A stretch of DNA of 64,000 nt. Origin: Eubacterium sp. AF16-48. Its GTDB lineage: Bacteria; Bacillota; Clostridia; Lachnospirales; Lachnospiraceae. Numbering within the stretch: position 1 is the stretch's first letter; each line of letters starts with the position of its first letter. The notes below the pieces were generated by a model. It ran no database searches. It saw nothing but the letters and a program-made list of their open reading frames with translations, and had not been told where the DNA came from. Below are positions 1 through 64,000 of this stretch, piece after piece. The stretch spans positions 62,001 to 126,000 of the forward strand of contig NZ_QUHB01000005.1 of the NCBI RefSeq assembly GCF_003479405.1, in the 5' to 3' direction. The position numbers and the translations under genes are program-made.

Positions 1-310
1 CCGCCTCGCTGACAGACTGATTCAGCTTTTTCATATATGCCACAAGCTGTTCCTTATCTTTCTTGGAATACAGCTGTGCATTGCTGTTAAATACAATCTG
101 ATTGATGTTAATGCCGATTCGGTTTATCTCATTGATAAGCTCTTTAAGAAGTTTCCTTACTTCCGGATAGTCATTTGGTTTCTGACTGATTAGAAGCCTG
201 ATATATTCGGCTTCATTCATTCCATTTGCCTTTGCCTTATCAGAAAGTACCTTCGCTTCCTGTGGCATAAGTCTTAGTGTTTTCCTTATACAATGAACTT
301 TATCAGCCAT
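1..310 (-). CDS. MobC-like plasmid mobilization relaxosome protein (partial)
   Basis: The 3' end lies outside the window; about 103 residues are visible, beginning MADKVHCIRKTLRLMPQEA at the ATG at 308-310. The N-terminal part (RKTLRLMPQEAKVLSDKAKANGMNEAEYIRLLI) looks like the ribbon-helix-helix start of MobC proteins, followed by helices containing NRIGININQIV, a segment typical of this family. MobC proteins help the relaxase open DNA at oriT. A relaxase gene would be expected just beyond the left edge, but that is an inference. The next gene upstream (315-836) ends only 4 bases away, so the two are probably co-transcribed. Confidence 0.8.
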   Translation of the reverse strand, partial: MADKVHCIRKTLRLMPQEAKVLSDKAKANGMNEAEYIRLLISQKPNDYPEVRKLLKELINEINRIGININQIVFNSNAQLYSKKDKEQLVAYMKKLNQSVSEA

Positions 311-314
311 AGAA

Positions 315-836
315 TCACCTTCCTCTCTTACCCGTACTGTATTCTCTTACTCCTTCTGCTACTGTTACAGCAGCTTTTTCCAGTTCTTTATTACCCAGCT
401 GGGCAATAACCCTGTCTGCAAGCTCTGTAGCAACTTCTATAAGTTCCTTACCATAACTGGTTTTATCAAACAATCTGTCCAGTCTCTTTTCATCTGCTTT
501 CAGACTTTCATACTTGCTCTGATACTCGTTATAGTCGTTAAAATCCTTTGGATCACTCCTGTGTGCTTCCGCATCAAGTATCAGTTCATAGTTCCATTCA
601 CAGACAATATCTATAACATCATCAATCAAATATGGTTCTATCTCGCCATTCTCTTCAGCAATATCCTGCCTGTACATCTTCCCATCTGAATCTATGCCAA
701 TGGCATAATCATGTCCTTCCATATAGTTAAGCAGAATTGCAGCATCTTCTATCGAAGGGTTTAGTAAGATATCAAATGTGTCTGCCCAAGCAATAAGTTC
801 CTCTGGTTCTGCGATTATTGTAAGTTCTTTATCCAT
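315..836 (-). CDS. Hypothetical protein of the mobile element, 173 aa
   Basis: An acidic soluble protein with no signal peptide or membrane segment that I do not recognise with confidence. The N-terminal half is rich in Asp/Glu (DSDGKMYRQDIAEENGEIEPY). The C-terminal half looks helical and ends in a basic TGKRGR tail. A purine-rich GGAGGTGCAGGAAAGC stretch precedes the ATG. It sits between the DUF3991/TOPRIM gene and mobC and lies 4 bases from mobC, so it likely belongs to the mobilization module. Its role is unknown. Confidence 0.75.
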   Translation of the reverse strand: MDKELTIIAEPEELIAWADTFDILLNPSIEDAAILLNYMEGHDYAIGIDSDGKMYRQDIAEENGEIEPYLIDDVIDIVCEWNYELILDAEAHRSDPKDFNDYNEYQSKYESLKADEKRLDRLFDKTSYGKELIEVATELADRVIAQLGNKELEKAAVTVAEGVREYSTGKRGR

Positions 837-1229
837 TGCTTTCCTGCACCTCCCTTATCCGTGTTTTGTATATCTCTTCCACCCACACGCCTGTCTGAAT
901 CTCTTAGGTTTACGGCTAGATACGCATTAGAGACATCTCTGTCCTAATGCCATCTAGTTAGGGAGAAAATCTCCCTAAAACCCTCTGTTTATGGAAGTGG
1001 GGGCGCTTTTTGCCCCCACTTTGCTACTTTGGGGGCGCTTTCTGCCCCCACTTTGTTATTTTGGGGGCGCTTTCTGCCCCCACTTTTATACTGAATTCAA
1101 TCCGGTTTTTATCGTGTCCGAATTGCGGGGGCGCTTTTTGCCCCCACTTTGACATTTTGGGGGCACTTTCTGCCCCCACTTTGCTGTTTTGGGGGCGCTT
1201 TCTGCCCCCACACATCAAAATCCGGTTTC
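837..1229. other. Noncoding gap holding the six-hairpin array
   Basis: No gene with a credible start is seen in these 393 bases. The left part (840-995) has a few Cys/Ser-type open frames without ribosome sites. The right part is the hairpin array at 997-1210. Open frames across the array exist on both strands only because the repeat lacks stop codons. Confidence 0.7.
997..1210. repeat. Six-copy GC-rich hairpin array
   Basis: Six copies of a short inverted repeat with arms GGGGGC and GCCCCC and a loop of the type GCTTTYT lie at 997-1019, 1030-1050, 1062-1082, 1127-1145, 1158-1178 and 1190-1210. Copies 1-3 and 5-6 are spaced about 32 bases apart and are joined by CTTTG plus a short AT-rich linker. 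A 44-base stretch separates copies 3 and 4. Copy 5 carries GCACTTTCT instead of GCGCTTTCT. Because the arms are short and repeated, both hairpin and direct-repeat readings fit. It lies between the TOPRIM gene and the mobilization genes; binding sites, oriT-related structure or an RNA role are all possible. Confidence 0.9.
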
Positions 1230-2207
1230 TCATGCCCTGACTGGTTCATCTGCTCGCTTATTCATCCTGTTCAGATTAAGCTTTGCCGCCACAAGCCACT
1301 CGTTGTAATCCTTATATCCGGCTGGAGGCGGACAGTCTTCTACCTCATATCCAAGCTCATAATACTTTCTCATAAGTTCAGCTGCTGCTTTTCTCCCCGG
1401 CTCATCTCTATCAAGGCAGAACCGGATGGAAGTAATCTGCGGATGTTCCCGAAGAAAAGTCTCAAGTGGTGCATCTGCAAGCATCCCAAGTGCCAGCTTA
1501 TTTGATTCATAATCCGTGAAGATATCCACATAACTCATAAGGTCGATTGCAGCCTCAAATACTACAAGCTCTGTACTGTTAACATTTACTACATTAAATC
1601 CATAGTTTTTATCATTGCCTGTGACATCACACTTGAATGGCTTGCCCTGCTTATCAAACACGCCCCTCATACTTGCAAATCTTGTCACTCCATTTTTATC
1701 ATTTCCCTTGAAAACAACATTGTGGTAATGCCTGCTCTCATAAATCAGTCCGTCTTTTAAAAAAAGATCTATGACTGCTCTGCTGATTCCTCTCTCCTGA
1801 TTCAGATATGAAATAAGATAGGAATTATCTCCTGCCGGTTCCGGTAGGACAAACGGCTTTCTCTCCTCTGCCTGCTTCTGCGATACCTGATGAACAAGAG
1901 GCTGCTTTACAGGCTTCTCAATTCTTCTGTATCCTGCGAAATCTAAAAGCCAGAACACAGCCTCTTTTACACTCATTCTACAAAATACCCGTAAGAAATC
2001 TATCTGTGAGCCGCCATTGTTGCCTTTGTCAAACTGCCTTGACCATCTGTACCAATGGCTTCTGTTATAGATACGGATGGAATCCATCTCCTTTAAAGTG
2101 TGGTATTTGCCAATCCTCTTTACCGTATACCCAAGGCTTTCTGCAACTGCACACAGGTCAACACTCTTTGCTATGGCAAGCTCTTCATCCGTAAATCTTC
2201 CATCCAT
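1230..2207 (-). CDS. DUF3991 and TOPRIM domain protein
   Basis: 325 residues. The N-terminal part (1-90) resembles the zinc-finger-like primase head of mobile-element proteins (YNRSHWYRWSRQFDKGNNGG), followed by the DUF3991 region. A TOPRIM fold spans about residues 210-300, with VVFEAAIDLMSY (the conserved Glu) and FCLDRDEPGRKAA (the DxD-type metal site). These proteins are common cargo of conjugative elements in Firmicutes and are thought to act as primases or primase-like factors when single-stranded DNA arrives. A ribosome site AAGGTG precedes the ATG. It lies 4 bases after the JAB gene in the same operon. Confidence 0.85.
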   Translation of the reverse strand: MDGRFTDEELAIAKSVDLCAVAESLGYTVKRIGKYHTLKEMDSIRIYNRSHWYRWSRQFDKGNNGGSQIDFLRVFCRMSVKEAVFWLLDFAGYRRIEKPVKQPLVHQVSQKQAEERKPFVLPEPAGDNSYLISYLNQERGISRAVIDLFLKDGLIYESRHYHNVVFKGNDKNGVTRFASMRGVFDKQGKPFKCDVTGNDKNYGFNVVNVNSTELVVFEAAIDLMSYVDIFTDYESNKLALGMLADAPLETFLREHPQITSIRFCLDRDEPGRKAAAELMRKYYELGYEVEDCPPPAGYKDYNEWLVAAKLNLNRMNKRADEPVRA

Positions 2208-2211
2208 GCTT

Positions 2212-2751
2212 TCACCTTGCCTTTCCCTGCTCTGCTACAAGCGGTGACTTGATATCAAGTGTCCGGTAATCTGTGCTCAGGGTAATCTTAGGATTATCAA
2301 TCATGCCTTTTTCCCTGAAACTGAAAAATTCACGATTGTCTCCACCGACTATGATATGGTCAATGAGCGGTATTCCCATCAGTTCACACAGCTTGTTCAT
2401 GCGGTCTGTCATCATCGTGTCTGCCTTGCTTGGGAATACATTTCCGGATGGATGACAATGGATTAACATCATGCTTGCAGCATTGCTTAAGATACTTGAT
2501 TTAAACAGCTCTCTCGGATGTGCCATTGCCTCATTTAAAGAACCAACACTTGCAAAATGCACATTGATAGGTTTTAAATCTGACCTTAGATTGACCACAC
2601 ACACTACTTCCCTGTCAAACTGGCACATACAGTCTCCCATGACAGCAGCTATATCCGCCGGATTGTTAAAGGTGTGCTCCGAATAAATCGGAGCATCCTT
2701 TACAAGTCTTACCGAAACCACATCAAGCTTGAAGTCATTCTTCTTTGGCAT
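2212..2751 (-). CDS. RadC-like JAB domain protein
   Basis: 179 residues if read from the ATG at 2749-2751, which follows GAGAGGAGGCGGTGTCTG. A longer frame to 2796 has no such site, so the shorter start is chosen. The JAMM-type zinc site is complete: HCHPSGN, then PSKAD, and a downstream DHIIVGG. The fold covers about residues 25-150. RadC-type JAB proteins are frequent in plasmids and integrative elements; their enzymatic role is unsettled. The 38-codon gene upstream ends inside this gene's start region, so translation is probably coupled. Confidence 0.85.
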   Translation of the reverse strand: MPKKNDFKLDVVSVRLVKDAPIYSEHTFNNPADIAAVMGDCMCQFDREVVCVVNLRSDLKPINVHFASVGSLNEAMAHPRELFKSSILSNAASMMLIHCHPSGNVFPSKADTMMTDRMNKLCELMGIPLIDHIIVGGDNREFFSFREKGMIDNPKITLSTDYRTLDIKSPLVAEQGKAR

Positions 2752-2851
2752 CAGACACCGCCTCCTCTCCAAACTCGACACGGATAACAAAGTCACCTTT
2801 CTGGCTGTTTATGAGAGCAATGAGTTCTTCCATTGTAAGTTCCTGCTCCAT
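2735..2851 (-). CDS. 38-aa acidic small protein overlapping the JAB start
   Basis: A short frame starts MEQELTMEELIALINSQK and ends with SDAKEE. Its ATG (2849-2851) is preceded by AGGAGGCAGTT, a near-perfect ribosome site. Its last 17 bases overlap the first codons of the JAB gene in another frame, a pattern typical of translational coupling. The composition is acidic and helical at the N-terminus, then beta-like (GDFVIRVEFGEE). It is too short for default gene callers. The function is unknown; the position in the operon supports it being real. Confidence 0.65.
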   Translation of the reverse strand: MEQELTMEELIALINSQKGDFVIRVEFGEEAVSDAKEE

Positions 2852-2860
2852 AACTGCCTC

Positions 2861-3856
2861 CTATCTGGACTTTTCCTTCGCATCATATACAAGGGGAGGT
2901 TCTGCAACGATACCATCAAGTCTCTTGTTAGGTGTATCAGTTGCAAGTGTGAGTTTTCTTAAATCCTTATCATAGTGATATACCTGATTGGAAAGTCTCT
3001 CGTCCAAAGACACCTCCTGCATATTTACCTCGACTACCATCTGTGCAAGCATCTCAGGGCTTCCCATATCTGAAGATACTGCAATAACCTCATGCACGCT
3101 CGAAGGGAGAATATAAAGGTCACTCTCTAAACTCTCTGCCAGCTCATGAAGCTCATTCTCATAAAGCATGGATGCTGCACCATTGATACCCTTTTCATTG
3201 GAAATCACCCACATCGTCTGCTCCGGTGGAATCTCAGCTATCATCATCTCTGCGATCTCCTGTGGCATCCCATCCCTTGCGAACATTTCTTTCATAATGT
3301 CATTCATGCTACGAACGACAGGTGGGAAGAGTCTTCTTGTGTTTTCCGCTGCACACTTAAAGAGCTGTTCCTCGCTCATTCCAAGTCTTTTTGCAAATTC
3401 ATTTGTAATTTTTGAACTCTGCACCGCATCCTTATCTGCACTGATTATTACCTTATACACAATAGAAAGATCCTGGAACTCCCTGTGCGGCACCTGTTCC
3501 AAAAATGTCTTATTCTGCTCTGTATTGATGAGCTGGAATACAATCTTCTCGTTAGCATCCTTCATAATGCTGTCCACATCAACAACCGGAACCTGCTCAT
3601 ATGCCCTTTCCATAAAGTCACATGCAGCCATAAGTGTTTCCTCAAGATCACCACAGTCCTGATACTTCTTATACATGTCATTGATATAAATCGTAGGCGA
3701 AATGTTCCTGCCTTCTTCTCTTAAGATGATGCCATCAAGAGTCACATTCACCTTTTCCACTGGCTCTGCCACAAGCTCCATTCCTTTGAACTTCTCAGGC
3801 ATATAATCCATAAACTTTTCTTTTACTACTTCCTTAAAAATCTCATAATTCATCAT
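2861..3856 (-). CDS. DUF5688 family protein
   Basis: 331 residues with no signal peptide, recognisable as the DUF5688 family found in integrative elements of gut Clostridia. Features include the start MNYEIFKEVVKEKF, the central ISPTIYINDMYKKY and the FAKRLGMSEEQLF segment. The C-terminal half contains NEKGINGAASMLYEN, which is typical of the family. The ribosome site AGGAGGAACCGTAAT precedes ATGATG. No catalytic motif is evident and the function is not established. It is the third gene of the operon after the XRE regulator. Confidence 0.75.
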   Translation of the reverse strand: MMNYEIFKEVVKEKFMDYMPEKFKGMELVAEPVEKVNVTLDGIILREEGRNISPTIYINDMYKKYQDCGDLEETLMAACDFMERAYEQVPVVDVDSIMKDANEKIVFQLINTEQNKTFLEQVPHREFQDLSIVYKVIISADKDAVQSSKITNEFAKRLGMSEEQLFKCAAENTRRLFPPVVRSMNDIMKEMFARDGMPQEIAEMMIAEIPPEQTMWVISNEKGINGAASMLYENELHELAESLESDLYILPSSVHEVIAVSSDMGSPEMLAQMVVEVNMQEVSLDERLSNQVYHYDKDLRKLTLATDTPNKRLDGIVAEPPLVYDAKEKSR

Positions 3857-3870
3857 ATTACGGTTCCTCC

Positions 3871-4218
3871 TTAATCTAAATTGTCATACAAAATCCCTTC
3901 ATCCTCGGGATTTTTGTGTTCTCTGTAACTGTTGTCTTCTTCGATTCCCATATCAAAAGTGGTATGAGATTTTCTTTTCTTTCTGTAATAATTCTTGAGA
4001 AACATGCACTTTCTACAGTCCTCACAGAATAATTCTTCCGGCGGAATGCCAAGTGCCTTTGCAATCCTGTTCAACGTTCCCGTCCTTGGAACTCTTGAAC
4101 CATTTTCGTATTGGGCAATTCTTACATCACCTCTATTTTCAAAACCACTTTTCTCGCCCAGTTCCCTGAGTGTCATTTTTTGTCGTTTTCTGTAATATCT
4201 GATTCTTTCTCCTACCAC
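3871..4218 (-). CDS. XRE-family helix-turn-helix regulator
   Basis: 115 residues. The start is a GTG at 4216-4218 preceded by GGAGGACAAACA. A helix-turn-helix domain spans residues 1-62: RIRYYRKRQKMTLRELGEKSG, then QYENGSRVPRTGTLNRIAKALGI. After it come two Cys (CEDCRKCMF) and an acidic tail. It probably controls the mobile-element operon that follows it (DUF5688, JAB, TOPRIM). The CxxCxxC-like cluster could bind metal, which is an inference. It lies downstream of the adhesin terminator. Confidence 0.85.
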   Translation of the reverse strand: MVGERIRYYRKRQKMTLRELGEKSGFENRGDVRIAQYENGSRVPRTGTLNRIAKALGIPPEELFCEDCRKCMFLKNYYRKKRKSHTTFDMGIEEDNSYREHKNPEDEGILYDNLD

Positions 4219-4234
4219 TGTTTGTCCTCCAAAT

Positions 4235-4276
4235 CAAAAAAGCGGAGAACATAAGTCACTGGCTTACATTCCCCGC
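4235..4276 (-). terminator. Intrinsic terminator after the adhesin gene
   Basis: In the minus-strand transcript a 14-bp stem (arms 4242-4255 and 4263-4276, several G-U pairs) is followed by a run of six U. It separates the adhesin gene from the XRE regulator. The arms resemble those of the terminator at 9701-9731 (ATGTAAGCC in both). Confidence 0.8.
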
Positions 4277-4287
4277 AAGGTTAATTG

Positions 4288-7200
4288 TTACTGTTTATTC
4301 TTTTTCTTTCTTCCACGAAGTCCGACTCCAACACCTGTAATAAGTGCAAGTGCACCAATTCCAAGATAAAGAAGCGGATTTGCATTGTCGCCTGTCTGTG
4401 GAAGCTTAGGCTCTGTCGGTACATTGACAAGCTTAAGAGTTGTTACAACAACATCCGGTGCATTGTCATCATATCGAAGAGTTACATCATGAGCTGTTTC
4501 ATCAAGGATATATCCGTCAGCTGCTTTAGTCTCAACAACTGTATAATGGATATCTTCTTTGAATGATCCATCCTCGTTGTAAGTACAGATAGGAAGCTCC
4601 TTGCTCTCTGCATGACCATTCTTGTCAGTAGTGAGTGTATCAAGCACCTTTCCGTCCTTATCCCTTACTTCAAATACAACACCCTCAATCGGCTTTCCGG
4701 TTACTTTGTCAGTTTTCTCAATGACAATCTTACCTACTGCCTGCTCATCCTTCATGGATACCTTCTGAATCTCGGCAGTCTCCTTTACCTCAAAGGTCAC
4801 ATCCTTCGCCACCTTGTATCCATAAGGAGCTGATTCTTCACGAAGTGTGTACTTTCCAACAGGAAGTCTTTCGATCATATAAGTCTTTCCAGCCTCAGAT
4901 GTCCAGCTTTCTACAAGCTTTCCATCAGCATCAATTACTGAAAGCTTTGCTCCAGGCAACTCTTTCTCTCCTGTGATATCAGTCTTTGAAATTTCTACCT
5001 TAATAGGTGCATTTTCAAATGCTGCCTCAAACTCGATAACCTTTACCTTATCTCCCTGATATGAAGCATCCACATCAAAAATCTTATCAGACTTCACATA
5101 GCCCTTTGGGGCCTCAATCTCTTTGACATAATACTGTCCAAGCGGAAGGTCAGAGGTAAATGCAGCCTTTCCATCCTTGCCTGTTACTGTTCTCTCAATC
5201 TGTGTATCAGCTTTTACGATTACCTTGCCATCTTTGTTCACAATGTCTTCTTTCGCAAATAAACCGAATACTGCTCCCTCAAGTGCTTCCTTAGTCTCTG
5301 AATCAGTCTTGGTTACAGTAATCTGCACTTTCTGACGCTCATTTGTCACATCCATTCCTGCAAACACAACCTTTGTATTCTGGTCGATATAGGAAAGGTC
5401 TGCTTCAATCGGTGTATCATCTAATACAAATCCATCAATGGTCTTTGTCTCAACAAGATAATATCTGCCAAGTGGAAGGTCATCAATTCTTGCGATACCC
5501 TTATCATTTGTCACGATGGTTGCCACCTTGTCTCCTGCCTTATGATATACAGTGTCAAGTCCGTCAGCACTTACGATATCCTCTTTTGCATATACATCAA
5601 AAGTTACTCCTGCAAGGCTGTCCTTGAAGAAATTGAAGATAAAGTCGTACCAGTACCCCTTCATAAGAGTGGTATCTGTTACAAATTCGCCGTCCTTATT
5701 GATAACGATGGAACCTGTAGGAACTTCATCCTTCATCTCTACATGCTGCACTTTGCCTGTGTCCTCAACTGTAAACTGGATATCTGCTGCCTTGAGATAT
5801 CCGTAAGGAGCAAATTCCTCACGAAGAGTGTAAATCTCTCCAACTACAAGTCTCTTGATCACATGTGCTTCCTTAGCATCAGATGTCCATGTGTCTACCA
5901 CATTTCCATCCTTATCAAGTACAGTAAGTGTTGCACCTGTAAGCTCTGCACCGCTTGTGATATCTGTCTTTGTAAACTCAAAGGTTGTAGGAGTGTTCTT
6001 ATACTCGCTGTTATATACAGCAGTCTTAACATCCTGTCCCTGATATTTTGTATCAAAGTTTACTGCTTCCTCATTTGTCACATATCCGGCAGGCTTTACA
6101 AGCTCCCTTGCAACATATTTTGCAAATGGATAATTCTTAACAAAAGCAATCTTTCCATTCTCATCAGATGTTGCCTTCTCAAGAAGTGTGCCTTTCTCGA
6201 TAATAACTCTGCCATCAGCATTCTTGATATCCTCATCTGCATAAAGACCAAATACTGCACCTGCAATCGGTGTGTTATCTTCTGCATCAAGCTTAGTCAC
6301 TGACATATCAAGCTTCTGTCTGTCATCTGAGAAAGTAAGGCTTTCCTTGATAACAGGTGTCTTATCATCCACATATGTGAATGTCACTTTCTGCTCATTC
6401 GGATTTAATACATATCCGTATGGAGCTTCCACTTCCACAACTCTGTACTGTCCAAGAGGAAGATTCTTTGCTGTTGCCTTTCCATCCTTGCCAGTTGTAA
6501 GAGTTGTCACAAGGTCTCCCTTGCTGTAATACTTAATGCGGTTTCCGTCTGCATCCTTCTGGTTGTCTGCTGTGTAAATATCTTCCGCAGCATAAACTTT
6601 GAATTTTGCTCCGGCAAGTGAGCCTTCCTTATAAACAAACTCTTTCTCATATGAGCTTGCAAGAAGTCCACCCTTGAATCCGTCAAGTACCTCTCCCTTC
6701 TTTTCTACAGTCAGCTCTCCGACTGCAGGGGCATCGGAATATTCCACGGTGATGATTGCATCATTTGTATCACCATCTGTCTCAAATGCTGTATCAGTAT
6801 CAACCGAGATGTTGACATACTTATCATTTACAACATATCCAAATGGTGCAGACACTTCCTCAATGCGGTAGTTACCGATTTTAAGTGCCTCCGGTAAGAT
6901 TAAATCTCCGTCCTCATCAGTAAAGAATGAAGTATGCTCTACCTTTGACGGATAAGTTGTGTACTGCTTTACATATTCGTTCTTATCAATATTGAAGATT
7001 TTAAACTCTGCATTTGGCACAAGTACTGTCTGCTTTGTATCGGAATCCTTCTTGATTACACGAAGCTTTGCTGTAAACTCTCTGTCCAAGAAAACTCTCC
7101 ATGTCTGAGGCTCTGTTGGATGATTCTCCTTTATCTTTACCTCAAATGGCTTGATTGTCTTCATGTTATGCGGAGTCTTTGATTCAACTACCACATAAGT

Positions 7201-9666
7201 TCCATAAGGAATTGCAATGGAAACTGCATGTCCCTTATCATCGGATGTGATTGTTGTTGCTCCGTTTTCCCCGATTACTACCGGAGTTGCCTTGTCAAAG
7301 TCATAACTTCCATCTGCCTTTACAGGTAAAGATGATTTCAAATAAGCTGTAAACTCTGCACCTGCAAGCAGTCCTGCTTCAGTATCATCGCCATTGTCAG
7401 ATACCTTGATAAGCTGGAATGGCTGCTTGATTACCTGCTCTGCTGAAGTTGTACTTCTTGATACCTCTGCTACAAGGTCTCCCTCATAATCACATACCAC
7501 ATCATGTTCCTCTTCGTCTAAGAGATACCCCTCTGATGGAGTGATTTCCTTTACATAATAATTTCCAAGGTAAAGGTTATTGACCTCTGCCTCTCCATTC
7601 TTATCTGTTGTAAGTGTTGCTACAAGGTCACCTGCTTTGAATACGACTCCTGTTGCTCCGTCCGGATGCACGATATCGTTTCTTGCATAAAGACCATAAA
7701 CTGCACCTTCAAGGCTTGCATCTCCCTGGGCAACTGCCTTGCCTGATTCCTTGTCTACCTTGTAGATATGAATCTTTGCTGTCGTTCTGTCATTCACAAA
7801 TGTATGACTGAATGATGCCTTTGCCTGTGTTTCAGGTAATACATTGAAATTGAAGCTGTAAACATCTTTACTGTTTCTGATATACGCATATGGTGCCTGT
7901 GTCTCTGATACATAATATCCGTTAGAGATTGGCAGATCCGCGCTGTAGCTTGCCTTTCCGTCCTCACCTGTAGTTACTGTCTCAAGAGCTGTACCCTTTG
8001 TCACAATAACCTGTCCGGCATAGTTTTTGATGTCATTTCCGGCATAAAGTGTGTACTTGCCGCCTTCAAGAGGGTTCTCTGTGTCAGAGTCCTTCTTTAC
8101 GACAGATACATCCGCTTTCTGTCTTGTATTCTCAATCGTAGTTGATTCATACTGGACTGTCACAGTCTGGTGCTTATACTCAACTGCTACTGTCTGAGGT
8201 GTGGTATTGATTGTATATCCGTCAATGCTCTTAATCTCAGTAATCACATAAGTTCCAAGATGAAGGTCAGATAATACCACCTGTCCGTCAGTTCCTGTTG
8301 TTAGGCTTTCTGCTACAACATCGCCAGCACTATACACCTTTGTACCATCTGCCTTGTAGATATCTGCCCCGGCAGTTACCTTGAATGCTGCTCCGGAAAG
8401 CTTCTTTTTCTCATAGGTGAAATTGCTTCCATTCCATGAGCTAAGCACCTCACCCTCTTTATAGATTGTGATTGCTCCAAGCTGCTCTTTATCTGTTGCA
8501 GAGATTCCCGTTGTCTGTCCTGCTTTTACAGTAAGTGTATGAACCTTACCGGAAAGGACATATCCCTTTGGTGCGGTAATTTCTTTTACATAATAAGTGC
8601 CTGCAACAAGTGCAGCTGACTTTGCATATCCGTTTCCATCTGTTGTCATGGTCTGTACTCTGTTTGTGCATCCGCTGTCAGAATAGATTCCATAAACTGC
8701 ACCGGAAAGCTTCACTCCGCTTGACTCATCTGTCTTTGTAAGCTCACCATATCCGATGTTCTCTGTCTTGACCTTGATATAGGCTTTGACAGGATCTGCT
8801 GTCGGTCTTTCAGAAATAAACTCCTGATATCCGCTTTTTCCTGTAAGCCAGAATACACAGCTTGATGTTGTCTCAACCTTGCCTGCATTGGATGTGAATG
8901 TTCCTGTTGTAGCTGTAGTATTCACACTCGTTGAAGATATGGTAATACTGTTGCCATTCTTATCAACAGAATATCCGCTGATGCCAAAATCAAAATCCGA
9001 TAAAACACCATTGCTGTCATATAATGTTGTTTCAAATCTCTGACTTCCCTCATTCCACTTCAGCTCATAAGTTGGTGCCTCACTGGTTCTGCGTGATGCA
9101 AAACTTGGAAGTGTTGCATTGTAGGAGCTGCTGATATTGTCCCTGAGTCTCTCATAATAACTGTATGAAGAATCAGGACTTGGTGCTGTGTTGCAGAGCT
9201 TTCTCGCTGCCGAATCACCACTTCCAGTTCCAAAAATATCTGCTACAATTACCCATACCATTGCCTGAGTTGCGATATACTCATCACACTGGCTGTTGCT
9301 TGGTGCCGCCTTTTGTGTACTGTTAAACCCATAATAAAGGCAGTAACTTAAAAGCTTTCTCTGCTGTGCTGACATTGATGTGCTTGCATCATCGTAGCTG
9401 TTCATAAGCTGACCGCCATCTGCTCTTAATCCGAAATTCATACAATATGCCGAATTTCCGTCAAGAATTGAATACAGAATCTTGCCATGATTAAATCCGG
9501 GCTTTAGCTCACTTACTTCTCCGGAATTTTTGACTGATGCATTCCAGAACGCAATATTTGCCTGCGGACTGGCTGCAAATGCTGTTGTACCATTCGTAAA
9601 GAGTGTTCCAACCAGTGTGAGCATAGCCATAAATCCTGCCATAAAACGCTTTAGTTTCTGTTTCAT
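4288..9666 (-). CDS. LPXTG-anchored thioester adhesin with SpaA/Cna-B repeats
   Basis: 1,792 residues from the ATG at 9664-9666, which has AAGGAGG 9 bases upstream. A nine-codon longer frame has no ribosome site. Residues 1-32 form a signal peptide. A thioester domain follows, with the cross-linking pair Cys75 (AYCMNFG) and Gln134 (ATQAMVW, the TQXA motif). About 13 SpaA/Cna-B type domains follow, most starting with a K-containing strand (TKTD, VKKD, IEKTD) and ending in an E-containing motif, as expected for self-formed isopeptide bonds. The tail is LPQTGDNANP, a membrane helix and RGRKKKNKQ, a standard sortase A-type signal. Thioester domains bond covalently to host surfaces. No sortase lies next to it. 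It is large cargo carried by the mobile element. Confidence 0.92.
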   Translation of the reverse strand: MKQKLKRFMAGFMAMLTLVGTLFTNGTTAFAASPQANIAFWNASVKNSGEVSELKPGFNHGKILYSILDGNSAYCMNFGLRADGGQLMNSYDDASTSMSAQQRKLLSYCLYYGFNSTQKAAPSNSQCDEYIATQAMVWVIVADIFGTGSGDSAARKLCNTAPSPDSSYSYYERLRDNISSSYNATLPSFASRRTSEAPTYELKWNEGSQRFETTLYDSNGVLSDFDFGISGYSVDKNGNSITISSTSVNTTATTGTFTSNAGKVETTSSCVFWLTGKSGYQEFISERPTADPVKAYIKVKTENIGYGELTKTDESSGVKLSGAVYGIYSDSGCTNRVQTMTTDGNGYAKSAALVAGTYYVKEITAPKGYVLSGKVHTLTVKAGQTTGISATDKEQLGAITIYKEGEVLSSWNGSNFTYEKKKLSGAAFKVTAGADIYKADGTKVYSAGDVVAESLTTGTDGQVVLSDLHLGTYVITEIKSIDGYTINTTPQTVAVEYKHQTVTVQYESTTIENTRQKADVSVVKKDSDTENPLEGGKYTLYAGNDIKNYAGQVIVTKGTALETVTTGEDGKASYSADLPISNGYYVSETQAPYAYIRNSKDVYSFNFNVLPETQAKASFSHTFVNDRTTAKIHIYKVDKESGKAVAQGDASLEGAVYGLYARNDIVHPDGATGVVFKAGDLVATLTTDKNGEAEVNNLYLGNYYVKEITPSEGYLLDEEEHDVVCDYEGDLVAEVSRSTTSAEQVIKQPFQLIKVSDNGDDTEAGLLAGAEFTAYLKSSLPVKADGSYDFDKATPVVIGENGATTITSDDKGHAVSIAIPYGTYVVVESKTPHNMKTIKPFEVKIKENHPTEPQTWRVFLDREFTAKLRVIKKDSDTKQTVLVPNAEFKIFNIDKNEYVKQYTTYPSKVEHTSFFTDEDGDLILPEALKIGNYRIEEVSAPFGYVVNDKYVNISVDTDTAFETDGDTNDAIITVEYSDAPAVGELTVEKKGEVLDGFKGGLLASSYEKEFVYKEGSLAGAKFKVYAAEDIYTADNQKDADGNRIKYYSKGDLVTTLTTGKDGKATAKNLPLGQYRVVEVEAPYGYVLNPNEQKVTFTYVDDKTPVIKESLTFSDDRQKLDMSVTKLDAEDNTPIAGAVFGLYADEDIKNADGRVIIEKGTLLEKATSDENGKIAFVKNYPFAKYVARELVKPAGYVTNEEAVNFDTKYQGQDVKTAVYNSEYKNTPTTFEFTKTDITSGAELTGATLTVLDKDGNVVDTWTSDAKEAHVIKRLVVGEIYTLREEFAPYGYLKAADIQFTVEDTGKVQHVEMKDEVPTGSIVINKDGEFVTDTTLMKGYWYDFIFNFFKDSLAGVTFDVYAKEDIVSADGLDTVYHKAGDKVATIVTNDKGIARIDDLPLGRYYLVETKTIDGFVLDDTPIEADLSYIDQNTKVVFAGMDVTNERQKVQITVTKTDSETKEALEGAVFGLFAKEDIVNKDGKVIVKADTQIERTVTGKDGKAAFTSDLPLGQYYVKEIEAPKGYVKSDKIFDVDASYQGDKVKVIEFEAAFENAPIKVEISKTDITGEKELPGAKLSVIDADGKLVESWTSEAGKTYMIERLPVGKYTLREESAPYGYKVAKDVTFEVKETAEIQKVSMKDEQAVGKIVIEKTDKVTGKPIEGVVFEVRDKDGKVLDTLTTDKNGHAESKELPICTYNEDGSFKEDIHYTVVETKAADGYILDETAHDVTLRYDDNAPDVVVTTLKLVNVPTEPKLPQTGDNANPLLYLGIGALALITGVGVGLRGRKKKNKQ

Positions 9667-9693
9667 GTGCTCTTTCCTCCTTAATTTACGCAT

Positions 9694-9731
9694 AAAAAAA
9701 GAAAGACATAAGTTTATGGCTTACATCTTTC
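9694..9731 (-). terminator. Intrinsic terminator after the lipoprotein gene
   Basis: A stem with arms 9701-9712 and 9720-9731 (GAAAGAYRTAAG type) is followed, in the minus-strand transcript, by seven U. It ends the transcript of the lipoprotein gene and leaves the adhesin with its own promoter or readthrough. Confidence 0.8.
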
Positions 9732-9757
9732 TTCCTTCTGCTTCTATTCGTTTTTAT

Positions 9758-10546
9758 TTATCTGTGACATCGAAACTCGTAATAGTCTGTGCCGCCTGTC
9801 GTGTAAACTCCATCATAACTGATGTAGAATACCGGATCTGTTTCCAAAAGTAACATACTTGCAATATATTCTGCGATTGCATCCTCAGATGATAACCGCT
9901 GTCCATCAATGGTACTTGCTTTGTTAAGGTCTGTCTCTACAAACACACTATAATAAGAGCCTTCCATACCATCGTAAGGATAATACTCATTGTACTCTTC
10001 CTGCGTGATACTGCCATCATTCAAATGGTTCTGTAAATTCTGCTGTGTGGTAATCATTCCTCCTGCCTGACACTTTGCTGTTGCAAGTGACACAACATTC
10101 TGTGGACTGTATGCCACGGATGCAGGCTGTGGGTTGCTCACATTGTCTTTCGGACTGTCTGTAGTCTGACCACCATTACCTGCATTACTCTGATTTCCGC
10201 CAGCTTCCTCATTATCATTTACAGGAGCTTTCTGTTCCGGCTCGTCATTCTGCTTTGGCTTTTCTTCCTGCTTTGAAGCAGTTTTATTATCTGCGGATCG
10301 GTTATCTTCTTTATCAGTCTTCTCTTCTGAATCTTTAGCCTCGGCAATATCTTTCTCTGTCTCATCACTTCCAGCTTCGGTTGTGACCTCTGTGACAGCT
10401 TCCGTTGCCATTGCTACTTCTTCAGTTGGCTTTACGCTTTCCGTCTGTTTCTCTGTCTGATTATCAGCCTTTTCCTTACCACCATTACAGGCAGCCATTG
10501 AAAAGACCAGTACTGCGGATAATAAGATAATACTTATCTTCTTCAT
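9758..10546 (-). CDS. Putative lipoprotein, 262 aa
   Basis: The start chosen is the ATG at 10544-10546, giving MKKISIILLSAVLVFSMAAC with a lipobox Cys at residue 20; a frame reaching 10642 would bury the signal peptide. The next ~140 residues are a disordered linker rich in Glu, Lys, Thr and Asn, suited to spanning the cell wall. A folded C-terminal domain of about 110 residues follows (SLATAKCQAGGMIT to YYEFRCHR), with two Cys that could pair. I do not recognise this domain. It is carried beside the adhesin and may be a surface accessory factor, which is an inference. Only a weak GGGTGATTACT ribosome site is seen. Confidence 0.7.
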   Translation of the reverse strand: MKKISIILLSAVLVFSMAACNGGKEKADNQTEKQTESVKPTEEVAMATEAVTEVTTEAGSDETEKDIAEAKDSEEKTDKEDNRSADNKTASKQEEKPKQNDEPEQKAPVNDNEEAGGNQSNAGNGGQTTDSPKDNVSNPQPASVAYSPQNVVSLATAKCQAGGMITTQQNLQNHLNDGSITQEEYNEYYPYDGMEGSYYSVFVETDLNKASTIDGQRLSSEDAIAEYIASMLLLETDPVFYISYDGVYTTGGTDYYEFRCHR

Positions 10547-10683
10547 AGTAATCACCCATCCCTTCTCCGCAAGAGGGACGGGCTTTGTGTTCCGTGCCAT
10601 CCACCCTTGCAGTGAACTATTTATCTGTAATGCACGGGACACATAGGACTGTCCCGTATTCTGTGCATCTTAAACTCCTTTCA

Positions 10684-10767
10684 TTATACCAGCTCTCTTA
10701 TTTTAAAGAAATACTGCATAAGTCTTCTGTTTTTCTTATAATTTAAGAATAAACCCTTTACCTGCAT
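10684..10767 (-). CDS. 27-aa basic peptide of the mobile element
   Basis: A short frame starts MQVKGLFLNYKKNRRLMQY and ends IRELV. Its ATG (10765-10767) follows AGGAGGTGAGCGA, a strong ribosome site, which a random frame would be unlikely to have. It is strongly basic in the middle. A longer frame to 11046 exists but its first part shadows two other genes. Function unknown. It directly follows the 57-aa membrane protein. Confidence 0.5.
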   Translation of the reverse strand: MQVKGLFLNYKKNRRLMQYFFKIRELV

Positions 10768-10781
10768 TCGCTCACCTCCTC

Positions 10782-10955
10782 TCAGAATGTGCCCATTCTT
10801 ACGAATGAAAGAAATACCCTTGCCACCATTGCGAATAGAAGAAGAATTATTCTGGCAAGTCCTAAGACCAGCTTCAAAGCTCCAAGAATTATCCTTAATA
10901 TCCACTTGAGTATCTCTAAAATCACTGTTCCTACGGCTCCCATAACTCTTCTCAT
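10782..10955 (-). CDS. Small membrane protein, 57 aa
   Basis: The ATG at 10953-10955 follows AAAGGAGACTGATT. The product is almost entirely hydrophobic (GTVILEILKWILRIILGALK, then LGLARIILLLFAMVARVFL) with regularly spaced Arg and Lys, giving two amphipathic or membrane helices. Small proteins of this style are common in Clostridial integrative elements next to ParM-like genes. Function unknown. It starts 6 bases before the stop of the 149-aa gene upstream, so it is in the same operon. Confidence 0.7.
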   Translation of the reverse strand: MRRVMGAVGTVILEILKWILRIILGALKLVLGLARIILLLFAMVARVFLSFVRMGTF

Positions 10956-10960
10956 AATAA

Positions 10961-11410
10961 TCAGTCTCCTTTCGACATCCATCCCATTGCAAGACCTGCA
11001 ACATCTGCATCGTCCATAACATCTTCTGTAAGTTCTTGTGCTTCACTATTGGCTGCCTGCATAATTACCGGCTGACCAACATTCATCCCGGATATCACTC
11101 CGCCTAACAGCTTTATTACCTCTTTTCTAGCCTCATTGGTTGCTGCTTCAATGACTTCTTCCTTAATGTCATCAATATCTTCTGACCGGATATATTCAGC
11201 CCTCTCTTTTTCCTTCTTCTTGATAACAAAGGTTTCTTTTCCATAATTATCAATGTAAAACTGAATCGCATCTATGATGAACTGATTCTTAGATTTGAAA
11301 ATCTTTGGATCAAGGTTCTGAATCACATCATTGATTTTCACATGCTGAGGATTGCTCATGTTGAGGCGGACAGAAGTTTTTACTTCATATTCAAGTCTTC
11401 TTCCCATCAT
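10961..11410 (-). CDS. ParR-like ribbon-helix-helix partner of the ParM homologue
   Basis: 149 residues. The first ~60 residues fit a ribbon-helix-helix DNA-binding domain: EVKTSVRLNM (beta strand), then KIFKSKNQFIIDAIQFYI (helices). The rest is acidic and helical (EDIDDIKEEVIEAATNEARK) and ends in an acidic tail, as in ParR proteins whose C-terminus contacts the ParM filament. It is encoded 8 bases downstream of the ParM-like gene. The assignment rests on gene order and fold pattern, not on identity. Segregation of an excised circular element is the likely role. Confidence 0.6.
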   Translation of the reverse strand: MMGRRLEYEVKTSVRLNMSNPQHVKINDVIQNLDPKIFKSKNQFIIDAIQFYIDNYGKETFVIKKKEKERAEYIRSEDIDDIKEEVIEAATNEARKEVIKLLGGVISGMNVGQPVIMQAANSEAQELTEDVMDDADVAGLAMGWMSKGD

Positions 11411-11418
11411 CTGCCTCC

Positions 11419-12339
11419 TTATGATAATCGCTTAGTGCTTTTAAGTCCCATCGTGGCAAGCTGTTCATATCCTCTTGCATTTGCCTTTACATCAAGGTTA
11501 TAGGAAATGTTCTTTGCATCGTGACTGCCAAAATTCTTCATCACAACTGCCCCGCCACCGACAAATACAATCGGTGTAGTCTTTAAGTTATATCCAAACT
11601 CACGGATTGAGTTATATACCTTATCAACAAAATCCTCTATCTCTGCCTTGATAATGGCAAAGTATTCATCATCAATATCTGACCTGCCATATCGCATGAT
11701 GTTCTGTATCTCTGACTCGTCTACCTCTCCGTTAAGCTGTCTTACACACTGCTCATTGATAGAACGCATACAGGTAATAAGACCTTTTGGAATCGTCACA
11801 CACTTTGATTCATCCGGTGACTTGTTGATTACCGGCATAATGTCGATTGTCCAGCTTCCAATATCTACTATCAGTGTTTTCTTTGCCATAGCAGGAATCT
11901 TGTCCACTACTGCTGCATAGCACTGAGGAAATACTGCCACATCATCAATTTCAATATGATATGACTCATTCTCATATTTGAAGCTTACACGCTTATTCTT
12001 TGTCAGGTACTTGATAAAATCATTCTTCTCTGCTCCAAATCTTGTAAGTGGAAGTCCTACAGCAAGAAATACCTTTGCCTCTGCAAGACCTCTTCTTTTA
12101 AGTTCCTTGGCAACTGCTGCAAGAGTGAGAAGATAAAAGCTGTCATCTTCGACCTTTGTATCCTTTACTTCCTGCCTCACAGCTCCAACCTTATAGAACT
12201 TTCCTTCATACTCAAGTACATCGCCGAAAAGTGCCGGAGTTGTTGTAATCTCCTTAACACCTGTGACAAATACCTGAGAGATTGTTTTCATCATTGACCA
12301 TCCATGATCAATGCCGATTACTTCTAACTTGTTATTCAT
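11419..12339 (-). CDS. ParM/StbA-like actin family protein
   Basis: 306 residues from the ATG at 12337-12339 (AAAGGATG about 11 bases upstream). Other possible starts are the ATG at 12381 and a GTG at 12390. Actin-fold motifs are present: phosphate-1 GIDHGWSMMKT, phosphate-2 LIVDIGSWTIDIM and the adenosine loop IVFVGGGAVVMK. ParM-type proteins form filaments that push DNA copies apart. Together with the ribbon-helix-helix gene after it, this looks like a type II partition cassette on the mobile element. A centromere-like site would be expected nearby, perhaps in the noncoding region at 12836-13272. Confidence 0.8.
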   Translation of the reverse strand: MNNKLEVIGIDHGWSMMKTISQVFVTGVKEITTTPALFGDVLEYEGKFYKVGAVRQEVKDTKVEDDSFYLLTLAAVAKELKRRGLAEAKVFLAVGLPLTRFGAEKNDFIKYLTKNKRVSFKYENESYHIEIDDVAVFPQCYAAVVDKIPAMAKKTLIVDIGSWTIDIMPVINKSPDESKCVTIPKGLITCMRSINEQCVRQLNGEVDESEIQNIMRYGRSDIDDEYFAIIKAEIEDFVDKVYNSIREFGYNLKTTPIVFVGGGAVVMKNFGSHDAKNISYNLDVKANARGYEQLATMGLKSTKRLS

Positions 12340-12390
12340 GTGTTTTGCACATCCTTTCTTCTTAAACAGCCACTTGAACATCTTAACCAC

Positions 12391-12645
12391 CTACTTTCCT
12401 ATCAGCTTTCGCATACAAGGAAAACAATAACCATTCCCTCGATAATATGGACATCCGACACATTCCGTCGGAAGTTTCTGTTCCTTTTTCTTAGATGGTT
12501 TACAACATGTTCCATTGGCACATCTGTTGTTATGTCCCCAGAAGAATCTACAATGCATACAATCTTTTAATTCTCTTTCAAGCTTTTCTTCTGGAGATAC
12601 AAACCTGCGTTTCTTATGCTTATCTCTTTTTTCAACTGTTCCCAC
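12391..12645 (-). CDS. Cys-rich small protein, possible zinc ribbon
   Basis: 84 residues from the GTG at 12643-12645, chosen because GGGAGGAG lies 7 bases upstream. An upstream TTG would add 7 residues without a site. The protein has Cys pairs: CMHCRFFWGHNNRC, NGTCC, ECVGCPYY and YCFPCMRK. The spacing fits one or two zinc-binding ribbons. The N-terminus is very basic (EKRDKHKKRRF). The start overlaps the end of the 48-aa membrane protein gene. Function unknown; similar short Cys-rich proteins occur near partition genes in integrative elements. Confidence 0.65.
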   Translation of the reverse strand: MGTVEKRDKHKKRRFVSPEEKLERELKDCMHCRFFWGHNNRCANGTCCKPSKKKEQKLPTECVGCPYYRGNGYCFPCMRKLIGK

Positions 12646-12784
12646 CAGAGCTCTCCTCCCTTCCAAGGAGTGATTGCTCTCTTATCTGTTCCATTGTCCT
12701 GTCCGACTCTCCTGCCGTCCTAGCTAACGAATACAATACGATAAGAACAATAATTATTAATGCTATGCTAAATCCCATCACCAC
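12632..12784 (-). CDS. Small single-pass membrane protein (about 48-50 aa)
   Basis: The frame reads MGFSIALIIIVLIVLYSLAR, then a polar tail (TMEQIREQSLLGREESSGG). GGAGG at 12790-12794 can serve the GTG codons at 12784 and 12781 or the ATG at 12778; the GTG at 12781 has the best spacing (8). It has one N-terminal membrane helix with the tail inside. The last 14 bases overlap the next gene, so the two are probably coupled. It is the first gene of the minus-strand operon that contains parM. Confidence 0.6.
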   Translation of the reverse strand: MVMGFSIALIIIVLIVLYSLARTAGESDRTMEQIREQSLLGREESSGGNS

Positions 12785-13327
12785 TTTATCCTCCTTCAAA
12801 TTAGTTGCCATATAGACAGAATTTGAATTTGGAAGTGATATAGTCTACATGGCTATGCTTAACGCTAAGCATGTAGGTACACGCCAGTCTTCTAGACTCC
12901 TATATCGCCCCGTGTACAAAGAGGTGTTCTCACCTCCGGGAGTTACAGACGAGCCACAAAATGTGTTTCACGACGCCCTTCTGAATTATCAGAAGCACTA
13001 TCTCCTCTTTTAGCCTTTTGAGGATAAGGACGAACTTCTCGCCCTCTGTGGTTAATTATCCTTACGCAACATGCCTATTCCTTTTACCAGATTTCCATCC
13101 AGCTTCTCGCCCTTCATCTTTCAATCCATCAGACTACTAATATGATAGCTGTGACTTTCATCCTCCAGGTACATGCCCCGTAATTTTACTACCTACAGAT
13201 ACTCTGCAGTGCAAACTACTTTGCAAATCTGTAACTGATTATTCAATTGTTATGTCCAATCTCTCTTGGACAATTGATATTCTACAATGCACTTTAATTT
13301 TACGGAAGTGACACCACTGGTGTATTT
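12785..13327. ncRNA. Structured noncoding region of the mobile element (candidate RNA, parC or oriT)
   Basis: 543 bases without a credible gene. Nested and crossing complementary segments are visible: 12836-12843 with 12900-12907, crossing 12877-12883 with 12911-12917 (pseudoknot topology); hairpins 12855-12872 (ATGCTTA/TAAGCAT), 12886-12898 (AGTCT/AGACT), 12921-12936 (GAGGTG/CACCTC), 12979-12995 (CTTCTGA/TCAGAAG), 13210-13225 (TGCAAA/TTTGCA inside CAGAT/ATCTG) and 13253-13272 (TGTCCAA/TTGGACA). An 11-base word CTTCTCGCCCT occurs twice. It could be a stand-alone RNA, a long 5' leader of the parM operon, the centromere of the ParM/ParR pair, or oriT. The strand is not proven. Confidence 0.5.
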
Positions 13328-13612
13328 TTACGAATTTTCACCAGTTTTTGGTGTATTTGTCATTTCCTTTAATTTGTTCCATGTATGCTTAGGCAGTTCT
13401 CTTGCCGGCTCTCTGAATCGTTCAAGATATTTTTCAAATAATTCCGTATTGATTAATGCTGAATTACCGACTTTATAGACTGCTCCTGCCTCTCTCGCAA
13501 TTACTATGATTCTAGATTTACTTATCCCATAAATAATCGCTCCTTCCTCTGCATTTACAAATTTTTTCATAAAATCCTTTGTATCTGAATAGCACTTATA
13601 TGAGTAACTCAT
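13328..13612 (-). CDS. DUF6462-type small HTH-like protein
   Basis: 94 residues. The core KKFVNAEEGAIIYGISKSRI, REAGAVYKVGNSALINTELF and EKYLERFRE matches the same pattern as the two genes upstream. The fold resembles excisionase-like winged helices: a helix-turn-helix followed by a strand with VGNSALIN. It is probably a small DNA-binding protein of the element. It ends just before an ACACC/GGTGT hairpin. The three paralogues form a tandem cluster, so local duplication is likely. Confidence 0.7.
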   Translation of the reverse strand: MSYSYKCYSDTKDFMKKFVNAEEGAIIYGISKSRIIVIAREAGAVYKVGNSALINTELFEKYLERFREPARELPKHTWNKLKEMTNTPKTGENS

Positions 13613-13615
13613 TCA

Positions 13616-14074
13616 TCAGTCTCCTTTCACATTTGGCAATGGATGTTTCATTTCTGTTGGCGGTTCTCTGAATTGCTCCATATAATCATCAAAAATTTCC
13701 AAATTTATTAATATAGTATTTCCCTTAGCTGTTCCAATCTTATATACAGCACCCGCTGCTCTAGCCATTTCAATAAATCTATGATGCCCTATGCTATATG
13801 TCATTGAAGCTTCCCCAATTCTTACAAACTTCTTTTCTACGATTTTGTTTGAACTAGGCACTCTTGCAAAATGTTTCATAAATTTCATCAACCTTTCCTT
13901 ATGTACTAATATAATCTTTGCAAGCTGATATCTTGCTCCAGCAGCTAATGCTATATCCATTGCCTCATCTCGTGTTACATCTAATAAAGCCATTACTTCA
14001 TCAATACGAATAAATCTTGGTTTTACAATTTCTTTTCTATAGGCACTAACTGAACCACTCAATGTATTTACCAT
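13616..14074 (-). CDS. DUF6462-like protein with two tandem units
   Basis: 152 residues made of two related halves. Unit one is PRFIRIDEVMALLDVTRDEA with GARYQLAKIILVHKERL and MKFMKHF; unit two is KKFVRIGEASMTYSIGHHRF with GAVYKIGTAKGNTILINLEIF and DYMEQFREP. Each half matches the single-unit paralogues on both sides, so this gene is an internal duplication or fusion. A dimer-like DNA-binding module is plausible, as an inference. It lies 3 bases before the next gene in the same operon. Confidence 0.7.
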   Translation of the reverse strand: MVNTLSGSVSAYRKEIVKPRFIRIDEVMALLDVTRDEAMDIALAAGARYQLAKIILVHKERLMKFMKHFARVPSSNKIVEKKFVRIGEASMTYSIGHHRFIEMARAAGAVYKIGTAKGNTILINLEIFDDYMEQFREPPTEMKHPLPNVKGD

Positions 14075-14082
14075 AACATCAC

Positions 14083-14304
14083 CTACTTATAAAACTCAGA
14101 ATCTGTAATATGAAAAGTTTCAAGATACTTATCCAATATTTCTGTATTAACAAGTACAAGCTGACCAATCTTATAACAAGCCTTGGCATCCTTAGCCACT
14201 TCTTGAAATTTTGTCATTCCCATACTGTACATCTTTGCACCATCTGAATATCTTACAAACTTTTTTGCATCCTCATATCTATCTTTTTTCTTTGATTCAT
14301 CCAT
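14083..14304 (-). CDS. DUF6462 family protein
   Basis: 73 residues: KKFVRYSDGAKMYSMGMTKF, then KDAKACYKIGQLVLVNTEIL and DKYLETFHI. This is the canonical single-unit form of the family, with a basic and acidic N-terminal tail. GAAAGGAGCACAGCA precedes the ATG. It is the first gene of a three-gene cluster at the right edge of the mobile element, where excision or regulatory factors are often encoded. The actual function is not established. Confidence 0.75.
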   Translation of the reverse strand: MDESKKKDRYEDAKKFVRYSDGAKMYSMGMTKFQEVAKDAKACYKIGQLVLVNTEILDKYLETFHITDSEFYK

Positions 14305-14358
14305 TGCTGTGCTCCTTTCACTTTGACTTCATAACAAATGACGTATTTTCTCCATAAC

Positions 14359-14404
14359 GCAAAAAAGAGGACATCTTCTAAATTTCTTTAGAAAATGTCC
14401 TCTT
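14359..14404 (-). terminator. Strong hairpin terminator between lysS and the mobile element
   Basis: Arms around AAGAGGACAT and ATGTCCTCTT (14365-14374 and 14395-14404) extend inward through CTTCTAAA/TTTAGAA. In the minus-strand transcript six U follow. It can end transcripts coming from lysS. It lies either just inside the element or just outside; the boundary is not resolved. Confidence 0.8.
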
Positions 14405-14543
14405 AGTAGTTCATATTCGATTGAGTCTTATTCTTTTCAGATTGTGTACTCTTTCATACTGATGTAAATGACTATGCCAAAATACGTCTTTTAATGCGTC
14501 CTTTGACGTACTCAAATGCCTCAATCCCGCATAAACACTAGGT

Positions 14544-16088
14544 TTATTTATCCAAGCTCTTCATTGTCGGGAACAACAGCACGTCCCTAATTGCTGCAGA
14601 GTCTGTAAGTAACATTACCATTCTGTCGATACCAAAGCCGATACCGCCTGTAGGTGGCATACCAATTTCAAGGGCATTTAAGAAGTCCTCATCTGTATGT
14701 TCTGCCTCATCATCACCTGCTGCAAAAGCCTCTTCCTGTGCTGCGAATCTTTCTCTCTGGTCAATTGGATCGTTAAGCTCTGAATAAGCATTAGCCAATT
14801 CCCATCCGTTCATAAAGAACTCAAAACGTTCTACATAATCAGGATTTTCCGGTTTCTTCTTTGTAAGTGGAGAAATCTCAATTGGGTGATCCATAATAAA
14901 TGTAGGCTGAATCAAATGTTCCTCTACATATTCCTCAAAGAATAAGTTTAGGATGTCACCCTTCTTGTGACGTTCCTCAAATTCCACATGATGCTCTTTA
15001 GCAAGCTCTCTTGCCTGTTCTAATGTTTCAACTTCATTCCAGTCAACACCTGCATACTTCTTAACAGCATCTACCATGGTAAGTCTCTCAAACGGCTGAC
15101 TTAAATCCATCTCAATACCATTGTATGAAATCTTTGCGCTGCCACAAACCGTTTCAGCCAGATGTCTGTAAAGATTTTCTGTTAAATCCATCATACCGTG
15201 GTAATCTGTATATGCCTGATATAATTCCATAAGAGTAAATTCCGGATTGTGTCTTGTATCAACACCTTCATTACGAAATACTCTTCCAATTTCATAAACC
15301 TTCTCAAGTCCGCCTACAATAAGTCTCTTTAAGTAAAGCTCCAATGAAATACGAAGCTTAACATCTTCATCTAAAGCATTAAAATGTGTCTCAAAAGGAC
15401 GGGCAGCCGCACCACCTGCATTGTGAACAAGCATAGGTGTTTCAACTTCCATAAATCCCTGTCCGTCTAAGAACTTTCTGATTTCACTTATAATCTTTGA
15501 TCTCTTAATAAATGTATCCTTTACTTCCGGATTCATAATAAGGTCAAGATATCTCTGACGATATCTTAAGTCTGTGTTTGTAAGACCATGATGCTTTTCC
15601 GGAAGAATCTGAAGACTCTTTGATAAAAGTATAACTTCTGTTGCGTGGATACTCTTTTCACCTGTCTTAGTAGTAAATGCGTATCCCTTTACGCCAACGA
15701 TGTCACCGATATCCATCTTCTTAAAGGCTTTATATTCGTCAAAAGGTTCATCTCCTAATTCATTTCTGGCTACATAAACCTGAATATTTCCTGTTTTATC
15801 CTGGACATTACAGAATGATGCCTTACCCATAACACGTTTAAGCATAATACGTCCTGCAATAGAAACAAGTTTAGCATCATCTTTAATGAGCTTTCCTTCC
15901 TCGTCATGCTGACATTCAAACTGTTCAAAATTATCCTTAATTTCTGTTGTATGATTTGTAACATCATACTTTGTAATCTGGAAAGGATCCTTTCCCTGTG
16001 CCTGCAAATCAGCAAGTTTCTCGCGACGTACCTTTAAAAGCTGATTTACATCCACCTGCTGGTTATTATTCTTATTCTGCTCTGCCAT
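14544..16088 (-). CDS. lysS: Lysyl-tRNA synthetase, class II
   Basis: 514 residues. It charges tRNA-Lys with lysine. An N-terminal OB-fold anticodon-binding domain (about 60-170) is followed by the class II catalytic domain: motif 2 in [20 protein letters not shown] and motif 3 in [14 protein letters not shown]. The C-terminus MKSLDK is usual. It is encoded 25 bases downstream of greA and is likely co-transcribed, an arrangement common in Clostridia. It is the first clear chromosomal gene next to the mobile element. Confidence 0.97.
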
Positions 16089-16113
16089 TTTTAACTCCTA
16101 ATATACAAATATT

Positions 16114-16599
16114 TTATCTCTCTGTCTTAATTTCAAGAACTTTATATTTTGAAACAGTATCACCCATTTCAACTTCAACTTCCTCACCAACTTCTTTTCC
16201 AATAAGTGCTCTTCCAAGAGGTGATTCATTTGAAATAAGTCCCTTTAAGCTGTTAGTCTGTGTTGAACCAACAATGCTGAATTCCAATTCCTCATCATAT
16301 TCAAAATCATAAATCTTAATATGACAACCAACGTTAATCTTCTTATCATCAATGTCATCTGCACCAACAACTTCAACGTTTTTAAGAATCTTCTCTATTT
16401 CTTCAATTCTTGTTTCAATATCTCTCTGCTCATCCTTTGCAGCATCATATTCAGCATTTTCTGATAAGTCTCCCTGCTCTCTTGCTTCCTTAATCTTTGC
16501 TGCAACTTCTTTACGTTTATTTACTTTTAAATCTTCTAATTCTGCCTCTAATTTCTGTAATCCTTCATAAGTAAGAATATTTTTCTTTGCTTCTGCCAT
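16114..16599 (-). CDS. greA: Transcription elongation factor GreA
   Basis: 161 residues. It rescues backtracked RNA polymerase by stimulating transcript cleavage. Residues 1-75 form the antiparallel coiled coil, and its tip carries the acidic residues in GDLSENAEYDAAKDEQ. The C-terminal FKBP-like domain contains SPLGRALIGKEVGEEVEV. The start follows TTGGAGGAATAGAAA. Length and motifs are standard. Confidence 0.96.
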   Translation of the reverse strand: MAEAKKNILTYEGLQKLEAELEDLKVNKRKEVAAKIKEAREQGDLSENAEYDAAKDEQRDIETRIEEIEKILKNVEVVGADDIDDKKINVGCHIKIYDFEYDEELEFSIVGSTQTNSLKGLISNESPLGRALIGKEVGEEVEVEMGDTVSKYKVLEIKTER

Positions 16600-16719
16600 T
16601 TTCTATTCCTCCAATCGGCTACTGGTTCAAAACTTTTACACTTTATAATAGCAAGGTGACTGTTTATTGTCAACCTTAACGCCCTATTTTACTGGGGATT
16701 TTGCCAAAATTCCCCCTTG

Positions 16720-17673
16720 TTATAACCTGGATTCTATAACCTCTTTTAGAGACTCCCAGCTTACTATTTCATTACATCTGCGTCTAAGCTCTGCTGAATG
16801 TGGCAGACCCTGTGTGTACCAGGCAATATGTTTCCTCATTTCCCGCACTGCGGTATATTCGCCTTTGTACTCAATAAGCATAGATGCATGTTTTAAAATC
16901 ATGTTTTTCACCTCTTCTGCCGAAGGCTTCTCAGGCACTATTCCTGTTTTAAGATATTCATTAATTTCCTTAAAAATCCACGGATTTCCTCTGGCAACTC
17001 TTCCTACCATAAGTCCGTCGCATCCGGTATATTCCTTCATTGCCTTAGCATCCTGTGGTGAAAAAATATCACCATTTCCTATAACCGGGATTTTCACCGC
17101 CTCTTTCACTGCCTTAATAATATCCCAGTCAGCCTTTCCGCCGTAATACTGCTCCCTTGTTCTCCCGTGAACAGCTACAGCTGCCACTCCACAGCTTTCA
17201 GCAATCTTTGCAATTTCTACCGCCTGAGATTCCCCATCCTTAAAACCTTTCCTTGTTTTAACAGTTACCGGTTTGTTAATGGCTTTAACCATTTTTGTAA
17301 GGATTTCCTCAACTAATTTAGGCTGTGTCAAAAGGTATGAACCCTCATGGTTATTTACAATTTTAGGCACCGGGCATCCCATATTTATATCAATAAAATC
17401 ACAGTTCCCTTCCGCCACACGGCTACCTATTTCAGCCATTATATCCGGATCGGAGCCAAACAGCTGGATCCCCACAGGATGTTCTCTTTCGTCAATGTTA
17501 AGAAGTACATCTGTATTTTTATTTTTGTATAATATAGCCTTGGCACTTACCATTTCCGAATACAATATGCCGCATCCCTGTTCCTTGCAAAGCAGACGAA
17601 ATGGCAGGTCTGTTACACCTGCCATTGGTCCTAATGCCAAACTATTTTCAATTTCAACATTACCTATTTTCAT
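16720..17673 (-). CDS. dusB: tRNA-dihydrouridine synthase (DusB type)
   Basis: 317 residues. A flavin enzyme reducing uridine to dihydrouridine in the D-loop of tRNAs. The TIM-barrel starts with LALGPMAGVTDLPFR; the catalytic Cys is in INMGCPVPKIV; FMN and tRNA contacts are in VKTRKGF, VHGRTREQYY and IPVIGNGDIFSP. The start lies one base beyond the coaX stop, so the two are co-translated or co-transcribed. The DusB subfamily is inferred from the sequence pattern in Firmicutes. Confidence 0.93.
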   Translation of the reverse strand: MKIGNVEIENSLALGPMAGVTDLPFRLLCKEQGCGILYSEMVSAKAILYKNKNTDVLLNIDEREHPVGIQLFGSDPDIMAEIGSRVAEGNCDFIDINMGCPVPKIVNNHEGSYLLTQPKLVEEILTKMVKAINKPVTVKTRKGFKDGESQAVEIAKIAESCGVAAVAVHGRTREQYYGGKADWDIIKAVKEAVKIPVIGNGDIFSPQDAKAMKEYTGCDGLMVGRVARGNPWIFKEINEYLKTGIVPEKPSAEEVKNMILKHASMLIEYKGEYTAVREMRKHIAWYTQGLPHSAELRRRCNEIVSWESLKEVIESRL

Positions 17674-17674
17674 A

Positions 17675-18445
17675 TTATTTTCTGTTCTTTTCGTAAATTA
17701 TTCGCATTCCCTGAAGTGTCAGTTCGTTATCATATATATCAATTCTGTCCGTATTTTTATAAATTATACGTCCCATTCCCCCTGTAGCAATTACCTTAAG
17801 ATTGTCAAGACCGCTTTCTTCCTTTATCTTATCAATAATATACTCCGTCTGTCCGATGTATCCGTATACAATACCTGCCTGCATGCTTGAAATGGTATCC
17901 TTTCCTAAAATAGATGACGGCTTTTTGATTTCCACCTCAGGAAGTTTTGCAGTACAATCCCAAAGTGCCTTGGCACAAATCTTTATTCCCGGAGATGTAA
18001 CCCCCGCTTCAAAAGTTCCGTCCCCTAAAATCAAATCATATGTAGTAGCTGTTCCGAAATCCACCACGATACATGGTCCGCCGTAAAGTTCATAAGCTGC
18101 CACTGCGTCAACTATTCTGTCAGAGCCTACCTCCCTAGGGTCGGTTCTATTAATTTTTATACCTGTTTTAGTACCGATACCTACGATTATAGGCTCAATT
18201 CCAAAATATTTAATAATTCCACTGTTAAGGGAATACATAACCTTAGGCACAACAGATGAAATAATAACATCTTTTATGCTTTTAATATTAATTCCCTTTC
18301 TAACTATCATTTCAGCAATCAATGAACCAAATTCATCTGATGTTCTAACCGCCTGAGTGGTAATTCTGAAAGTAGAATGTATGTCTTTTCCCTCAAACAA
18401 TCCCAGTGTAATATTTGTATTTCCTACATCAACTGTCAACAGCAT
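17675..18445 (-). CDS. coaX: Type III pantothenate kinase
   Basis: 256 residues. It catalyses the first step of coenzyme A synthesis. The ASKHA fold shows [14 protein letters not shown] (phosphate-1), the pantothenate-binding [17 protein letters not shown] and [15 protein letters not shown] (phosphate-2). [14 protein letters not shown] is also characteristic. The start codon overlaps the stop of the 111-aa gene by one base. Type III enzymes are insensitive to CoA feedback. Confidence 0.95.
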
Positions 18446-18780
18446 TACGCATCTTCTCCTAAAACAAATACTTTATAATACATTTCCAAAGATTCCAGCA
18501 ATTCAGCCTTTTCCAGCTGTATCTGTCTGATTTTCAGTCCGCTTCCGATATCATCATATAATATGTCTCCTTCGTCTGCTTCCGTAATCAGTCTGAGACT
18601 TCCGTCCTCCTGAAACTCCAGTAAAAAAATTCCTCCTACGTCTTCCGTGAACAACACACACATTATTTGTAATTCCTGCTTAATCTGTTCCGGGAGATTA
18701 GAAAACTGTTCATTTAAATAATATTTCTTCTCATATGCACTAGCGCCACACAAGACCATCTTTTCATTAAACATTTCCAA
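18445..18780 (-). CDS. DUF6145-like conserved protein
   Basis: 111 residues. Contains [19 protein letters not shown], then [20 protein letters not shown] and [21 protein letters not shown] associate this pattern with the Lachnospiraceae family DUF6145, without certainty about the number. It is an acidic soluble protein. The gene overlaps coaX by one base, which points to a shared transcript. Function unknown. Confidence 0.7.
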
Positions 18781-18786
18781 GTACCT

Positions 18787-19701
18787 TTAATCTTTAATAA
18801 CTTCTGCTAACGCTTTCACTGAACCGGCAATTCCCTGAATTTCAGATGGAATAATAATCTTTGTTGCCTGACCGTCAGCTGCTGCGGCAAATGCTTCAAG
18901 GCTCTTAAGTGTTATAACCTTATCATCAGCACCTGCTTCTTTAATAGCTCTGATACCATCAGCTGTTGCCTGCTGAACCTTAAGAATAGCTTCAGCCTCA
19001 CCGTCTGCCTCAAGAATTTTCTTCTGCTTATCAGCTTCTGCCTTTAAGATAGCTGACTGCTTATCAGCTTCTGCATTAAGAATGGCTGCTTCTTTCTTAC
19101 CTTCTGCAATAAGAACTGCTGATTTCTTTTCACCTTCTGCTCTAAGAATCTGTTCACGTTTTTCACGTTCAGCTCTCATCTGCTTTTCCATTGCTTCCTG
19201 AATATCTCTTGGTGGAATAATATTCTTAAGTTCAACTCTGTTAACCTTAATTCCCCATGGGTCAGTTGCAACATTAAGCTCTGTTCTCATTCTTGCATTT
19301 ATTGTTTCTCTTGAAGTAAGTGTTTCATCAAGCTCTAAATCACCAACAATATTTCTAAGAGTTGTTGCTGTAAGGTTTTTAATGGCAACAATAGGATTTT
19401 CAACACCGTATGCATAAAGCTTAGGGTCTGTAATCTGGTAGAAAATAATTGTATCAATCTGCATTGTTACATTATCTCTTGTGATAACAGGCTGAGGTTC
19501 AAAATCAGCTACCTGCTCTTTTAAATTAACTCTTCTTGAAATTCTATCAAGAAATGGCACTTTAAAGTGAATACCCACAGACCATGTCTGCTTATAAACA
19601 CCTAATCTTTCAATAACACATGCATGTGCCTGCGGCACAATTTTTACACATGTAGACACTAATAAAATTGCCAATACTATTACGATTAAAAATGGAATCA
19701 T
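18787..19701 (-). CDS. SPFH (stomatin/prohibitin) membrane protein
   Basis: 304 residues. One N-terminal membrane anchor (about 2-20), then the SPFH domain with QAHACVIERLGVYKQTWSVG, NVTMQIDTIIFYQITDP and LRNIVGDLELDETLTSR. A long Ala/Glu/Lys coiled coil (AEGEKKSAVLIAEGKKEAA, repeated ADKQSAILKAE) follows. Such QmcA/stomatin-like proteins form oligomeric rings in the membrane and usually pair with NfeD, encoded here upstream. They are thought to organise membrane microdomains. Confidence 0.92.
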   Translation of the reverse strand: MIPFLIVIVLAILLVSTCVKIVPQAHACVIERLGVYKQTWSVGIHFKVPFLDRISRRVNLKEQVADFEPQPVITRDNVTMQIDTIIFYQITDPKLYAYGVENPIVAIKNLTATTLRNIVGDLELDETLTSRETINARMRTELNVATDPWGIKVNRVELKNIIPPRDIQEAMEKQMRAEREKREQILRAEGEKKSAVLIAEGKKEAAILNAEADKQSAILKAEADKQKKILEADGEAEAILKVQQATADGIRAIKEAGADDKVITLKSLEAFAAAADGQATKIIIPSEIQGIAGSVKALAEVIKD

Positions 19702-19766
19702 ACTTAATCCTCCTAAAAATTATTATTTATGATAAAACAGTGGTTCTCTCCAACTGCCAACCAACA

Positions 19767-20192
19767 TTATACCTGCTTTACAATAGCCTTTACCCCTTCT
19801 ATGGCAACAACCTCCACTAAAGCATCCTTTTTGATTTCACTTCCGTCTTCACTTCTTGCAGTCCATTCCATACCGTCAATGGATACCTGTCCCTTTGCAT
19901 TTAAGTTATCAATATCCTCAAGGACCCTGGCTTTCTTCCCAATAAGTGAATCTACATTAGTTTTTTCAGCCTTATTATTTATATACTTAACAGCTATAGG
20001 TCTTAAGAAAACCAAAACCACTACCGTTACTATTATAAACACTATTGACTGAATAATCCAATTATCCGTAATAAGCGCCGTAATACAACCTGCTAATGCT
20101 CCCACTGCGAACCATATGCATGTAAGACCTAATGATATAAGCTCAAGCACTGCAAATACTACAAATAAAATAAGCCATCCTATATAATTCAT
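19767..20192 (-). CDS. NfeD family membrane protein
   Basis: 141 residues. Three membrane helices occupy the first ~70 residues (IGWLILFVVFAVLELISLGL, then WFAVGALAGCITALIT, then IVFIIVTVVVLVFLRPI). A C-terminal OB-fold follows (SLIGKKARVLEDIDNLNAKG, VEVVAIEGVKAIV). NfeD partners with SPFH proteins, and the SPFH gene lies just downstream. The ribosome site is TAAGGAGGTTAGAGCT. A structured leader precedes the gene. Confidence 0.92.
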   Translation of the reverse strand: MNYIGWLILFVVFAVLELISLGLTCIWFAVGALAGCITALITDNWIIQSIVFIIVTVVVLVFLRPIAVKYINNKAEKTNVDSLIGKKARVLEDIDNLNAKGQVSIDGMEWTARSEDGSEIKKDALVEVVAIEGVKAIVKQV

Positions 20193-20296
20193 AGCTCTAA
20201 CCTCCTTATATAATATGTATCTCCTGTAGTCAAAGGCATTTCACAGGGAACATTTTTGAAGGGACTTTCCTTCATCCGTTTCCCTCTGAGATAGTA
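20193..20296 (-). promoter_or_regulatory. ~100-nt structured leader of the nfeD-SPFH operon
   Basis: Between the promoter at 20303-20331 and the nfeD start lies a leader with the words AGAGGGAAAC and GTTCCCT, which can pair around an inner GAAGG/CCTTC hairpin. The result is a two-part stem-loop. No riboswitch class known to me matches. A regulatory role is inferred only. Confidence 0.35.
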
Positions 20297-20302
20297 AAAA
20301 AC

Positions 20303-20331
20303 ATTATAACATATACTTTACATTTTAACTA
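20303..20331 (-). promoter_or_regulatory. Promoter of nfeD-SPFH
   Basis: On the minus strand TAGTTA (20326-20331) and TATAAT (20303-20308) are 17 bases apart, a good housekeeping-sigma match at the -10. Confidence 0.65.
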
Positions 20332-20412
20332 GTAATTCCCGAAATGTCAGGAATTTTTACAGGTGTACGTTTTTATAACCGTCATTGGCTTCTGCATAAC
20401 CTCTATTATTTA

Positions 20413-20450
20413 GACAAAAAGAAACCCATATATGCGTGGATTTCTTTTAT
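20413..20450 (-). terminator. Terminator after the SH3-domain gene
   Basis: A stem of the type AAAGAAATCCAC/TGGGTTTCTTT with a loop of about 8 bases, followed in the minus transcript by a run of U. It ends the SH3-domain gene just after its stop codon. Confidence 0.7.
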
Positions 20451-20453
20451 TAA

Positions 20454-20975
20454 TTACTGTACATTATTTACATTTTCAACATATTCAGATTTTACAAATC
20501 CGTTATTTCCATTATAGTTAATTTCCACCCAATCTCCCTGCTGTGATATTACCTCAAAGACTTCGTCCTGATCTACCATTCCCAAAACCTCTGCGTCTTC
20601 ATTGGCCTGATCACGTACGTTAAGAGTATCAGCAATAACCTTAACCTGTGTAGCTGGCACCGGCTCCGTAGCCACTTCTGTAGTTGCTGCCTCAGTTTGT
20701 GCTTCCGTAGTTTCCTCCTGAGTCTGTGCATTATCTTCTGTCACTGTTTCAGTAGTTGATTTTCCCGCTGCCACCTTTTGTGCGTCTTTATTATTAAAAG
20801 CCACTGATTCATTTACCATAGCCTGACTTTCATCTATATGGATAATATCATCCGTTCTGTTAACAGCTGCTGCTATGGTAATTATAGAAGCTACTGTAAA
20901 AATACATACATATGTCAATGCATTTACATGTCTGTAAAGACCTGTTTTTATTTTTCTCTTTTCAAATCTATTCAT
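20454..20975 (-). CDS. Membrane-anchored SH3-domain protein
   Basis: 173 residues. A membrane helix (VNALTYVCIFTVASIITIAA) sits near the N-terminus after a basic stretch. A Thr/Glu/Ala-rich linker (about 60-105) is followed by a bacterial SH3 domain (VKVIADTLNVRDQANEDAEV, then FEVISQQGDWVEINYNGN, then GFVKSEYVENV). Such proteins bind the cell wall. No enzymatic domain is attached. It is monocistronic, with its own terminator. Confidence 0.88.
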   Translation of the reverse strand: MNRFEKRKIKTGLYRHVNALTYVCIFTVASIITIAAAVNRTDDIIHIDESQAMVNESVAFNNKDAQKVAAGKSTTETVTEDNAQTQEETTEAQTEAATTEVATEPVPATQVKVIADTLNVRDQANEDAEVLGMVDQDEVFEVISQQGDWVEINYNGNNGFVKSEYVENVNNVQ

Positions 20976-21375
20976 TATTTATCATTCCAATTACAAATAT
21001 TTGTCTGTTATTAACCTATATACCTACTATTGCTTGTGAATTTTAGCAAAATTTCGACTTAAAGTCAAATTTTTCGACCACACGCATAATGTAATTTTGC
21101 TATATTTTCAGTTATTTTTCAACCCCTAATTGTGATTTTTTACTAATATTATTTTTATTTTATTTTTTAGCAAGTAGTTTTTATTATTATTTTTGGCTAA
21201 CTACTGTGGATTTTGTCTGTTTTTCATAAACTTTTTTCAACTCATTGCATAATTTAAAATGTAGTTGTATTATAAAATCTGTGAAAGAGATACATATAAC
21301 ACTATTGGGTTGATATTACGAACTTAATTTTATAGACTTGAATCGACCTACTTATTTTTAAGGAGGATTAAAATT
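20976..21375. other. AT-rich divergent intergenic region
   Basis: 400 bases between the divergent SH3 and DUF6465 genes. It is T-rich on the plus strand and has no gene. The only clear element is the DUF6465 promoter at 21245-21273, followed by a leader of about 95 bases. Confidence 0.7.
21245..21273 (+). promoter_or_regulatory. Promoter of the DUF6465 gene
   Basis: TTGCAT (21245-21250), a 17-base spacer and TATTAT (21268-21273), a good match to the housekeeping consensus. Confidence 0.75.
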
Positions 21376-21852
21376 ATGGCAAGTAAGAAAGTAACAGCAA
21401 CATCAACTGTGAAAAAGGTTGAACCGGTTGCTAAAGCTACAGAAAAAAAGGTTGAAGTTAAACCTGCTGCTAAGGTTGCTGAAAAGAAGGTTGAAGCTAA
21501 AACGGCTGCTAAGGTTGCTGAAAAGAAGGTTGAAGCTAAACCTGTTGAGAAAAAAGTTGAAGTTAAAGCTACTGAAAAGAAAGCTGAAGCTGAAGTTGCT
21601 AAAAAGAAGGCTGAAACAAAACCTGCTGCTAAGAAAACTACAGCAAAAAAAGCTACAAAGAAAGAAAATAACGTTTATGTACAGTTCCAGGGAATGGAAT
21701 TTGACACAGCTGCAATTGAAGCTGCTGTAAAGGCTGACTACACAGCAAAGAACGGTAAGAAGACAATGTCATCAGTTTCTATTTATATTAAACCTGAAGA
21801 CATGAAAGCATATTATGTAATCGATGGAATCATCGGTGACGTTGCTTTATAA
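21376..21852 (+). CDS. DUF6465 protein with Lys/Ala-rich N-terminal region
   Basis: 158 residues. Residues 1-95 are low complexity: repeats such as KVAEKKVEAK and KKVEVKATEKKAEAEVAKKK, reminiscent of histone H1-like tails. The folded C-terminal domain (about 98-158) contains VYVQFQGMEFDTAAIEAAVK, then SIYIKPEDMKAYYVIDG; this is the DUF6465 pattern. AAGGAGGATTAAAATT precedes the ATG. Nucleoid or nucleic-acid association through the basic tail is an inference. The gene has a strong promoter and its own terminator. Confidence 0.85.
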   Translation: MASKKVTATSTVKKVEPVAKATEKKVEVKPAAKVAEKKVEAKTAAKVAEKKVEAKPVEKKVEVKATEKKAEAEVAKKKAETKPAAKKTTAKKATKKENNVYVQFQGMEFDTAAIEAAVKADYTAKNGKKTMSSVSIYIKPEDMKAYYVIDGIIGDVAL

Positions 21853-21870
21853 GACATAATCTTATATGAG

Positions 21871-21901
21871 AAAAAGCTGCCATGAATTTGGCAGCTTTTT
21901 C
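21871..21901. terminator. Bidirectional terminator, DUF6465 and DUF1858 genes
   Basis: Perfect 12-bp arms AAAAAGCTGCCA and TGGCAGCTTTTT with a 6-base loop, with A-run and T-run on both sides. It serves the converging genes. Confidence 0.9.
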
Positions 21902-21918
21902 TATATTTCAGGATTCTT

Positions 21919-22137
21919 CTATGCTTCTTTTGCTTCAACGCTTTCAACAAAGTCGTTTAACTTCTTTGCTAATGCATCAGCATCGATTCCATGAACCATA
22001 CATGCTTCTTCAAGAGATTCTCCCTGTGAAGCAGGACATCCTATACAATGCATTCCTTCATTTAATAAAATAGGAACACATCCCATATTTATTTTAATGA
22101 TATCACCGATAATCATATCTTTAGTTATCTTTGCCAT
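21919..22137 (-). CDS. DUF1858 redox-disulfide protein
   Basis: 72 residues. DUF1858 family: MIIGDIIKINMGCVPILLNE followed by GMHCIGCPASQGESLEEAC. The CxxC pair (CIGC) is the presumed redox disulfide or cluster-associated site. Such small proteins are found in anaerobes, often near hybrid-cluster proteins. It is a single gene here, with AGGAGGAATAGTT before the ATG. Function in the cell is not proven. Confidence 0.9.
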   Translation of the reverse strand: MAKITKDMIIGDIIKINMGCVPILLNEGMHCIGCPASQGESLEEACMVHGIDADALAKKLNDFVESVEAKEA

Positions 22138-22274
22138 AACTATTCCTCCTATTTCCTAGCTTTCTACAGTGAATTAATCACTACAGTATTTTATACAACG
22201 AATTTGTAATTTTGTAAATAGTATAAATTCTCCCAAAAGTTACAAATATGCACTTTATAATATTCTCCGTAAAA

Positions 22275-22799
22275 TTAGCATTTTTCCGGTTCCGGATAAT
22301 CCACCCCAAATGTTTCAACCGTAACCTTCTTCATAACCTGTGGTTCTAACGGTTTATCCATATAGTCTGTGGCACACTCAGCTATTTTATTCACTATATC
22401 CAAACCTTCGCAAATTTTTCCAAATGCCGCATACTGTCCGTCAAGATGTGGTGATGTTTCATGCATAATGAAGAACTGTGAGCCTGCTGAATCCGGCATC
22501 ATTGTTCTTGCCATTGAAAGTACACCTGGCGTATGCTTTAAATCATTGGCGAAACCGTTTCCTGAAAACTCACCTTTAATTGAGTATCCCGGTCCGCCAA
22601 CACCTGTTCCCTGAGGATCTCCACCCTGAATCATAAATCCTCTTATTACTCTGTGGAAAATTACTCCATCATAAAATCCCTTGTTTACAAGACTTATAAA
22701 GTTGTTTACTGTATTAGGTGCAATTTCCGGATAAAGCTCCGCTTTCATAATATCTCCATTATTCATTTCAATTGTTACTATTGGATTCTTTTCTGCCAT
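22275..22799 (-). CDS. Cyclophilin-type peptidyl-prolyl cis-trans isomerase
   Basis: 174 residues, cytoplasmic, no signal peptide. It catalyses proline isomerisation in folding proteins. Key elements are FHRVIRGFMIQGGDPQGTG (catalytic Arg and the FxxQGG motif), LSMARTMMPDSAGSQFFI and HLDGQYAAFGKI. The length and motifs fit the single-domain bacterial group. AAGGAGAAATAAA precedes the start. Confidence 0.95.
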   Translation of the reverse strand: MAEKNPIVTIEMNNGDIMKAELYPEIAPNTVNNFISLVNKGFYDGVIFHRVIRGFMIQGGDPQGTGVGGPGYSIKGEFSGNGFANDLKHTPGVLSMARTMMPDSAGSQFFIMHETSPHLDGQYAAFGKICEGLDIVNKIAECATDYMDKPLEPQVMKKVTVETFGVDYPEPEKC

Positions 22800-23029
22800 T
22801 TTATTTCTCCTTTAACCATTTTATCAGGCATTACCTAAAAAGTACGGATATGCCTTATTTTTTTGTATACTATACAACGTTATTCCACTTTTTTCAATGA
22901 CTTTTATAGGGTTTGCCTTTTTATATCATTTTTTCCAAAATGCTCCTATTGATTAAATGTTACAAAATTGTTACACTTGTTTCATGTTCAGCTGATACAA
23001 ATATTCGAGAGAATAAGGAGGACAAAACT

Positions 23030-23101
23030 ATGTGTTTTAATTTCAATAGCTGTTCCGAGTTATTTAACGCATTTTGCAAAATTTTTAAATTCGGTTGTTA
23101 G
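23030..23101 (+). CDS. 23-aa Cys-rich peptide
   Basis: The ATG at 23030-23032 follows AATAAGGAGGACAAAACT (spacing 8), and the frame is followed at once by a strong terminator. The peptide starts MCFNFNSCSELF and ends CKIFKFGC, with Cys at positions 2, 8, 16 and 23, aromatic residues throughout and little charge. A longer in-frame reading to 22913 has no ribosome site. It could be a signalling or bactericidal peptide precursor, a leader peptide, or a small membrane-active toxin. No processing gene lies beside it. The evidence for translation is the ribosome site and the terminator only. Confidence 0.5.
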   Translation: MCFNFNSCSELFNAFCKIFKFGC

Positions 23102-23108
23102 TATTTAT

Positions 23109-23156
23109 AAGGTTGCCCCTTTGACTGTTTAATGTCACAGGGGCAACCCTTTTTTC
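23109..23156 (+). terminator. Terminator after the Cys-rich peptide gene
   Basis: Arms GGTTGCCCCT (23111-23120) and AGGGGCAACC (23139-23148), extended inward by TGAC/GTCA, then C and a run of six T. It is a strong intrinsic terminator 7 bases after the stop codon. Confidence 0.9.
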
Positions 23157-23253
23157 TCCTTTTGCTCTAAATGATGCACCTCTACCACCATAATTACTTA
23201 CTAACATATTTTCTACAAACTGCCTTATCCGAATCAAATAAACTTTATAGGAG

Positions 23254-23454
23254 ATGAAAAACGTATGCCATACGTTAGCTTTGTTGGGAACTGAACACCT
23301 ACCACACGACACAAGATACACATTTGCAACATTAATGCACAATGCAAAGGCAGATGATATTACCCCTAAAAAAATTATGGGGCACAAAATAGATGATATT
23401 ACCAAAGGTGTATATACACAGATAGCTCTAAAAAATGCTACTAGAAATATCTAA
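23254..23454 (+). pseudogene. C-terminal remnant of a tyrosine integrase
   Basis: The open fragment reads EHLPHDTRYTFATLMHNA, then KIMGHKIDDITKGVYTQ. This matches the HxxR, the GH and the final Tyr region of phage-type integrases. The upstream catalytic half is absent or riddled with stops (the region 23160-23253 shows in-frame stops), so it is a decayed copy. It marks an old integration event between the cyclophilin gene and glnN. Confidence 0.75.
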
Positions 23455-23776
23455 AATCGACCATTAATTTATATTCTACGAGCGTTATTTTTTACGTTTT
23501 TTCATAATTTTTAAAAATAAAAATCCCCATAAGCACTGGATTTATGAGGAACTAAATTTTACATCACGTTCATAAATTATTTACAAGGAAAACACTCTTT
23601 TTTCACGATTTTCTTTTATCATAATAACATAAACAAAAGTTATTACTTTTTTGTTTATGTTTTTTCATAATTTTTTTAGAATCGGATAAATCCGATTCCC
23701 TCCCTTTTTTATTATTAGAATATATTTGCGGAAAGGATGCAGACATGCATCCTTTTTGTGTTGTGTAGTCATTTAA
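23455..23776. other. AT-rich gap with two small palindromes
   Basis: No gene is supported. There are two hairpins: GAATCGGAT/ATCCGATTC at 23679-23698, and AAAGGATGCA/TGCATCCTTT at 23732-23755 followed by T residues. They look like remnants or terminators from the decayed insertion. Confidence 0.6.
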
Positions 23777-23808
23777 AAAGGACTGCCACCATACAGTGGC
23801 AATCCTTT
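23777..23808 (-). terminator. Terminator after glnN
   Basis: Arms AAAGGACTGCCAC and GTGGCAATCCTTT (one mismatch) with a 6-base loop, followed in the minus transcript by U-rich sequence. It lies just downstream of the glnN stop. Confidence 0.8.
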
Positions 23809-23838
23809 CATTAATAATCAATTAATTATCTATGTTCT

Positions 23839-25932
23839 TTACAGTTCAAAAACAAGATCTCCATATGTTGGCATTGGCCATAATTCCTTAGGCATTATAA
23901 GTTCAAGTTCGTCAGCCGGCTTTCTAAGCTCTGCCATAGCTGCCATAACATCATCCTTATATTCTTCTGCTTTGCACTTTATACATTCAGCATCTGCTGC
24001 CTTAGCAGTAACTTCCTCTAATGCCTTAACAGCTGTTTTCATTTCAGCTAATTTTCCTGAAACTTCTGATAACATATCTGCCTGTACTGAAGCATCTGCT
24101 CCTGCTTCTTTTACTGCAATTACAGTATCTGCAAGCTTCTTAGTATACTTAACTGCTGCAGGAATAATCATCTTGTTAGCCATTTCAATCATTGTTAATG
24201 CTTCAATGTTTCTAACACCTGCATACTGTTCAAATAAAATATCCTCTCTTGCTTCAAGTTCAGCCTTTGAAAGGACGTTAAACTTCTCATACATTTCAAC
24301 TGTAGTGTCATCAACTAATGCAGGAATTGCATCAACAATTGACTTGCAGTTTGGAAGTCCTCTCTTTTCTGCTTCAACAGGCCACTCCTCTGAATATCCG
24401 TTACCGTTAAATACGATTCTTTCATGTTCTCTCATTAACTTAGCTGTATATTCTTCTACTGCCTTGTTAAAGTCTTCTGCTCCCTCTAATGCATCACATG
24501 CATTGCTGAAAGCTTCAGCCATCATTGTATTAAGTACTGTATTTGTATCACCAATTGAATTAGATGAAGCAACCATTCTGAACTCAAATCTGTTGCCTGT
24601 AAATGCAAATGGTGATGTTCTGTTTCTATCTGTAGGGTCTTTTTCAAGTACAGGAAGCTTCTTGATACCAAAATCAAGTGTTCCTGATGAAAGACTTGAT
24701 GTAGCCTTACCATTCTTAATTATCTGGTCAACAATATCACCAACCTGATCTCCAAGATACATTGAAATAATAGCAGGAGGTGCCTCGTTTGCTCCTAATC
24801 TGTGGTCGTTACCTGTATTAGATGCAGCAAGTCTTAAAAGAACTGCATGTCTGTCAACAGCTGCCATTGTACAAGCTAACACTAACTGGAATAACTTGTT
24901 GTTTTCAGGTTCCTTTCCCGGCTTAAACAAATTGATTCCGTCATCAGTTGTAAGTGACCAGTTGTTATGCTTACCTGAACCGTTAATTCCATCAAAAGGC
25001 TTCTCATGTAATAAGCATACAAATCCATGCTTTCTTGCTGTTTTCTTTAAAATATCCATTACTAAAAGGTTGTTATCAAGGGCAACATTTGAAACTGAAA
25101 AAATTGGGGCAATTTCGTGCTGTCCCGGCGCAACCTCACGATGCTGTGTTTTTGCTGTAATACCTAATTTCCAAAGCTTAACATTTAAATCTTCCATAAA
25201 TGCCTTTACATTTGGAGCAATTGAGCCAAAATACTGGTCATCCATTTCCTGTCCCTTAGGAGGCATAGCACCGAAAAGTGTACGTCCCGTGTAAATAAGG
25301 TCAGGTCTCTTCATATATTTATCTTCATCCACAAGGAAATATTCCTGTTCCGGTCCAACGTATGAGAAAATTCTCTGAGTCTTTTCATCACCAAATAATC
25401 TCATAAGTCTTACACCCTGCTTACTTACTGCATGCATTGCTTTAAGTAATGGAGTCTTTGTATCCAATGACTCACCTGTGTATGAGCAGAATGCTGTAGG
25501 TATGCAAAGAGTTCCTTCCTTAATGTAAACAGGTGATGTGATATCCCATGCTGTATATCCTCTTGCACTACATGTAGCTCTAAGTCCACCTGATGGGAAT
25601 GAAGATGCATCAGGTTCACCCATAAGTAAATCTTTTCCTGTAAATGTATTCTCAATCTTTCCGTCTGTTACAGTTGAAGAAAATGAATCATGTTTTTCAG
25701 CTCCTACTGAAATAACATATGGCTGGAATACATGTGTAAAATGTGTAGCACCCTTTTCCAATGCCCATTCTTTCATAGCCTGTGCAACCACATCAGCTAA
25801 CTCCTCTGTAATTTCTCCACCCTGGTACATAAGGCTCTTAACCTTCTCATAATCGCTTTTTGGTAAACGGACTTTCATGACTGCATCATCAAAAACATCT
25901 TCACCAAAAACTTTCTCAATATTTACTCCCAT
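23839..25932 (-). CDS. glnN: Glutamine synthetase, type III
   Basis: 697 residues, the length of the type III family rather than the ~450 of type I. It makes glutamine from glutamate and ammonia with ATP. Catalytic-core motifs are TAKTQHREVAPGQHEIAPIF, GINGSGKHNNWSLTTD and TGNDHRLGANEAPPAII. The N-terminal VRLPKSDYEKVKSLMY and C-terminal helical part (EAGADASVQADMLSEV) are typical. It is expressed from a leader with an attenuator (25993-26080). No regulatory gene sits beside it. Confidence 0.96.
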   Translation of the reverse strand: MGVNIEKVFGEDVFDDAVMKVRLPKSDYEKVKSLMYQGGEITEELADVVAQAMKEWALEKGATHFTHVFQPYVISVGAEKHDSFSSTVTDGKIENTFTGKDLLMGEPDASSFPSGGLRATCSARGYTAWDITSPVYIKEGTLCIPTAFCSYTGESLDTKTPLLKAMHAVSKQGVRLMRLFGDEKTQRIFSYVGPEQEYFLVDEDKYMKRPDLIYTGRTLFGAMPPKGQEMDDQYFGSIAPNVKAFMEDLNVKLWKLGITAKTQHREVAPGQHEIAPIFSVSNVALDNNLLVMDILKKTARKHGFVCLLHEKPFDGINGSGKHNNWSLTTDDGINLFKPGKEPENNKLFQLVLACTMAAVDRHAVLLRLAASNTGNDHRLGANEAPPAIISMYLGDQVGDIVDQIIKNGKATSSLSSGTLDFGIKKLPVLEKDPTDRNRTSPFAFTGNRFEFRMVASSNSIGDTNTVLNTMMAEAFSNACDALEGAEDFNKAVEEYTAKLMREHERIVFNGNGYSEEWPVEAEKRGLPNCKSIVDAIPALVDDTTVEMYEKFNVLSKAELEAREDILFEQYAGVRNIEALTMIEMANKMIIPAAVKYTKKLADTVIAVKEAGADASVQADMLSEVSGKLAEMKTAVKALEEVTAKAADAECIKCKAEEYKDDVMAAMAELRKPADELELIMPKELWPMPTYGDLVFEL

Positions 25933-25992
25933 AGTTTCTGTTCCTTTCTTCTACTAACATATTTTTCCGCCAATTTCTTATGGAGCTACCAT

Positions 25993-26080
25993 AAAAAAAA
26001 GGACACTTCTCCAAATATACTGTTTTGAAGAACGCCCTTGTCCTTAATCTCATTTAGCGGTGAGGTACTACCTCATTCGC
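25993..26080 (-). promoter_or_regulatory. Attenuator leader of glnN, ANTAR-like
   Basis: In the minus transcript a strong hairpin (TGAGGT/ACCTCA, 26057-26080) is followed by AAGGACA, AAGGGC and GTTC, and then by TGTCCTT with eight U. AAGGACA (26039-26045) pairs with TGTCCTT (25999-26005) as an intrinsic terminator upstream of glnN. The same left arm can instead form a GGAC/GTTC hairpin whose six-base loop AAGGGC has A at position 1 and G at position 4. That rule defines the loops bound by ANTAR antiterminators, known to control nitrogen genes in Clostridia. The first hairpin does not obviously show the loop rule. Confidence 0.55.
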
Positions 26081-26209
26081 CCTATAATCTACATCATTTC
26101 TTTATAAAAATCAATAGCTACCAGGTATTTATCTAATTTTTTAAACCTTTTTCTTAATAAAATTAAGTTTAAGGCTTATTTTTGTAATTTTTTGTATTTT
26201 TTTGGCATT

Positions 26210-27085
26210 TTAATCCACTACTTCCTCACCTCTGTAGAGACAAACAATCTGTCTGTTTCCATAGTCGTCCACGCATGTTGAACACATTATAATTTTGTCG
26301 GAAGTGTCAGGTTTTCTAACTCCAAAATTGTATCTGCTTCTGGAAGATACAGTATTTATCCAGTTCTGAAACTCCCCGTCATTGGCAAATCCATATTTAT
26401 ATATATTTTCATTATCATCCTTATCTGAAAACACGGAAAATACATAATATATATAATGCCTATACCCTACATATATATCAAACGTAGGATGTTTCCTGCA
26501 AAAATCATCATCCCTAAAGTTCATCAGTTCCTTAAACATAGAGCCGTCTAACATATTGTGACCATATAAAATGCACATTTTTCCATCCAGTCCGGCAGTT
26601 CTGTAGTCCAAAAAGATGGCTCCTGCTCCATTGTAGACCTTGTCAGAGCCTCTCTTTAAATAAAAATCATTGTCACTATGCTCCACTATAGGATACTGTA
26701 TTCTGGTTCCGTTAAGCTTTATATAGCCCTTAGCCTCGTCATTATATTGAAGCATTTCTTTATAATCCCATTTCCATGTGGGAACAGATTTCGTGTATCT
26801 TATGGACTTATTGTTCTGACTTTTTTCAGTGGTTTTCTCTTCGTTGTCCTTAATAAACATCTGATTTATCTGGGCATATTTTTTCTCGTCCTCTTTGTAA
26901 TTCAAGTAGGATTCCGTGAGGTTATATGAGGCATAAATAAGTATCCCTCCTGCAAATAATATGGCAAACACTCGCACTACATTATATATTGCATTAGGGA
27001 TTTTTTTATGTTTTTTCCCGGTGATTTCGTTATTTAATTGTTCCTGTTTGCTATCCTTTGCCTTGTCCACTTTGTTACCTGCCAC
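26210..27085 (-). CDS. Class B sortase
   Basis: 291 residues by the longest frame. No ATG is available, so the start is a GTG at 27085 or more likely the GTG at 27070, which has GGCAGGT before it. One N-terminal membrane helix (VVRVFAILFAGGILIYASYNL). Catalytic triad: His in LYGHNMLDGSMF, Cys271 in IIMCSTC and Arg278 in GNRQIV. Class B enzymes anchor proteins with NPQTN-like signals or act in spore or pilus assembly. It is not next to a substrate gene and its partner is unknown; the adhesin at 4288-9666 has an LPQTG signal typical of class A. Confidence 0.9.
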   Translation of the reverse strand: MAGNKVDKAKDSKQEQLNNEITGKKHKKIPNAIYNVVRVFAILFAGGILIYASYNLTESYLNYKEDEKKYAQINQMFIKDNEEKTTEKSQNNKSIRYTKSVPTWKWDYKEMLQYNDEAKGYIKLNGTRIQYPIVEHSDNDFYLKRGSDKVYNGAGAIFLDYRTAGLDGKMCILYGHNMLDGSMFKELMNFRDDDFCRKHPTFDIYVGYRHYIYYVFSVFSDKDDNENIYKYGFANDGEFQNWINTVSSRSRYNFGVRKPDTSDKIIMCSTCVDDYGNRQIVCLYRGEEVVD

Positions 27086-27131
27086 ACTTTTTTTCTAAAC
27101 ATAATTATAAAATTATTTCCCTTAAAAATCA

Positions 27132-27168
27132 ACAAAAAGAAGGCTACTACCTAAAGTAACAGCCTTCT
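27132..27168 (-). terminator. Terminator after fba
   Basis: Arms AGAAGGCTACTAC (27138-27150) and GTAACAGCCTTCT (27156-27168), pairing with one mismatch, followed in the minus transcript by five U. Confidence 0.8.
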
Positions 27169-27213
27169 CTTGTTACAACGCCCCATTAAGAGCATTATAC
27201 AAATATTATTTAA

Positions 27214-28080
27214 TTATTCAGCTTTTCCAACTGAACCGAAAAGTTCCATCTTTTCTTTTACTGTAGCCTTAATAGCTTCAGCACCAGGAGCAAGAAGTTT
27301 TCTAGGGTCAAATCCCTTTCCTTCTAAGTCCTTTCCGGCTTCAATGTATTTTCTTGTTGCGTCAGCAAATGATAACTGACATTCTGTATTAACGTTAATC
27401 TTTGATACGCCAAGGTCAATAGCCTTCTTAATCATATCTTCAGGAATACCTGTACCACCGTGAAGAACTAATGGCATAACTCCTGTCTTCTGCTGAATAG
27501 CATCTAATGTTTCAAAGCTAAGTCCTTCCCAGTTTGCAGGATATTTTCCATGGATGTTACCAATACCTGCTGCAAGCATATCTACACCAAGATCTGCTAC
27601 TGCCTTACATTCGTCAGGATCTGCGCACTCGCCTCTTCCGATAACGCCATCTTCCTCACCACCAATTGAACCAACTTCTGCTTCAATTGACATGTCCATG
27701 TTATGTGCTACTGAAACTAATTCCTTAGTCTTTGCAATATTTTCTTCGATAGGATAATGTGAACCATCAAACATAATTGATGTGAATCCAGCTTTAATAC
27801 ACTTATAGCATCCTTCATATGTTCCATGATCTAAGTGAAGTGCTACAGGAACAGTGATTCCCAATTCTTCATCCATAGCCTTTACCATAGCTGCTACTGT
27901 TTTAAATCCTGTCATATACTTTCCGGCACCTTCTGATACTCCTAAAATAACCGGGCTCTTTAATTCCTGTGCTGTTAAAAGGATTGACTTTGTCCATTCA
28001 AGATTGTTGATGTTGAACTGTCCAACAGCATAATGTCCTGCTTTTGCCTTTTCCAACATTTCCTTAGCTGATACTAACAT
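27214..28080 (-). CDS. fba: Fructose-bisphosphate aldolase, class II
   Basis: 288 residues. A zinc enzyme of glycolysis and gluconeogenesis. Metal and catalytic residues are in VALHLDHGTYEGC, SIEAEVGSIGGEEDG, GIGNIHGKYP and LVLHGGTGIPED; INVNTECQLSFAD binds substrate. GGAGGTACATT precedes the ATG. It is monocistronic with its own terminator. Confidence 0.96.
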   Translation of the reverse strand: MLVSAKEMLEKAKAGHYAVGQFNINNLEWTKSILLTAQELKSPVILGVSEGAGKYMTGFKTVAAMVKAMDEELGITVPVALHLDHGTYEGCYKCIKAGFTSIMFDGSHYPIEENIAKTKELVSVAHNMDMSIEAEVGSIGGEEDGVIGRGECADPDECKAVADLGVDMLAAGIGNIHGKYPANWEGLSFETLDAIQQKTGVMPLVLHGGTGIPEDMIKKAIDLGVSKINVNTECQLSFADATRKYIEAGKDLEGKGFDPRKLLAPGAEAIKATVKEKMELFGSVGKAE

Positions 28081-28162
28081 AATGTACCTCCATAAAATTC
28101 ATTAATTGTTATATTCTAAACAACCGTAATTAGTATACTCCATTTTACTTAAAATGCCAATA

Positions 28163-29506
28163 CTATTTTATGGTAATTTTTGCGGTTTTACTCCATTTTC
28201 CGAAAATTTTCTTACCCCTTGAATCAATGGAATAGGCACGTACTTTTACCTTGTAAGTTTTCCCGGAAACAAATTTTCCAAAAGTTACGATTTTAGATTC
28301 TGAATATTTTGTTTTTTTGCCTACTTTTATCTGATAGCCGTCAACCTTACCCTTTACTTTGTACTTAACTGTCGCCATTTTTCTGTAAATCTGCTTAGTT
28401 GAAGTGATTTTTGTCTGCTTAACTGAGATTTTCTGCCATTTAGCTTTGGCAGTTATATCTGACTTTATCATTGTTGATTCAGTTAATTTTTTATCTCCAT
28501 TATACCAACCTAAAAATTTGTATCCCTTACGTTTAACATTTGGCAGAATTATTGTTTCCCCTGCTAATACCTTTTGCTGATTTACCACCTTGGTAATGTT
28601 ACTAAACTTCACTGAATAAACCGGTACGCTGCTTTTTTCAGATTCTTCCCATACACCGTCATATGAACCGTTATCACATTTTCTCTGATAAACTCTCACA
28701 TAATCAACCATCATTTTTTCAGATACAAAATCGTCTTCCGGTGGGAAATAAGGTAAATTGCCTCCCACTGCCAAATTAAGAATAATGTAAAACGGCTTTT
28801 TTAATTCTGATTTGTGGCTTTCTTTTAAGCTAAATGTTTTGTAAACCTTTCCGTCTACCGTCCATTGCATTTGTTTCGGAGTCCAGATAAGACCATATGT
28901 ATGCCATGCTGTTTTATCCTTGAAATTTTTAGTGCTGGAAGCCTCATAAGTATCTCTTCCCGGTCTGTCTTTTTCATTTTCCCAGTGAATTGTGCCCTGA
29001 GCAAACTGATAGCTGTTCCATGTTTCAAGAATATCTATTTCTCCGCAGTACGGCCAGCCTTTGTCATTGTATCCCAACATCCAAAATGCCGGCCACATTC
29101 CTGTAACTGCCGGCACTTTCATACGTGCCTCAATTTTTCCATATTTAAAGGACTGCAAATTTGATGTTTTAATTCTTCCTGATGTATACTTTGTAGCCTT
29201 TTTCATTCCCGGACCTTTATAATTATCCGCTCTGGCTGTTATAACAAGGGAACCGTTTTCCACCTTTACATTATCTTTCCTGTCCGTATAATACTCCAGT
29301 TCATTGTTTCCCCAGCCGAAATTTGCGCCACCATTTCCTATATCATAAGTCCAATTTTTTAAATTAAGTTTTGTGCCGTTAAATTCGTCGCTCCAAACCA
29401 TTTTGTACTGTGTGGATTTTGTAGCTGCATTAATATTTTTAACACCAAAACCTAACAATGTGCCTATTAATGTTATCATAAATATCCTTTCTGCTATTTT
29501 TCCCAT
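28163..29506 (-). CDS. Secreted GH16 beta-glucanase with wall-associated tail
   Basis: 447 residues from the ATG at 29504-29506, which has AAAGGAGGAAAT upstream; a longer frame lacks a site. A signal peptide or membrane anchor lies at the N-terminus. The GH16 jelly-roll domain (about 40-280) carries the active-site motif GEIDILETWN (nucleophile and acid/base Glu) and flanks typical of laminarinases or lichenases (VWSDEFNGTKLNL, MWPAFWMLG). An InlB-type repeat (GYKFLGWYNGDKKLTES) and a fibronectin-like basic C-terminal domain follow. It probably degrades beta-1,3- or mixed-linkage glucans from diet or yeast walls. Substrate is inferred. Confidence 0.9.
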   Translation of the reverse strand: MGKIAERIFMITLIGTLLGFGVKNINAATKSTQYKMVWSDEFNGTKLNLKNWTYDIGNGGANFGWGNNELEYYTDRKDNVKVENGSLVITARADNYKGPGMKKATKYTSGRIKTSNLQSFKYGKIEARMKVPAVTGMWPAFWMLGYNDKGWPYCGEIDILETWNSYQFAQGTIHWENEKDRPGRDTYEASSTKNFKDKTAWHTYGLIWTPKQMQWTVDGKVYKTFSLKESHKSELKKPFYIILNLAVGGNLPYFPPEDDFVSEKMMVDYVRVYQRKCDNGSYDGVWEESEKSSVPVYSVKFSNITKVVNQQKVLAGETIILPNVKRKGYKFLGWYNGDKKLTESTMIKSDITAKAKWQKISVKQTKITSTKQIYRKMATVKYKVKGKVDGYQIKVGKKTKYSESKIVTFGKFVSGKTYKVKVRAYSIDSRGKKIFGKWSKTAKITIK

Positions 29507-29678
29507 ATTTCCTCCTTTAAAATATTTTACCACTTATGTTAAGTTTATAAAAAAATGTCACTGCTATAAAGGTGTCTTTTTTTTAATTGGTGCATTTTTT
29601 ATAGCAAATATATTCAGAACCATACGTTTTTTTTAGCATACATTAATAATGTAAATCATAAAGGAAAAGGTATGTTAA

Positions 29679-30071
29679 ATGGCTTGTAATATGAATAACA
29701 ATATGGGAAATTCCCCTATAAACAGTCGTGGCTGTTTAAACTCAAGGTGTGGAAATACCCGCAATATGAACTGCAACATGAATACAATGCATAATGGCAC
29801 CAGTTGTGGTATGAATCGTAGCTTCAATGCCGGTAACAGGCAGATGCCTCCGTCCCACCGTGATTCTGATAATTCCACACATGAATGTGGATGTAAAAGG
29901 AATGAAGGTTGCGACCGCGGCAATGAACCTGTAGATTCCATGGTTCCTGCTATGTCATATGTTCCGTGGCAGATTTGGAGAAATATTTACTGTATAGAAG
30001 AAGGACTGGAAAAAGGCACCATTTTTGAAGATATGGATAAACCTTATATTGGGAGGTGTGGTAAAAAATGA
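29679..30071 (+). CDS. cotJA: Spore coat protein CotJA with long Cys/Asn/Met N-terminus
   Basis: 130 residues. The C-terminal ~50 residues match CotJA (AMSYVPWQIWRNIYCIEEGL, then GTIFEDMDKPYIG). The first ~80 residues are a low-complexity extension rich in Asn, Met, Cys and Gly (NMNNNMGNSP, RGCLNSRCGNTRNMN, HECGCKRNEGC). Many Cys suggest cross-linking in the coat, which is inferred. The upstream CATACATT resembles a sigma-E -10 box. The gene overlaps cotJB by 4 bases. Confidence 0.88.
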   Translation: MACNMNNNMGNSPINSRGCLNSRCGNTRNMNCNMNTMHNGTSCGMNRSFNAGNRQMPPSHRDSDNSTHECGCKRNEGCDRGNEPVDSMVPAMSYVPWQIWRNIYCIEEGLEKGTIFEDMDKPYIGRCGKK

Positions 30072-30328
30072 AAAACATGTGCAAAGAAGATTTAATGAAA
30101 ATTATTACTCAGGCAAGCTTTGCCATGGATGATACCCGATTGTTTTTAGACACTCATCCCAATTGCACTGAAGCTATTGCGTTCCATCAGAAGATGGAGA
30201 AGGTGCGCCAGGAGGCATGGGATGAGTATACTAAGAGATTTGGGCCGCTAAGATTTTATGAAACCGATAATTGCGATTATTGGGAGTGGAATAAAGGTCC
30301 TATGCCTTGGGAAGGAGGTAATTGCTAA
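30068..30328 (+). CDS. cotJB: Spore coat protein CotJB
   Basis: 86 residues. Contains DLMKIITQASFAMDDTRLFL, HPNCTEAIAFHQKM and RFGPLRFYETD; this is the CotJB pattern. It acts with CotJA and CotJC in the inner spore coat. It overlaps cotJA by 4 bases and cotJC by one base (TAATG), so the three are translated together. Confidence 0.93.
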   Translation: MKNMCKEDLMKIITQASFAMDDTRLFLDTHPNCTEAIAFHQKMEKVRQEAWDEYTKRFGPLRFYETDNCDYWEWNKGPMPWEGGNC

Positions 30329-30933
30329 TGTATGTTTATGAAAAAAGACTCCAGTACCCGGTAAATATTAAATGCAGGAATCCTAAAATGGCACAGGTGA
30401 TTATAAGCCAGTATGGTGGACCCGATGGCGAAGCTAGTGCTGCCATGCGTTATATGTCTCAAAAATATGCCATGAAAAATTCCCGTGTTGCCGGATTGTT
30501 GAACGATATCGCAACTGAAGAAATGTCACACCTCGAAATCGTCGGAACCATAGTTTCCCAGTTGGTTAAAGATCTTCCATGTGATGAAGTAGATGTGGCA
30601 GGCTTTGAGAAATACTATGTTGACCATACTTTAGGAGTGTGGCCACAGGCGGCAAGCGGAGTTCCTTTTACAGCTACTGAATTTCAGTCTTCCGGTGACC
30701 CTATTGCAGACTTAGTGGAGGATATGGCTGCGGAACAGAAAGCCAGAAAGACTTACGATAACATTTTAAGTCTTGTAAAAGATAACAAAGTAGCAGATCC
30801 AATACGATTCCTGCGTAAACGGGAAATTGTTCATTTCCAGCGTTTCGGTGAAGCTTTAAGACTTATTAACGAAGATTTGGATAAAAAGAATTTCTATGCT
30901 TTCAATCCAAGCTCCTGCGTAAAAAACTGCTAA
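30328..30933 (+). CDS. cotJC: Spore coat protein CotJC, manganese-catalase-like
   Basis: 201 residues. The start is the ATG at 30328-30330 after GGAAGGAGGTAATTGCTA. Ferritin-like fold of the Mn-catalase family: EASAAMRYMSQKYAMKN, IATEEMSHLEIVGTIV and EQKARKTYDNIL give the Glu and His ligands. Family members protect spores against peroxide. A stem-loop without a T-run follows at 30937-30984. Confidence 0.94.
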   Translation: MYVYEKRLQYPVNIKCRNPKMAQVIISQYGGPDGEASAAMRYMSQKYAMKNSRVAGLLNDIATEEMSHLEIVGTIVSQLVKDLPCDEVDVAGFEKYYVDHTLGVWPQAASGVPFTATEFQSSGDPIADLVEDMAAEQKARKTYDNILSLVKDNKVADPIRFLRKREIVHFQRFGEALRLINEDLDKKNFYAFNPSSCVKNC

Positions 30934-30936
30934 TTT

Positions 30937-30984
30937 AAAATCCGGGCAGATTTTCAATTAAAAACTTGAATGTCTGCCGGATGA
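30937..30984 (+). terminator. Stem-loop after cotJC
   Basis: Arms ATCCGG.CAGA and TCTG.CGGAT with TTCAA/TTGAA closing an inner loop. No T-run follows, so termination is possible but not certain. Confidence 0.4.
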
Positions 30985-31055
30985 TTACATAATTGTTATA
31001 AATTCCGTTAAAATAATATACACTTGATTTCCGGATTTCCATTACAAATTCTCTG

Positions 31056-31084
31056 TTGGTTTTTACTCTAATCTGGGGTATACT
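31056..31084 (+). promoter_or_regulatory. Promoter of pfk
   Basis: TTGGTT (31056-31061), a 17-base spacer and TATACT (31079-31084), 54 bases before the start codon. Confidence 0.65.
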
Positions 31085-31137
31085 GTACGTATATTCATTT
31101 TTTAAATTTAAAAATTTTTACAGCGAGAGGAGAAATT

Positions 31138-32382
31138 ATGAAGAATTGTCTAGTTGCCCAGTCAGGCGGGCCTACCGTAGCCATTAATGCCAGTCTTGCC
31201 GGTGTTATACAAGGGGCTATTGATAGCAAACAATTTGACAAAATATATGGTTCTTTAAACGGAGTTCAGGGGCTTTTAAACGGGAGGCTAATGGACTTGT
31301 CCCAAAAATTTGAAGACACCCCTATGTTTATTGAGCTTTTAAAAAAATCGCCTTCCATGTATTTAGGTTCATGCCGTTATCAGCTTCCTGATTACTCAGA
31401 AGATGATGCGCCATATGCCTACATTTTTAACAAATTTGAACAGTATGACATTGATGCCTTTTTCTATATTGGTGGAAATGATTCAATGGATACGGTGGAC
31501 AAGCTTAGCACCTATGCCAAAGCTATTGACAGGGACATAAAGATTATTGGAATTCCAAAAACAATTGACAATGATTTATGTATTACCGACCACACCCCGG
31601 GATATGGTTCTGCGGCAAAATATGTGGCGTCTACTCTTTTGGAAATCGGTCATGATACCTCAATTTATCCTATTAACAGTGTAACTATTGTGGAAATAAT
31701 GGGACGTGATGCCGGATGGCTTACAGGGGCTTCAGTTTTAGCAAGAAATAAGTACAATTTTGCACCGCATCTTATTTACCTTCCAGAGGTCGCTTTTGAC
31801 GAAAAGCAGTTTATCAAAGATGTTCGTACTGCAATGGACAGATATAATAATGTTGTTATTGCAGTATCCGAGGGAATAAAGAATGCAAAGGGACAATATA
31901 TAAGTGCTACTTCTGCCGTGGAGGATACATTCGGTCATAGTCAGCTTAGTGGTACGGGAAAATGCCTTGAATATATTATCAAGCAAAATATTCAGGTAAA
32001 AGTTCGTTCCGTGGAAATCAACATTCTCCAAAGATGTGCAGCTCATATGTCCTCAATTACCGACATTGGTGAGGCGTTTCGTCTTGGCAGGCATGCTGTT
32101 GAAGTTGCACTTCAAGGTAAGACTGCTGTTATGGTTACTGCCATCAGGAAATCAAATTCTCCATATTCCGTAGATATGGGAGATACTGATGTTAAAAATG
32201 TTGCAGGTCTTGTAAAACATGTACCAAGGGAATGGATTAATGATATGGGCAATGATGTTACCCAGGAGTTTATTGATTATGTATATCCGTTGATTTTAGG
32301 TGAGCCTGTTGTAAAATACCAGCGTGGTATTCCTGATTATCTGGATATTTCGCATTTATTTCCAAATAAAATAGGTGAATAA
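31138..32382 (+). CDS. pfk: 6-phosphofructokinase, probably PPi-dependent
   Basis: 414 residues. It phosphorylates fructose 6-phosphate. Signatures are QSGGPTVAINASL, IGGNDSMDTVDKLS and GIPKTIDNDL, where Lys after Pro is the PPi-type residue (ATP enzymes have Gly). MGRDAGWLTGASVLARN follows. The GGNDS motif differs from the GGDGS of ATP enzymes. Length and motifs fit the diphosphate-dependent group of Clostridia. GAGAGGAGAAATT precedes the ATG. It stands alone in its transcript. Confidence 0.92.
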   Translation: MKNCLVAQSGGPTVAINASLAGVIQGAIDSKQFDKIYGSLNGVQGLLNGRLMDLSQKFEDTPMFIELLKKSPSMYLGSCRYQLPDYSEDDAPYAYIFNKFEQYDIDAFFYIGGNDSMDTVDKLSTYAKAIDRDIKIIGIPKTIDNDLCITDHTPGYGSAAKYVASTLLEIGHDTSIYPINSVTIVEIMGRDAGWLTGASVLARNKYNFAPHLIYLPEVAFDEKQFIKDVRTAMDRYNNVVIAVSEGIKNAKGQYISATSAVEDTFGHSQLSGTGKCLEYIIKQNIQVKVRSVEINILQRCAAHMSSITDIGEAFRLGRHAVEVALQGKTAVMVTAIRKSNSPYSVDMGDTDVKNVAGLVKHVPREWINDMGNDVTQEFIDYVYPLILGEPVVKYQRGIPDYLDISHLFPNKIGE

Positions 32383-32390
32383 ATATGTTT

Positions 32391-32426
32391 AAAGGAGTAG
32401 GATATTGCTTTCTACTCCTTTTTATT
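32391..32426 (+). terminator. Terminator after pfk
   Basis: Arms AAAGGAGTAG (32391-32400) and CTACTCCTTT (32412-32421), then a run of T. Confidence 0.9.
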
Positions 32427-32541
32427 ACAGTGATATTTTCCCAATAATATCTATATATCACCATAGTATTTTTTCAAGATTTTAATTCCAGATGCTATTG
32501 TATGCAACAAAAAAACAGTACCGGAAACCGATACTGTTTAG

Positions 32542-32614
32542 CTGGCCCACAAGGATTCGAACCTTGAAAATGCTGGAGTCAGAGTCCAGTGCCTTACCAT
32601 TTGGCGATGGGCCA
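32542..32614 (-). tRNA. tRNA-Gln (anticodon CUG)
   Basis: The minus-strand cloverleaf has acceptor TGGCCCA/TGGGCCA, the anticodon stem CTGGA/TCCAG with loop CTCTGAC, so anticodon CUG for CAG codons. T-arm AAGG TTCGAAT CCTT. 73 nt; CCA is not encoded. Confidence 0.95.
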
Positions 32615-32727
32615 TCGTCTTGCGACAGAGAATATTCTATCACACCCCATTTTATATTGCAAGTGTTTTTTTAATTATTTTAAGGTATTTTCTGTTTTTT
32701 CACCTTTTCCAATATAAATATTGCCAT

Positions 32728-33156
32728 TTACCTGTTTTTTATACATAATTTGCATTTTTTAATAATATGCTTAACTCTGCGAATCCAGTATTTTCTGCAG
32801 GTTTTCTTCACATATGCCACATATTCCCGGTTGTCAGCAGTAATTTCCTTTTGATCCCTGTAAATCAAATCCGTAACTCCTATTATCCAGTCAAAGGGAA
32901 CTTTTTCCCTCCATCCCCTATTGTCACCACTTATAACATAATGGTCTTTTTTTACCTTAACTATTCTGTGAAGCACATATTTTCCGTCAGGTCTTTTGTA
33001 TAATGGTAAATCATATTTTTTCAATCTGCCACTAACAGGAATAATCTTAACGGTATCCCTTCTGTTTCTTAAAAGTGGCATCATGCTATCACCTACAATG
33101 GTTGAAAGATAAAACCCATTCTCTTTAATAGCATTTTCTATTGTGGTCTTTTCCAT
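32728..33156 (-). CDS. S24/S26-type peptidase (Ser-His signal-peptidase-like)
   Basis: 142 residues from the ATG at 33154-33156, after GAGAGG. The fold is signal-peptidase-like: catalytic Ser in VGDSMMPLL; RPDGKYVLHRIVKV supplies a His where bacterial type I enzymes have Lys, as in the SEC11/archaeal group; then HYVISGDNRGWREK. Lacking a membrane anchor, it is probably cytoplasmic or peripheral. It lies 17 bases after PqqD. In related clusters such peptidases trim ribosomally made peptides; no precursor is visible here. Confidence 0.8.
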   Translation of the reverse strand: MEKTTIENAIKENGFYLSTIVGDSMMPLLRNRRDTVKIIPVSGRLKKYDLPLYKRPDGKYVLHRIVKVKKDHYVISGDNRGWREKVPFDWIIGVTDLIYRDQKEITADNREYVAYVKKTCRKYWIRRVKHIIKKCKLCIKNR

Positions 33157-33173
33157 AATACCTCTCAAATAAT

Positions 33174-33437
33174 TTATTCTATAATTCCGGGAGTCTTTAA
33201 TGAAGTAATAAAATTATCAACATCCTTTGTTGCTAATTCAATATCTACATCATATTTTTCCAAAAGTGAATTTATTAAATCATTTCTACTTGCTCCATCA
33301 GAAATTTTTCCCCAAAGATATTCACCGGTTTCATTTAATTTAACCATACCGTTAAATACTTTACTGGCGGAACCAATTGAAACAACTACAGCCTGTCCTC
33401 CCATGTTTCTTAACACAAATCCTTCTTTTATTTTCAT
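33174..33437 (-). CDS. PqqD family peptide chaperone
   Basis: 87 residues. It follows the PqqD pattern: KIKEGFVLRNMGGQAVVVSI, LNETGEYLWGKISDGAS and LINSLLEKYDVDIELATKDV. PqqD-like RRE proteins bind leader peptides of RiPP precursors and present them to modifying enzymes. No radical SAM, YcaO or lanthionine enzyme gene is next to it. It lies between the HPr-kinase-like protein and the peptidase gene. Confidence 0.88.
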   Translation of the reverse strand: MKIKEGFVLRNMGGQAVVVSIGSASKVFNGMVKLNETGEYLWGKISDGASRNDLINSLLEKYDVDIELATKDVDNFITSLKTPGIIE

Positions 33438-33466
33438 TGTCTTCCTCCATATTATTGTATATTTGC

Positions 33467-34177
33467 TTATTCATTTTTCATGGCATCATATGCCATTTGT
33501 GCAGCCTCTTTTGAAATGTTACATCCCATGGAATACATTGGAACTTCTTTTAATAACATATCTCCATAGTCTAAGGTTTTTAAGATAGCCTTAGCATCCT
33601 GAGGTCTGTATATCTGGTTCATTAACAATTCAACAGATTTGTCCGCACCTATCCTTTCAATATGGTTCGTTTCTGCCTGATACAAAAAACATATTCCTGC
33701 AAGTTTTGCACACCTGTTAGTAGAAAGGCAATGTTTTCCATCCCAGGGTGTTCCATAAGCATACACTCCATCCTCTTTAAACTTCAAAAGTGGCTTGTCA
33801 TCATTTATCATAATAACGTCTTCGCCAAAATTTTCCCGCCAAAGTCTTGCATGGGTGGACTTACCGGTTCCACTTGGTGCCGTAAACATATACGCGTTGC
33901 CTTTATATTCTACCACACTTCCATGGCATAACACCACCCCATAATCTAAAACTTTTTCGCAAAACTTTCTATATATGGCAATGTACTCCAAATAATCCTG
34001 AGGATATCTTGTATTATCTTCTGCATGTTCCTGCTCATACATCAAATCCTGCAAATTAACTGAAATACAAAATTTTGGCGTTTCACCATCAGCTAAATAC
34101 TCCTTGCTCTTCTTTTCAAAGTATTTCCCCCTAAACTCGATACCCACCGGCACCTCTGCGAATTTGTATACGTTCAT
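33467..34177 (-). CDS. HPr serine kinase-like ATPase (RiPP-associated type)
   Basis: 236 residues from the ATG at 34175-34177 (GGAG 6 bases upstream). A Walker A loop, APSGTGKSTHARLWR, lies near residue 105; VIMINDDKPLLKF and YGTPWDGKHC follow. This matches the HPr-kinase/PEPCK-like family that sits next to PqqD proteins in peptide-modification clusters. Its substrate is not known. It lies one base after the DUF815 stop if the upstream ATG is used. Confidence 0.8.
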   Translation of the reverse strand: MNVYKFAEVPVGIEFRGKYFEKKSKEYLADGETPKFCISVNLQDLMYEQEHAEDNTRYPQDYLEYIAIYRKFCEKVLDYGVVLCHGSVVEYKGNAYMFTAPSGTGKSTHARLWRENFGEDVIMINDDKPLLKFKEDGVYAYGTPWDGKHCLSTNRCAKLAGICFLYQAETNHIERIGADKSVELLMNQIYRPQDAKAILKTLDYGDMLLKEVPMYSMGCNISKEAAQMAYDAMKNE

Positions 34178-34190
34178 ATTATTCTCCATT

Positions 34191-35495
34191 TTATAATTGC
34201 TGTCCCGCTAAATAATTAGCAAACTGTTGAGCTGTTCTTCCTGATATTCCACCATGGCTAAGCTCCCATTTGTTTGCCTCTGCCTTTATTTCATCATCAG
34301 ACAATTTAACACCCAGTCTTCTACACAATTCAACGGCAATTTCAAAATACTCTTTTTGCGTTGGTTTAGAATAGTTAATTGTAACACCAAATCTATGTAC
34401 CAATGAAAGTTTCTCTTCCATTGTATCTGACTTATGCATACCGTTTTCAACCTGAACATCACTTCTGTCATTCCATGTTTCCTTTATCAAATGACGTCTG
34501 TTGGATGTAGCATAAATTAATATGTTTTCCGGCTTTGTTTCCACGCCGCCTTCAATAACTGCCTTTAAAAACTTATACTCTATTTCAAAATCTTCAAATG
34601 ACAAATCATCCATATATATAATAAATTTATAATTTCTGTTTTTAATAGCTGCTATTACGTTAGAAAGATCCTTAAACTGATGCTTGTATATTTCTATCAT
34701 TCTAAGTCCCTGCTCGTAATATTCATTGACTATCGCCTTAATACTTGTAGATTTTCCTGTACCGCTATCGCCAAAAAGAAGACAGTTATTTGCCTTTCTT
34801 CCCTGAACAAAGGCTTCTGTATTGTCCACCAATTTCTTCTTCTGTATCTCATATCCAACAAGATCATCTAAAACTACCTTGTCCATATTATTAATTGCGT
34901 GAAATTCTAAAGGACCGTCTCCATCCTTAATTCTGAAGGCTTTATTAAGTCCAAACATTCCTACGCCATATTGCTTATAAAATTCAGTAACATAATCAAA
35001 GAATTCATTTTCATCCTTTGCATTTTCCAGCTTTAAGCTCAAACTCTGTACCTTTTCGCTTACATTTTTGTTGTACATTAATTCAGTCTTACCAATTGCC
35101 TTATAATTCTGGAGCCTTTCAAAACAATCTATTCCTAATTCTTCCTCCATTGGTTTAAAATCATAATCAAACAATTTCATAAACTGTTTAAAGTCATTTT
35201 TGGCAAAATAGTTTACACTACCATCATTTGCCCCAACTTTCTCGCATGTAAGACTAAATGGATTTTCATTTGTAATCAGAAGATATGTAAGATAATTATG
35301 CCATAAATTTCTATCAAAACCGTAATCTGTTGATACTTCCAATATTCTCTTTACCTGATGATAAATTCTCGTGATAATCTCGTCTTTTTTATAATTTTCA
35401 CCTTTAAATTCTCTTATTATACTGCTTAATTCCATTAATATAGAATCTTTAGGCATATCACCATATATTAATAACTTTGATACTATGTTATGCAT
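34191..35495 (-). CDS. DUF815-family ATP-binding protein
   Basis: 434 residues from the ATG at 35493-35495, which follows AGGAG with 7 bases between; a longer frame is not supported. AAA+-like domain with Walker [19 protein letters not shown] and Walker [14 protein letters not shown], then SNRRHLIKE. The N-terminal 200 residues ([28 protein letters not shown]) are typical of this family. Function is unknown. It is the first gene of the four-gene set with HPr-kinase-like, PqqD and peptidase genes; whether they act together is not shown. Confidence 0.88.
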
Positions 35496-35562
35496 GTTCT
35501 TTCTCCTGACCATTAATTATTTCATATTTTATGTACATTAAATATGAGTTTTTGTTACAAAA

Positions 35563-35598
35563 GCAACCACTAATGGTTGTTACACCAATAGTGGTTGC
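35563..35598 (-). terminator. Terminator after the pfl operon
   Basis: Arms GCAACCACTA (35563-35572) and TAGTGGTTGC (35589-35598) with TTTTG following in the minus transcript. It lies 52 bases past the stop of the glycyl-radical gene. Confidence 0.7.
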
Positions 35599-35650
35599 CT
35601 TTTAATTTATATATTTAAATTAAGAATTAACAATATCCGTTAATTTCGTC

Positions 35651-35893
35651 TTACAGATTAGCGTGGAATGTTCTGTGAATAACATCATCCTGCTGTTCTT
35701 TTGTTAACTTGATGAAGTTTACAGCATATCCTGATACACGAATTGTAAGCTGTGGATATTTTTCAGGGTGCTTCTGAGCGTCAAGTAATGTATCTCTTAC
35801 TAATACGTTAACGTTAAGATGATATCCGCCTTCCTCTGCATATCCATCTATTAATGAAACTAAATTGTCAATCTGTTTTGCACTTGCTGCCAT
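35651..35893 (-). CDS. grcA: Detached glycyl-radical domain of pyruvate formate-lyase (GrcA-like)
   Basis: 80 residues. The sequence is the C-terminal domain of formate acetyltransferase: [35 protein letters not shown] and [14 protein letters not shown]. The Gly that carries the radical is in RVSGYAV. Its ATG follows AGGAGGTAATAAAG and lies within the last codons of pflA, so it is strongly and coordinately translated. The core gene upstream (36701-38776) ends without such a domain, so this small protein is probably an obligate subunit and not a repair spare like E. coli YfiD. Confidence 0.93.
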
Positions 35894-36671
35894 CTTTATT
35901 ACCTCCTGTTTTTTCTTTTAATAACTCGATTCTGGATTCCTTAAATCCCTGCAACACAATCTTTTTTGCTGCTATTGCCATCTCTTTCGTGGCCGGCTGA
36001 ATATCCTTTAACGGATAATCTATACCAAGCTCAGCATATTTAGGCTTTGCCATATCATGATACGGAAGAATGTCCAGCGCTTTTACCATCTCTAACTTGC
36101 CAATAAAAAGTCCTAATTTGTAAAGATACTCTTTATTTAATGTTATGTGAGGCACAACCACGTGTCTTATCCACATCTTTATACCTTTTTTGTTAAGATA
36201 CCTGGCAAATGCCAAAATATTATCATTTGGCTGCTTGCATAACTTCATGTGTTCTATTGGATCAATATGTTTAATATCCAGCATAACTAAATCAGTTACT
36301 TCAAGTAATTTATCAGTTTTCTTCAAATACTCCGGATCATCAGGTCTAAAAGTTACACCTGATGTATCCAGACAAGTATTAATACCTCTATTGTGAGCTG
36401 CTGTGAACAGTTCTGTAAGGAAATCTATTTGAACCATTGGTTCTCCACCAGTGGCAGTGATTCCTCCGGTCTTATAGAACGGTGCTTTCTTATCATATTC
36501 CTCAAGGAGTTCCTGAACAGTCATTTCCGTTCCTCCGGCCATAGTCCAGGTATCCGGGTTATGACAATATGCACATCTCATCGGACATCCCTTAAAAAAT
36601 ATTACGAACCTTACACCAGGACCATCTACAGTACCACAGCTTTCAGTTGAATGAATAATTCCAGTCGACAT
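35868..36671 (-). CDS. pflA: Pyruvate formate-lyase activating enzyme
   Basis: 267 residues. A radical SAM enzyme that generates the glycyl radical using S-adenosylmethionine. The cluster motif CxxxCxxC is in [34 protein letters not shown] binds SAM and [12 protein letters not shown] is typical of activases. It lies between the catalytic core and the glycyl-radical domain genes, whose start it overlaps by 26 bases. A single activase must act on the small subunit. Confidence 0.95.
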
Positions 36672-36700
36672 CCTAATCTTTCCTTCTCTCTAATTTCTAA

Positions 36701-38776
36701 TTATGACTGCTGTAATTTAATAAGCTCGTCAATGTCAATTCCAAGTTCGTCAGCATCAAGGTCACCTGTAAATACTTCACAGTCTTTTCCAAGTGCGTCA
36801 GGAATAACTGTAAATGTATCTGAGATACCATCTCTTGCATTTTCAAATGGAATCTTAGCTACTGATGCAAGTGATGAAACTGCACCGTGAGTATCTCTAC
36901 CATGAAGTGGGTTAGCACCTGGTGCGAAAGGCTCACCTGTCTTTCTTCCGTCAGGTGTGTTACCTGTGTTCTTACCATATGTTACGTTTGATGTAATAGT
37001 AAGAATTGACTGTGTAGGAATACTTTCTCTGTATGTGAAGTGCTGTCTTAAGTAACCCATAAACTTGTCAACGATCATTACTGCAAGGCTGTCAACTCTG
37101 TCATCATCGTTACCATACTTAGGGAACTCTCCCTCTGTCTCATAATCAACAACAATTCCGTCTTCGTCTCTGATAGCTTTAACCTTAGCATACTTAATAG
37201 CTGAAAGTGAGTCAGCTACTACTGAAAGTCCTGCAACACCTGTTGCGAACCATCTCTTAACGTGTGCATCATGTAATGCCATCTGGATTCTTTCGTATGA
37301 ATATTTATCATGCATATAATGAATGATGTTAAGAGCATTTACATATACTCCTGCTAACCATTTCATCATATCTTCATATCTTTCCATAACCTCATCATAA
37401 TCAAGATATTCTGATGTGATTGGTCTGTACTTAGGTCCTACCTGTACCTTTGTCTTTTCATCAACACCACCGTTAATAGCGTAAAGAAGACATTTAGCAA
37501 GGTTTGCTCTAGCTCCGAAGAACTGCATTTCTTTACCGATTCTCATTGAAGATACACAACAAGCGATTCCGTAGTCATCACCATTGTATACTCTCATAAG
37601 GTCATCGTTCTCATACTGCATTGATGAGTATTCGATTGAAAGCTTAGCACAGTATCTCTTAAATGCTTCAGGTAATCTTGTTGACCAAAGAACTGTAAGG
37701 TTTGGCTCTGGAGCTGCACCAAGGTTCTCTAATGTATGAAGATATCTGAATGTTGTCTTTGTAACCATGTGACGTCCGTCAATACCAACACCACCAAGTG
37801 ATTCTGTTACCCAAACAGGGTCACCAGCGAAAATCTGGTTGTATTCAGGTGTTCTTGCGAACTTAACGCATCTTAACTTCATAATGAAGTGATCAACGAA
37901 TTCCTGAATCTGCTCTTCTGTAAATGTTCCGTTTGCTAAGTCTCTCTGAGCATAAATATCAATAAATGTAGATGTACGTCCAAGTGACATTGCAGCACCG
38001 TTCTGTTCCTTAACAGCTGCTAAGTATCCTAAGTACATCCACTGAATAGCTTCCTGTACGTTCTTAGCCGGTCTTGAAATATCAAATCCGTAAATCTTTC
38101 CTAATTCCTTTAATTCCTTAAGAGCTCTAATCTGTTCTGAATATTCTTCTCTATCACGGATAACTTCAGGTCTCATTTCTGTAGGTGTAGCTGCCTTCTG
38201 AGCTTCCTTATCTATGATAAGTGTATCAACACCGTATAATGCAACTCTTCTGTAGTCACCAATGATACGTCCACGTCCGTAAGCATCAGGAAGACCTGTT
38301 ACGATGTGGTTTGTTCTACATGTTCTGATTTCAGGTGTGTAAGCGTCAAATACACCTGCGTTATGTGTCTTTCTGTAGTTTGTGTAGAAATCTACTACTT
38401 CAGGATCAACTTCATATCCGTTGTCGCTACAAGCCTTCATAGCCATACGGATACCACCGTTTACCTGTAAACCTCTCTTGAAAGGCTTATCTGTCTGGAA
38501 ACCAACGATTGTTTCCTTATCCTTATTTAAGTAGCCTGCTCCATGTGATGTAATTGTCTGAACAACCTTTGTGTCCATATCAAGAACACCGCCTGCTTCT
38601 CTTTCCTTCTTCTGAAGGTCAAGCACCTGGTTCCATAAATCTGTTGTGTTCTGTGTAGGTCCTGCTAAGAAACTCTCATCACCATCATATGGTGTGTAGT
38701 TTTTCTGGATGAAATCTCTAACGTTGACTTCTTTTGCCCAAGCGCCATTGTTAAAACCTGTCCATTCTTCTCTCAT
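36701..38776 (-). CDS. pflB: Pyruvate formate-lyase core subunit without its radical domain
   Basis: 691 residues versus about 750-760 in the usual single-chain enzyme. It contains the catalytic Cys-Cys pair in [14 protein letters not shown] and substrate residues in [14 protein letters not shown] and [10 protein letters not shown]. The C-terminus stops at [15 protein letters not shown], exactly before where the glycyl-radical domain would begin (no RVSGYxV motif). That domain is the separate gene at 35651-35893. AGGAGGAAAGACAGAG precedes the ATG. The enzyme splits pyruvate into acetyl-CoA and formate. Confidence 0.94.
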
Positions 38777-38833
38777 CTCTGTCTTTCCTCCTAAAAATAA
38801 ATGTAAAGCTTAAAAATATATTTAGTGAATGAC

Positions 38834-39370
38834 CTAACTAAACTTTAGTAAATCTTCGACTGTCTTTTTCTTAGGAACCGCCGGATCCTCATCTGGATAC
38901 CCTATGGCAATCAAAGCCATAAGAAGCTGTCCTTCAGGCACATCTAAGATTTCTGCTGCCTTGTCAATGTCATACATTCCCATGATAACTGTTCCTAAAC
39001 CTTTTTCATGCGCTGCCAGACAAAATGTCTGGGTTGCCACTCCATTGTCAAAGGCCTGCCAATTGTCTTCCCGGGAAGTGGTATAACTACCATCCCTTTC
39101 AAATCCTGAACGCTTGTCCACAATAATTGTGGCTACCAACATAGGTGCACCATCAATAATTTCCTGATTGTGTGCCCCACAGCATTCCTTTGAGATTCTA
39201 TCTTTAATCTCCGGATCTGTTATGGCAATATAGCGGGTAGTCTGAGTGTTCTTCCAAGACGGAGCATATGAAGCAGTAAGTACAATGTCTTTTATGATTT
39301 CCGGGGAAACCTTATCGCTCTTAAACTTTCTGATGCTTCTTCTTGTTTTTATGCATGTAATCGCATCCAT
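38834..39370 (-). CDS. Nitroreductase family protein
   Basis: 178 residues. An FMN-dependent oxidoreductase: MDAITCIKTRRSIRKFKSD at the N-terminus, SYAPSWKNTQTTRYIAI, and the usual GLGTVIMGMYDIDKAAEIL and LIAIGYPDEDPAV. The physiological substrate is unknown. TGGAGGTGCTATT precedes the ATG. It is divergent from the Crp/Fnr gene across an unusual intergenic region. Confidence 0.92.
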   Translation of the reverse strand: MDAITCIKTRRSIRKFKSDKVSPEIIKDIVLTASYAPSWKNTQTTRYIAITDPEIKDRISKECCGAHNQEIIDGAPMLVATIIVDKRSGFERDGSYTTSREDNWQAFDNGVATQTFCLAAHEKGLGTVIMGMYDIDKAAEILDVPEGQLLMALIAIGYPDEDPAVPKKKTVEDLLKFS

Positions 39371-39634
39371 AATAGCACCTCCATAAAATAATAATTAATT
39401 CAGTTATGAAATTCTGCAATATGAATGTTCGTCAAAAGACGCACTACCACGCATAAAACGTCATTTTCACTAACTGTGAATAATATAACACTTTATCTTT
39501 TTTTTTGCAACGGTGATAAAGAAATATTTTATTATGTAGAAACACTCATTTTTTCACTATACAAGGTGAAAACCCATCAATGGAATGTATTTCCCTTTAC
39601 ATTTTAAATTGTAATACCATATATTACATTTTTC

Positions 39635-39664
39635 TGTTGCAAATGCAACAAATAGAGCTATAAT
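39635..39664 (+). promoter_or_regulatory. Palindromic operator and promoter of the Crp/Fnr gene
   Basis: TGTTGCAAATGCAACA (39635-39650) has perfect 6-base arms and overlaps a -35-like TTGCAA (39637-39642); TATAAT (39659-39664) is 16 bases away. A Crp/Fnr-type protein, possibly the one encoded downstream, could bind here. Transcription would start about 470 bases before the ATG. Confidence 0.6.
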
Positions 39665-39729
39665 GATATACAAGGAACACAAAATACAGTTTTTTCTGCT
39701 TGCAGAAAAAAACTAGTGTTTTGGTGTTC

Positions 39730-39793
39730 CGCCCCCACATGAGGAAGTAGCAATTTTTCTGAAAGAAAAATTCGCGGATTCCGAATGTGGGGA
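39730..39793 (+). repeat. Compound hairpin in the leader
   Basis: Outer arms CCCCACAT and ATGTGGGG enclose an inner hairpin AATTTTTCT/AGAAAAATT with a 3-base loop. It immediately precedes the first repeat unit. A MITE-like relic or an RNA element is possible. Confidence 0.65.
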
Positions 39794-40132
39794 GAATTGC
39801 GAAAGTTGCGAAGCAACGCAGCAATTCGTATATCATTATATATACTACAGGGAAACAGATTTGCAGAATTGCGAAAGTTGCGAAGCAACGCAGCAATTCG
39901 TATATCATTATATACTACAGGGAAACAGATTTGCAGAATTGCGAAAGTTGCGAAGCAACGCAGCAATTCGTATATCATTATATACTACAGGGAAACAGAT
40001 TTGCAGAATTGCGAAAGTTGCGAAGCAACGCAGCAATTCGTATATCATTATTACACTACAGGGAAACAAATTTGCAGAATTGCGAAAATTGCGAAGCAAT
40101 GAAGCAATTCGTATATCATTATATACATCGGG
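39794..40132 (+). repeat. Five tandem ~70-bp hairpin units
   Basis: Units begin at 39794, 39866, 39936, 40006 and 40077. Each reads GAATTGC, gaaa, GTTGC, gaa, GCAAC, gca, GCAATTC, a nested stem, then a 35-40-base linker (CGTATATCATTATATACTAC, then AGGGAAACAGATTTGCA). The last unit has several changes (AAATTGC, CAATGAAG) that keep partial pairing. The array ends 9 bases before the start codon, with GGGAGGG as ribosome site. Conservation of the arms in all units suggests selection on structure. Confidence 0.9.
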
Positions 40133-40141
40133 AGGGTTTAT

Positions 40142-40792
40142 ATGAACACTACAAAGCATGATTTATTTTATGGAATAAAAGAATCGGAACAGTCAGAAAT
40201 GCTGAAATGTTTTAATTCTTACACAAGAAGCTATTCCGCCGGTAAGGTTATCTGCTTTTTTGATGAGCCGGATGCCGGTATTGGAATTGTGGAGGAAGGA
40301 GAAGCCTGCATAATACATAGTCTTTCCAACGGTTCCCAAACCATTTTAGAGCATTTAAAACCCGGGGACTTGTTTGGTCAGATGTTTTATTATCATGCCA
40401 ACCGCGAAAATATAACTCTTGAAGCATCAAAAAAATGTACCATTAGATACATCGATTATCAGCATATTGTCAAAAGATGCATTAAATCATGTCAGCATCA
40501 CAGCCAGCTTGTAAGCAATATATTAATGATGGTTTCAGATAAAACAAAAGATATTTGTGAACATCTTGAAGCCGTAAGCCAGCGTTCAATAAGGGATAAA
40601 CTAATGACCTATTTTGAAACCCTCTCTTCAAAAAATAATAGTAACACCTTTACCATACCATTTACCATGAGTTCTCTGGCTGACTATCTTTCCATTGATA
40701 GAAGTGCCATGAGCAGGGAACTTGGCAAAATGAAAGACGAAGGTCTTATTTATATTGAGAAAAGAGAAGTAACAATAAACAGATTTAAATAA
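40142..40792 (+). CDS. Crp/Fnr family transcriptional regulator
   Basis: 216 residues. A cyclic-nucleotide-type effector domain (residues 20-130: GIVEEGEACIIHSLSNGSQT, HLKPGDLFGQMFYYH) is followed by a C-terminal winged helix (FTMSSLADYLSIDRSAMSRE). No Cys cluster of the FNR type is evident, so an iron-sulfur sensor is unlikely. GGGAGGGTTTAT precedes the ATG. Its leader is the repeat array. Targets are unknown; the divergent nitroreductase and the nearby pfl operon are candidates. Confidence 0.93.
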   Translation: MNTTKHDLFYGIKESEQSEMLKCFNSYTRSYSAGKVICFFDEPDAGIGIVEEGEACIIHSLSNGSQTILEHLKPGDLFGQMFYYHANRENITLEASKKCTIRYIDYQHIVKRCIKSCQHHSQLVSNILMMVSDKTKDICEHLEAVSQRSIRDKLMTYFETLSSKNNSNTFTIPFTMSSLADYLSIDRSAMSRELGKMKDEGLIYIEKREVTINRFK

Positions 40793-40902
40793 CTACATAA
40801 AATACAAAAAGGCAACTGCCATTGCTGACAGATGCCTTTTTTACTGTTGCACAGTCGAAGTATTTCACATAGCTTTCATCAGTATTATTTCTGTATTAAG
40901 AG

Positions 40903-41115
40903 CTATTCCATAAACTTCATTGTTGCAATCGTTATAACTGTAATTCCAACTCCTACAAATAGTATTATTCCTAAAATCATTATTGTCGATAAAGGCTTAA
41001 ATTTATTTTCTGACATAATACCTTTTTTCTTTAGAAAAAATATTATGCAGATAATCATGCATATTAAAAATATATACTTACCATATACACCGTACTTATT
41101 GATTATTTCTATCAT
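40903..41115 (-). CDS. Small two-helix membrane protein, 70 aa
   Basis: The ATG at 41113-41115 follows GAGGAGGAAAATC. Membrane helices are YIFLICMIICIIFFL and STIMILGIILFVGVGITVIT. The linker KKKGIMSENKFKPL is basic. I do not recognise the family. It is monocistronic, in the region between the regulator and the permease. Confidence 0.7.
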   Translation of the reverse strand: MIEIINKYGVYGKYIFLICMIICIIFFLKKKGIMSENKFKPLSTIMILGIILFVGVGITVITIATMKFME

Positions 41116-41130
41116 GATTTTCCTCCTCAT

Positions 41131-41352
41131 GTTTATTGCTTACTTACAGTAAATATGCCAACCCATATTAAATTGATTATAATACCTCTAGAACTATTTT
41201 ACACCAATTCGCGTAGTAATCAATCCAAAGTACCCGGCTCCGACCACCGTGAGTCCGCTTATGGATGCTGACACTGTAGCTACTCCATTACGCTTGTTAC
41301 TATATTTCTTTACCATTATAAATTCAATAGATTTTACATAAACGTCAAAAAA
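41131..41352. other. Gap with one candidate small frame
   Basis: About 220 bases between the 70-aa membrane gene and the uraA terminator. The only content of note is the candidate 40-aa frame at 41194-41316. Confidence 0.6.
41194..41316 (-). CDS. Candidate 40-aa hydrophobic peptide
   Basis: Reads MVKKYSNKRNGVATVSASIS, then GLTVVGAGYFGLITTRIGVK. The C-terminal half is hydrophobic and contains GxxxG-type spacing (VVGAGYFGL) and a basic N-terminus. No ribosome site is seen before the ATG. Codon use looks coding-like, but this is weak evidence. It could be a membrane-active peptide or chance. Confidence 0.3.
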   Translation of the reverse strand: MVKKYSNKRNGVATVSASISGLTVVGAGYFGLITTRIGVK

Positions 41353-41393
41353 ATTCAACTTATTCCGTATTTTTTTTACGGAATAAGTTGAAT
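41353..41393 (-). terminator. Strong terminator after the uracil permease gene
   Basis: Perfect 17-bp arms (41353-41369, 41377-41393) and a 7-base loop, flanked by A/T runs. In the minus transcript six or more U follow. Confidence 0.9.
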
Positions 41394-41446
41394 CCTATTT
41401 TTTGTTATTAAATATTGTCCCTACAAGGGTTGTTAAACATTTATAT

Positions 41447-42835
41447 TTATTGTATTCCTTTAACCTCATCTTTGTCAGGGAATATTGCATTTAATATAAT
41501 TCCAACTAAAGCTGCAATAGCAAGACCTGAAAGGCTGATTGTAACACTTCCTACATTTAATGCTACTGCTCCGTCAATGCCGCTTAATACATCGGCACCC
41601 ATTCCTGAGCTAAACTTAATACCAAGGGCACATACAACTATAACAGCTGCAACAATTACATTTCTGCTCTTCTTAAAGTCAACCTGAGCTTCAACCATGT
41701 TTCTAACACCGATTGCTGAAATCATTCCATAAAGCATAAATGAAATACCACCAACGATTCCTGCCGGCATAGCTGAAATAATAGCTGCGAATTTAGGTGA
41801 GAATGAGAAAAGAATTGCAAGATATGCTGCTATTCTTACCACTCTTGGATCATATACTCTTGAAAGAGCAAGAACACCCGTGTTTTCACCATATGTTGTA
41901 TTAGCAGGTCCACCAAATAATGCTGATAATGATGTAGCAAGTCCATCACCCATTAATGTTCTGTGCAATCCCGGTTCATTAATGAAGTCTTCTTCACATG
42001 TAGCTCCAATTGCACATATATCACCAATATGTTCCATCATTGTAGCAATGGCAATAGGCATCATTGTAGTGATTGCAAAAATAATTGCTGCTGTATTTCC
42101 AAAATCAACTCCACCGAAAACTGTCTGTTTTACATGAATTGGCCATCCAAACCATGCTGCATCGGCAATTGCCTTTGTGTCGACCGGTGAAATCCAGCTT
42201 AATCCTGCTGCATTACCAAGGATAAGTGCAATAATGTATGAACCTACAACACCTAACAATATAGGAACAATCTTTGTCATTCCCTTTCCCCAGATATTGA
42301 AGAAAATAACAATTGCAAGGGCAATTATGGCAAGTGGCCAGCATGTTGCGCAATTGTTTAACGCTGATGGTGCAAGACATAATCCGATGGCAATAATAAT
42401 TGGTCCTGTTACTACCGGTGGGAAGAATTTCATTACTCGTTTTACGCCTACTAACTTAATGACAAGAGCCAGTACCAGATACAATAACCCGGCAAATGTA
42501 ACACCGAGACATGCATATGGAAGCATATCTGCCGGAGTATCAACTCCGTAGGCTTTATTTGCACCTGTTACAGCTGAATAACCACCTAAAAATGCAAAGG
42601 ATGAACCAAGGAATGCCGGTACCTTAAGTTTTGTAAATACGTGGAATAATAAAGTTCCAAGTCCTGCCATAAGCAATGTTGTCTGCATGTTAAGTCCTGT
42701 AAGGATAGGAACTAAAACAGTAGCTCCAAACATGGCAAACATATGCTGGAAACCTAAAAGTAACATTCTTCCGTTTCCAAGTTTCTTGGCATCATACACC
42801 GGTTCAACACCGATGTTTGTTTTTTCGTTTGACAT
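41447..42835 (-). CDS. uraA: Uracil/xanthine permease (NCS2 family)
   Basis: 462 residues from the ATG at 42833-42835, which has GGGAGGATTTGACG before it; an earlier TTG is unlikely. 12-14 membrane helices of the NAT/NCS2 family. Signature residues are FLGSSFAFLGGYSAV, AIATMMEHIGDICAIGA and GGPANTTYGENTGVLALSRV. It imports uracil, possibly other nucleobases, by proton symport. No pyrimidine attenuator is evident. The specificity is inferred. Confidence 0.92.
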   Translation of the reverse strand: MSNEKTNIGVEPVYDAKKLGNGRMLLLGFQHMFAMFGATVLVPILTGLNMQTTLLMAGLGTLLFHVFTKLKVPAFLGSSFAFLGGYSAVTGANKAYGVDTPADMLPYACLGVTFAGLLYLVLALVIKLVGVKRVMKFFPPVVTGPIIIAIGLCLAPSALNNCATCWPLAIIALAIVIFFNIWGKGMTKIVPILLGVVGSYIIALILGNAAGLSWISPVDTKAIADAAWFGWPIHVKQTVFGGVDFGNTAAIIFAITTMMPIAIATMMEHIGDICAIGATCEEDFINEPGLHRTLMGDGLATSLSALFGGPANTTYGENTGVLALSRVYDPRVVRIAAYLAILFSFSPKFAAIISAMPAGIVGGISFMLYGMISAIGVRNMVEAQVDFKKSRNVIVAAVIVVCALGIKFSSGMGADVLSGIDGAVALNVGSVTISLSGLAIAALVGIILNAIFPDKDEVKGIQ

Positions 42836-42875
42836 CGTCAAATCCTCCCTCTTTTCTTTTGATATATATGGTAAA

Positions 42876-43367
42876 CTACATCCACTTTAGTCTATGTAGC
42901 TCTCCCTCCATCTGCATACCTGCAAAATCGTTTTGTCTCAGTGCCTCATACAGCACAATCGACACTGAATTTGCAAGATTAAGAGAACGTATATCCGGAT
43001 TCATAGGTATCCTTATACATCCCTCTTTATTATCTACTAATATTTCTTCAGGTATACCTGCGCTTTCCTTCCCAAACATTATATAATCATCCGTCCCAAA
43101 CTCCACGTCCGTATAACGCTTTGGTGCTTTAGTTGTAGCATACCACATTTTTGCATTAGGATTTTGTTCTAGAAAATCATTATAGCTGTCATATATTGTA
43201 ACATCTAAATTTTCCCAGTAATCCATTCCTGCACGTTTAAGTGACTTTTCGTTTATGCGGAATCCCATTGGTTCTATAAGATGCAGTTTTGTACCTGTAG
43301 CACAACATGTTCTTCCTATATTTCCCGTATTCTGTGGAATTTCCGGTTCTAACAAAACAACATTCAT
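42876..43367 (-). CDS. trmL: tRNA (cytidine34/uridine34-2'-O)-methyltransferase
   Basis: 163 residues of the SPOUT fold. Motifs are LLEPEIPQNTGNIGRTC (substrate and SAM side), MFGKESAGIPEEIL and IRIPMNPDIRSLNLANSVSI (the trefoil-knot SAM site). It methylates the wobble base of tRNA-Leu. Length is as usual for TrmL. Confidence 0.95.
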   Translation of the reverse strand: MNVVLLEPEIPQNTGNIGRTCCATGTKLHLIEPMGFRINEKSLKRAGMDYWENLDVTIYDSYNDFLEQNPNAKMWYATTKAPKRYTDVEFGTDDYIMFGKESAGIPEEILVDNKEGCIRIPMNPDIRSLNLANSVSIVLYEALRQNDFAGMQMEGELHRLKWM

Positions 43368-43416
43368 TATTTTAGCCTCTTTTCCTTATTAATCTTTAAC
43401 AATTATGTCTGTATGT

Positions 43417-44583
43417 TTATTCAGCTGAAATTCTTATTACAAATTTTTCCAATCTGCCTAGTGCTTCCTTTAAATCTTCCAAGGAATATGCATAGGAAAT
43501 TCTTAAAAAGCCCTCACCACAGTCTCCGAAAGCAATTCCCGGAACTACAGCCACCTTTTCTTCCTTAAGAAGTCTTGTAGCAAATTCATCGGAAGTCATC
43601 CCGAATTTCTTTATGCTTGGGAAGGCATAAAATGCCCCAAACGGCTCAAAACAGTCAAGCCCCATTTCTTTAAATCTATGTAGCACAAATCTTCTTCTCT
43701 GGTTATAGGACTCGCACATACGCTTTACGTCCTCGTCACCATTTTTCATTGCTTCAATTGCCGCATACTGACTGGTAGTAGGTGCAGACATAATGGCAAA
43801 CTGATGAATTTTTATCATTTGCTTCATAATTACTGCAGGCGCTGCAGCATATCCTAATCTCCAGCCTGTCATGGCATAAGCCTTTGAAAAGCCATTAATC
43901 AGCACCGTTCTTTCCCTCATTCCCGGTATACACGCTATGGAAACATGTTCGCCGTTATATGTAAGTTCTGAATATATTTCATCTGAAAGCACAAAAATAT
44001 CTTTATCAATACATACCTCTGCAATTTCCTCTAAGTCTTTCCTGTCTAACGTTGCACCTGTAGGATTATTTGGGAAAGGTAAAACAAGTAGCTTAGTTTT
44101 ATCCGTGATTTTTTCCAAAATCTCATCCTTAGTAAGCTTAAAATTATTTTCTTCTTTTAATTCAATAGGTACCGGCTTTCCATATGCCAATTGAACACAT
44201 GGAATATATGAAACAAAACTTGGCTGTGGCACAAGAACCTCATCACCGGGATCTATCATTGCCCTTATAGCCAAATCTATTGCCTCGCTTCCACCTACAG
44301 TTACTATGATTTCATCATTAAAATAATACTCAAGTCCTAATCTTCTTTGCAGATAATTACAAATCTCTACACGGAGTTCCTTAAGTCCCGCATTAGATGT
44401 GTAAAATGTACGTCCCTTTTCAAGACTGTATATTCCCTCTTCTCTTATATGCCATGGTGTATCAAAATCCGGTTCTCCAACTCCTAAGGATATGGCATCC
44501 TTCATTTCGCTGACAACATCAAAAAACTTTCTAATACCTGATGGCTTAATCTCTTTTACTGTATTTGACAACGGATCTCTCAT
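43417..44583 (-). CDS. Class I/II aminotransferase (aspartate-aminotransferase-like)
   Basis: 388 residues. A PLP enzyme of fold type I with the catalytic Lys in INGFSKAYAMTGWRLGYAA, PFPNNPTGATLDRKDL and YSELTYNGEHVSIACI. The start overlaps the stop of the Lrp-type regulator by one base. Amino-acid specificity cannot be told from sequence. The pair suggests regulation by an amino acid. Confidence 0.93.
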   Translation of the reverse strand: MRDPLSNTVKEIKPSGIRKFFDVVSEMKDAISLGVGEPDFDTPWHIREEGIYSLEKGRTFYTSNAGLKELRVEICNYLQRRLGLEYYFNDEIIVTVGGSEAIDLAIRAMIDPGDEVLVPQPSFVSYIPCVQLAYGKPVPIELKEENNFKLTKDEILEKITDKTKLLVLPFPNNPTGATLDRKDLEEIAEVCIDKDIFVLSDEIYSELTYNGEHVSIACIPGMRERTVLINGFSKAYAMTGWRLGYAAAPAVIMKQMIKIHQFAIMSAPTTSQYAAIEAMKNGDEDVKRMCESYNQRRRFVLHRFKEMGLDCFEPFGAFYAFPSIKKFGMTSDEFATRLLKEEKVAVVPGIAFGDCGEGFLRISYAYSLEDLKEALGRLEKFVIRISAE

Positions 44584-45065
44584 TACAGTGTCACCAACAT
44601 CCTTTCATCTTTTTCTTTTTCATTTAAAACCATTCCATAATCCTTATATTTTTTAAGGACAAAATGTGTTGCCGTATTAAGAATGGCATCAAGGGTTGAA
44701 AGTTTGCTGGACACAAACTGTGCAATTTCCTTCATGGTCTTTTCTTCTACTATAACAGTAAAGTCAAATCCCCCTGACATAAGGTAAACTGCCTTTACCT
44801 CATCATATTTGTAGATTCTCTCTGCTGTTTCATCAAATCCGCTGCCTCTTTGTGGCGTAGCCTTTACTTCAATAAGGGCAGTAACTCTTTCATCACTGGT
44901 TTTTTCCCAGTCAATTAAAGTGTAATAACCGCAAATAACTTTTTCCTTTTCCATATCTGCAATTTCATTTGCCACTTCTCCTTCGCTGACACCTAACAAA
45001 ACTGCAATTTCATGAATATCAATTTTACTGTTTTTTTCTATTAATCTTAATATTTCTTCCCTCAT
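44583..45065 (-). CDS. Lrp/AsnC family regulator
   Basis: 160 residues. A helix-turn-helix (IDIHEIAVLLGVSEGEVANE) is followed by the RAM effector domain (RVTALIEVKATPQRGSGFDE, VKAVYLMSGGFDFTVIVEE). It probably senses an amino acid and controls the co-transcribed aminotransferase. Confidence 0.92.
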   Translation of the reverse strand: MREEILRLIEKNSKIDIHEIAVLLGVSEGEVANEIADMEKEKVICGYYTLIDWEKTSDERVTALIEVKATPQRGSGFDETAERIYKYDEVKAVYLMSGGFDFTVIVEEKTMKEIAQFVSSKLSTLDAILNTATHFVLKKYKDYGMVLNEKEKDERMLVTL

Positions 45066-45106
45066 ATATTCTCCTCTCCATAAATCATATATTTTTATAA
45101 ATTAAT

Positions 45107-46075
45107 TTACAGATACTTATAAATTTCATCACCCCGTGATGGTTCTAAATATCTTCGCTCTTCTTTATTTATTACAACCCTGTCTTTTCCGTCTGTTAAC
45201 TGTCCAATAATTTCGGCAGTTATTCCATTGGCATTAAGTTCCTGCACGATGTTTTCACCTTCATTGCATATTATAAGAAGTGCTCCTGTTCCGTCTAACA
45301 TATATGGGTTATATCCGAAAAGTTCCGCCACCTCAATTGTCTCCTGCATAACAGGTATTTTTTTAATATAAGCTTCAATGCCAATATCTGCTGAAGATGC
45401 TAATTCCCATAATGCCGAAAAAACTCCCCCATCCGAAACCGCATGTAAAGTTATTGTATCATTTTTCGGAATGATTTTCATTACTTTTTCAATATCTGTA
45501 TATTTTTTTAATTCAACACACCTTTGCACAAAGCCCGGATTGAATTTTTTAAGAAGTTCATCCTTTTTAAGTGAGGATATAACTGCTGTTCCTCCCACTG
45601 CTATGGTTCCTGCCATAACTACCTGCATTCCCGGTTTTACCAGTCTTCTATCCATCAGTTTAATATCATTATTTCTGTTTCCCAAAACTGTTATGTGAGC
45701 TACAACATCATCCACTACACCTTTATACACTCTACAGTATGCAATATTTATATTCTTAGCCTTAGATGCATCATCAAAATTTTTAATGATTTTTCCTAAC
45801 TTTTTTTCCTCATATTCCAAAGGAATATTAATCTCTAACTGTAAATACTCAGGATGTCCACCTTTTTCGTATAACATATTTACGGTCTTTTGAAGATAAT
45901 ATTCCTCACAGCCTGAAAACCACTTCAATATACAATTAGAAGACACCACGACCGTAGTGTCTTCTAATAATAATTCTGCGGCATCAACTCCTAAAGCTGT
46001 TCCCTCCAAATCAGATGACAGTTTCTTCTTCACTGAACGTTTATACGTTATTTCAGAAACTTTTCCCATTTGCAT
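45107..46075 (-). CDS. AIR synthase-related (HypE/PurM-like) protein
   Basis: 322 residues. The PurM/HypE fold is seen: TKDEL-like core with AHITVLGNRNNDIKLM, MAGTIAVGGTAVISSLKKD and HAVSDGGVFSALWELAS, and GYNPYMLDGTGALLIICNEG. No other hydrogenase-maturation genes are nearby, so a role in hydrogenase assembly is not supported. It lies 12 bases past the VanW gene stop and may be co-transcribed with it. Confidence 0.82.
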   Translation of the reverse strand: MQMGKVSEITYKRSVKKKLSSDLEGTALGVDAAELLLEDTTVVVSSNCILKWFSGCEEYYLQKTVNMLYEKGGHPEYLQLEINIPLEYEEKKLGKIIKNFDDASKAKNINIAYCRVYKGVVDDVVAHITVLGNRNNDIKLMDRRLVKPGMQVVMAGTIAVGGTAVISSLKKDELLKKFNPGFVQRCVELKKYTDIEKVMKIIPKNDTITLHAVSDGGVFSALWELASSADIGIEAYIKKIPVMQETIEVAELFGYNPYMLDGTGALLIICNEGENIVQELNANGITAEIIGQLTDGKDRVVINKEERRYLEPSRGDEIYKYL

Positions 46076-46087
46076 AATTTACCGCCT

Positions 46088-47539
46088 TTATTCATCACTT
46101 TTCTTTGTTTTCGTCTTTTTTTTGTCTGTTGACTTTTTTGTCTCCGGTTCATCCGACGCCTTTGAGTCGCCACCCTTAGTACCAATTATGGTAACTGAAG
46201 GAGACATGGCATATGTACTAGTGTGAAGTAATTCCTTGCTTACTTCCTTTCCGTTTTCATATGTTATTTTCCAAAGCTTTGCAACATATCCTGTATGTCC
46301 TGACTTGGTTTCAGTATATCCTGCAGGCTGTGTCGGATCCTTTCTTTCCTCTGTCTTAATCGGCGTAGTGCTAACTAATTCACTTTCGTATTTAACCGAA
46401 TGACTTGCCTTCCTTGTGTCATGTCCGTAAATATTAAAGGTTATGGAACCACTTGAACTGTATACACCCTGAATATATATAGGTGCGTCAGTATCATTTT
46501 CAAACACCAAATCCTTGTAGTCTCCGGCCAAAGCCGCATCTGCTGCCAAATCAACATATGAAACTGCCATTGAATGGGAGAAACGCTTAGTTACCTTTAT
46601 TTCCGCCCTAAGTAATGCATTATACAATGTACTTGATACCTGACAGATTCCACCTCCAAGGCTGTCTGCGACGCCACCGTCTACATATGTCCCTGCCGGA
46701 TACCATCCGTTATCCTCAGTCCATGGAACAAGGTGCTCATTACATGAAAAGCTTTCTCCCGGATATAAAACATTCCCGTTTAACTTTTCAGCACCGTTTT
46801 TAATGTTCATGTTTCTGTTGTCATAGGAAGCGCCGGTTGTAAAATATGTAGTCCAACTGCCCATTGGTTCGTTAGAAACCTTCTTGCAATCCTCTGTTGT
46901 ATACCCCGGTTTTGAAACCTGTGTTACAGTATCAAACGTAATGTCAGACTTTTTATCCCATTTTTTCATTACAAAATCATAAAGATTATTTGTTGACTTA
47001 TCATAGTCAACTACACATCCTTCCTTTTCAGGAATAATCTTAAAGCCATGACCTGTAGCCTCTAAGGATGCATTTTTCGCCTTTATGTTATATGGGTCAC
47101 ACTCTGTTTTCAACTTCTTTTTAAGACTTTCTTTCTTAAAGTCCATATTAAGAGTGTACTTCATTCCCTTATTCTTTAAATCAAGTTCGTCCTTATATCT
47201 CTTTATAACGTTTCCGGACTTACCTAATCCTGCTGCTTCATCAAGAACCTCACTGTTAGACCACTTATATCCTAACTCCTTAAGAGTTGTTTCAATTGTG
47301 TTCTTGTTTACGTTAAGAGTTACCTTAACATCTGAGAGTTCCTTAACTCTATCCTGAATTTTCTTTTTGGCTTCCTTATATGTTAATTTTCCAACATTAA
47401 CATCGCCAATGAAGATACCTTCTTTTATAACTTCGTCATCTTTAGCTTCCGTGCTTTGTGAAGCAGCAAATATCTGCACCGAACCTGTTAATAACACTAA
47501 AGTTATCAGCAATAAACTTAATTGCTTAATCCACTTCAT
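46088..47539 (-). CDS. VanW family cell-wall protein
   Basis: 483 residues from the ATG at 47537-47539 after CGGAGGGAAAA. N-terminal membrane segment (WIKQLSLLLITLVLLTGSVQ), a peptidoglycan-binding-4 type region (about 30-210) and the VanW domain: MNIKNGAEKLNGNVLYPGES, LGGGICQVSSTLYNALLRA and YVDLAADAALAGDYKDL. The C-terminus is a Lys/Asp-rich tail. VanW proteins are linked to cell-wall or glycopeptide-related functions; the exact role is unknown. Confidence 0.88.
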   Translation of the reverse strand: MKWIKQLSLLLITLVLLTGSVQIFAASQSTEAKDDEVIKEGIFIGDVNVGKLTYKEAKKKIQDRVKELSDVKVTLNVNKNTIETTLKELGYKWSNSEVLDEAAGLGKSGNVIKRYKDELDLKNKGMKYTLNMDFKKESLKKKLKTECDPYNIKAKNASLEATGHGFKIIPEKEGCVVDYDKSTNNLYDFVMKKWDKKSDITFDTVTQVSKPGYTTEDCKKVSNEPMGSWTTYFTTGASYDNRNMNIKNGAEKLNGNVLYPGESFSCNEHLVPWTEDNGWYPAGTYVDGGVADSLGGGICQVSSTLYNALLRAEIKVTKRFSHSMAVSYVDLAADAALAGDYKDLVFENDTDAPIYIQGVYSSSGSITFNIYGHDTRKASHSVKYESELVSTTPIKTEERKDPTQPAGYTETKSGHTGYVAKLWKITYENGKEVSKELLHTSTYAMSPSVTIIGTKGGDSKASDEPETKKSTDKKKTKTKKSDE

Positions 47540-47586
47540 TTTTCCCTCCGAAATGTTTTCCATTAATACCTGCCTTCTGCTACATA

Positions 47587-47688
47587 CTAGAAACTTAAAA
47601 CTGTTGTTACTATCATAGCTGCCACTAAAAGAACTGCAATTGTGCCAGCTATTATTCTCTGATTTCTTTTGTTATTAAAAAATCCCAT
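47587..47688 (-). CDS. 33-aa membrane peptide
   Basis: Starts MGFFNNKRNQRIIAGTIAVL and ends VTTVLSF. The ATG at 47686-47688 follows AAGGAGAAATTAAG. A basic N-terminus precedes one membrane helix, with a VTTVLSF end, similar in style to the Prli42/DUF4044 small proteins of Firmicutes. This resemblance is only by pattern. It lies between the VanW and exonuclease genes. Confidence 0.55.
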   Translation of the reverse strand: MGFFNNKRNQRIIAGTIAVLLVAAMIVTTVLSF

Positions 47689-47788
47689 CTTAATTTCTCC
47701 TTTTAGATTTCACCGCAAAACTTACTATTATTCTATAGATTCACCTACCTGTACAATTAATGAGTATATCACAAGTGATTATTTTCTC

Positions 47789-48502
47789 CTAGTATAAAAT
47801 TTTGCCTTTTTCCGATATAATTTTGTCTATTTTTTTAGATGCTTCACTCTTTGTAAGACTATCAATATTAAAATCCGGCTGTATGTTATGATATTTCATT
47901 AAATCCGTAAGATATTTCTTTTGTTTGTCCGTTATAGGCTGTATTTTTTTTACCTTAAACTTGAAATCAAAAGGTTCAAACATCTCCGGATATTTTTCCC
48001 CATACTGCTCCATAAGTATTTCAAACAGTTTTGCCGTCACCTCTGCATCATTAAAGGCACGATGATGATTTTCATCCCTTATGCCATAATATGTACAAAG
48101 ATAATCAAGAGCCCTGCTTTCTAAATCCGGTAAAACCTTTCTGGCAATTTTCAGCGTATCCATTCCCTTTTTATCAAAATCCAGTTTAAGGTCAATGGCA
48201 CCCTGTTTTAAAAAGCTGTAATCAAATCTTACATTATGTCCTAACAAAATGTCGTCCCCGGCAAAATCAATGAATTCAGGAAGTATTTCCTCTATTCCTC
48301 TTTTGCCATACACCATATCATTGGTTATTCCCGTCAGGTCAGTAATATATCCCGGCACCGGAATTTCAGGGTTAATAAGCTCCGAAAAAACATCAGTTTT
48401 TTTGCCGTTTCTCACTTTGACGGCACCTATTTCCAAAATTTTTGAATATCCTACGTTAGTTCCGGTAGTTTCTATATCCACACATACATAATCTCTTATC
48501 AT
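47789..48502 (-). CDS. DnaQ-type 3'-5' exonuclease
   Basis: 237 residues from the ATG at 48500-48502 after AAGGATGAACTG. The DEDDh exonuclease motifs are present: CVDIETTG, LLGHNVRFDYSFLK and HHRAFNDAEVT. A C-terminal extension (about 60 residues, IQPITDKQKKYLTDLMKY) is helical and unrelated to the PolC polymerase. It may act in repair or RNA turnover. Confidence 0.9.
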   Translation of the reverse strand: MIRDYVCVDIETTGTNVGYSKILEIGAVKVRNGKKTDVFSELINPEIPVPGYITDLTGITNDMVYGKRGIEEILPEFIDFAGDDILLGHNVRFDYSFLKQGAIDLKLDFDKKGMDTLKIARKVLPDLESRALDYLCTYYGIRDENHHRAFNDAEVTAKLFEILMEQYGEKYPEMFEPFDFKFKVKKIQPITDKQKKYLTDLMKYHNIQPDFNIDSLTKSEASKKIDKIISEKGKILY

Positions 48503-48512
48503 CAGTTCATCC

Positions 48513-50267
48513 TTATAAATCAATTATTTGCAGTTTTGCCTCTTTACTTAATGCATTTCTGTTTTCATAATCAAACAGCACATATATATTTTTCCCACAT
48601 AGGCTAAATACTTCCATGTGGGTCATTCTCTCTAGCTGCCTGCTGTCATAATCTTCGTATCCGGGAAGCTTCTCCCTTGCCATTTCAGACTTATAAAAGT
48701 CCTTTATAATATTTTTATACTTTGAATTATCCTGAGAAAACGGCGGTCTGTTTTTTGCATTTTCCCTTAAATAAAAATCCAGGGTTAAAAGCTGGGAAAA
48801 TGACAGTTCATCTGTCCACATACCCAATTTTTTACCGGTATTTTTACGGTATTGGTTAATAAATTCAAGAAGTATTTCGTATCTGGCAACTCTTGAATGC
48901 TTCTCACCATTACTGCTTTTTTCATTATAAAACATTCCCAGTTTAAAAAACATATCAAAGGCACTTTCAAAACAGCTTTCCAAGTATTTAATGGTATTTG
49001 AAAACTGAAAACTGTTGTAGTATATTTCCACAACACTTTCCACTGCCTTTAATTTTAAAATCTCATCAAATCCAATCCATTTAGTTTTTAGAACCTCATA
49101 AGGTGGTTTGTCACTGTAAACAATCCCAAACTCTGATGCCCTCATCTCCATCTCCGAGCCGTGAAGAACCTTAAGGAAACCTAACTGTAGTTGGTCGGGC
49201 TTCATGGCATAAACTACATTAAAAGAATGCTTAAAAGATTCATAATCTTCATAAGGAAGTCCTGCTATTAAATCAAGATGTTGATGTATATTACCATAGG
49301 ACTTTATCTTTTTTGTAACATCCGCAATTTTTTGTATTGCTGTTTTCCTGTTTATTGCGGACAATGTATCTAAATTAACTGACTGAACTCCGATTTCTAA
49401 CTGAATAAGTCCCTGACGCATAGTTGAAATAAGTTCTATTTCCTCTTTTGTCATAATGTCCGCTGCAATTTCAAAATGAAAATTGGTAATGCCGTTGTCA
49501 TTTTCCTGAATAAATTTCCATATTTCCATGGCATGACTATGATTACAGTTAAAAGTCCTGTCAACAAATTTAACTTGCTTTGTATTATTATCTATAAAAA
49601 ACTTAAGTTCCTTTTTTACAATGTCAATGTCCCTGAATCTTAATTTCTTCTCAACTGAGGACAAACAATAACTACAGGAAAACGGGCATCCCCTGCTGGT
49701 TTCATAATAAATTATTTTATTTTCAAACTCCTTCATATCATTATATGTAAAAGGAATAGAGGACATGTCAATAAGTGGCATAGGAGAATTAATTATAATG
49801 TTTCCATCCTGTCTGTACGCCAGACCTTTTATATCGGAGAGGCTCTCTTCTAAGGAATTACGGCTATATGCCTCTATTACCTCCTTAAATATTTTTTCCC
49901 CCTCGCCATACATTACATAATCAATACTTCCATTATCTCTAAGTACCTGTTCCATATTGTAGGAAACTTCCGGTCCTCCTACCCATATTTTCACATTAGG
50001 GCAGATTTTCTTAAAATCCTTTATAACATCTTTAATTAAAACTATGTTCCATATATAGCAGGAAAAACCTATGATATCAGGTTTTCTCATATATATGTCT
50101 CTTATTATCTCTTCTTTGTATTGGTTTATGGTGTACTCTGCAATTTCGATTTCTACATTGTCTCTCCCCCGGGATAATCCGTATTTTTCACCGTAGGTTT
50201 TAAGACTGTATACTGCAAGATTTGAATGTATGTATTTGGCATTAACTGCCACTAATAAATATTTCAT
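48513..50267 (-). CDS. B12-binding radical SAM protein (DUF4080)
   Basis: 584 residues. Cobalamin-binding-like N-terminus (YLLVAVNAKYIHSNLAVYSL, KPDIIGFSCYIWNIVLI), radical SAM core with cluster motif RGCPFSCSYCLSS and the DUF4080 C-terminal domain (HLDLIAGLPYEDYESF, FLKVLHGSEMEMRASEFGI). Typical of anaerobic Firmicutes; the substrate is unknown. The exonuclease gene follows 10 bases later. Confidence 0.9.
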   Translation of the reverse strand: MKYLLVAVNAKYIHSNLAVYSLKTYGEKYGLSRGRDNVEIEIAEYTINQYKEEIIRDIYMRKPDIIGFSCYIWNIVLIKDVIKDFKKICPNVKIWVGGPEVSYNMEQVLRDNGSIDYVMYGEGEKIFKEVIEAYSRNSLEESLSDIKGLAYRQDGNIIINSPMPLIDMSSIPFTYNDMKEFENKIIYYETSRGCPFSCSYCLSSVEKKLRFRDIDIVKKELKFFIDNNTKQVKFVDRTFNCNHSHAMEIWKFIQENDNGITNFHFEIAADIMTKEEIELISTMRQGLIQLEIGVQSVNLDTLSAINRKTAIQKIADVTKKIKSYGNIHQHLDLIAGLPYEDYESFKHSFNVVYAMKPDQLQLGFLKVLHGSEMEMRASEFGIVYSDKPPYEVLKTKWIGFDEILKLKAVESVVEIYYNSFQFSNTIKYLESCFESAFDMFFKLGMFYNEKSSNGEKHSRVARYEILLEFINQYRKNTGKKLGMWTDELSFSQLLTLDFYLRENAKNRPPFSQDNSKYKNIIKDFYKSEMAREKLPGYEDYDSRQLERMTHMEVFSLCGKNIYVLFDYENRNALSKEAKLQIIDL

Positions 50268-50314
50268 AGCCGGCTCCTAGCGTTAATAAAGGTTTTATTT
50301 TTGGGTACAAAAAA

Positions 50315-50385
50315 AGCGGGTGATGGGAATCGAACCCACATATCCAGCTTGGAAGGCTGGTGTTCTACCACTGAACTACACCCGC
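50315..50385 (-). tRNA. tRNA-Gly (anticodon UCC)
   Basis: Minus-strand cloverleaf: acceptor GCGGGTG/CACCCGC, anticodon stem CCAGC/GCTGG with loop CTTCCAA, so anticodon UCC. 71 nt with discriminator U; CCA is not encoded. Confidence 0.95.
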
Positions 50386-50393
50386 ATATTCAC

Positions 50394-50466
<73 letters not shown>

Positions 50467-50519
50467 TTGTGATACCTCGCATCACGCAAAAATAATCCTA
50501 CACTAAAACTTCATGTTTG

Positions 50520-51116
50520 TCAAGAAAAAGTTTCCATATTTCCGTTAGTTTCCACATGGAAGCTTTTGAAAATCCTGTGATAATAAAAAATATAATTAAC
50601 TAATGTAAATACCATTATAACCATATTTACAAAAACCAATATATTTACAAAAGTAAGTTTGAGATTTGGAAACAGCAATAATGTTATAAGTATTACATAT
50701 GTTCCGAAAGTACAAACCTTACCATACCACATGGCTCCCTCTATTTTGTTACCTTTTTTAATGGATACAATACCGGCAACTGCCATAAAGCCTTCTTTTA
50801 TAATATATAAAACAACCATAGCCACAACTATTTTATATTTAAAAGAAAGACTTAAAATAATGGCACCTAAGGTAATTTTATCGGCAATGGGGTCAAGCAT
50901 TTTGCCCCAATCCGTAACCATATTAAATCTTCTTGCTATTTTTCCGTCAAAAAAATCTGTAATTCCTGACAGCACGATAGTAAGAATAACCGGTATATAT
51001 GGGCCTCCTGATAGAGAATTATAAAATAAAACCATATATACCGCCACTAATACAATTCTAAAATATCCCATTATATTAGGTATTGAAAAATATTCATGCC
51101 AAAAATTCTTTCCCAT
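50520..51116 (-). CDS. CDP-alcohol phosphatidyltransferase
   Basis: 198 residues from the ATG at 51114-51116 after TGAGGTGAGTAAA. It has four or more membrane helices and the family motif DFFDGKIARRFNMVTDWGKM followed by LDPIADK (D-G-x2-A-R-x8-G-x3-D-x3-D). It is probably a phosphatidylglycerophosphate synthase or a related enzyme. The N-terminal SIPNIMGYFRIVLVAVYM is usual for PgsA. Its exact head group is not proven. Confidence 0.9.
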   Translation of the reverse strand: MGKNFWHEYFSIPNIMGYFRIVLVAVYMVLFYNSLSGGPYIPVILTIVLSGITDFFDGKIARRFNMVTDWGKMLDPIADKITLGAIILSLSFKYKIVVAMVVLYIIKEGFMAVAGIVSIKKGNKIEGAMWYGKVCTFGTYVILITLLLFPNLKLTFVNILVFVNMVIMVFTLVNYIFYYHRIFKSFHVETNGNMETFS

Positions 51117-51199
51117 TTTACTCACCTCACAGGAGATAGTATACACCAAATTTTACTATTTTAAAACCTGAAGGCAAATATACTCACGGCATTTAACAA

Positions 51200-51310
51200 T
51201 TAAAATTCTTCATATATAAATGCCGGTGCCGATGAATCCTGAGATAAAATGAAATATCCCCAGATTATCATAAATATGGCATAGAAAAATATTATTTTTC
51301 CCACAAACAT
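51200..51310 (-). CDS. dltX: DltX-like small membrane protein
   Basis: 36 residues: MFVGKIIFFYAIFMIIWGYF, then LSQDSSAPAFIYEEF. A single membrane helix followed by a C-terminal FIYEEF, which closely resembles the FIYNEF end of DltX proteins. It lies 10 bases after the dltD stop. DltX is essential for D-alanylation in Bacillus. The usual place is upstream of dltA. No clear ribosome site is visible, so start choice is uncertain and coupling to dltD is possible. Confidence 0.65.
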   Translation of the reverse strand: MFVGKIIFFYAIFMIIWGYFILSQDSSAPAFIYEEF

Positions 51311-51320
51311 TGCCTTGTCA

Positions 51321-52493
51321 TTATTTTTTATCCTGCTTATAAAAGTTGTAAATCTGCTCATTAAAATATACCAGTCCTTTCAATGCCAGATGACTATCAT
51401 CCTCAAACATATAATCATCATATTCCATGGATGTTAAATCAGCTAATTTCACATTATTATTTTTTGCAAAATTCCGTACTGCACCATAAAGTTCATCTCT
51501 CTTTGCCTTAGGGAAATTAGTGTAATCTGCCCACTTGGCATTAAGGGGCTGCATAACCATCATTACATCTATATTTTCCTGTCTGCAAATATCTATAAAA
51601 CATTTAAGGTCGTCAAATTCCATGGAATCTGACGTATACTGCAGGTCTTTAAATGCTTTCTTTTTTACCTTCTCTTTGTAATTTTTATTGTAAATCCTGT
51701 CACTCATTCCAAAACGGTTATGACCTGATTTCTTCTCACCACGCTTTACCGCCTTTTTGTATAATTTATTCCAATGGGTTATCCGGTCTTTTCCACCCTC
51801 ATTGGTGTCATTATTGTACCCCTTTACAACAGATGCAATGTATAGCTTTGTATCTGCCTTGTAATTAGCCAGTGCACTGTGAACATTTTTTCTTACTGTA
51901 TCAATAACATTTCCGTTATTATCCCTGTACCATTTTATGTCCTGCCTAATGTTTTTCCACATTGTAGGATTTTCGTCTGTCAGTTCCTTTATTCTCTTAA
52001 TGACGTAGTCCTTTGTTTCGTCACTAATTTCTTTATTTTTAAGAAATGCTATCATATTGGTTTCTGAATACATTGAGCCAAAGGCATCCTTTCTGAAACC
52101 ATATGACTTAAACCATTGAGGTGATACACTTATTACCACCTTTTTTCCTTTAAGTTCCTGACCTATGGAGCCTAGAATTATGGCATGTCCTAAGCTTTGA
52201 AAACCGCCCTTTCCAATAAACACCGGCTTTATGTCACTGTTTTTATAAATGCTGTCGGCATGGAAACCTGAGCGTTGACAGTGTTTTAATTCCGACGAAC
52301 CAAAAACAGCAAAAACATTATCGTTATCTACTAATTTTTTCATTCCGTCATTGCACCCAAATTTTGTGGTGCTAATCCATGTCCCATATCTTATGTTGTA
52401 GGCAGGTATGCCGTTTTTTGTGGCAATTCCTACCCCGGTTATGGTAACTAAAAACATAATAAATGCAATTCCCATTGCCTTAATGTTTTTCAT
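51321..52493 (-). CDS. dltD: D-alanyl-lipoteichoic acid transfer protein DltD
   Basis: 390 residues. N-terminal membrane anchor (AMGIAFIMFLVTITGVGI), extracellular SGNH-like hydrolase fold: catalytic Ser in VFGSSELKHCQR, and Asp/His in FEDDSHLALKGLVYF. It acts last in transferring D-alanine to teichoic acids. It is in the dlt operon, 15 bases after dltC. Confidence 0.92.
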   Translation of the reverse strand: MKNIKAMGIAFIMFLVTITGVGIATKNGIPAYNIRYGTWISTTKFGCNDGMKKLVDNDNVFAVFGSSELKHCQRSGFHADSIYKNSDIKPVFIGKGGFQSLGHAIILGSIGQELKGKKVVISVSPQWFKSYGFRKDAFGSMYSETNMIAFLKNKEISDETKDYVIKRIKELTDENPTMWKNIRQDIKWYRDNNGNVIDTVRKNVHSALANYKADTKLYIASVVKGYNNDTNEGGKDRITHWNKLYKKAVKRGEKKSGHNRFGMSDRIYNKNYKEKVKKKAFKDLQYTSDSMEFDDLKCFIDICRQENIDVMMVMQPLNAKWADYTNFPKAKRDELYGAVRNFAKNNNVKLADLTSMEYDDYMFEDDSHLALKGLVYFNEQIYNFYKQDKK

Positions 52494-52508
52494 TGTAATC
52501 TACCTCTG

Positions 52509-52739
52509 TTATTTCTTTTCTTCTACTAAAGCAATAATTTTGTTTGCTGTATTTACCTGACTTCTTACTACCTCTGATGGAGATATTACTACCCCAAGTT
52601 CATCTTCAATCATAGCTAACAACTCAGCAAATGCTAATGAATCCATAAGTTCTTCCTCAAATAAATCCATATCTAAATCTTCTCTTACTACATCATCGTC
52701 ACATACTTCTTCTAATAAATCTAAAACTTTCTCTTTCAT
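52509..52739 (-). CDS. dltC: D-alanyl carrier protein DltC
   Basis: 76 residues, acidic. The phosphopantetheine attachment Ser is in LFEEELMDSLAFAELLAMIE. It carries activated D-alanine from DltA to the membrane step. It lies between dltB and dltD. GAAAGGACATGTGAA precedes the ATG. Confidence 0.93.
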   Translation of the reverse strand: MKEKVLDLLEEVCDDDVVREDLDMDLFEEELMDSLAFAELLAMIEDELGVVISPSEVVRSQVNTANKIIALVEEKK

Positions 52740-52779
52740 TTCACATGTCCTTTCTAACTCTAAAACTTTTTATTTATAT

Positions 52780-53925
52780 TTATATAAGATGTCCTGAGAA
52801 TATCAGGAATCCAAACATCACAAGATTAATTGTCACTGCCCATGACAGAACACAATACCATTTTTTCTTTTTATTTCTCTTATAGAATTTTGATTTCTTC
52901 TGATAAATTTCCGTCAGTGCCAAAAGTATTCCATGGTACAAACCATATACTATGTAACACAGGCTAAGTCCGTGCCACACACCCATAACAAACATATTTA
53001 TAATGAAGCCCACTGAGGCTGTTGTCAGTCTGGTTTTAAAACGCTTTTTCTTTGTGGATGAAATAATAAATCTGGTAAATATAAAATCCCTGAACCACTC
53101 TGACAAAGATATATGCCACCTTGCCCAGAAATCCTTCATATCCTTACTTATAAAAGGCTTGTTAAAGTTGTCCGGCACCTTAACTCCCAGCATATATCCG
53201 CATCCCACTGCCATAAGGCTGTAGCCTGCGAAATCAAAAAACATATATATTCCATAGGTGTATGCATAAGCAATTTCATTTAATACCGTAGGCTCTACCA
53301 CCTGCATCATAACCTTGTAAGCCAGGTCTGCCAACACAAATTTATATACAATACCCACAAAGAATTTTTCCAATCCTTTTCCAAATAATTCAAGATATTC
53401 GCTTCTCTTATAGGCTTTCTGTATATCTCCCTCAAATCTTCTGCTTCGGTCAATGGGGCCACAGCTGAATGTTGGGAAGAAAATCAGAAATGCCGTAAAA
53501 TCTGAAACAGAAATGTGCTCTATAACTCCGTCATACATTTCTATTATGATTTGAACCACTCTGAAAGTTAAATATGATATTCCAATAAACTGAAACCACC
53601 CAAGACCCTTAAAGGCATCCAGTTCATTTAGTTTACATAACGCAAGGGGTACAATTGTCAGAAAAACAAACAATCTGTATATCCACAGCACCCTGCCTTT
53701 TTTTCTTATTTGCTCATAAATCTTAACTAATGCAAGTTCTATAAGGAAATAAATTACAAAATAAATTAATGCTGCCGGTGTATCTGTAAGCACCAGTGTT
53801 ATAAACAGGACAGAAACTGCTATATCGTACCACTTAAGTGTTTTTTCACAAAGTCCGATTATAAGGGCAATTACCAAAACCGGTATTAACATTGTGAAAA
53901 AAAATTCTCCTGAAAAAAAACTCAT
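52780..53925 (-). CDS. dltB: D-alanine export protein DltB (MBOAT)
   Basis: 381 residues, about 11 membrane segments. The MBOAT motifs are KDFWARWHISLSEWFRDFIF and MGVWHGLSLCYIVYG, where the His is catalytic. It passes D-alanyl groups across the membrane. The start overlaps the dltA stop by one base. Confidence 0.94.
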   Translation of the reverse strand: MSFFSGEFFFTMLIPVLVIALIIGLCEKTLKWYDIAVSVLFITLVLTDTPAALIYFVIYFLIELALVKIYEQIRKKGRVLWIYRLFVFLTIVPLALCKLNELDAFKGLGWFQFIGISYLTFRVVQIIIEMYDGVIEHISVSDFTAFLIFFPTFSCGPIDRSRRFEGDIQKAYKRSEYLELFGKGLEKFFVGIVYKFVLADLAYKVMMQVVEPTVLNEIAYAYTYGIYMFFDFAGYSLMAVGCGYMLGVKVPDNFNKPFISKDMKDFWARWHISLSEWFRDFIFTRFIISSTKKKRFKTRLTTASVGFIINMFVMGVWHGLSLCYIVYGLYHGILLALTEIYQKKSKFYKRNKKKKWYCVLSWAVTINLVMFGFLIFSGHLI

Positions 53926-55457
53926 TACAAAAGACCTCCAAGATATTTTCTGTCAGCCTTACCATTAATGTTCATTGGTATTTCTTCAACATATTTAACC
54001 TTCTTAGGTATCATATACACAGGAAGGATTTCCTTTAACTGCTTTTTAACCTCTCTTCCAAACTCACTTGGAGTTTTTCCGTCAAGATTTCCTGTAACAA
54101 AAGCTATAAGGCTTCTTACTTTTCCTTCTTTCATATTAGGTAACACCACTGCATGGCTTATTTGAGGAAGTCTTAACATGTTGTTTTCAATATCTTCCAC
54201 TTCAATTCTATATCCGTTTAATTTTACCTGAAGATCAATTCTTCCATTGTAATAAAGCTGTCCGCCAATCTTGTATCCTGCATCTCCCGTATGGTATCCA
54301 CGATACATTTTTCCTTCTCTTTCACAGGTGAAAAAGGCTTTTTCGGTAAGGTCATCTCTTTTAAAATATCCTGTACTTACAGTATCACCTATTATAATAA
54401 TTTCTCCCTGCTCGCCTTCAGGAAGGCTGTTTCCCTGTTCGTCATGTATTTCAAGCCATGTGCCTTTCTTCTCATGTCCTACCGGAAGTGATTTTCCTTT
54501 AGCCATGGTTTCTTCTAACAATTCAGGTGTAATCAGCACATCTGATACTGCTACAGTAGATTCTGTAGGCCCATATGTGTTAATAATTTTTACATCCGGA
54601 AATCTCTCCTGCAATTTCTTTGTAGTGGATGTTGTAAGCACCTCTCCACAAAATAAAAATACTTTAAGATTCGGCATCATTGTGCTACAGAATTTCTTAT
54701 CTGCTAAACACATATCTGCAAAGGACGGCGTTGAAACCCACACATTGAGATTCGCCTCTTCAAAATGATTAAACATTGCATTGTAATCTTCCTGCATTTT
54801 CTTTGTTAATGTATGAAGGGTTCCACCTAAAGCTAAACAGGTGTACAAATCCATTACTGATAAATCAAAGGAAAACGGTGCCTGATTACCAAAGTTAAAT
54901 ATTTCATTTTCCTTTACCTCGCCGCATAATGTAACAGACCAGTCTAAATAATTGTTAAGGCAGTCAAAGGTAATCTGAACTCCCTTTGGCTTTCCTGTGC
55001 TGCCGGATGTGAAAATAATATAATATGTATCATCCGGCTTTACCCAATTTTCCACCTTGGCAGTTTCTTCTTCCTTCTCTATAATTTCCTTTATCTTGTC
55101 TAAATTTATTACATTTTCATTATCTAGTGTGATGTCTCCCTCCACCTGAAAAATAACCTCAGGCTCAACACACTCCACTGTTGCCTCAACCCTTGTGTCA
55201 GGAATTGAAATGTCCTGGGGACAATATGCCTTTCCTGCCTTAACACATGCAAGAAAGCACACAATCATATATGGATTTTTATGTCCGTATACAATTACAG
55301 GTGTTTTAGTATCACCATAATTTCTATATATCCATGTAGCAAGCTTATCTGAATAAGCATCCAGCTGACCATAAGAAAGACAGGAATCGTCACTTTTAAT
55401 AGCTATCCTGTCTCCATTTTCTGTTGCAAATCTTTTAATTTTTTTTAAAATATTCAT
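53925..55457 (-). CDS. dltA: D-alanine--carrier protein ligase DltA
   Basis: 510 residues. An adenylate-forming enzyme activating D-alanine. Motifs: YYIIFTSGSTGKPKGVQIT (P-loop-like), NTYGPTESTVAVSD, YHTGDAGYKIGGQLYYNGR and NGKADRKYLGG with the catalytic Lys in the hinge domain. It is the first gene of the operon. D-alanylation lowers the negative charge of the wall and gives resistance to cationic peptides. Confidence 0.95.
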   Translation of the reverse strand: MNILKKIKRFATENGDRIAIKSDDSCLSYGQLDAYSDKLATWIYRNYGDTKTPVIVYGHKNPYMIVCFLACVKAGKAYCPQDISIPDTRVEATVECVEPEVIFQVEGDITLDNENVINLDKIKEIIEKEEETAKVENWVKPDDTYYIIFTSGSTGKPKGVQITFDCLNNYLDWSVTLCGEVKENEIFNFGNQAPFSFDLSVMDLYTCLALGGTLHTLTKKMQEDYNAMFNHFEEANLNVWVSTPSFADMCLADKKFCSTMMPNLKVFLFCGEVLTTSTTKKLQERFPDVKIINTYGPTESTVAVSDVLITPELLEETMAKGKSLPVGHEKKGTWLEIHDEQGNSLPEGEQGEIIIIGDTVSTGYFKRDDLTEKAFFTCEREGKMYRGYHTGDAGYKIGGQLYYNGRIDLQVKLNGYRIEVEDIENNMLRLPQISHAVVLPNMKEGKVRSLIAFVTGNLDGKTPSEFGREVKKQLKEILPVYMIPKKVKYVEEIPMNINGKADRKYLGGLL

Positions 55458-55818
55458 ATCACTAATCCCTTTGTAAAATATATTTGTGCCTTAAAAAAGG
55501 TAAGTTTTTTCAATGATGATACAATTGTGATACAATTGTACTATCTTGGCTAATACAAACTATACAACTTATACATATTAATTACAAGTGTTTTTTTATT
55601 AAGATTTCTATACAATTATTAAGATTTCTATACAATTATTAAGATTTTCTGCAAACTGTCATATATTTAAGTGTATGATATAAGCTGTTTTGTCCCTTGA
55701 TTTGTAATTAATTCCATAAAAAATGCCTTATTAAAAGATAGATAATCATTTTAACTACTTCTTAATAAGACATTTATTATTTTAAACTTATGAATTACTA
55801 ATTTTTCCCTATACTTTA
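55458..55818. other. AT-rich upstream region of dlt with short repeats
   Basis: 361 bases without a gene. Two 11-base copies of GATACAATTGT (55518-55528 and 55529-55539), each containing the palindrome ACAATTGT, could be operator sites. Further along, ATTAAGATTTCTATACAATT is repeated (55598, 55618, and a partial at 55638), which may be a tandem slip repeat. Confidence 0.55.
55518..55539 (-). promoter_or_regulatory. Tandem palindromic sites upstream of dltA
   Basis: Two adjacent GATACAATTGT copies, about 60 bases upstream of dltA, each with the palindrome ACAATTGT. The arrangement suits a dimeric repressor or activator. No regulator gene is adjacent. Confidence 0.4.
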
Positions 55819-57696
55819 CTAATGTGATTTAACCTTAGTCCAAAGACTTGCACAGTATTCCTTTATATCCTGTTTTCTATCTTTAAATTCTTCATTCTTC
55901 TCATTAGACGTATCCGGTGCACATGCGGGATTTCCCTTATATTCATCATCCCTGAAATGTTCGTATACAGACTTCACACCACTGTCATATCCAATATATC
56001 TTGTATTTTCTAAAGCCACATCCTCCTGTAAAAAGTAATTAATATATTTATGGGCTAATTCAGTATTTTTGCAATTCTTAGTAATAATCATTGCATCAAT
56101 CCACACATTTGAACCCTGATTTGGTACAAAAAATCCCATATTTTCATTTTCGGAAATTATATATGCACCATCTCCGGAATACACAACCGCCATATCTTTA
56201 TTGCCGGAAATCATGTTATCCATAACATCATCTCCAACATATACCGGTTTCATAGTTTTCTGCTGGTCTATCAGCCAATTGTATGCCTCATCTAACTGGG
56301 ATTTTTTATCTGTATTCATGGAATATCCCAGTGCCTTAAGAGCCACCATTAAGGAGTCCCTTTCTGAGTCATACATATAAATTTTGCCGCTATACTTTTT
56401 GTTCTTTAAAATATCCCATCCCTCAGCTAAATCCTTCTCATCTACCTTAGTTTTGTCATAGACAATACCTACTGTTCCCCAGTAATATGGCACGCCGTAC
56501 TGACTACCTTTATCAAAGCTGTTTTCAAGAAGGGAAGGAATAATCTTATCCTTGTTGGTTATAAGATTCCAATCTATCTTCTGAAGATAATCCTCGCTAA
56601 TTAACCTTTCAACCATGTAATCAGAAGGGATAATAACATCATATTCCGCACCGCTTTGAATTTTGGTATACATGGTTTCGTTAGAATCAAAGGTTTCGTA
56701 AACAACATCACAGTTGTTCTCTTTCTCAAATCTGTCTATTAACTGTGGGTCAACGTATTCTCCGCTGTTAAAAACCCTAAGTACCGGTCTGCTGCTTATA
56801 TTGTTAAATCTTACTACACAAAATACTGCAACACCTACTACCGCAACGGCACTAACCACTGCCACCACGCGCTTCCACACTCCTGTTGCAGCACTTGCCT
56901 TCTCAACATTTTGCCCTCTTTTCTTCTTATAAATGGCAGGTATTACATTTATAACCACCAGTACCACAACAATAAGTAAAATAAGAAGAGTTGACAGTGC
57001 GTTTATAGTCGGGTTGGTTCTCTTTGACATGTTGTACACAACTATGGAAATGTTTGACACCCCATTTCCTGTTACAAAGTATGAAACCACAAAATCATCC
57101 ATTGACATTGTAAAGGCAAGGAGCATTCCCGCATAAATTCCCGGTTTTAACATTGGAATAATTACCTTTGTTAATGCCTGAAATGGTGTTGCCCCTAAGT
57201 CCATTGCCACGTCTGCCAGATTATGATCCATGCTTCTTACTTTTGGATATACACTGATAATAACGTAAGGGGTACAAAATGCTATATGTGCCAAAAGCAT
57301 GGTAATATAGCCTCTTTCCATTCTAACTGACGTAAATAAAATCATCAGTCCTATAGCCGTAACTATATCCGGATTCATTATGGGCATATTATTTACGTTA
57401 AGAAGCCATTCCTTAAGCACTTTTCTGCTTTTTGACAAACCGATGGCTGTTATTGTTCCAAGAATGGTGGATACCACCGTGGCAATTAACGCAATACTTA
57501 TGGAAACGTATACTGCTGATATTATGTTGTTATCTGTTAAAAGCTTCCTGTACCATCTAAGGGAAAATCCTGCAAAGTTGGTAAGGGATTTTGATGAGTT
57601 AAATGAGAAAAACATTGTCACCAAAATCGGCAGATAAAAAAACACAAACATTAATGTAATGTATAATTTTGAGCCTATGGAGATTTTCTTTTTCAT
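55819..57696 (-). CDS. potCD: Fusion of spermidine/putrescine permease PotC and binding protein PotD
   Basis: 625 residues. Residues 1-265 form the PotC-type permease with about six helices (ITLMFVFFYLPILVTMFFSF, LADVAMDLGATPFQALTKVI, the EAA loop). A seventh helix (VVAVVSAVAVVGVAVFCVV, about 280-300) then tethers the ~320-residue binding domain outside (RVFNSGEYVDPQLIDRFEKE, YDVIIPSDYMVERL, GSNVWIDAMIITKNC). The start overlaps potB by 4 bases. The fused layout removes the need for a lipoprotein anchor. Polyamine specificity is inferred from the family. Confidence 0.92.
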   Translation of the reverse strand: MKKKISIGSKLYITLMFVFFYLPILVTMFFSFNSSKSLTNFAGFSLRWYRKLLTDNNIISAVYVSISIALIATVVSTILGTITAIGLSKSRKVLKEWLLNVNNMPIMNPDIVTAIGLMILFTSVRMERGYITMLLAHIAFCTPYVIISVYPKVRSMDHNLADVAMDLGATPFQALTKVIIPMLKPGIYAGMLLAFTMSMDDFVVSYFVTGNGVSNISIVVYNMSKRTNPTINALSTLLILLIVVVLVVINVIPAIYKKKRGQNVEKASAATGVWKRVVAVVSAVAVVGVAVFCVVRFNNISSRPVLRVFNSGEYVDPQLIDRFEKENNCDVVYETFDSNETMYTKIQSGAEYDVIIPSDYMVERLISEDYLQKIDWNLITNKDKIIPSLLENSFDKGSQYGVPYYWGTVGIVYDKTKVDEKDLAEGWDILKNKKYSGKIYMYDSERDSLMVALKALGYSMNTDKKSQLDEAYNWLIDQQKTMKPVYVGDDVMDNMISGNKDMAVVYSGDGAYIISENENMGFFVPNQGSNVWIDAMIITKNCKNTELAHKYINYFLQEDVALENTRYIGYDSGVKSVYEHFRDDEYKGNPACAPDTSNEKNEEFKDRKQDIKEYCASLWTKVKSH

Positions 57697-58523
57697 TTGT
57701 CACCTCCATTTTCTTCCGGATCAATCTTTTTCATTAATCCCATCATTGCCAATATTATTATTGCAAGAATAACTGATATTGCACTTCCGAAATTCCAGTC
57801 TCCCACGGAAATAAACTGGTTTTCAATAAGGTTACCAATTAATACAAACTGATGTCCTCCTAACAATACCGGAATTACGAATGATGATATGGATAACAAA
57901 AATACCATGGTAACACCACTTATAACTCCAGGAAGGGACAACTTAAGTATAACCTTCGTAAAGGTCTGAAATTTATTTGCTCCCAAATCTCCTGCTGCTT
58001 CTACCAATGAATGATCCATTTTGGCTAATGACGTATGAATAGGTATAACCATAAAGGGAAGCAGGTCACATACCAATCCCATAATAACCGAGAAATTGGT
58101 GTACATCATAGTTACCGGATTAAGTCCTATGGCTTTTAATAACGTATTCACTATTCCGTTGTCTGAAAGAAGGCTAATCCACGCATATGTCCTAAGCAGG
58201 GTGTTAATCCACATAGGAATTGTAACTAAAAGTATTAAAATATTTTGTATTTCATCATTAAATTTCGATATTATATATGCCATGGGATACGCCAAAGCAA
58301 GGCATATCACTGTGGTTATCAGTCCCATTTCCAATGATTTTACAAATACATTAAGGTAAACCGGGTCTGATATTTTTTTGAAATTATCTAATGTAAAATG
58401 TATCGTAATAAGGGAATTATCCCCTGTGGTTACGGAATATAGCACAACTAATACAAGGGGAAGTGCTATAAGCAAAAACGACCATAACACATAGGGCTTT
58501 ACCAGTCCTTTGAAATGCTGCAT
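57693..58523 (-). CDS. potB: Spermidine/putrescine permease PotB
   Basis: 276 residues, six membrane helices. The EAA loop is in HSLVEAAGDLGANKFQTFTK, the ATPase contact. The N-terminus GLVKPYVLWSFLLIALPLVL and AWISLLSDNGIVNTLL are typical. It forms the translocation channel with the PotC part of the next gene. It lies 10 bases after potA. Confidence 0.93.
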   Translation of the reverse strand: MQHFKGLVKPYVLWSFLLIALPLVLVVLYSVTTGDNSLITIHFTLDNFKKISDPVYLNVFVKSLEMGLITTVICLALAYPMAYIISKFNDEIQNILILLVTIPMWINTLLRTYAWISLLSDNGIVNTLLKAIGLNPVTMMYTNFSVIMGLVCDLLPFMVIPIHTSLAKMDHSLVEAAGDLGANKFQTFTKVILKLSLPGVISGVTMVFLLSISSFVIPVLLGGHQFVLIGNLIENQFISVGDWNFGSAISVILAIIILAMMGLMKKIDPEENGGDK

Positions 58524-58532
58524 AGCTACCTC

Positions 58533-59576
58533 CTAATTTTCCATTTTGTGCATAACCTGAATATCATAAGGGTCTATGGTAAGACCTATTTCAATTCCCA
58601 ACTCGATATTTTCCGTAGTATGCACCTTATAATTTCTGTATTTGCACTGCACCAGATACTCATAATGAACACCTTTAAAAATTTTTGACACAACCTTTCC
58701 TACAACTTTGCCCTCTTCCGGTGCCACTATATCCATATCTTCCGGTCTTAAAACTACCTCAATTTCCTCGTTATCCTTAAATCCCTTGTCAACACATTCC
58801 CACATTACATCATCAAACTTAACAAGGCAGTCCTTTATCATATTTCCTTCAATAATATTGGATTCTCCAATAAATTCCGCCACAAATCTGTTTTGTGGTT
58901 CGTTGTAAATATCAATGGGGGTGCCTATCTGCTGAATAACTCCGTCGTTCATTACAACTATTGTATCAGACATGGTAAGAGCTTCCTCCTGGTCGTGAGT
59001 TACAAATATAAAGGTTATGCCTACTTCCTTTTGAATTTTTTTAAGCTCCGTCTGCATATCCTTTCTAAGCTTCGCATCAAGGGCACCTAGTGGCTCATCA
59101 AGAAGTAAAATCTTTGGTTCATTAACCAAAGCCCTTGCAATGGCAACTCTTTGCTGCTGCCCTCCTGAAAGGCTTGTTACATCCCTTTTCTCATATCCTT
59201 TAAGACCTACTAATTCAAGCATTCTCTTCACTTTTTTATCTATTATATTTTTGTCTGTCTTTTTTAAATTAAGACCGAAAGCTATATTGTCGTACACATT
59301 TAAAAATGGAAAAAGGGCATATTTCTGGAATACAGTGTTGATTTCTCTTTTATATGGTGGAATCTTTGAGATATCCTTACCACTTACTAACACCTGTCCG
59401 TTACTTGGCTCTTCAAAACCGCCTATTATTCTGAGAATTGTGGTTTTTCCGCAACCACTTGGCCCTAAAAGTGTAAGAAATTCATTTTCATAGATATTTA
59501 AGTCAATTCCTCTTAAAACCTGTTGTTCCCCAAAGTTTTTTGAAATATTCTTAAGTTCAATAATTGTATTTCCCAT
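58533..59576 (-). CDS. potA: Polyamine ABC transporter ATPase PotA
   Basis: 347 residues from the ATG at 59574-59576, which has AAGGAGGCAAAA upstream; a longer frame is unsupported. Walker [17 protein letters not shown], signature [16 protein letters not shown] and Walker [13 protein letters not shown]. The C-terminal TOBE domain is present ([12 protein letters not shown]). It drives import by PotB and PotC. The regulator gene lies upstream, and 14-base repeats separate them. Confidence 0.95.
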
Positions 59577-59640
59577 TTTTGCCTCCTTTTTTAATAGTAT
59601 TGTCGTCTTTTCATTAGCCGGCTGATTATTCAAAGATTTC

Positions 59641-59694
59641 ATCTAAAAACCTTTATCTAAAAACCTTTATCTAAAAACTTTCATCTAAAAACTT
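59641..59694. repeat. Four tandem 14-bp units between the regulator and potA
   Basis: ATCTAAAAACCTTT-type units (59641-59654, 59655-59668, 59669-59682, 59683-59694) with small changes (CCTTTA to CTTTCA). The last unit contains the TAG stop of the regulator gene. Replication slippage or iterated protein binding are both possible. Confidence 0.8.
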
Positions 59695-60218
59695 GGTGGA
59701 CTGCTTATCCACAACACTTTTGCACCGTTTTTTGATTTAAGATAATGCTTATATTTTGCCTCGTAGTAAAATGATTCACCTTTTTTTGCCTTAAATGAAC
59801 GGTTTCCCAAAACTATCTGCACCGTTCCTGACAACACATACCCAAACTCTTCTCCCTCATGGGGATTATCCGGGTATGTAGCTCCACCTGCTTCTAATGT
59901 AAGAAGTATAGGCTCCATTATGTTTTTCTGGGCATTTGGTATTATCCACTGAATATTATTTTTTAACTCTTCATCTGTTTTTTCAAAATAATCTTCCTTT
60001 GAGAAAACTATCTGCTTGTCCTCATCGTCACTAAAAAAATGCTTTAAATCCGTGCCTAAACACTGCAACACATCTATTAATGTGGCAATAGATGGGGATG
60101 TGAGATTATTCTCCATTTGTGAAATAAATCCCTTTGACAATTCTGACCTGTCTGCCAATTCTTCCTGTGTCAGCCCGTTGGCAATTCTTAATTCTTTTAT
60201 TTTGCTTCCTATATCCAT
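59685..60218 (-). CDS. XRE-cupin transcriptional regulator
   Basis: 177 residues. Helix-turn-helix (residues 1-65: IKELRIANGLTQEELADRSE, FISQMENNLTSPSIATLI) plus a C-terminal cupin (about 105-175: NPHEGEEFGYVLSGTVQIVL, KKGESFYYEAKYKHYLKS). This is the PuuR-like arrangement. It directly precedes potA, so it is the likely regulator of polyamine uptake. It ends in a stop codon within the 14-bp repeats. Confidence 0.9.
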   Translation of the reverse strand: MDIGSKIKELRIANGLTQEELADRSELSKGFISQMENNLTSPSIATLIDVLQCLGTDLKHFFSDDEDKQIVFSKEDYFEKTDEELKNNIQWIIPNAQKNIMEPILLTLEAGGATYPDNPHEGEEFGYVLSGTVQIVLGNRSFKAKKGESFYYEAKYKHYLKSKNGAKVLWISSPPSF

Positions 60219-60439
60219 TATATAACTTAATTACCTTCCTTAGTTTTCATAAACTAAACAAAAAGTTTAGTATTTCTAACCCTAGAATACTATATAAAAA
60301 TATGGTGGGAATGTCAATATAATTGTGGTGGGATGTGAAATTATTTTTGGGATGTGAAATTATTGTGTGGTCGGTTGGATTTGTCTTTTCAAGTTTTTCA
60401 ATGGTACCCTGTGGAGAGTTGCGTGGAATTTTAGTGCTT

Positions 60440-60466
60440 CCAACTGCTTTTGGACAGTTGGTTTTT
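60440..60466 (+). repeat. CCAACTG/CAGTTGG hairpin
   Basis: 7-bp arms at 60440-60446 and 60455-60461, followed by five T. It lies in the middle of a longer partly paired stretch (CTGTGG at 60411 with CCACAG at 60491). Confidence 0.5.
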
Positions 60467-60520
60467 CATTTTCAAACTTTCCAACCGTCCCCCACAGAAA
60501 AATAAGTTATTTTGCCATCA

Positions 60521-60565
60521 AAAAAGCAGTTGAATTGTCCATTTTCAAACATTCAACTGCTTTTT
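60521..60565. terminator. Bidirectional hairpin terminator
   Basis: Perfect 15-bp arms AAAAAGCAGTTGAAT and ATTCAACTGCTTTTT with a 15-base loop, suited to termination in either direction. It lies after the acyl-CoA ligase gene in the minus direction. Confidence 0.85.
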
Positions 60566-60631
60566 GACATATAACGCTTCCGCTCCGATTCAACCACCAT
60601 AGTCTAATCACTACAGCACACCTAGCATCTA

Positions 60632-62266
60632 CTAGCCTCTGTTCTGTGCATCTACCAGATTCTTGCTGTGATAAATTTCCCTAAGCTTAGGCTTTTCAAT
60701 CTTTCCTGTAGCATTTCTAGGTACTTTGGCGAAAATAATCTTTCTAGGTCTCTTATATCTTGGAAGTTCCTTGCAGAACTCATTTATTTCTTCTTCGCTA
60801 CATTCCGTATCAGGATTTAACTCAATAATGGCTGCTGAAATTTCCCCTAATCGCTCATCTGCCAGTCCAATTACGGCAACATCCTTAATTTTAGGGTGCT
60901 TGCTTAAGAAGTTCTCTATCTGTACCGGATATATATTTTCACCACCACTGATAATAACGTCCTTCTTTCTGTCAACAAGATAAATAAAGCCATCCTTATC
61001 CATTTCTGCCATGTCTCCGGTATAAAGCCATCCGTCCTTAAGACATTCAGCTGTAGCTTTTTCATCGTTGTAGTAACAAGTCATAACCCCGGGGCCCTTA
61101 ACAATAAGTTCCCCTACGTCTCCCTGATTAACTTCATTACCTTCAGTGTCAACAATTTTAGCCTGCCAGCCATATCCCGGCACACCAATTGCTCCTACCT
61201 TATCAATATTATCAACACCTAAATGTACACAACCCGGCCCAATTGATTCGCTTAAGCCATAGTTGGTGTCGTACTGATGATGTGGAAAATATTCCTTCCA
61301 TCTCTTAATGAGACTTTGAGGCACAGGCTGAGCACCAATATGCATAAGTCTCCACTGCTTCAAATCATAATCTTCGATTTTAAGCTCACCTCTGTCTAAT
61401 GCCAGCAAAATATCCTGAGCCCAAGGCACTAAAAGCCATACAATAGTACAATGCTCTTTAGATACTGTTTCAAAAATAGTTTTAGGTGTAACACCCTTTA
61501 ACAAAACTGCTTTTCCACCGGTAAGAAGACTACCGAACCAATGCATTTTTGCCCCTGTATGATAAAGAGGCGGAATACACAAAAATACGTCATCCTTTGT
61601 TTGTCCGTGATGATTCTGTTCAACCTTTGCCGCATGCATAAGGCTTTCGTGATTATGTAAAATAGCTTTCGGAAATCCTGTTGTTCCTGATGAAAAATAA
61701 ATTGCCGCATCATCCTCATCGGTAATTTTAATATCCGGTGACAATGAAGAACAGTTTGAAACAAGATTATCATAATTTTCTGCAAAAGAAGGGCAATCCC
61801 CACCTACATAAAACAAAATTCTCTTTTCATCTATTTCATCTACAATTTCTTCTATACGCCCAATAAATTCAGGCCCGAAGAAAAGAACATCTGTCTCTGA
61901 AAGCTCCAGACAATATTTAATTTCATGTTCGTCAAAACGGAAATTCATTGGCACTGCCAATGCTCCTGTTTTTAATATTCCAAAGTAAATAGGCAGCCAC
62001 TCTAAGCAATTCATCATAAGAATTGCTACTTTATCACCTTTTCTTATGCCTCTGCTAAGTAACAGGTTAGCTACCCTGTTAGCCTTTTCGTTAAATACAT
62101 GCCATGTTATTTCACGTCTGTACTGCTGACTTAAATCCGGCTGGATTAACTCGTACTCACGCCATGTAACACGCCTTTTCTCCTTTATATCAGGATTAAT
62201 TTCCACGAGAGCCACATCATTTGCATATTGTATGGCATTTCTCTCTAATAATTCTGTGATAGGCAT
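60632..62266 (-). CDS. AMP-dependent acyl/aryl-CoA ligase
   Basis: 544 residues of the adenylate-forming family. YFSSGTTGFPKAILHN, TNYGLSESIGPG, GWLYTGDMAEMDKDGFIYL and DRKKDVIISGGENIYP are the ATP and AMP motifs. NATGKIEKPKL contains the catalytic Lys. Fatty-acid-like but the length and motifs also fit aryl-acid ligases. Next to indolepyruvate oxidoreductase genes, activation or hydrolysis of aryl-acetyl groups is a possible role. AAGGATAAATAA precedes the ATG. Confidence 0.9.
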   Translation of the reverse strand: MPITELLERNAIQYANDVALVEINPDIKEKRRVTWREYELIQPDLSQQYRREITWHVFNEKANRVANLLLSRGIRKGDKVAILMMNCLEWLPIYFGILKTGALAVPMNFRFDEHEIKYCLELSETDVLFFGPEFIGRIEEIVDEIDEKRILFYVGGDCPSFAENYDNLVSNCSSLSPDIKITDEDDAAIYFSSGTTGFPKAILHNHESLMHAAKVEQNHHGQTKDDVFLCIPPLYHTGAKMHWFGSLLTGGKAVLLKGVTPKTIFETVSKEHCTIVWLLVPWAQDILLALDRGELKIEDYDLKQWRLMHIGAQPVPQSLIKRWKEYFPHHQYDTNYGLSESIGPGCVHLGVDNIDKVGAIGVPGYGWQAKIVDTEGNEVNQGDVGELIVKGPGVMTCYYNDEKATAECLKDGWLYTGDMAEMDKDGFIYLVDRKKDVIISGGENIYPVQIENFLSKHPKIKDVAVIGLADERLGEISAAIIELNPDTECSEEEINEFCKELPRYKRPRKIIFAKVPRNATGKIEKPKLREIYHSKNLVDAQNRG

Positions 62267-62332
62267 TTATTTATCCTTCTCTCTTTCTTTATTTCCCTTT
62301 AGTTGTAATGGTGCACAGCCATTTAAATAACA

Positions 62333-63166
62333 TTAGAATCCAAACAGTCTTTTGGCATTTTCTCCAAGAATCAGTTTCTTTTCATCATCATTAAGTCCTG
62401 TATTGTCAAAGTCTTCCAAAGCCTGTTTCTGGTCGTACCATGGGCTGTCGGTTCCAAACAGTATTTTGTCAGCACCGTGTTTTCTCACCATTCTCACAAA
62501 CTGCTCATTGCCAAGTCTTACAGGGAACCTTCTGTTTAAGACTACTGCTGTATCCATATAAAATGGAAGACCTGCCAGTTTTTCTTCCACTTCATCCCAT
62601 AATCTCCATCCACCCATATGTGCCAGAATAAGTTTTTCCGGCTGAATATGTTTCCACAAATTAAGAACCATATCCGGTGTGCAGTGAATAGTATCCGGAA
62701 GACCTACATCCTCTCCTGCGTGTACTATTATTCCCAGACCCTTATTTGCTGCATAATCAATGAGCCTTATATATCTCTCATCATCAAAAAATACATGTTG
62801 ATAATCCGGATGAAGCTTAATTGCCTTAAGCTCCATAGACGCAATATCATCTATGATTTCCTTGTAATTCTCACAGTCGGGATGAATGGCACCAAAGTTA
62901 AACACCTTTGTTTCATCCATTTTTTCATTGGCTTTAACTGACAATTCGTTGATTTTTTCAGGTTGTGTAACATTAGTTGCCACAGGGCAAACCACTGACA
63001 AATCAATTCCTGCACTTTTAGTGCTGTCAGATAATCCCTGAAACGTAGGGATTCTGGCACATTTAACCTCAAAGCCCTGACCTCTTACGATATCCTCTTC
63101 CATATGCTCTATGGCTCTGGCTGCTATCTTGTACGGAAATGTATGGGTATGAATATCAATGATCAT
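62333..63166 (-). CDS. Amidohydrolase family protein
   Basis: 277 residues of the amidohydrolase superfamily (TIM barrel). Metal motif DIHTHTFPYKIA, then AIKLHPDYQHVFFDD, KLILAHMGGWRLWDEV and ILFGTDSPWYDQ. This is the decarboxylase/hydrolase-like group; substrate unknown. It lies 18 bases after iorB. Confidence 0.9.
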   Translation of the reverse strand: MIIDIHTHTFPYKIAARAIEHMEEDIVRGQGFEVKCARIPTFQGLSDSTKSAGIDLSVVCPVATNVTQPEKINELSVKANEKMDETKVFNFGAIHPDCENYKEIIDDIASMELKAIKLHPDYQHVFFDDERYIRLIDYAANKGLGIIVHAGEDVGLPDTIHCTPDMVLNLWKHIQPEKLILAHMGGWRLWDEVEEKLAGLPFYMDTAVVLNRRFPVRLGNEQFVRMVRKHGADKILFGTDSPWYDQKQALEDFDNTGLNDDEKKLILGENAKRLFGF

Positions 63167-63183
63167 TTCAAATTCCTTCTTAT

Positions 63184-63756
63184 TTAAAATTCGTAGCCTC
63201 TCTCAAAAGCTGCCACGTTAATATCTATAGTCTTTGGTGGAACAGTTTTCTTAATTACATCAATCCACTGTTCTTTCGGGAAGTCCATTCTCTTTGCAGC
63301 AACTCCTAAAATAATAACGTTGAAAACCCTTGGATTGCCCATGGCTAAAGCTTCAGCCTGAGCATCAACGGAAATAACCTTATGTTCCTTTGACAGATTT
63401 TCAATAATATTTTCAGGATATTTTGCCACTCCCGTAACTACAGGCATAGGGTCGATTCTCTGATCATTAACAATAATAACCCCATCCTTTTTTAAGTAGT
63501 GAGCATATCTTAAAGCCTCTAATCTTTCAAAAGCAATCAGTACATCTGCCTGACCTTCCTCCACTATAGGCTCTGCTACCTTTTCTCCATATCTTACATA
63601 TGTTACAACGCTTCCTCCACGCTGTGCCATTCCGTGAACTTCTGATAATTTTACATCATATCCTGCGGCTACTGTAATTCCCCCTAAAATTCTGCTGGTA
63701 AGGAGAGTACCCTGACCACCAACGCCTACTATCATAATATTCCTTGTTTCTGCCAT
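63184..63756 (-). CDS. iorB: Indolepyruvate:ferredoxin oxidoreductase, beta subunit
   Basis: 190 residues. The gamma-type 2-oxoacid oxidoreductase domain: IMIVGVGGQGTLLTSRILGG, GMAQRGGSVVTYVRYG and EGQADVLIAFERLEALRY. It lies 3 bases before the iorA stop. Together they oxidise aryl-pyruvates (indole-, phenyl-, hydroxyphenyl-) to aryl-acetyl-CoA with ferredoxin. Confidence 0.94.
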   Translation of the reverse strand: MAETRNIMIVGVGGQGTLLTSRILGGITVAAGYDVKLSEVHGMAQRGGSVVTYVRYGEKVAEPIVEEGQADVLIAFERLEALRYAHYLKKDGVIIVNDQRIDPMPVVTGVAKYPENIIENLSKEHKVISVDAQAEALAMGNPRVFNVIILGVAAKRMDFPKEQWIDVIKKTVPPKTIDINVAAFERGYEF

Positions 63757-63758
63757 GA

Positions 63759-64000
63759 TTATTCTCCTTTCTTTTTAAGTTCTATAGCTCCAAACTTACA
63801 ATTGCTCATGCAAAGTCCACAGCCGTTACACATTGTTCCGTCAATTGCCACTGTTCCATCTTCCTTTTTAGTCATGGCAGGACAACCCGGAACTAAACAC
63901 TGTCCGCATTTAACACATTTTTCAGGTATTGTATAACATTTTCCCTTAGGAACAAATGACTTAAGAAGTGCACATGGTGACTGGGAAATAATAACTGAAA
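63759..64000 (-). CDS. iorA: Indolepyruvate:ferredoxin oxidoreductase, alpha subunit (partial)
   Basis: Only the C-terminal ~80 residues are inside the window. It contains the two-cluster ferredoxin domain: EKCVKCGQCLVPGCPAM and GTMCNGCGLCMSNCKFGA, each with four Cys, then a basic end. The TPP-binding domain lies beyond the right edge. Confidence 0.93.
   Translation of the reverse strand, partial: SVIISQSPCALLKSFVPKGKCYTIPEKCVKCGQCLVPGCPAMTKKEDGTVAIDGTMCNGCGLCMSNCKFGAIELKKKGE

Follow-up and report, generated by a model that had tools for sequence, protein, structure and literature searches.

Pyruvate formate-lyase (PFL) is a main route of anaerobic sugar fermentation, and oxygen destroys its radical. 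In E. coli, the available text of one study describes GrcA as a 127-aa protein with a disordered N-terminus (PMC8683613), and the accessible part of a second reports that GrcA G102 takes a hydrogen atom from PflB C419, an inter-chain transfer (PMC12338860). The same portion of that source gives an intermediate formate level for an E. coli strain carrying PflB G734A together with GrcA (PMC12338860). Here, we analyzed a window of 64,000 nucleotides (the whole stretch of DNA examined) from Eubacterium sp. AF16-48. Comparative sequence data suggest that its PFL is naturally split, with a core and a separate radical subunit forming the active enzyme; we put the probability of this reading at about 0.87.

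The minus-strand gene order is nitroreductase, PFL core, pflA and small radical subunit, and the coordinates, lengths (691, 267 and 80 aa), strand and gene order given in an initial annotation of this DNA proved correct on re-reading. The features of the region are as follows.

34191..35513, minus strand: DUF815 AAA-type ATPase, downstream (Pfam, reading of loci)
35564..35579, minus strand: terminator-like hairpin 3' of the radical subunit gene (consensus match only)
35651..35893, minus strand: putative radical subunit, 80 aa, GrcA3 family (NF038360, 161 bits, cut-off 158)
35729..35731, minus strand: codon for Gly55, the RVSGYA glycine equivalent to E. coli G734 (small-subunit alignment)
35868..36671, minus strand: pflA, PFL-activating radical SAM enzyme, 267 aa (TIGR02493, 283.3 bits, cut-off 231.75)
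36701..38776, minus strand: PFL core subunit, 691 aa, without the glycyl-radical loop (Pfam, TIGR01255)
37556..37561, minus strand: codons for the C406-C407 cysteine pair, equivalent to E. coli C418/C419 (columns invariant in the core alignment)
38834..39370, minus strand: nitroreductase-family protein, 57 nt upstream of the core (Pfam, reading of loci)
40142..40792, plus strand: Crp/Fnr-type regulator, divergent (Pfam, reading of loci)

The core retains the adjacent catalytic cysteines C406-C407 and closes with an acidic 27-aa tail beyond the residues LGK. The glycyl-radical loop RVSGYA is not in the core chain and is carried by the separate small gene. A cognate activase is present, as PflA scores above the TIGR02493 cut-off. 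The small gene starts within the last codons of pflA (a 26-nt overlap), and the strong ribosome site of its own that had been ascribed to it was borne out by a Shine-Dalgarno energy of -11.7 kcal/mol; a stronger site, at -12.9, was computed for the nitroreductase gene upstream, and weaker ones for the core (-10.2) and pflA (-6.2). Four terminator-like sites occur in the scanned region against a shuffle mean of 2.6, and because this count is hardly above that of shuffles, the hairpin argues only weakly for a terminator. The DUF815 ATPase gene is probably outside the pfl operon. In a neighbor-gene search that covered loci L001-L023, some of them short, the nitroreductase gene was found upstream of the core in 12/12 loci (L001-L011 and L019), with a divergent Crp/Fnr-type gene in eight of these 12. 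Between the nitroreductase and Crp/Fnr-type genes, the window also holds a Clostridiales-1 RNA (RF01699, 119.4 bits) at 39664-39835 on the plus strand, which overlaps the start of a 70-bp tandem array (39793-40126, 4.7 copies); an Rfam scan of six relatives did not find the RNA of this pfl region. A Clostridiales-3 RNA (RF02942, 270.3 bits) lies at 12872-13139 on the minus strand.

The initial annotation had the core ending before the radical domain, with the missing C-terminal part encoded by a separate gene. The loop is indeed absent from the core, but the end point was misplaced: the chain is cut inside the Pfam Gly_radical domain (PF01228), with positions 1-49 in the core and positions 50-106, together with the radical glycine, in the product of 35651-35893, so the second part of the claim stands. 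Pfam also assigns the PFL-like domain to the core, which scores 1097.1 bits against TIGR01255, above the cut-off of 994.2. The 744 positions of TIGR01255 are tiled by the core (2-666) and the small protein (665-744) with almost no overlap, and the PFL match of the small protein begins at residue 6-9. Aligning both pieces with single-chain PflB, as had been proposed, located the split point at about residue 682/683 of E. coli PflB (PDB numbering; core to 682, small protein from 683). Structure models were weak (mean pLDDT 63 and 65), and a fold search with the core model against a PDB library running to 2026-04-08, in which 38la and 38lb are absent, returned 2pfl as the best match and confirms the fold family only.

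A contig scan with the core, from which the best 80 of 138 relatives were kept, revealed that all 79 complete cores lack the radical domain (the 80th, L019, is cut by a contig end), although the scan patterns derive from the window protein, including one from its tail, and may favor split relatives. The small gene lies downstream of the core in 77 of these 80 loci, and the three without a complete small gene (L004, L019 and L073) end at contig edges, with the start of the small gene visible in L073. The same held for a larger set of 155 split-core entries, which includes the window, the cut L019, at least two duplicated loci (L040/L157 and L050/L114) and loci added from whole genomes: the small gene is 3' of the core in 152, and the remaining three end at contig edges. 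Hosts of split cores include, by record title, Lachnospiraceae, other Clostridia, Collinsella, Enorma, an Atopobiaceae MAG, Gastranaerophilales and a MAG labeled Alphaproteobacteria. P0142, P0152 and P0239 (742-744 aa) are high-identity matches to the window core; the C-terminus of P0142 changes to a different, fused-type one, making it a recombinant or an assembly chimera.

The placement of pflA between the two halves, as first described, holds in the window but not for the system at large. The order core-pflA-small gene occurs in 12 of 155 entries (L001-L003, L005-L011, L226 and the window) and characterizes the window's subclade rather than the split system. In the other complete entries the small gene follows the core directly or behind a third gene; pflA comes after the small gene in 98 entries and was not found within the search reach in 42. 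Core and small gene share a frame in L014, L018 and L252-L257, separated by one or more stops and a short spacer, so occasional read-through to a fused chain may be possible in several relatives. In L253, L255 and L257, a single stop codon parts the same-frame core and radical subunit.

Whether the small protein accompanies a full-length enzyme bears directly on its role. Each of 24 genomes reached via split loci, including that of the closest relative found (G001), has one core above the TIGR01255 cut-off, and a single full-length PFL was present in none of the 24. In G009, G011 and G021, core and small gene share a frame and were summed by the profile search, but the DNA has stops between them; in the six further genomes with a joined frame, reading the DNA likewise showed one or more stops dividing core and radical domain into two open frames (6/6). 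Thus, the initial statement that no full-length partner is seen held across these 24 genomes of relatives. It does not extend to the whole family, because split and fused PFLs occur together in at least three of 200 Lachnospiraceae-family genomes (G109, G143 and G155).

Across three genome samples, the small gene was found in 38/38 split and 0/26 fused-only genomes, in listings tallied by hand whose rows are related, so that the count is no test of independence. These comprise a family sample of G001 (60 genomes; 24 fused, one of them the re-fused G035, and 19 split, leaving out G066, whose split core is frameshifted, and G046, G058 and G069, which have fragments), a class sample of G015 (59 genomes; 1 fused, 13 split) and an order sample of G021 (50 genomes; 1 fused, 6 split). 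G001, G015, G018 and G021 count both in this tally and among the 24 genomes above, and many of the genomes searched are MAGs. This co-occurrence indicates that the small protein behaves as an obligatory subunit, and the earlier suggestion that it looks obligatory is thus supported at the level of gene content. The mirror image appeared in a proteobacterial phylum sample, that of G020 (150 genomes), where, besides the piece of G020 itself, separate pieces of GrcA size (model positions 680-744 or 682-744, frames of 128-137 aa) were found in five genomes, all five of which also have a fused PFL. In a phylum sample of G001 (119 genomes), 35 pass the cut-off and G001 is the only split one, so the split is concentrated in certain lineages.

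We next consider the origin of the split. In a quick LG+G4 tree of 119 cores over 662 core columns, all 43 split cores and one fused core (L087) form one clade (SH-aLRT 99), whose sister clade comprises 18 fused PFLs, all belonging to the same family sample, and two changes suffice to explain the split or fused label. An AU test on 65 rows rejected a grouping of the split cores without L087 (p-AU 0.00125; the group was named after the first tree). The radical domain of L087 has split-type small subunits as its nearest rows, with no starred branch holding it. Because L087 sits in the split clade and its radical domain is nearest to split-type subunits, the halves appear also to have been rejoined into one chain. 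The re-fused gene (L087:1474-3717, plus strand) has pflA directly downstream, and a search of its genome, G035, found no separate small gene. One split and one re-fusion is the simplest reading of these trees; an independent split in each phylum was unsupported, since the split cores form one clade. Collinsella and Gastranaerophilales sequences inside this clade imply probable transfer between phyla. The radical-domain tree is short (85 columns) and has many open forks. In it, 103 split subunits form one group (support 91), and E. coli GrcA groups with the C-termini of proteobacterial PFLs (98-99), a position that suggests GrcA is a separate invention and on which we rejected a GrcA ancestry for the small protein.

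Several other explanations for the divided gene have to be weighed. One is decay to a pseudogene by frameshift or truncation, or else an error of sequencing, and the relatives in which core and small gene share a frame across stop codons and a short spacer are consistent with it. However, the break is conserved, the small gene has its own start codon and Shine-Dalgarno, the catalytic residues are conserved, and other genes lie between core and small gene in some lineages; moreover, the small gene follows the core in every split entry except the three at contig edges. A sequencing or assembly error, which the initial annotation had named as a possible origin of the missing domain, is excluded because the identical break is shared by genomes of several phyla. 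With all 79 complete cores split and the small gene in 77 of 80 loci, we rejected error and pseudogene alike and regard decay as having a negligible chance of being correct.

The small protein might instead serve in oxygen repair like E. coli GrcA/YfiD, with the core being accessory or damaged and an intact PFL located elsewhere. Its NCBIfam name, 'autonomous glycyl radical cofactor GrcA3', points in that direction, as do the three or more genomes that hold both PFL forms and the second, unlinked small genes of some genomes. Such copies were found in 3/20 split genomes of the family sample (G055, G065 and the frameshifted G066), and in G021-G024, the 4/4 Gastranaerophilales genomes among those reached via split loci, but in only 1/6 split genomes of the order sample of G021. 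The absence of a single full-length PFL from the 24 genomes, the absence of the small gene from the 26 fused-only genomes, scores below both the GrcA and GrcA2 cut-offs and the failure to group with E. coli GrcA all argue against it, so we consider this explanation improbable. A further proposal, compatible with a split enzyme, is that the split serves mainly for regulation: ribosome sites, together with second copies next to Crp/Fnr-type regulators, would determine how much radical subunit there is per core and so adjust PFL activity. The strong Shine-Dalgarno of the small gene and the divergent Crp/Fnr-type gene beside the window operon fit this idea, and the second copies adjoin a Crp/Fnr-type gene in G066 and Crp/Fnr-type and ferritin-like genes in G024. 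No such neighbor was recognized, by eye and from ORF starts only, at five other second-copy loci (L171, L172 and L174-L176), and we hold tuning of this kind to be doubtful, if conceivable. The unlinked copy with both Crp/Fnr-type and ferritin-like neighbors is L177:5040-5282 (plus strand), in the genome of L076, titled Gastranaerophilales.

We thus favor a naturally split enzyme, for which we propose the following mechanism. The core would give the barrel, the substrate sites and the thiyl cysteines C406/C407, and the 80-residue subunit would give one barrel strand and the loop that bears Gly55, the radical glycine. PflA would put the radical on the small subunit, either free or docked, and the radical would then move between two polypeptides, from the small subunit to the core cysteines. 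We infer that the pair is the active enzyme and that oxygen damage would be confined to the small subunit, a cheap and replaceable part. Oxygen cleaves PFL at the radical glycine, according to the available text of PMC8683613, and such a cut in the split enzyme would hit the 80-residue subunit. That cells replace this subunit once oxygen has damaged it is plausible, and would fit both the published behavior of GrcA and the extra unlinked small-gene copies. In the accessible part of PMC8683613, truncating E. coli PFL at residue 695 weakens its binding of YfiD and lowers its activation but leaves it catalytically sound, and the folded part of YfiD corresponds to PFL 693-759. The natural small subunit begins about 10 residues before that folded part and includes the preceding helix, which may supply a missing contact.

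In 41 of the 155 split entries, a further short gene, which we call mini, lies between the core and the small gene. Measured between stops, its open frames have 61 to 145 codons, most of them 70-90; three examples are listed here, and 38 further split operons have one.

L012, 6083-6301, plus strand: mini gene
L013, 6173-6388, plus strand: mini gene
L178, 5241-5453, plus strand: mini gene

The first half of mini resembles that of the radical subunit. Searched against the 973 open frames of the window, a mini profile matched the radical subunit alone (E 3.8e-6) and found no mini gene, and the GrcA3 profile matched three minis weakly over their first ~30 residues (E 7e-5, 0.009 and 0.016). Mini carries no radical loop, and its tail is usually Cys-rich. 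A Cys motif that includes ACxxP is seen in all but L108 and L200, whose frames stop sooner. Against Pfam, one of three minis gave nothing better than E 0.1 and two had no match; against the PDB, nothing of note appeared (best E 0.56). A homolog search returned 2,555 proteins, and among its best 120 rows all named ones are hypothetical or uncharacterized.

In the family sample, mini and a Cys-bearing core tail alternate. Among 68 family-sample entries (67 loci from listed rows plus the window; 60 loci were chosen from listed split rows without regard to mini, but to look for it), the core tail has fewer than two cysteines in 38/38 entries with mini and at least two in 27/30 without, the exceptions being L209, L226 and the window. 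In the full set of 152 uncut entries, fewer than two cysteines were found in 41/41 with mini, and at least two in 80/111 without; among the remaining 31 are the window's subclade and the C. aerofaciens group. Genome searches located unlinked mini genes in G026, the genome of L209, and in 8/10 genomes of the window's subclade, with only a divergent relative in G001 and G007. At E < 1e-10, mini was present in 15/60 family genomes, 14 of them with a split core (including G046 and G066) and the other, G030, without a PFL match, and in 0/24 fused genomes of the same sample. Divergent mini relatives with an HHGRCDVGS motif were also seen at L250:1367-1597 and L251:3470-3721 (both plus strand), the former with a ferritin-like gene and an Fe-S-domain aldo/keto reductase nearby. 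We tentatively suggest a three-part system, possible but short of probable, in which mini, pictured as a helix and strand imitating the front half of the radical subunit, or elsewhere the Cys-bearing core tail, would act as a plug or redox switch in the empty core slot until a fresh radical subunit loads, giving an enzyme that would alternate between two states, one capped and oxygen-proof, the other loaded with the radical. The role of mini as a dummy subunit is a proposal.

The split clade accounts for 20/44 PFL-bearing genomes of the window's family sample (19 intact cores and the frameshifted G066) and also reaches Collinsella and Gastranaerophilales. With the vulnerable glycine on a separate 80-residue protein, rescue by swapping the small piece becomes testable. 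If the split reading is true, many 'autonomous glycyl radical cofactor' proteins would be obligatory subunits, PFL cores cloned alone from split-PFL bacteria should be inactive, and inter-chain glycyl-to-thiyl radical transfer would be the normal state for a central metabolic enzyme.

Compared with single-chain PflB (TIGR01255; PDB 2pfl and 1h16), the window enzyme is alike in family score, Cys pair, best fold match (2pfl) and cognate PflA, but its radical glycine is on a second polypeptide and its core ends in a different C-terminal tail where single-chain PflB has its last ~77 residues. The split-gene transketolase of Carboxydothermus is not known to use radical chemistry. It is likewise, in the available text, an enzyme reconstituted from two separately encoded chains (PMC7661550). 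Among the matches listed, no paper on a naturally split PFL was found in the open-licence literature. The best sequence matches of the core are PDB 38la and 38lb, 'Formate acetyltransferase', neither of which the small protein matches; since 38lb also continues beyond LGK with a Cys-containing tail, both look like split-type cores. Together with the GrcA3 entry in NCBIfam (NF038360), of which the small protein is a member, these sequences suggest that split PFL may already be familiar to parts of the field. The GrcA3 name implies a spare part, whereas the comparative data point to an obligatory subunit.

Another close likeness is to E. coli GrcA/YfiD and phage T4 Y06I (TIGR04365), which, in the accessible parts of the sources, are also small separate glycyl-radical proteins with a PFL body in trans (PMC8683613, PMC12338860). 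The small protein falls below the cut-offs for GrcA (TIGR04365; 96.5 versus 170 bits) and GrcA2 (108.3 versus 145 bits) and lacks a GrcA-like disordered N-terminal extension of ~60 residues. At 80 aa, the split subunit adds a helix before the strand (model from ~662-665), while GrcA starts from 680. Co-occurrence with full-length PFL, a GrcA trait, was seen in 0/24 split genomes, and GrcA repeats a domain that its partner PFL also has, whereas the partner core of the split subunit has no such domain. Together, these comparisons suggest that the window enzyme is a PFL working like PFL plus GrcA, and that what sets it apart is that, as far as genomes show, the two-chain state is its sole state.
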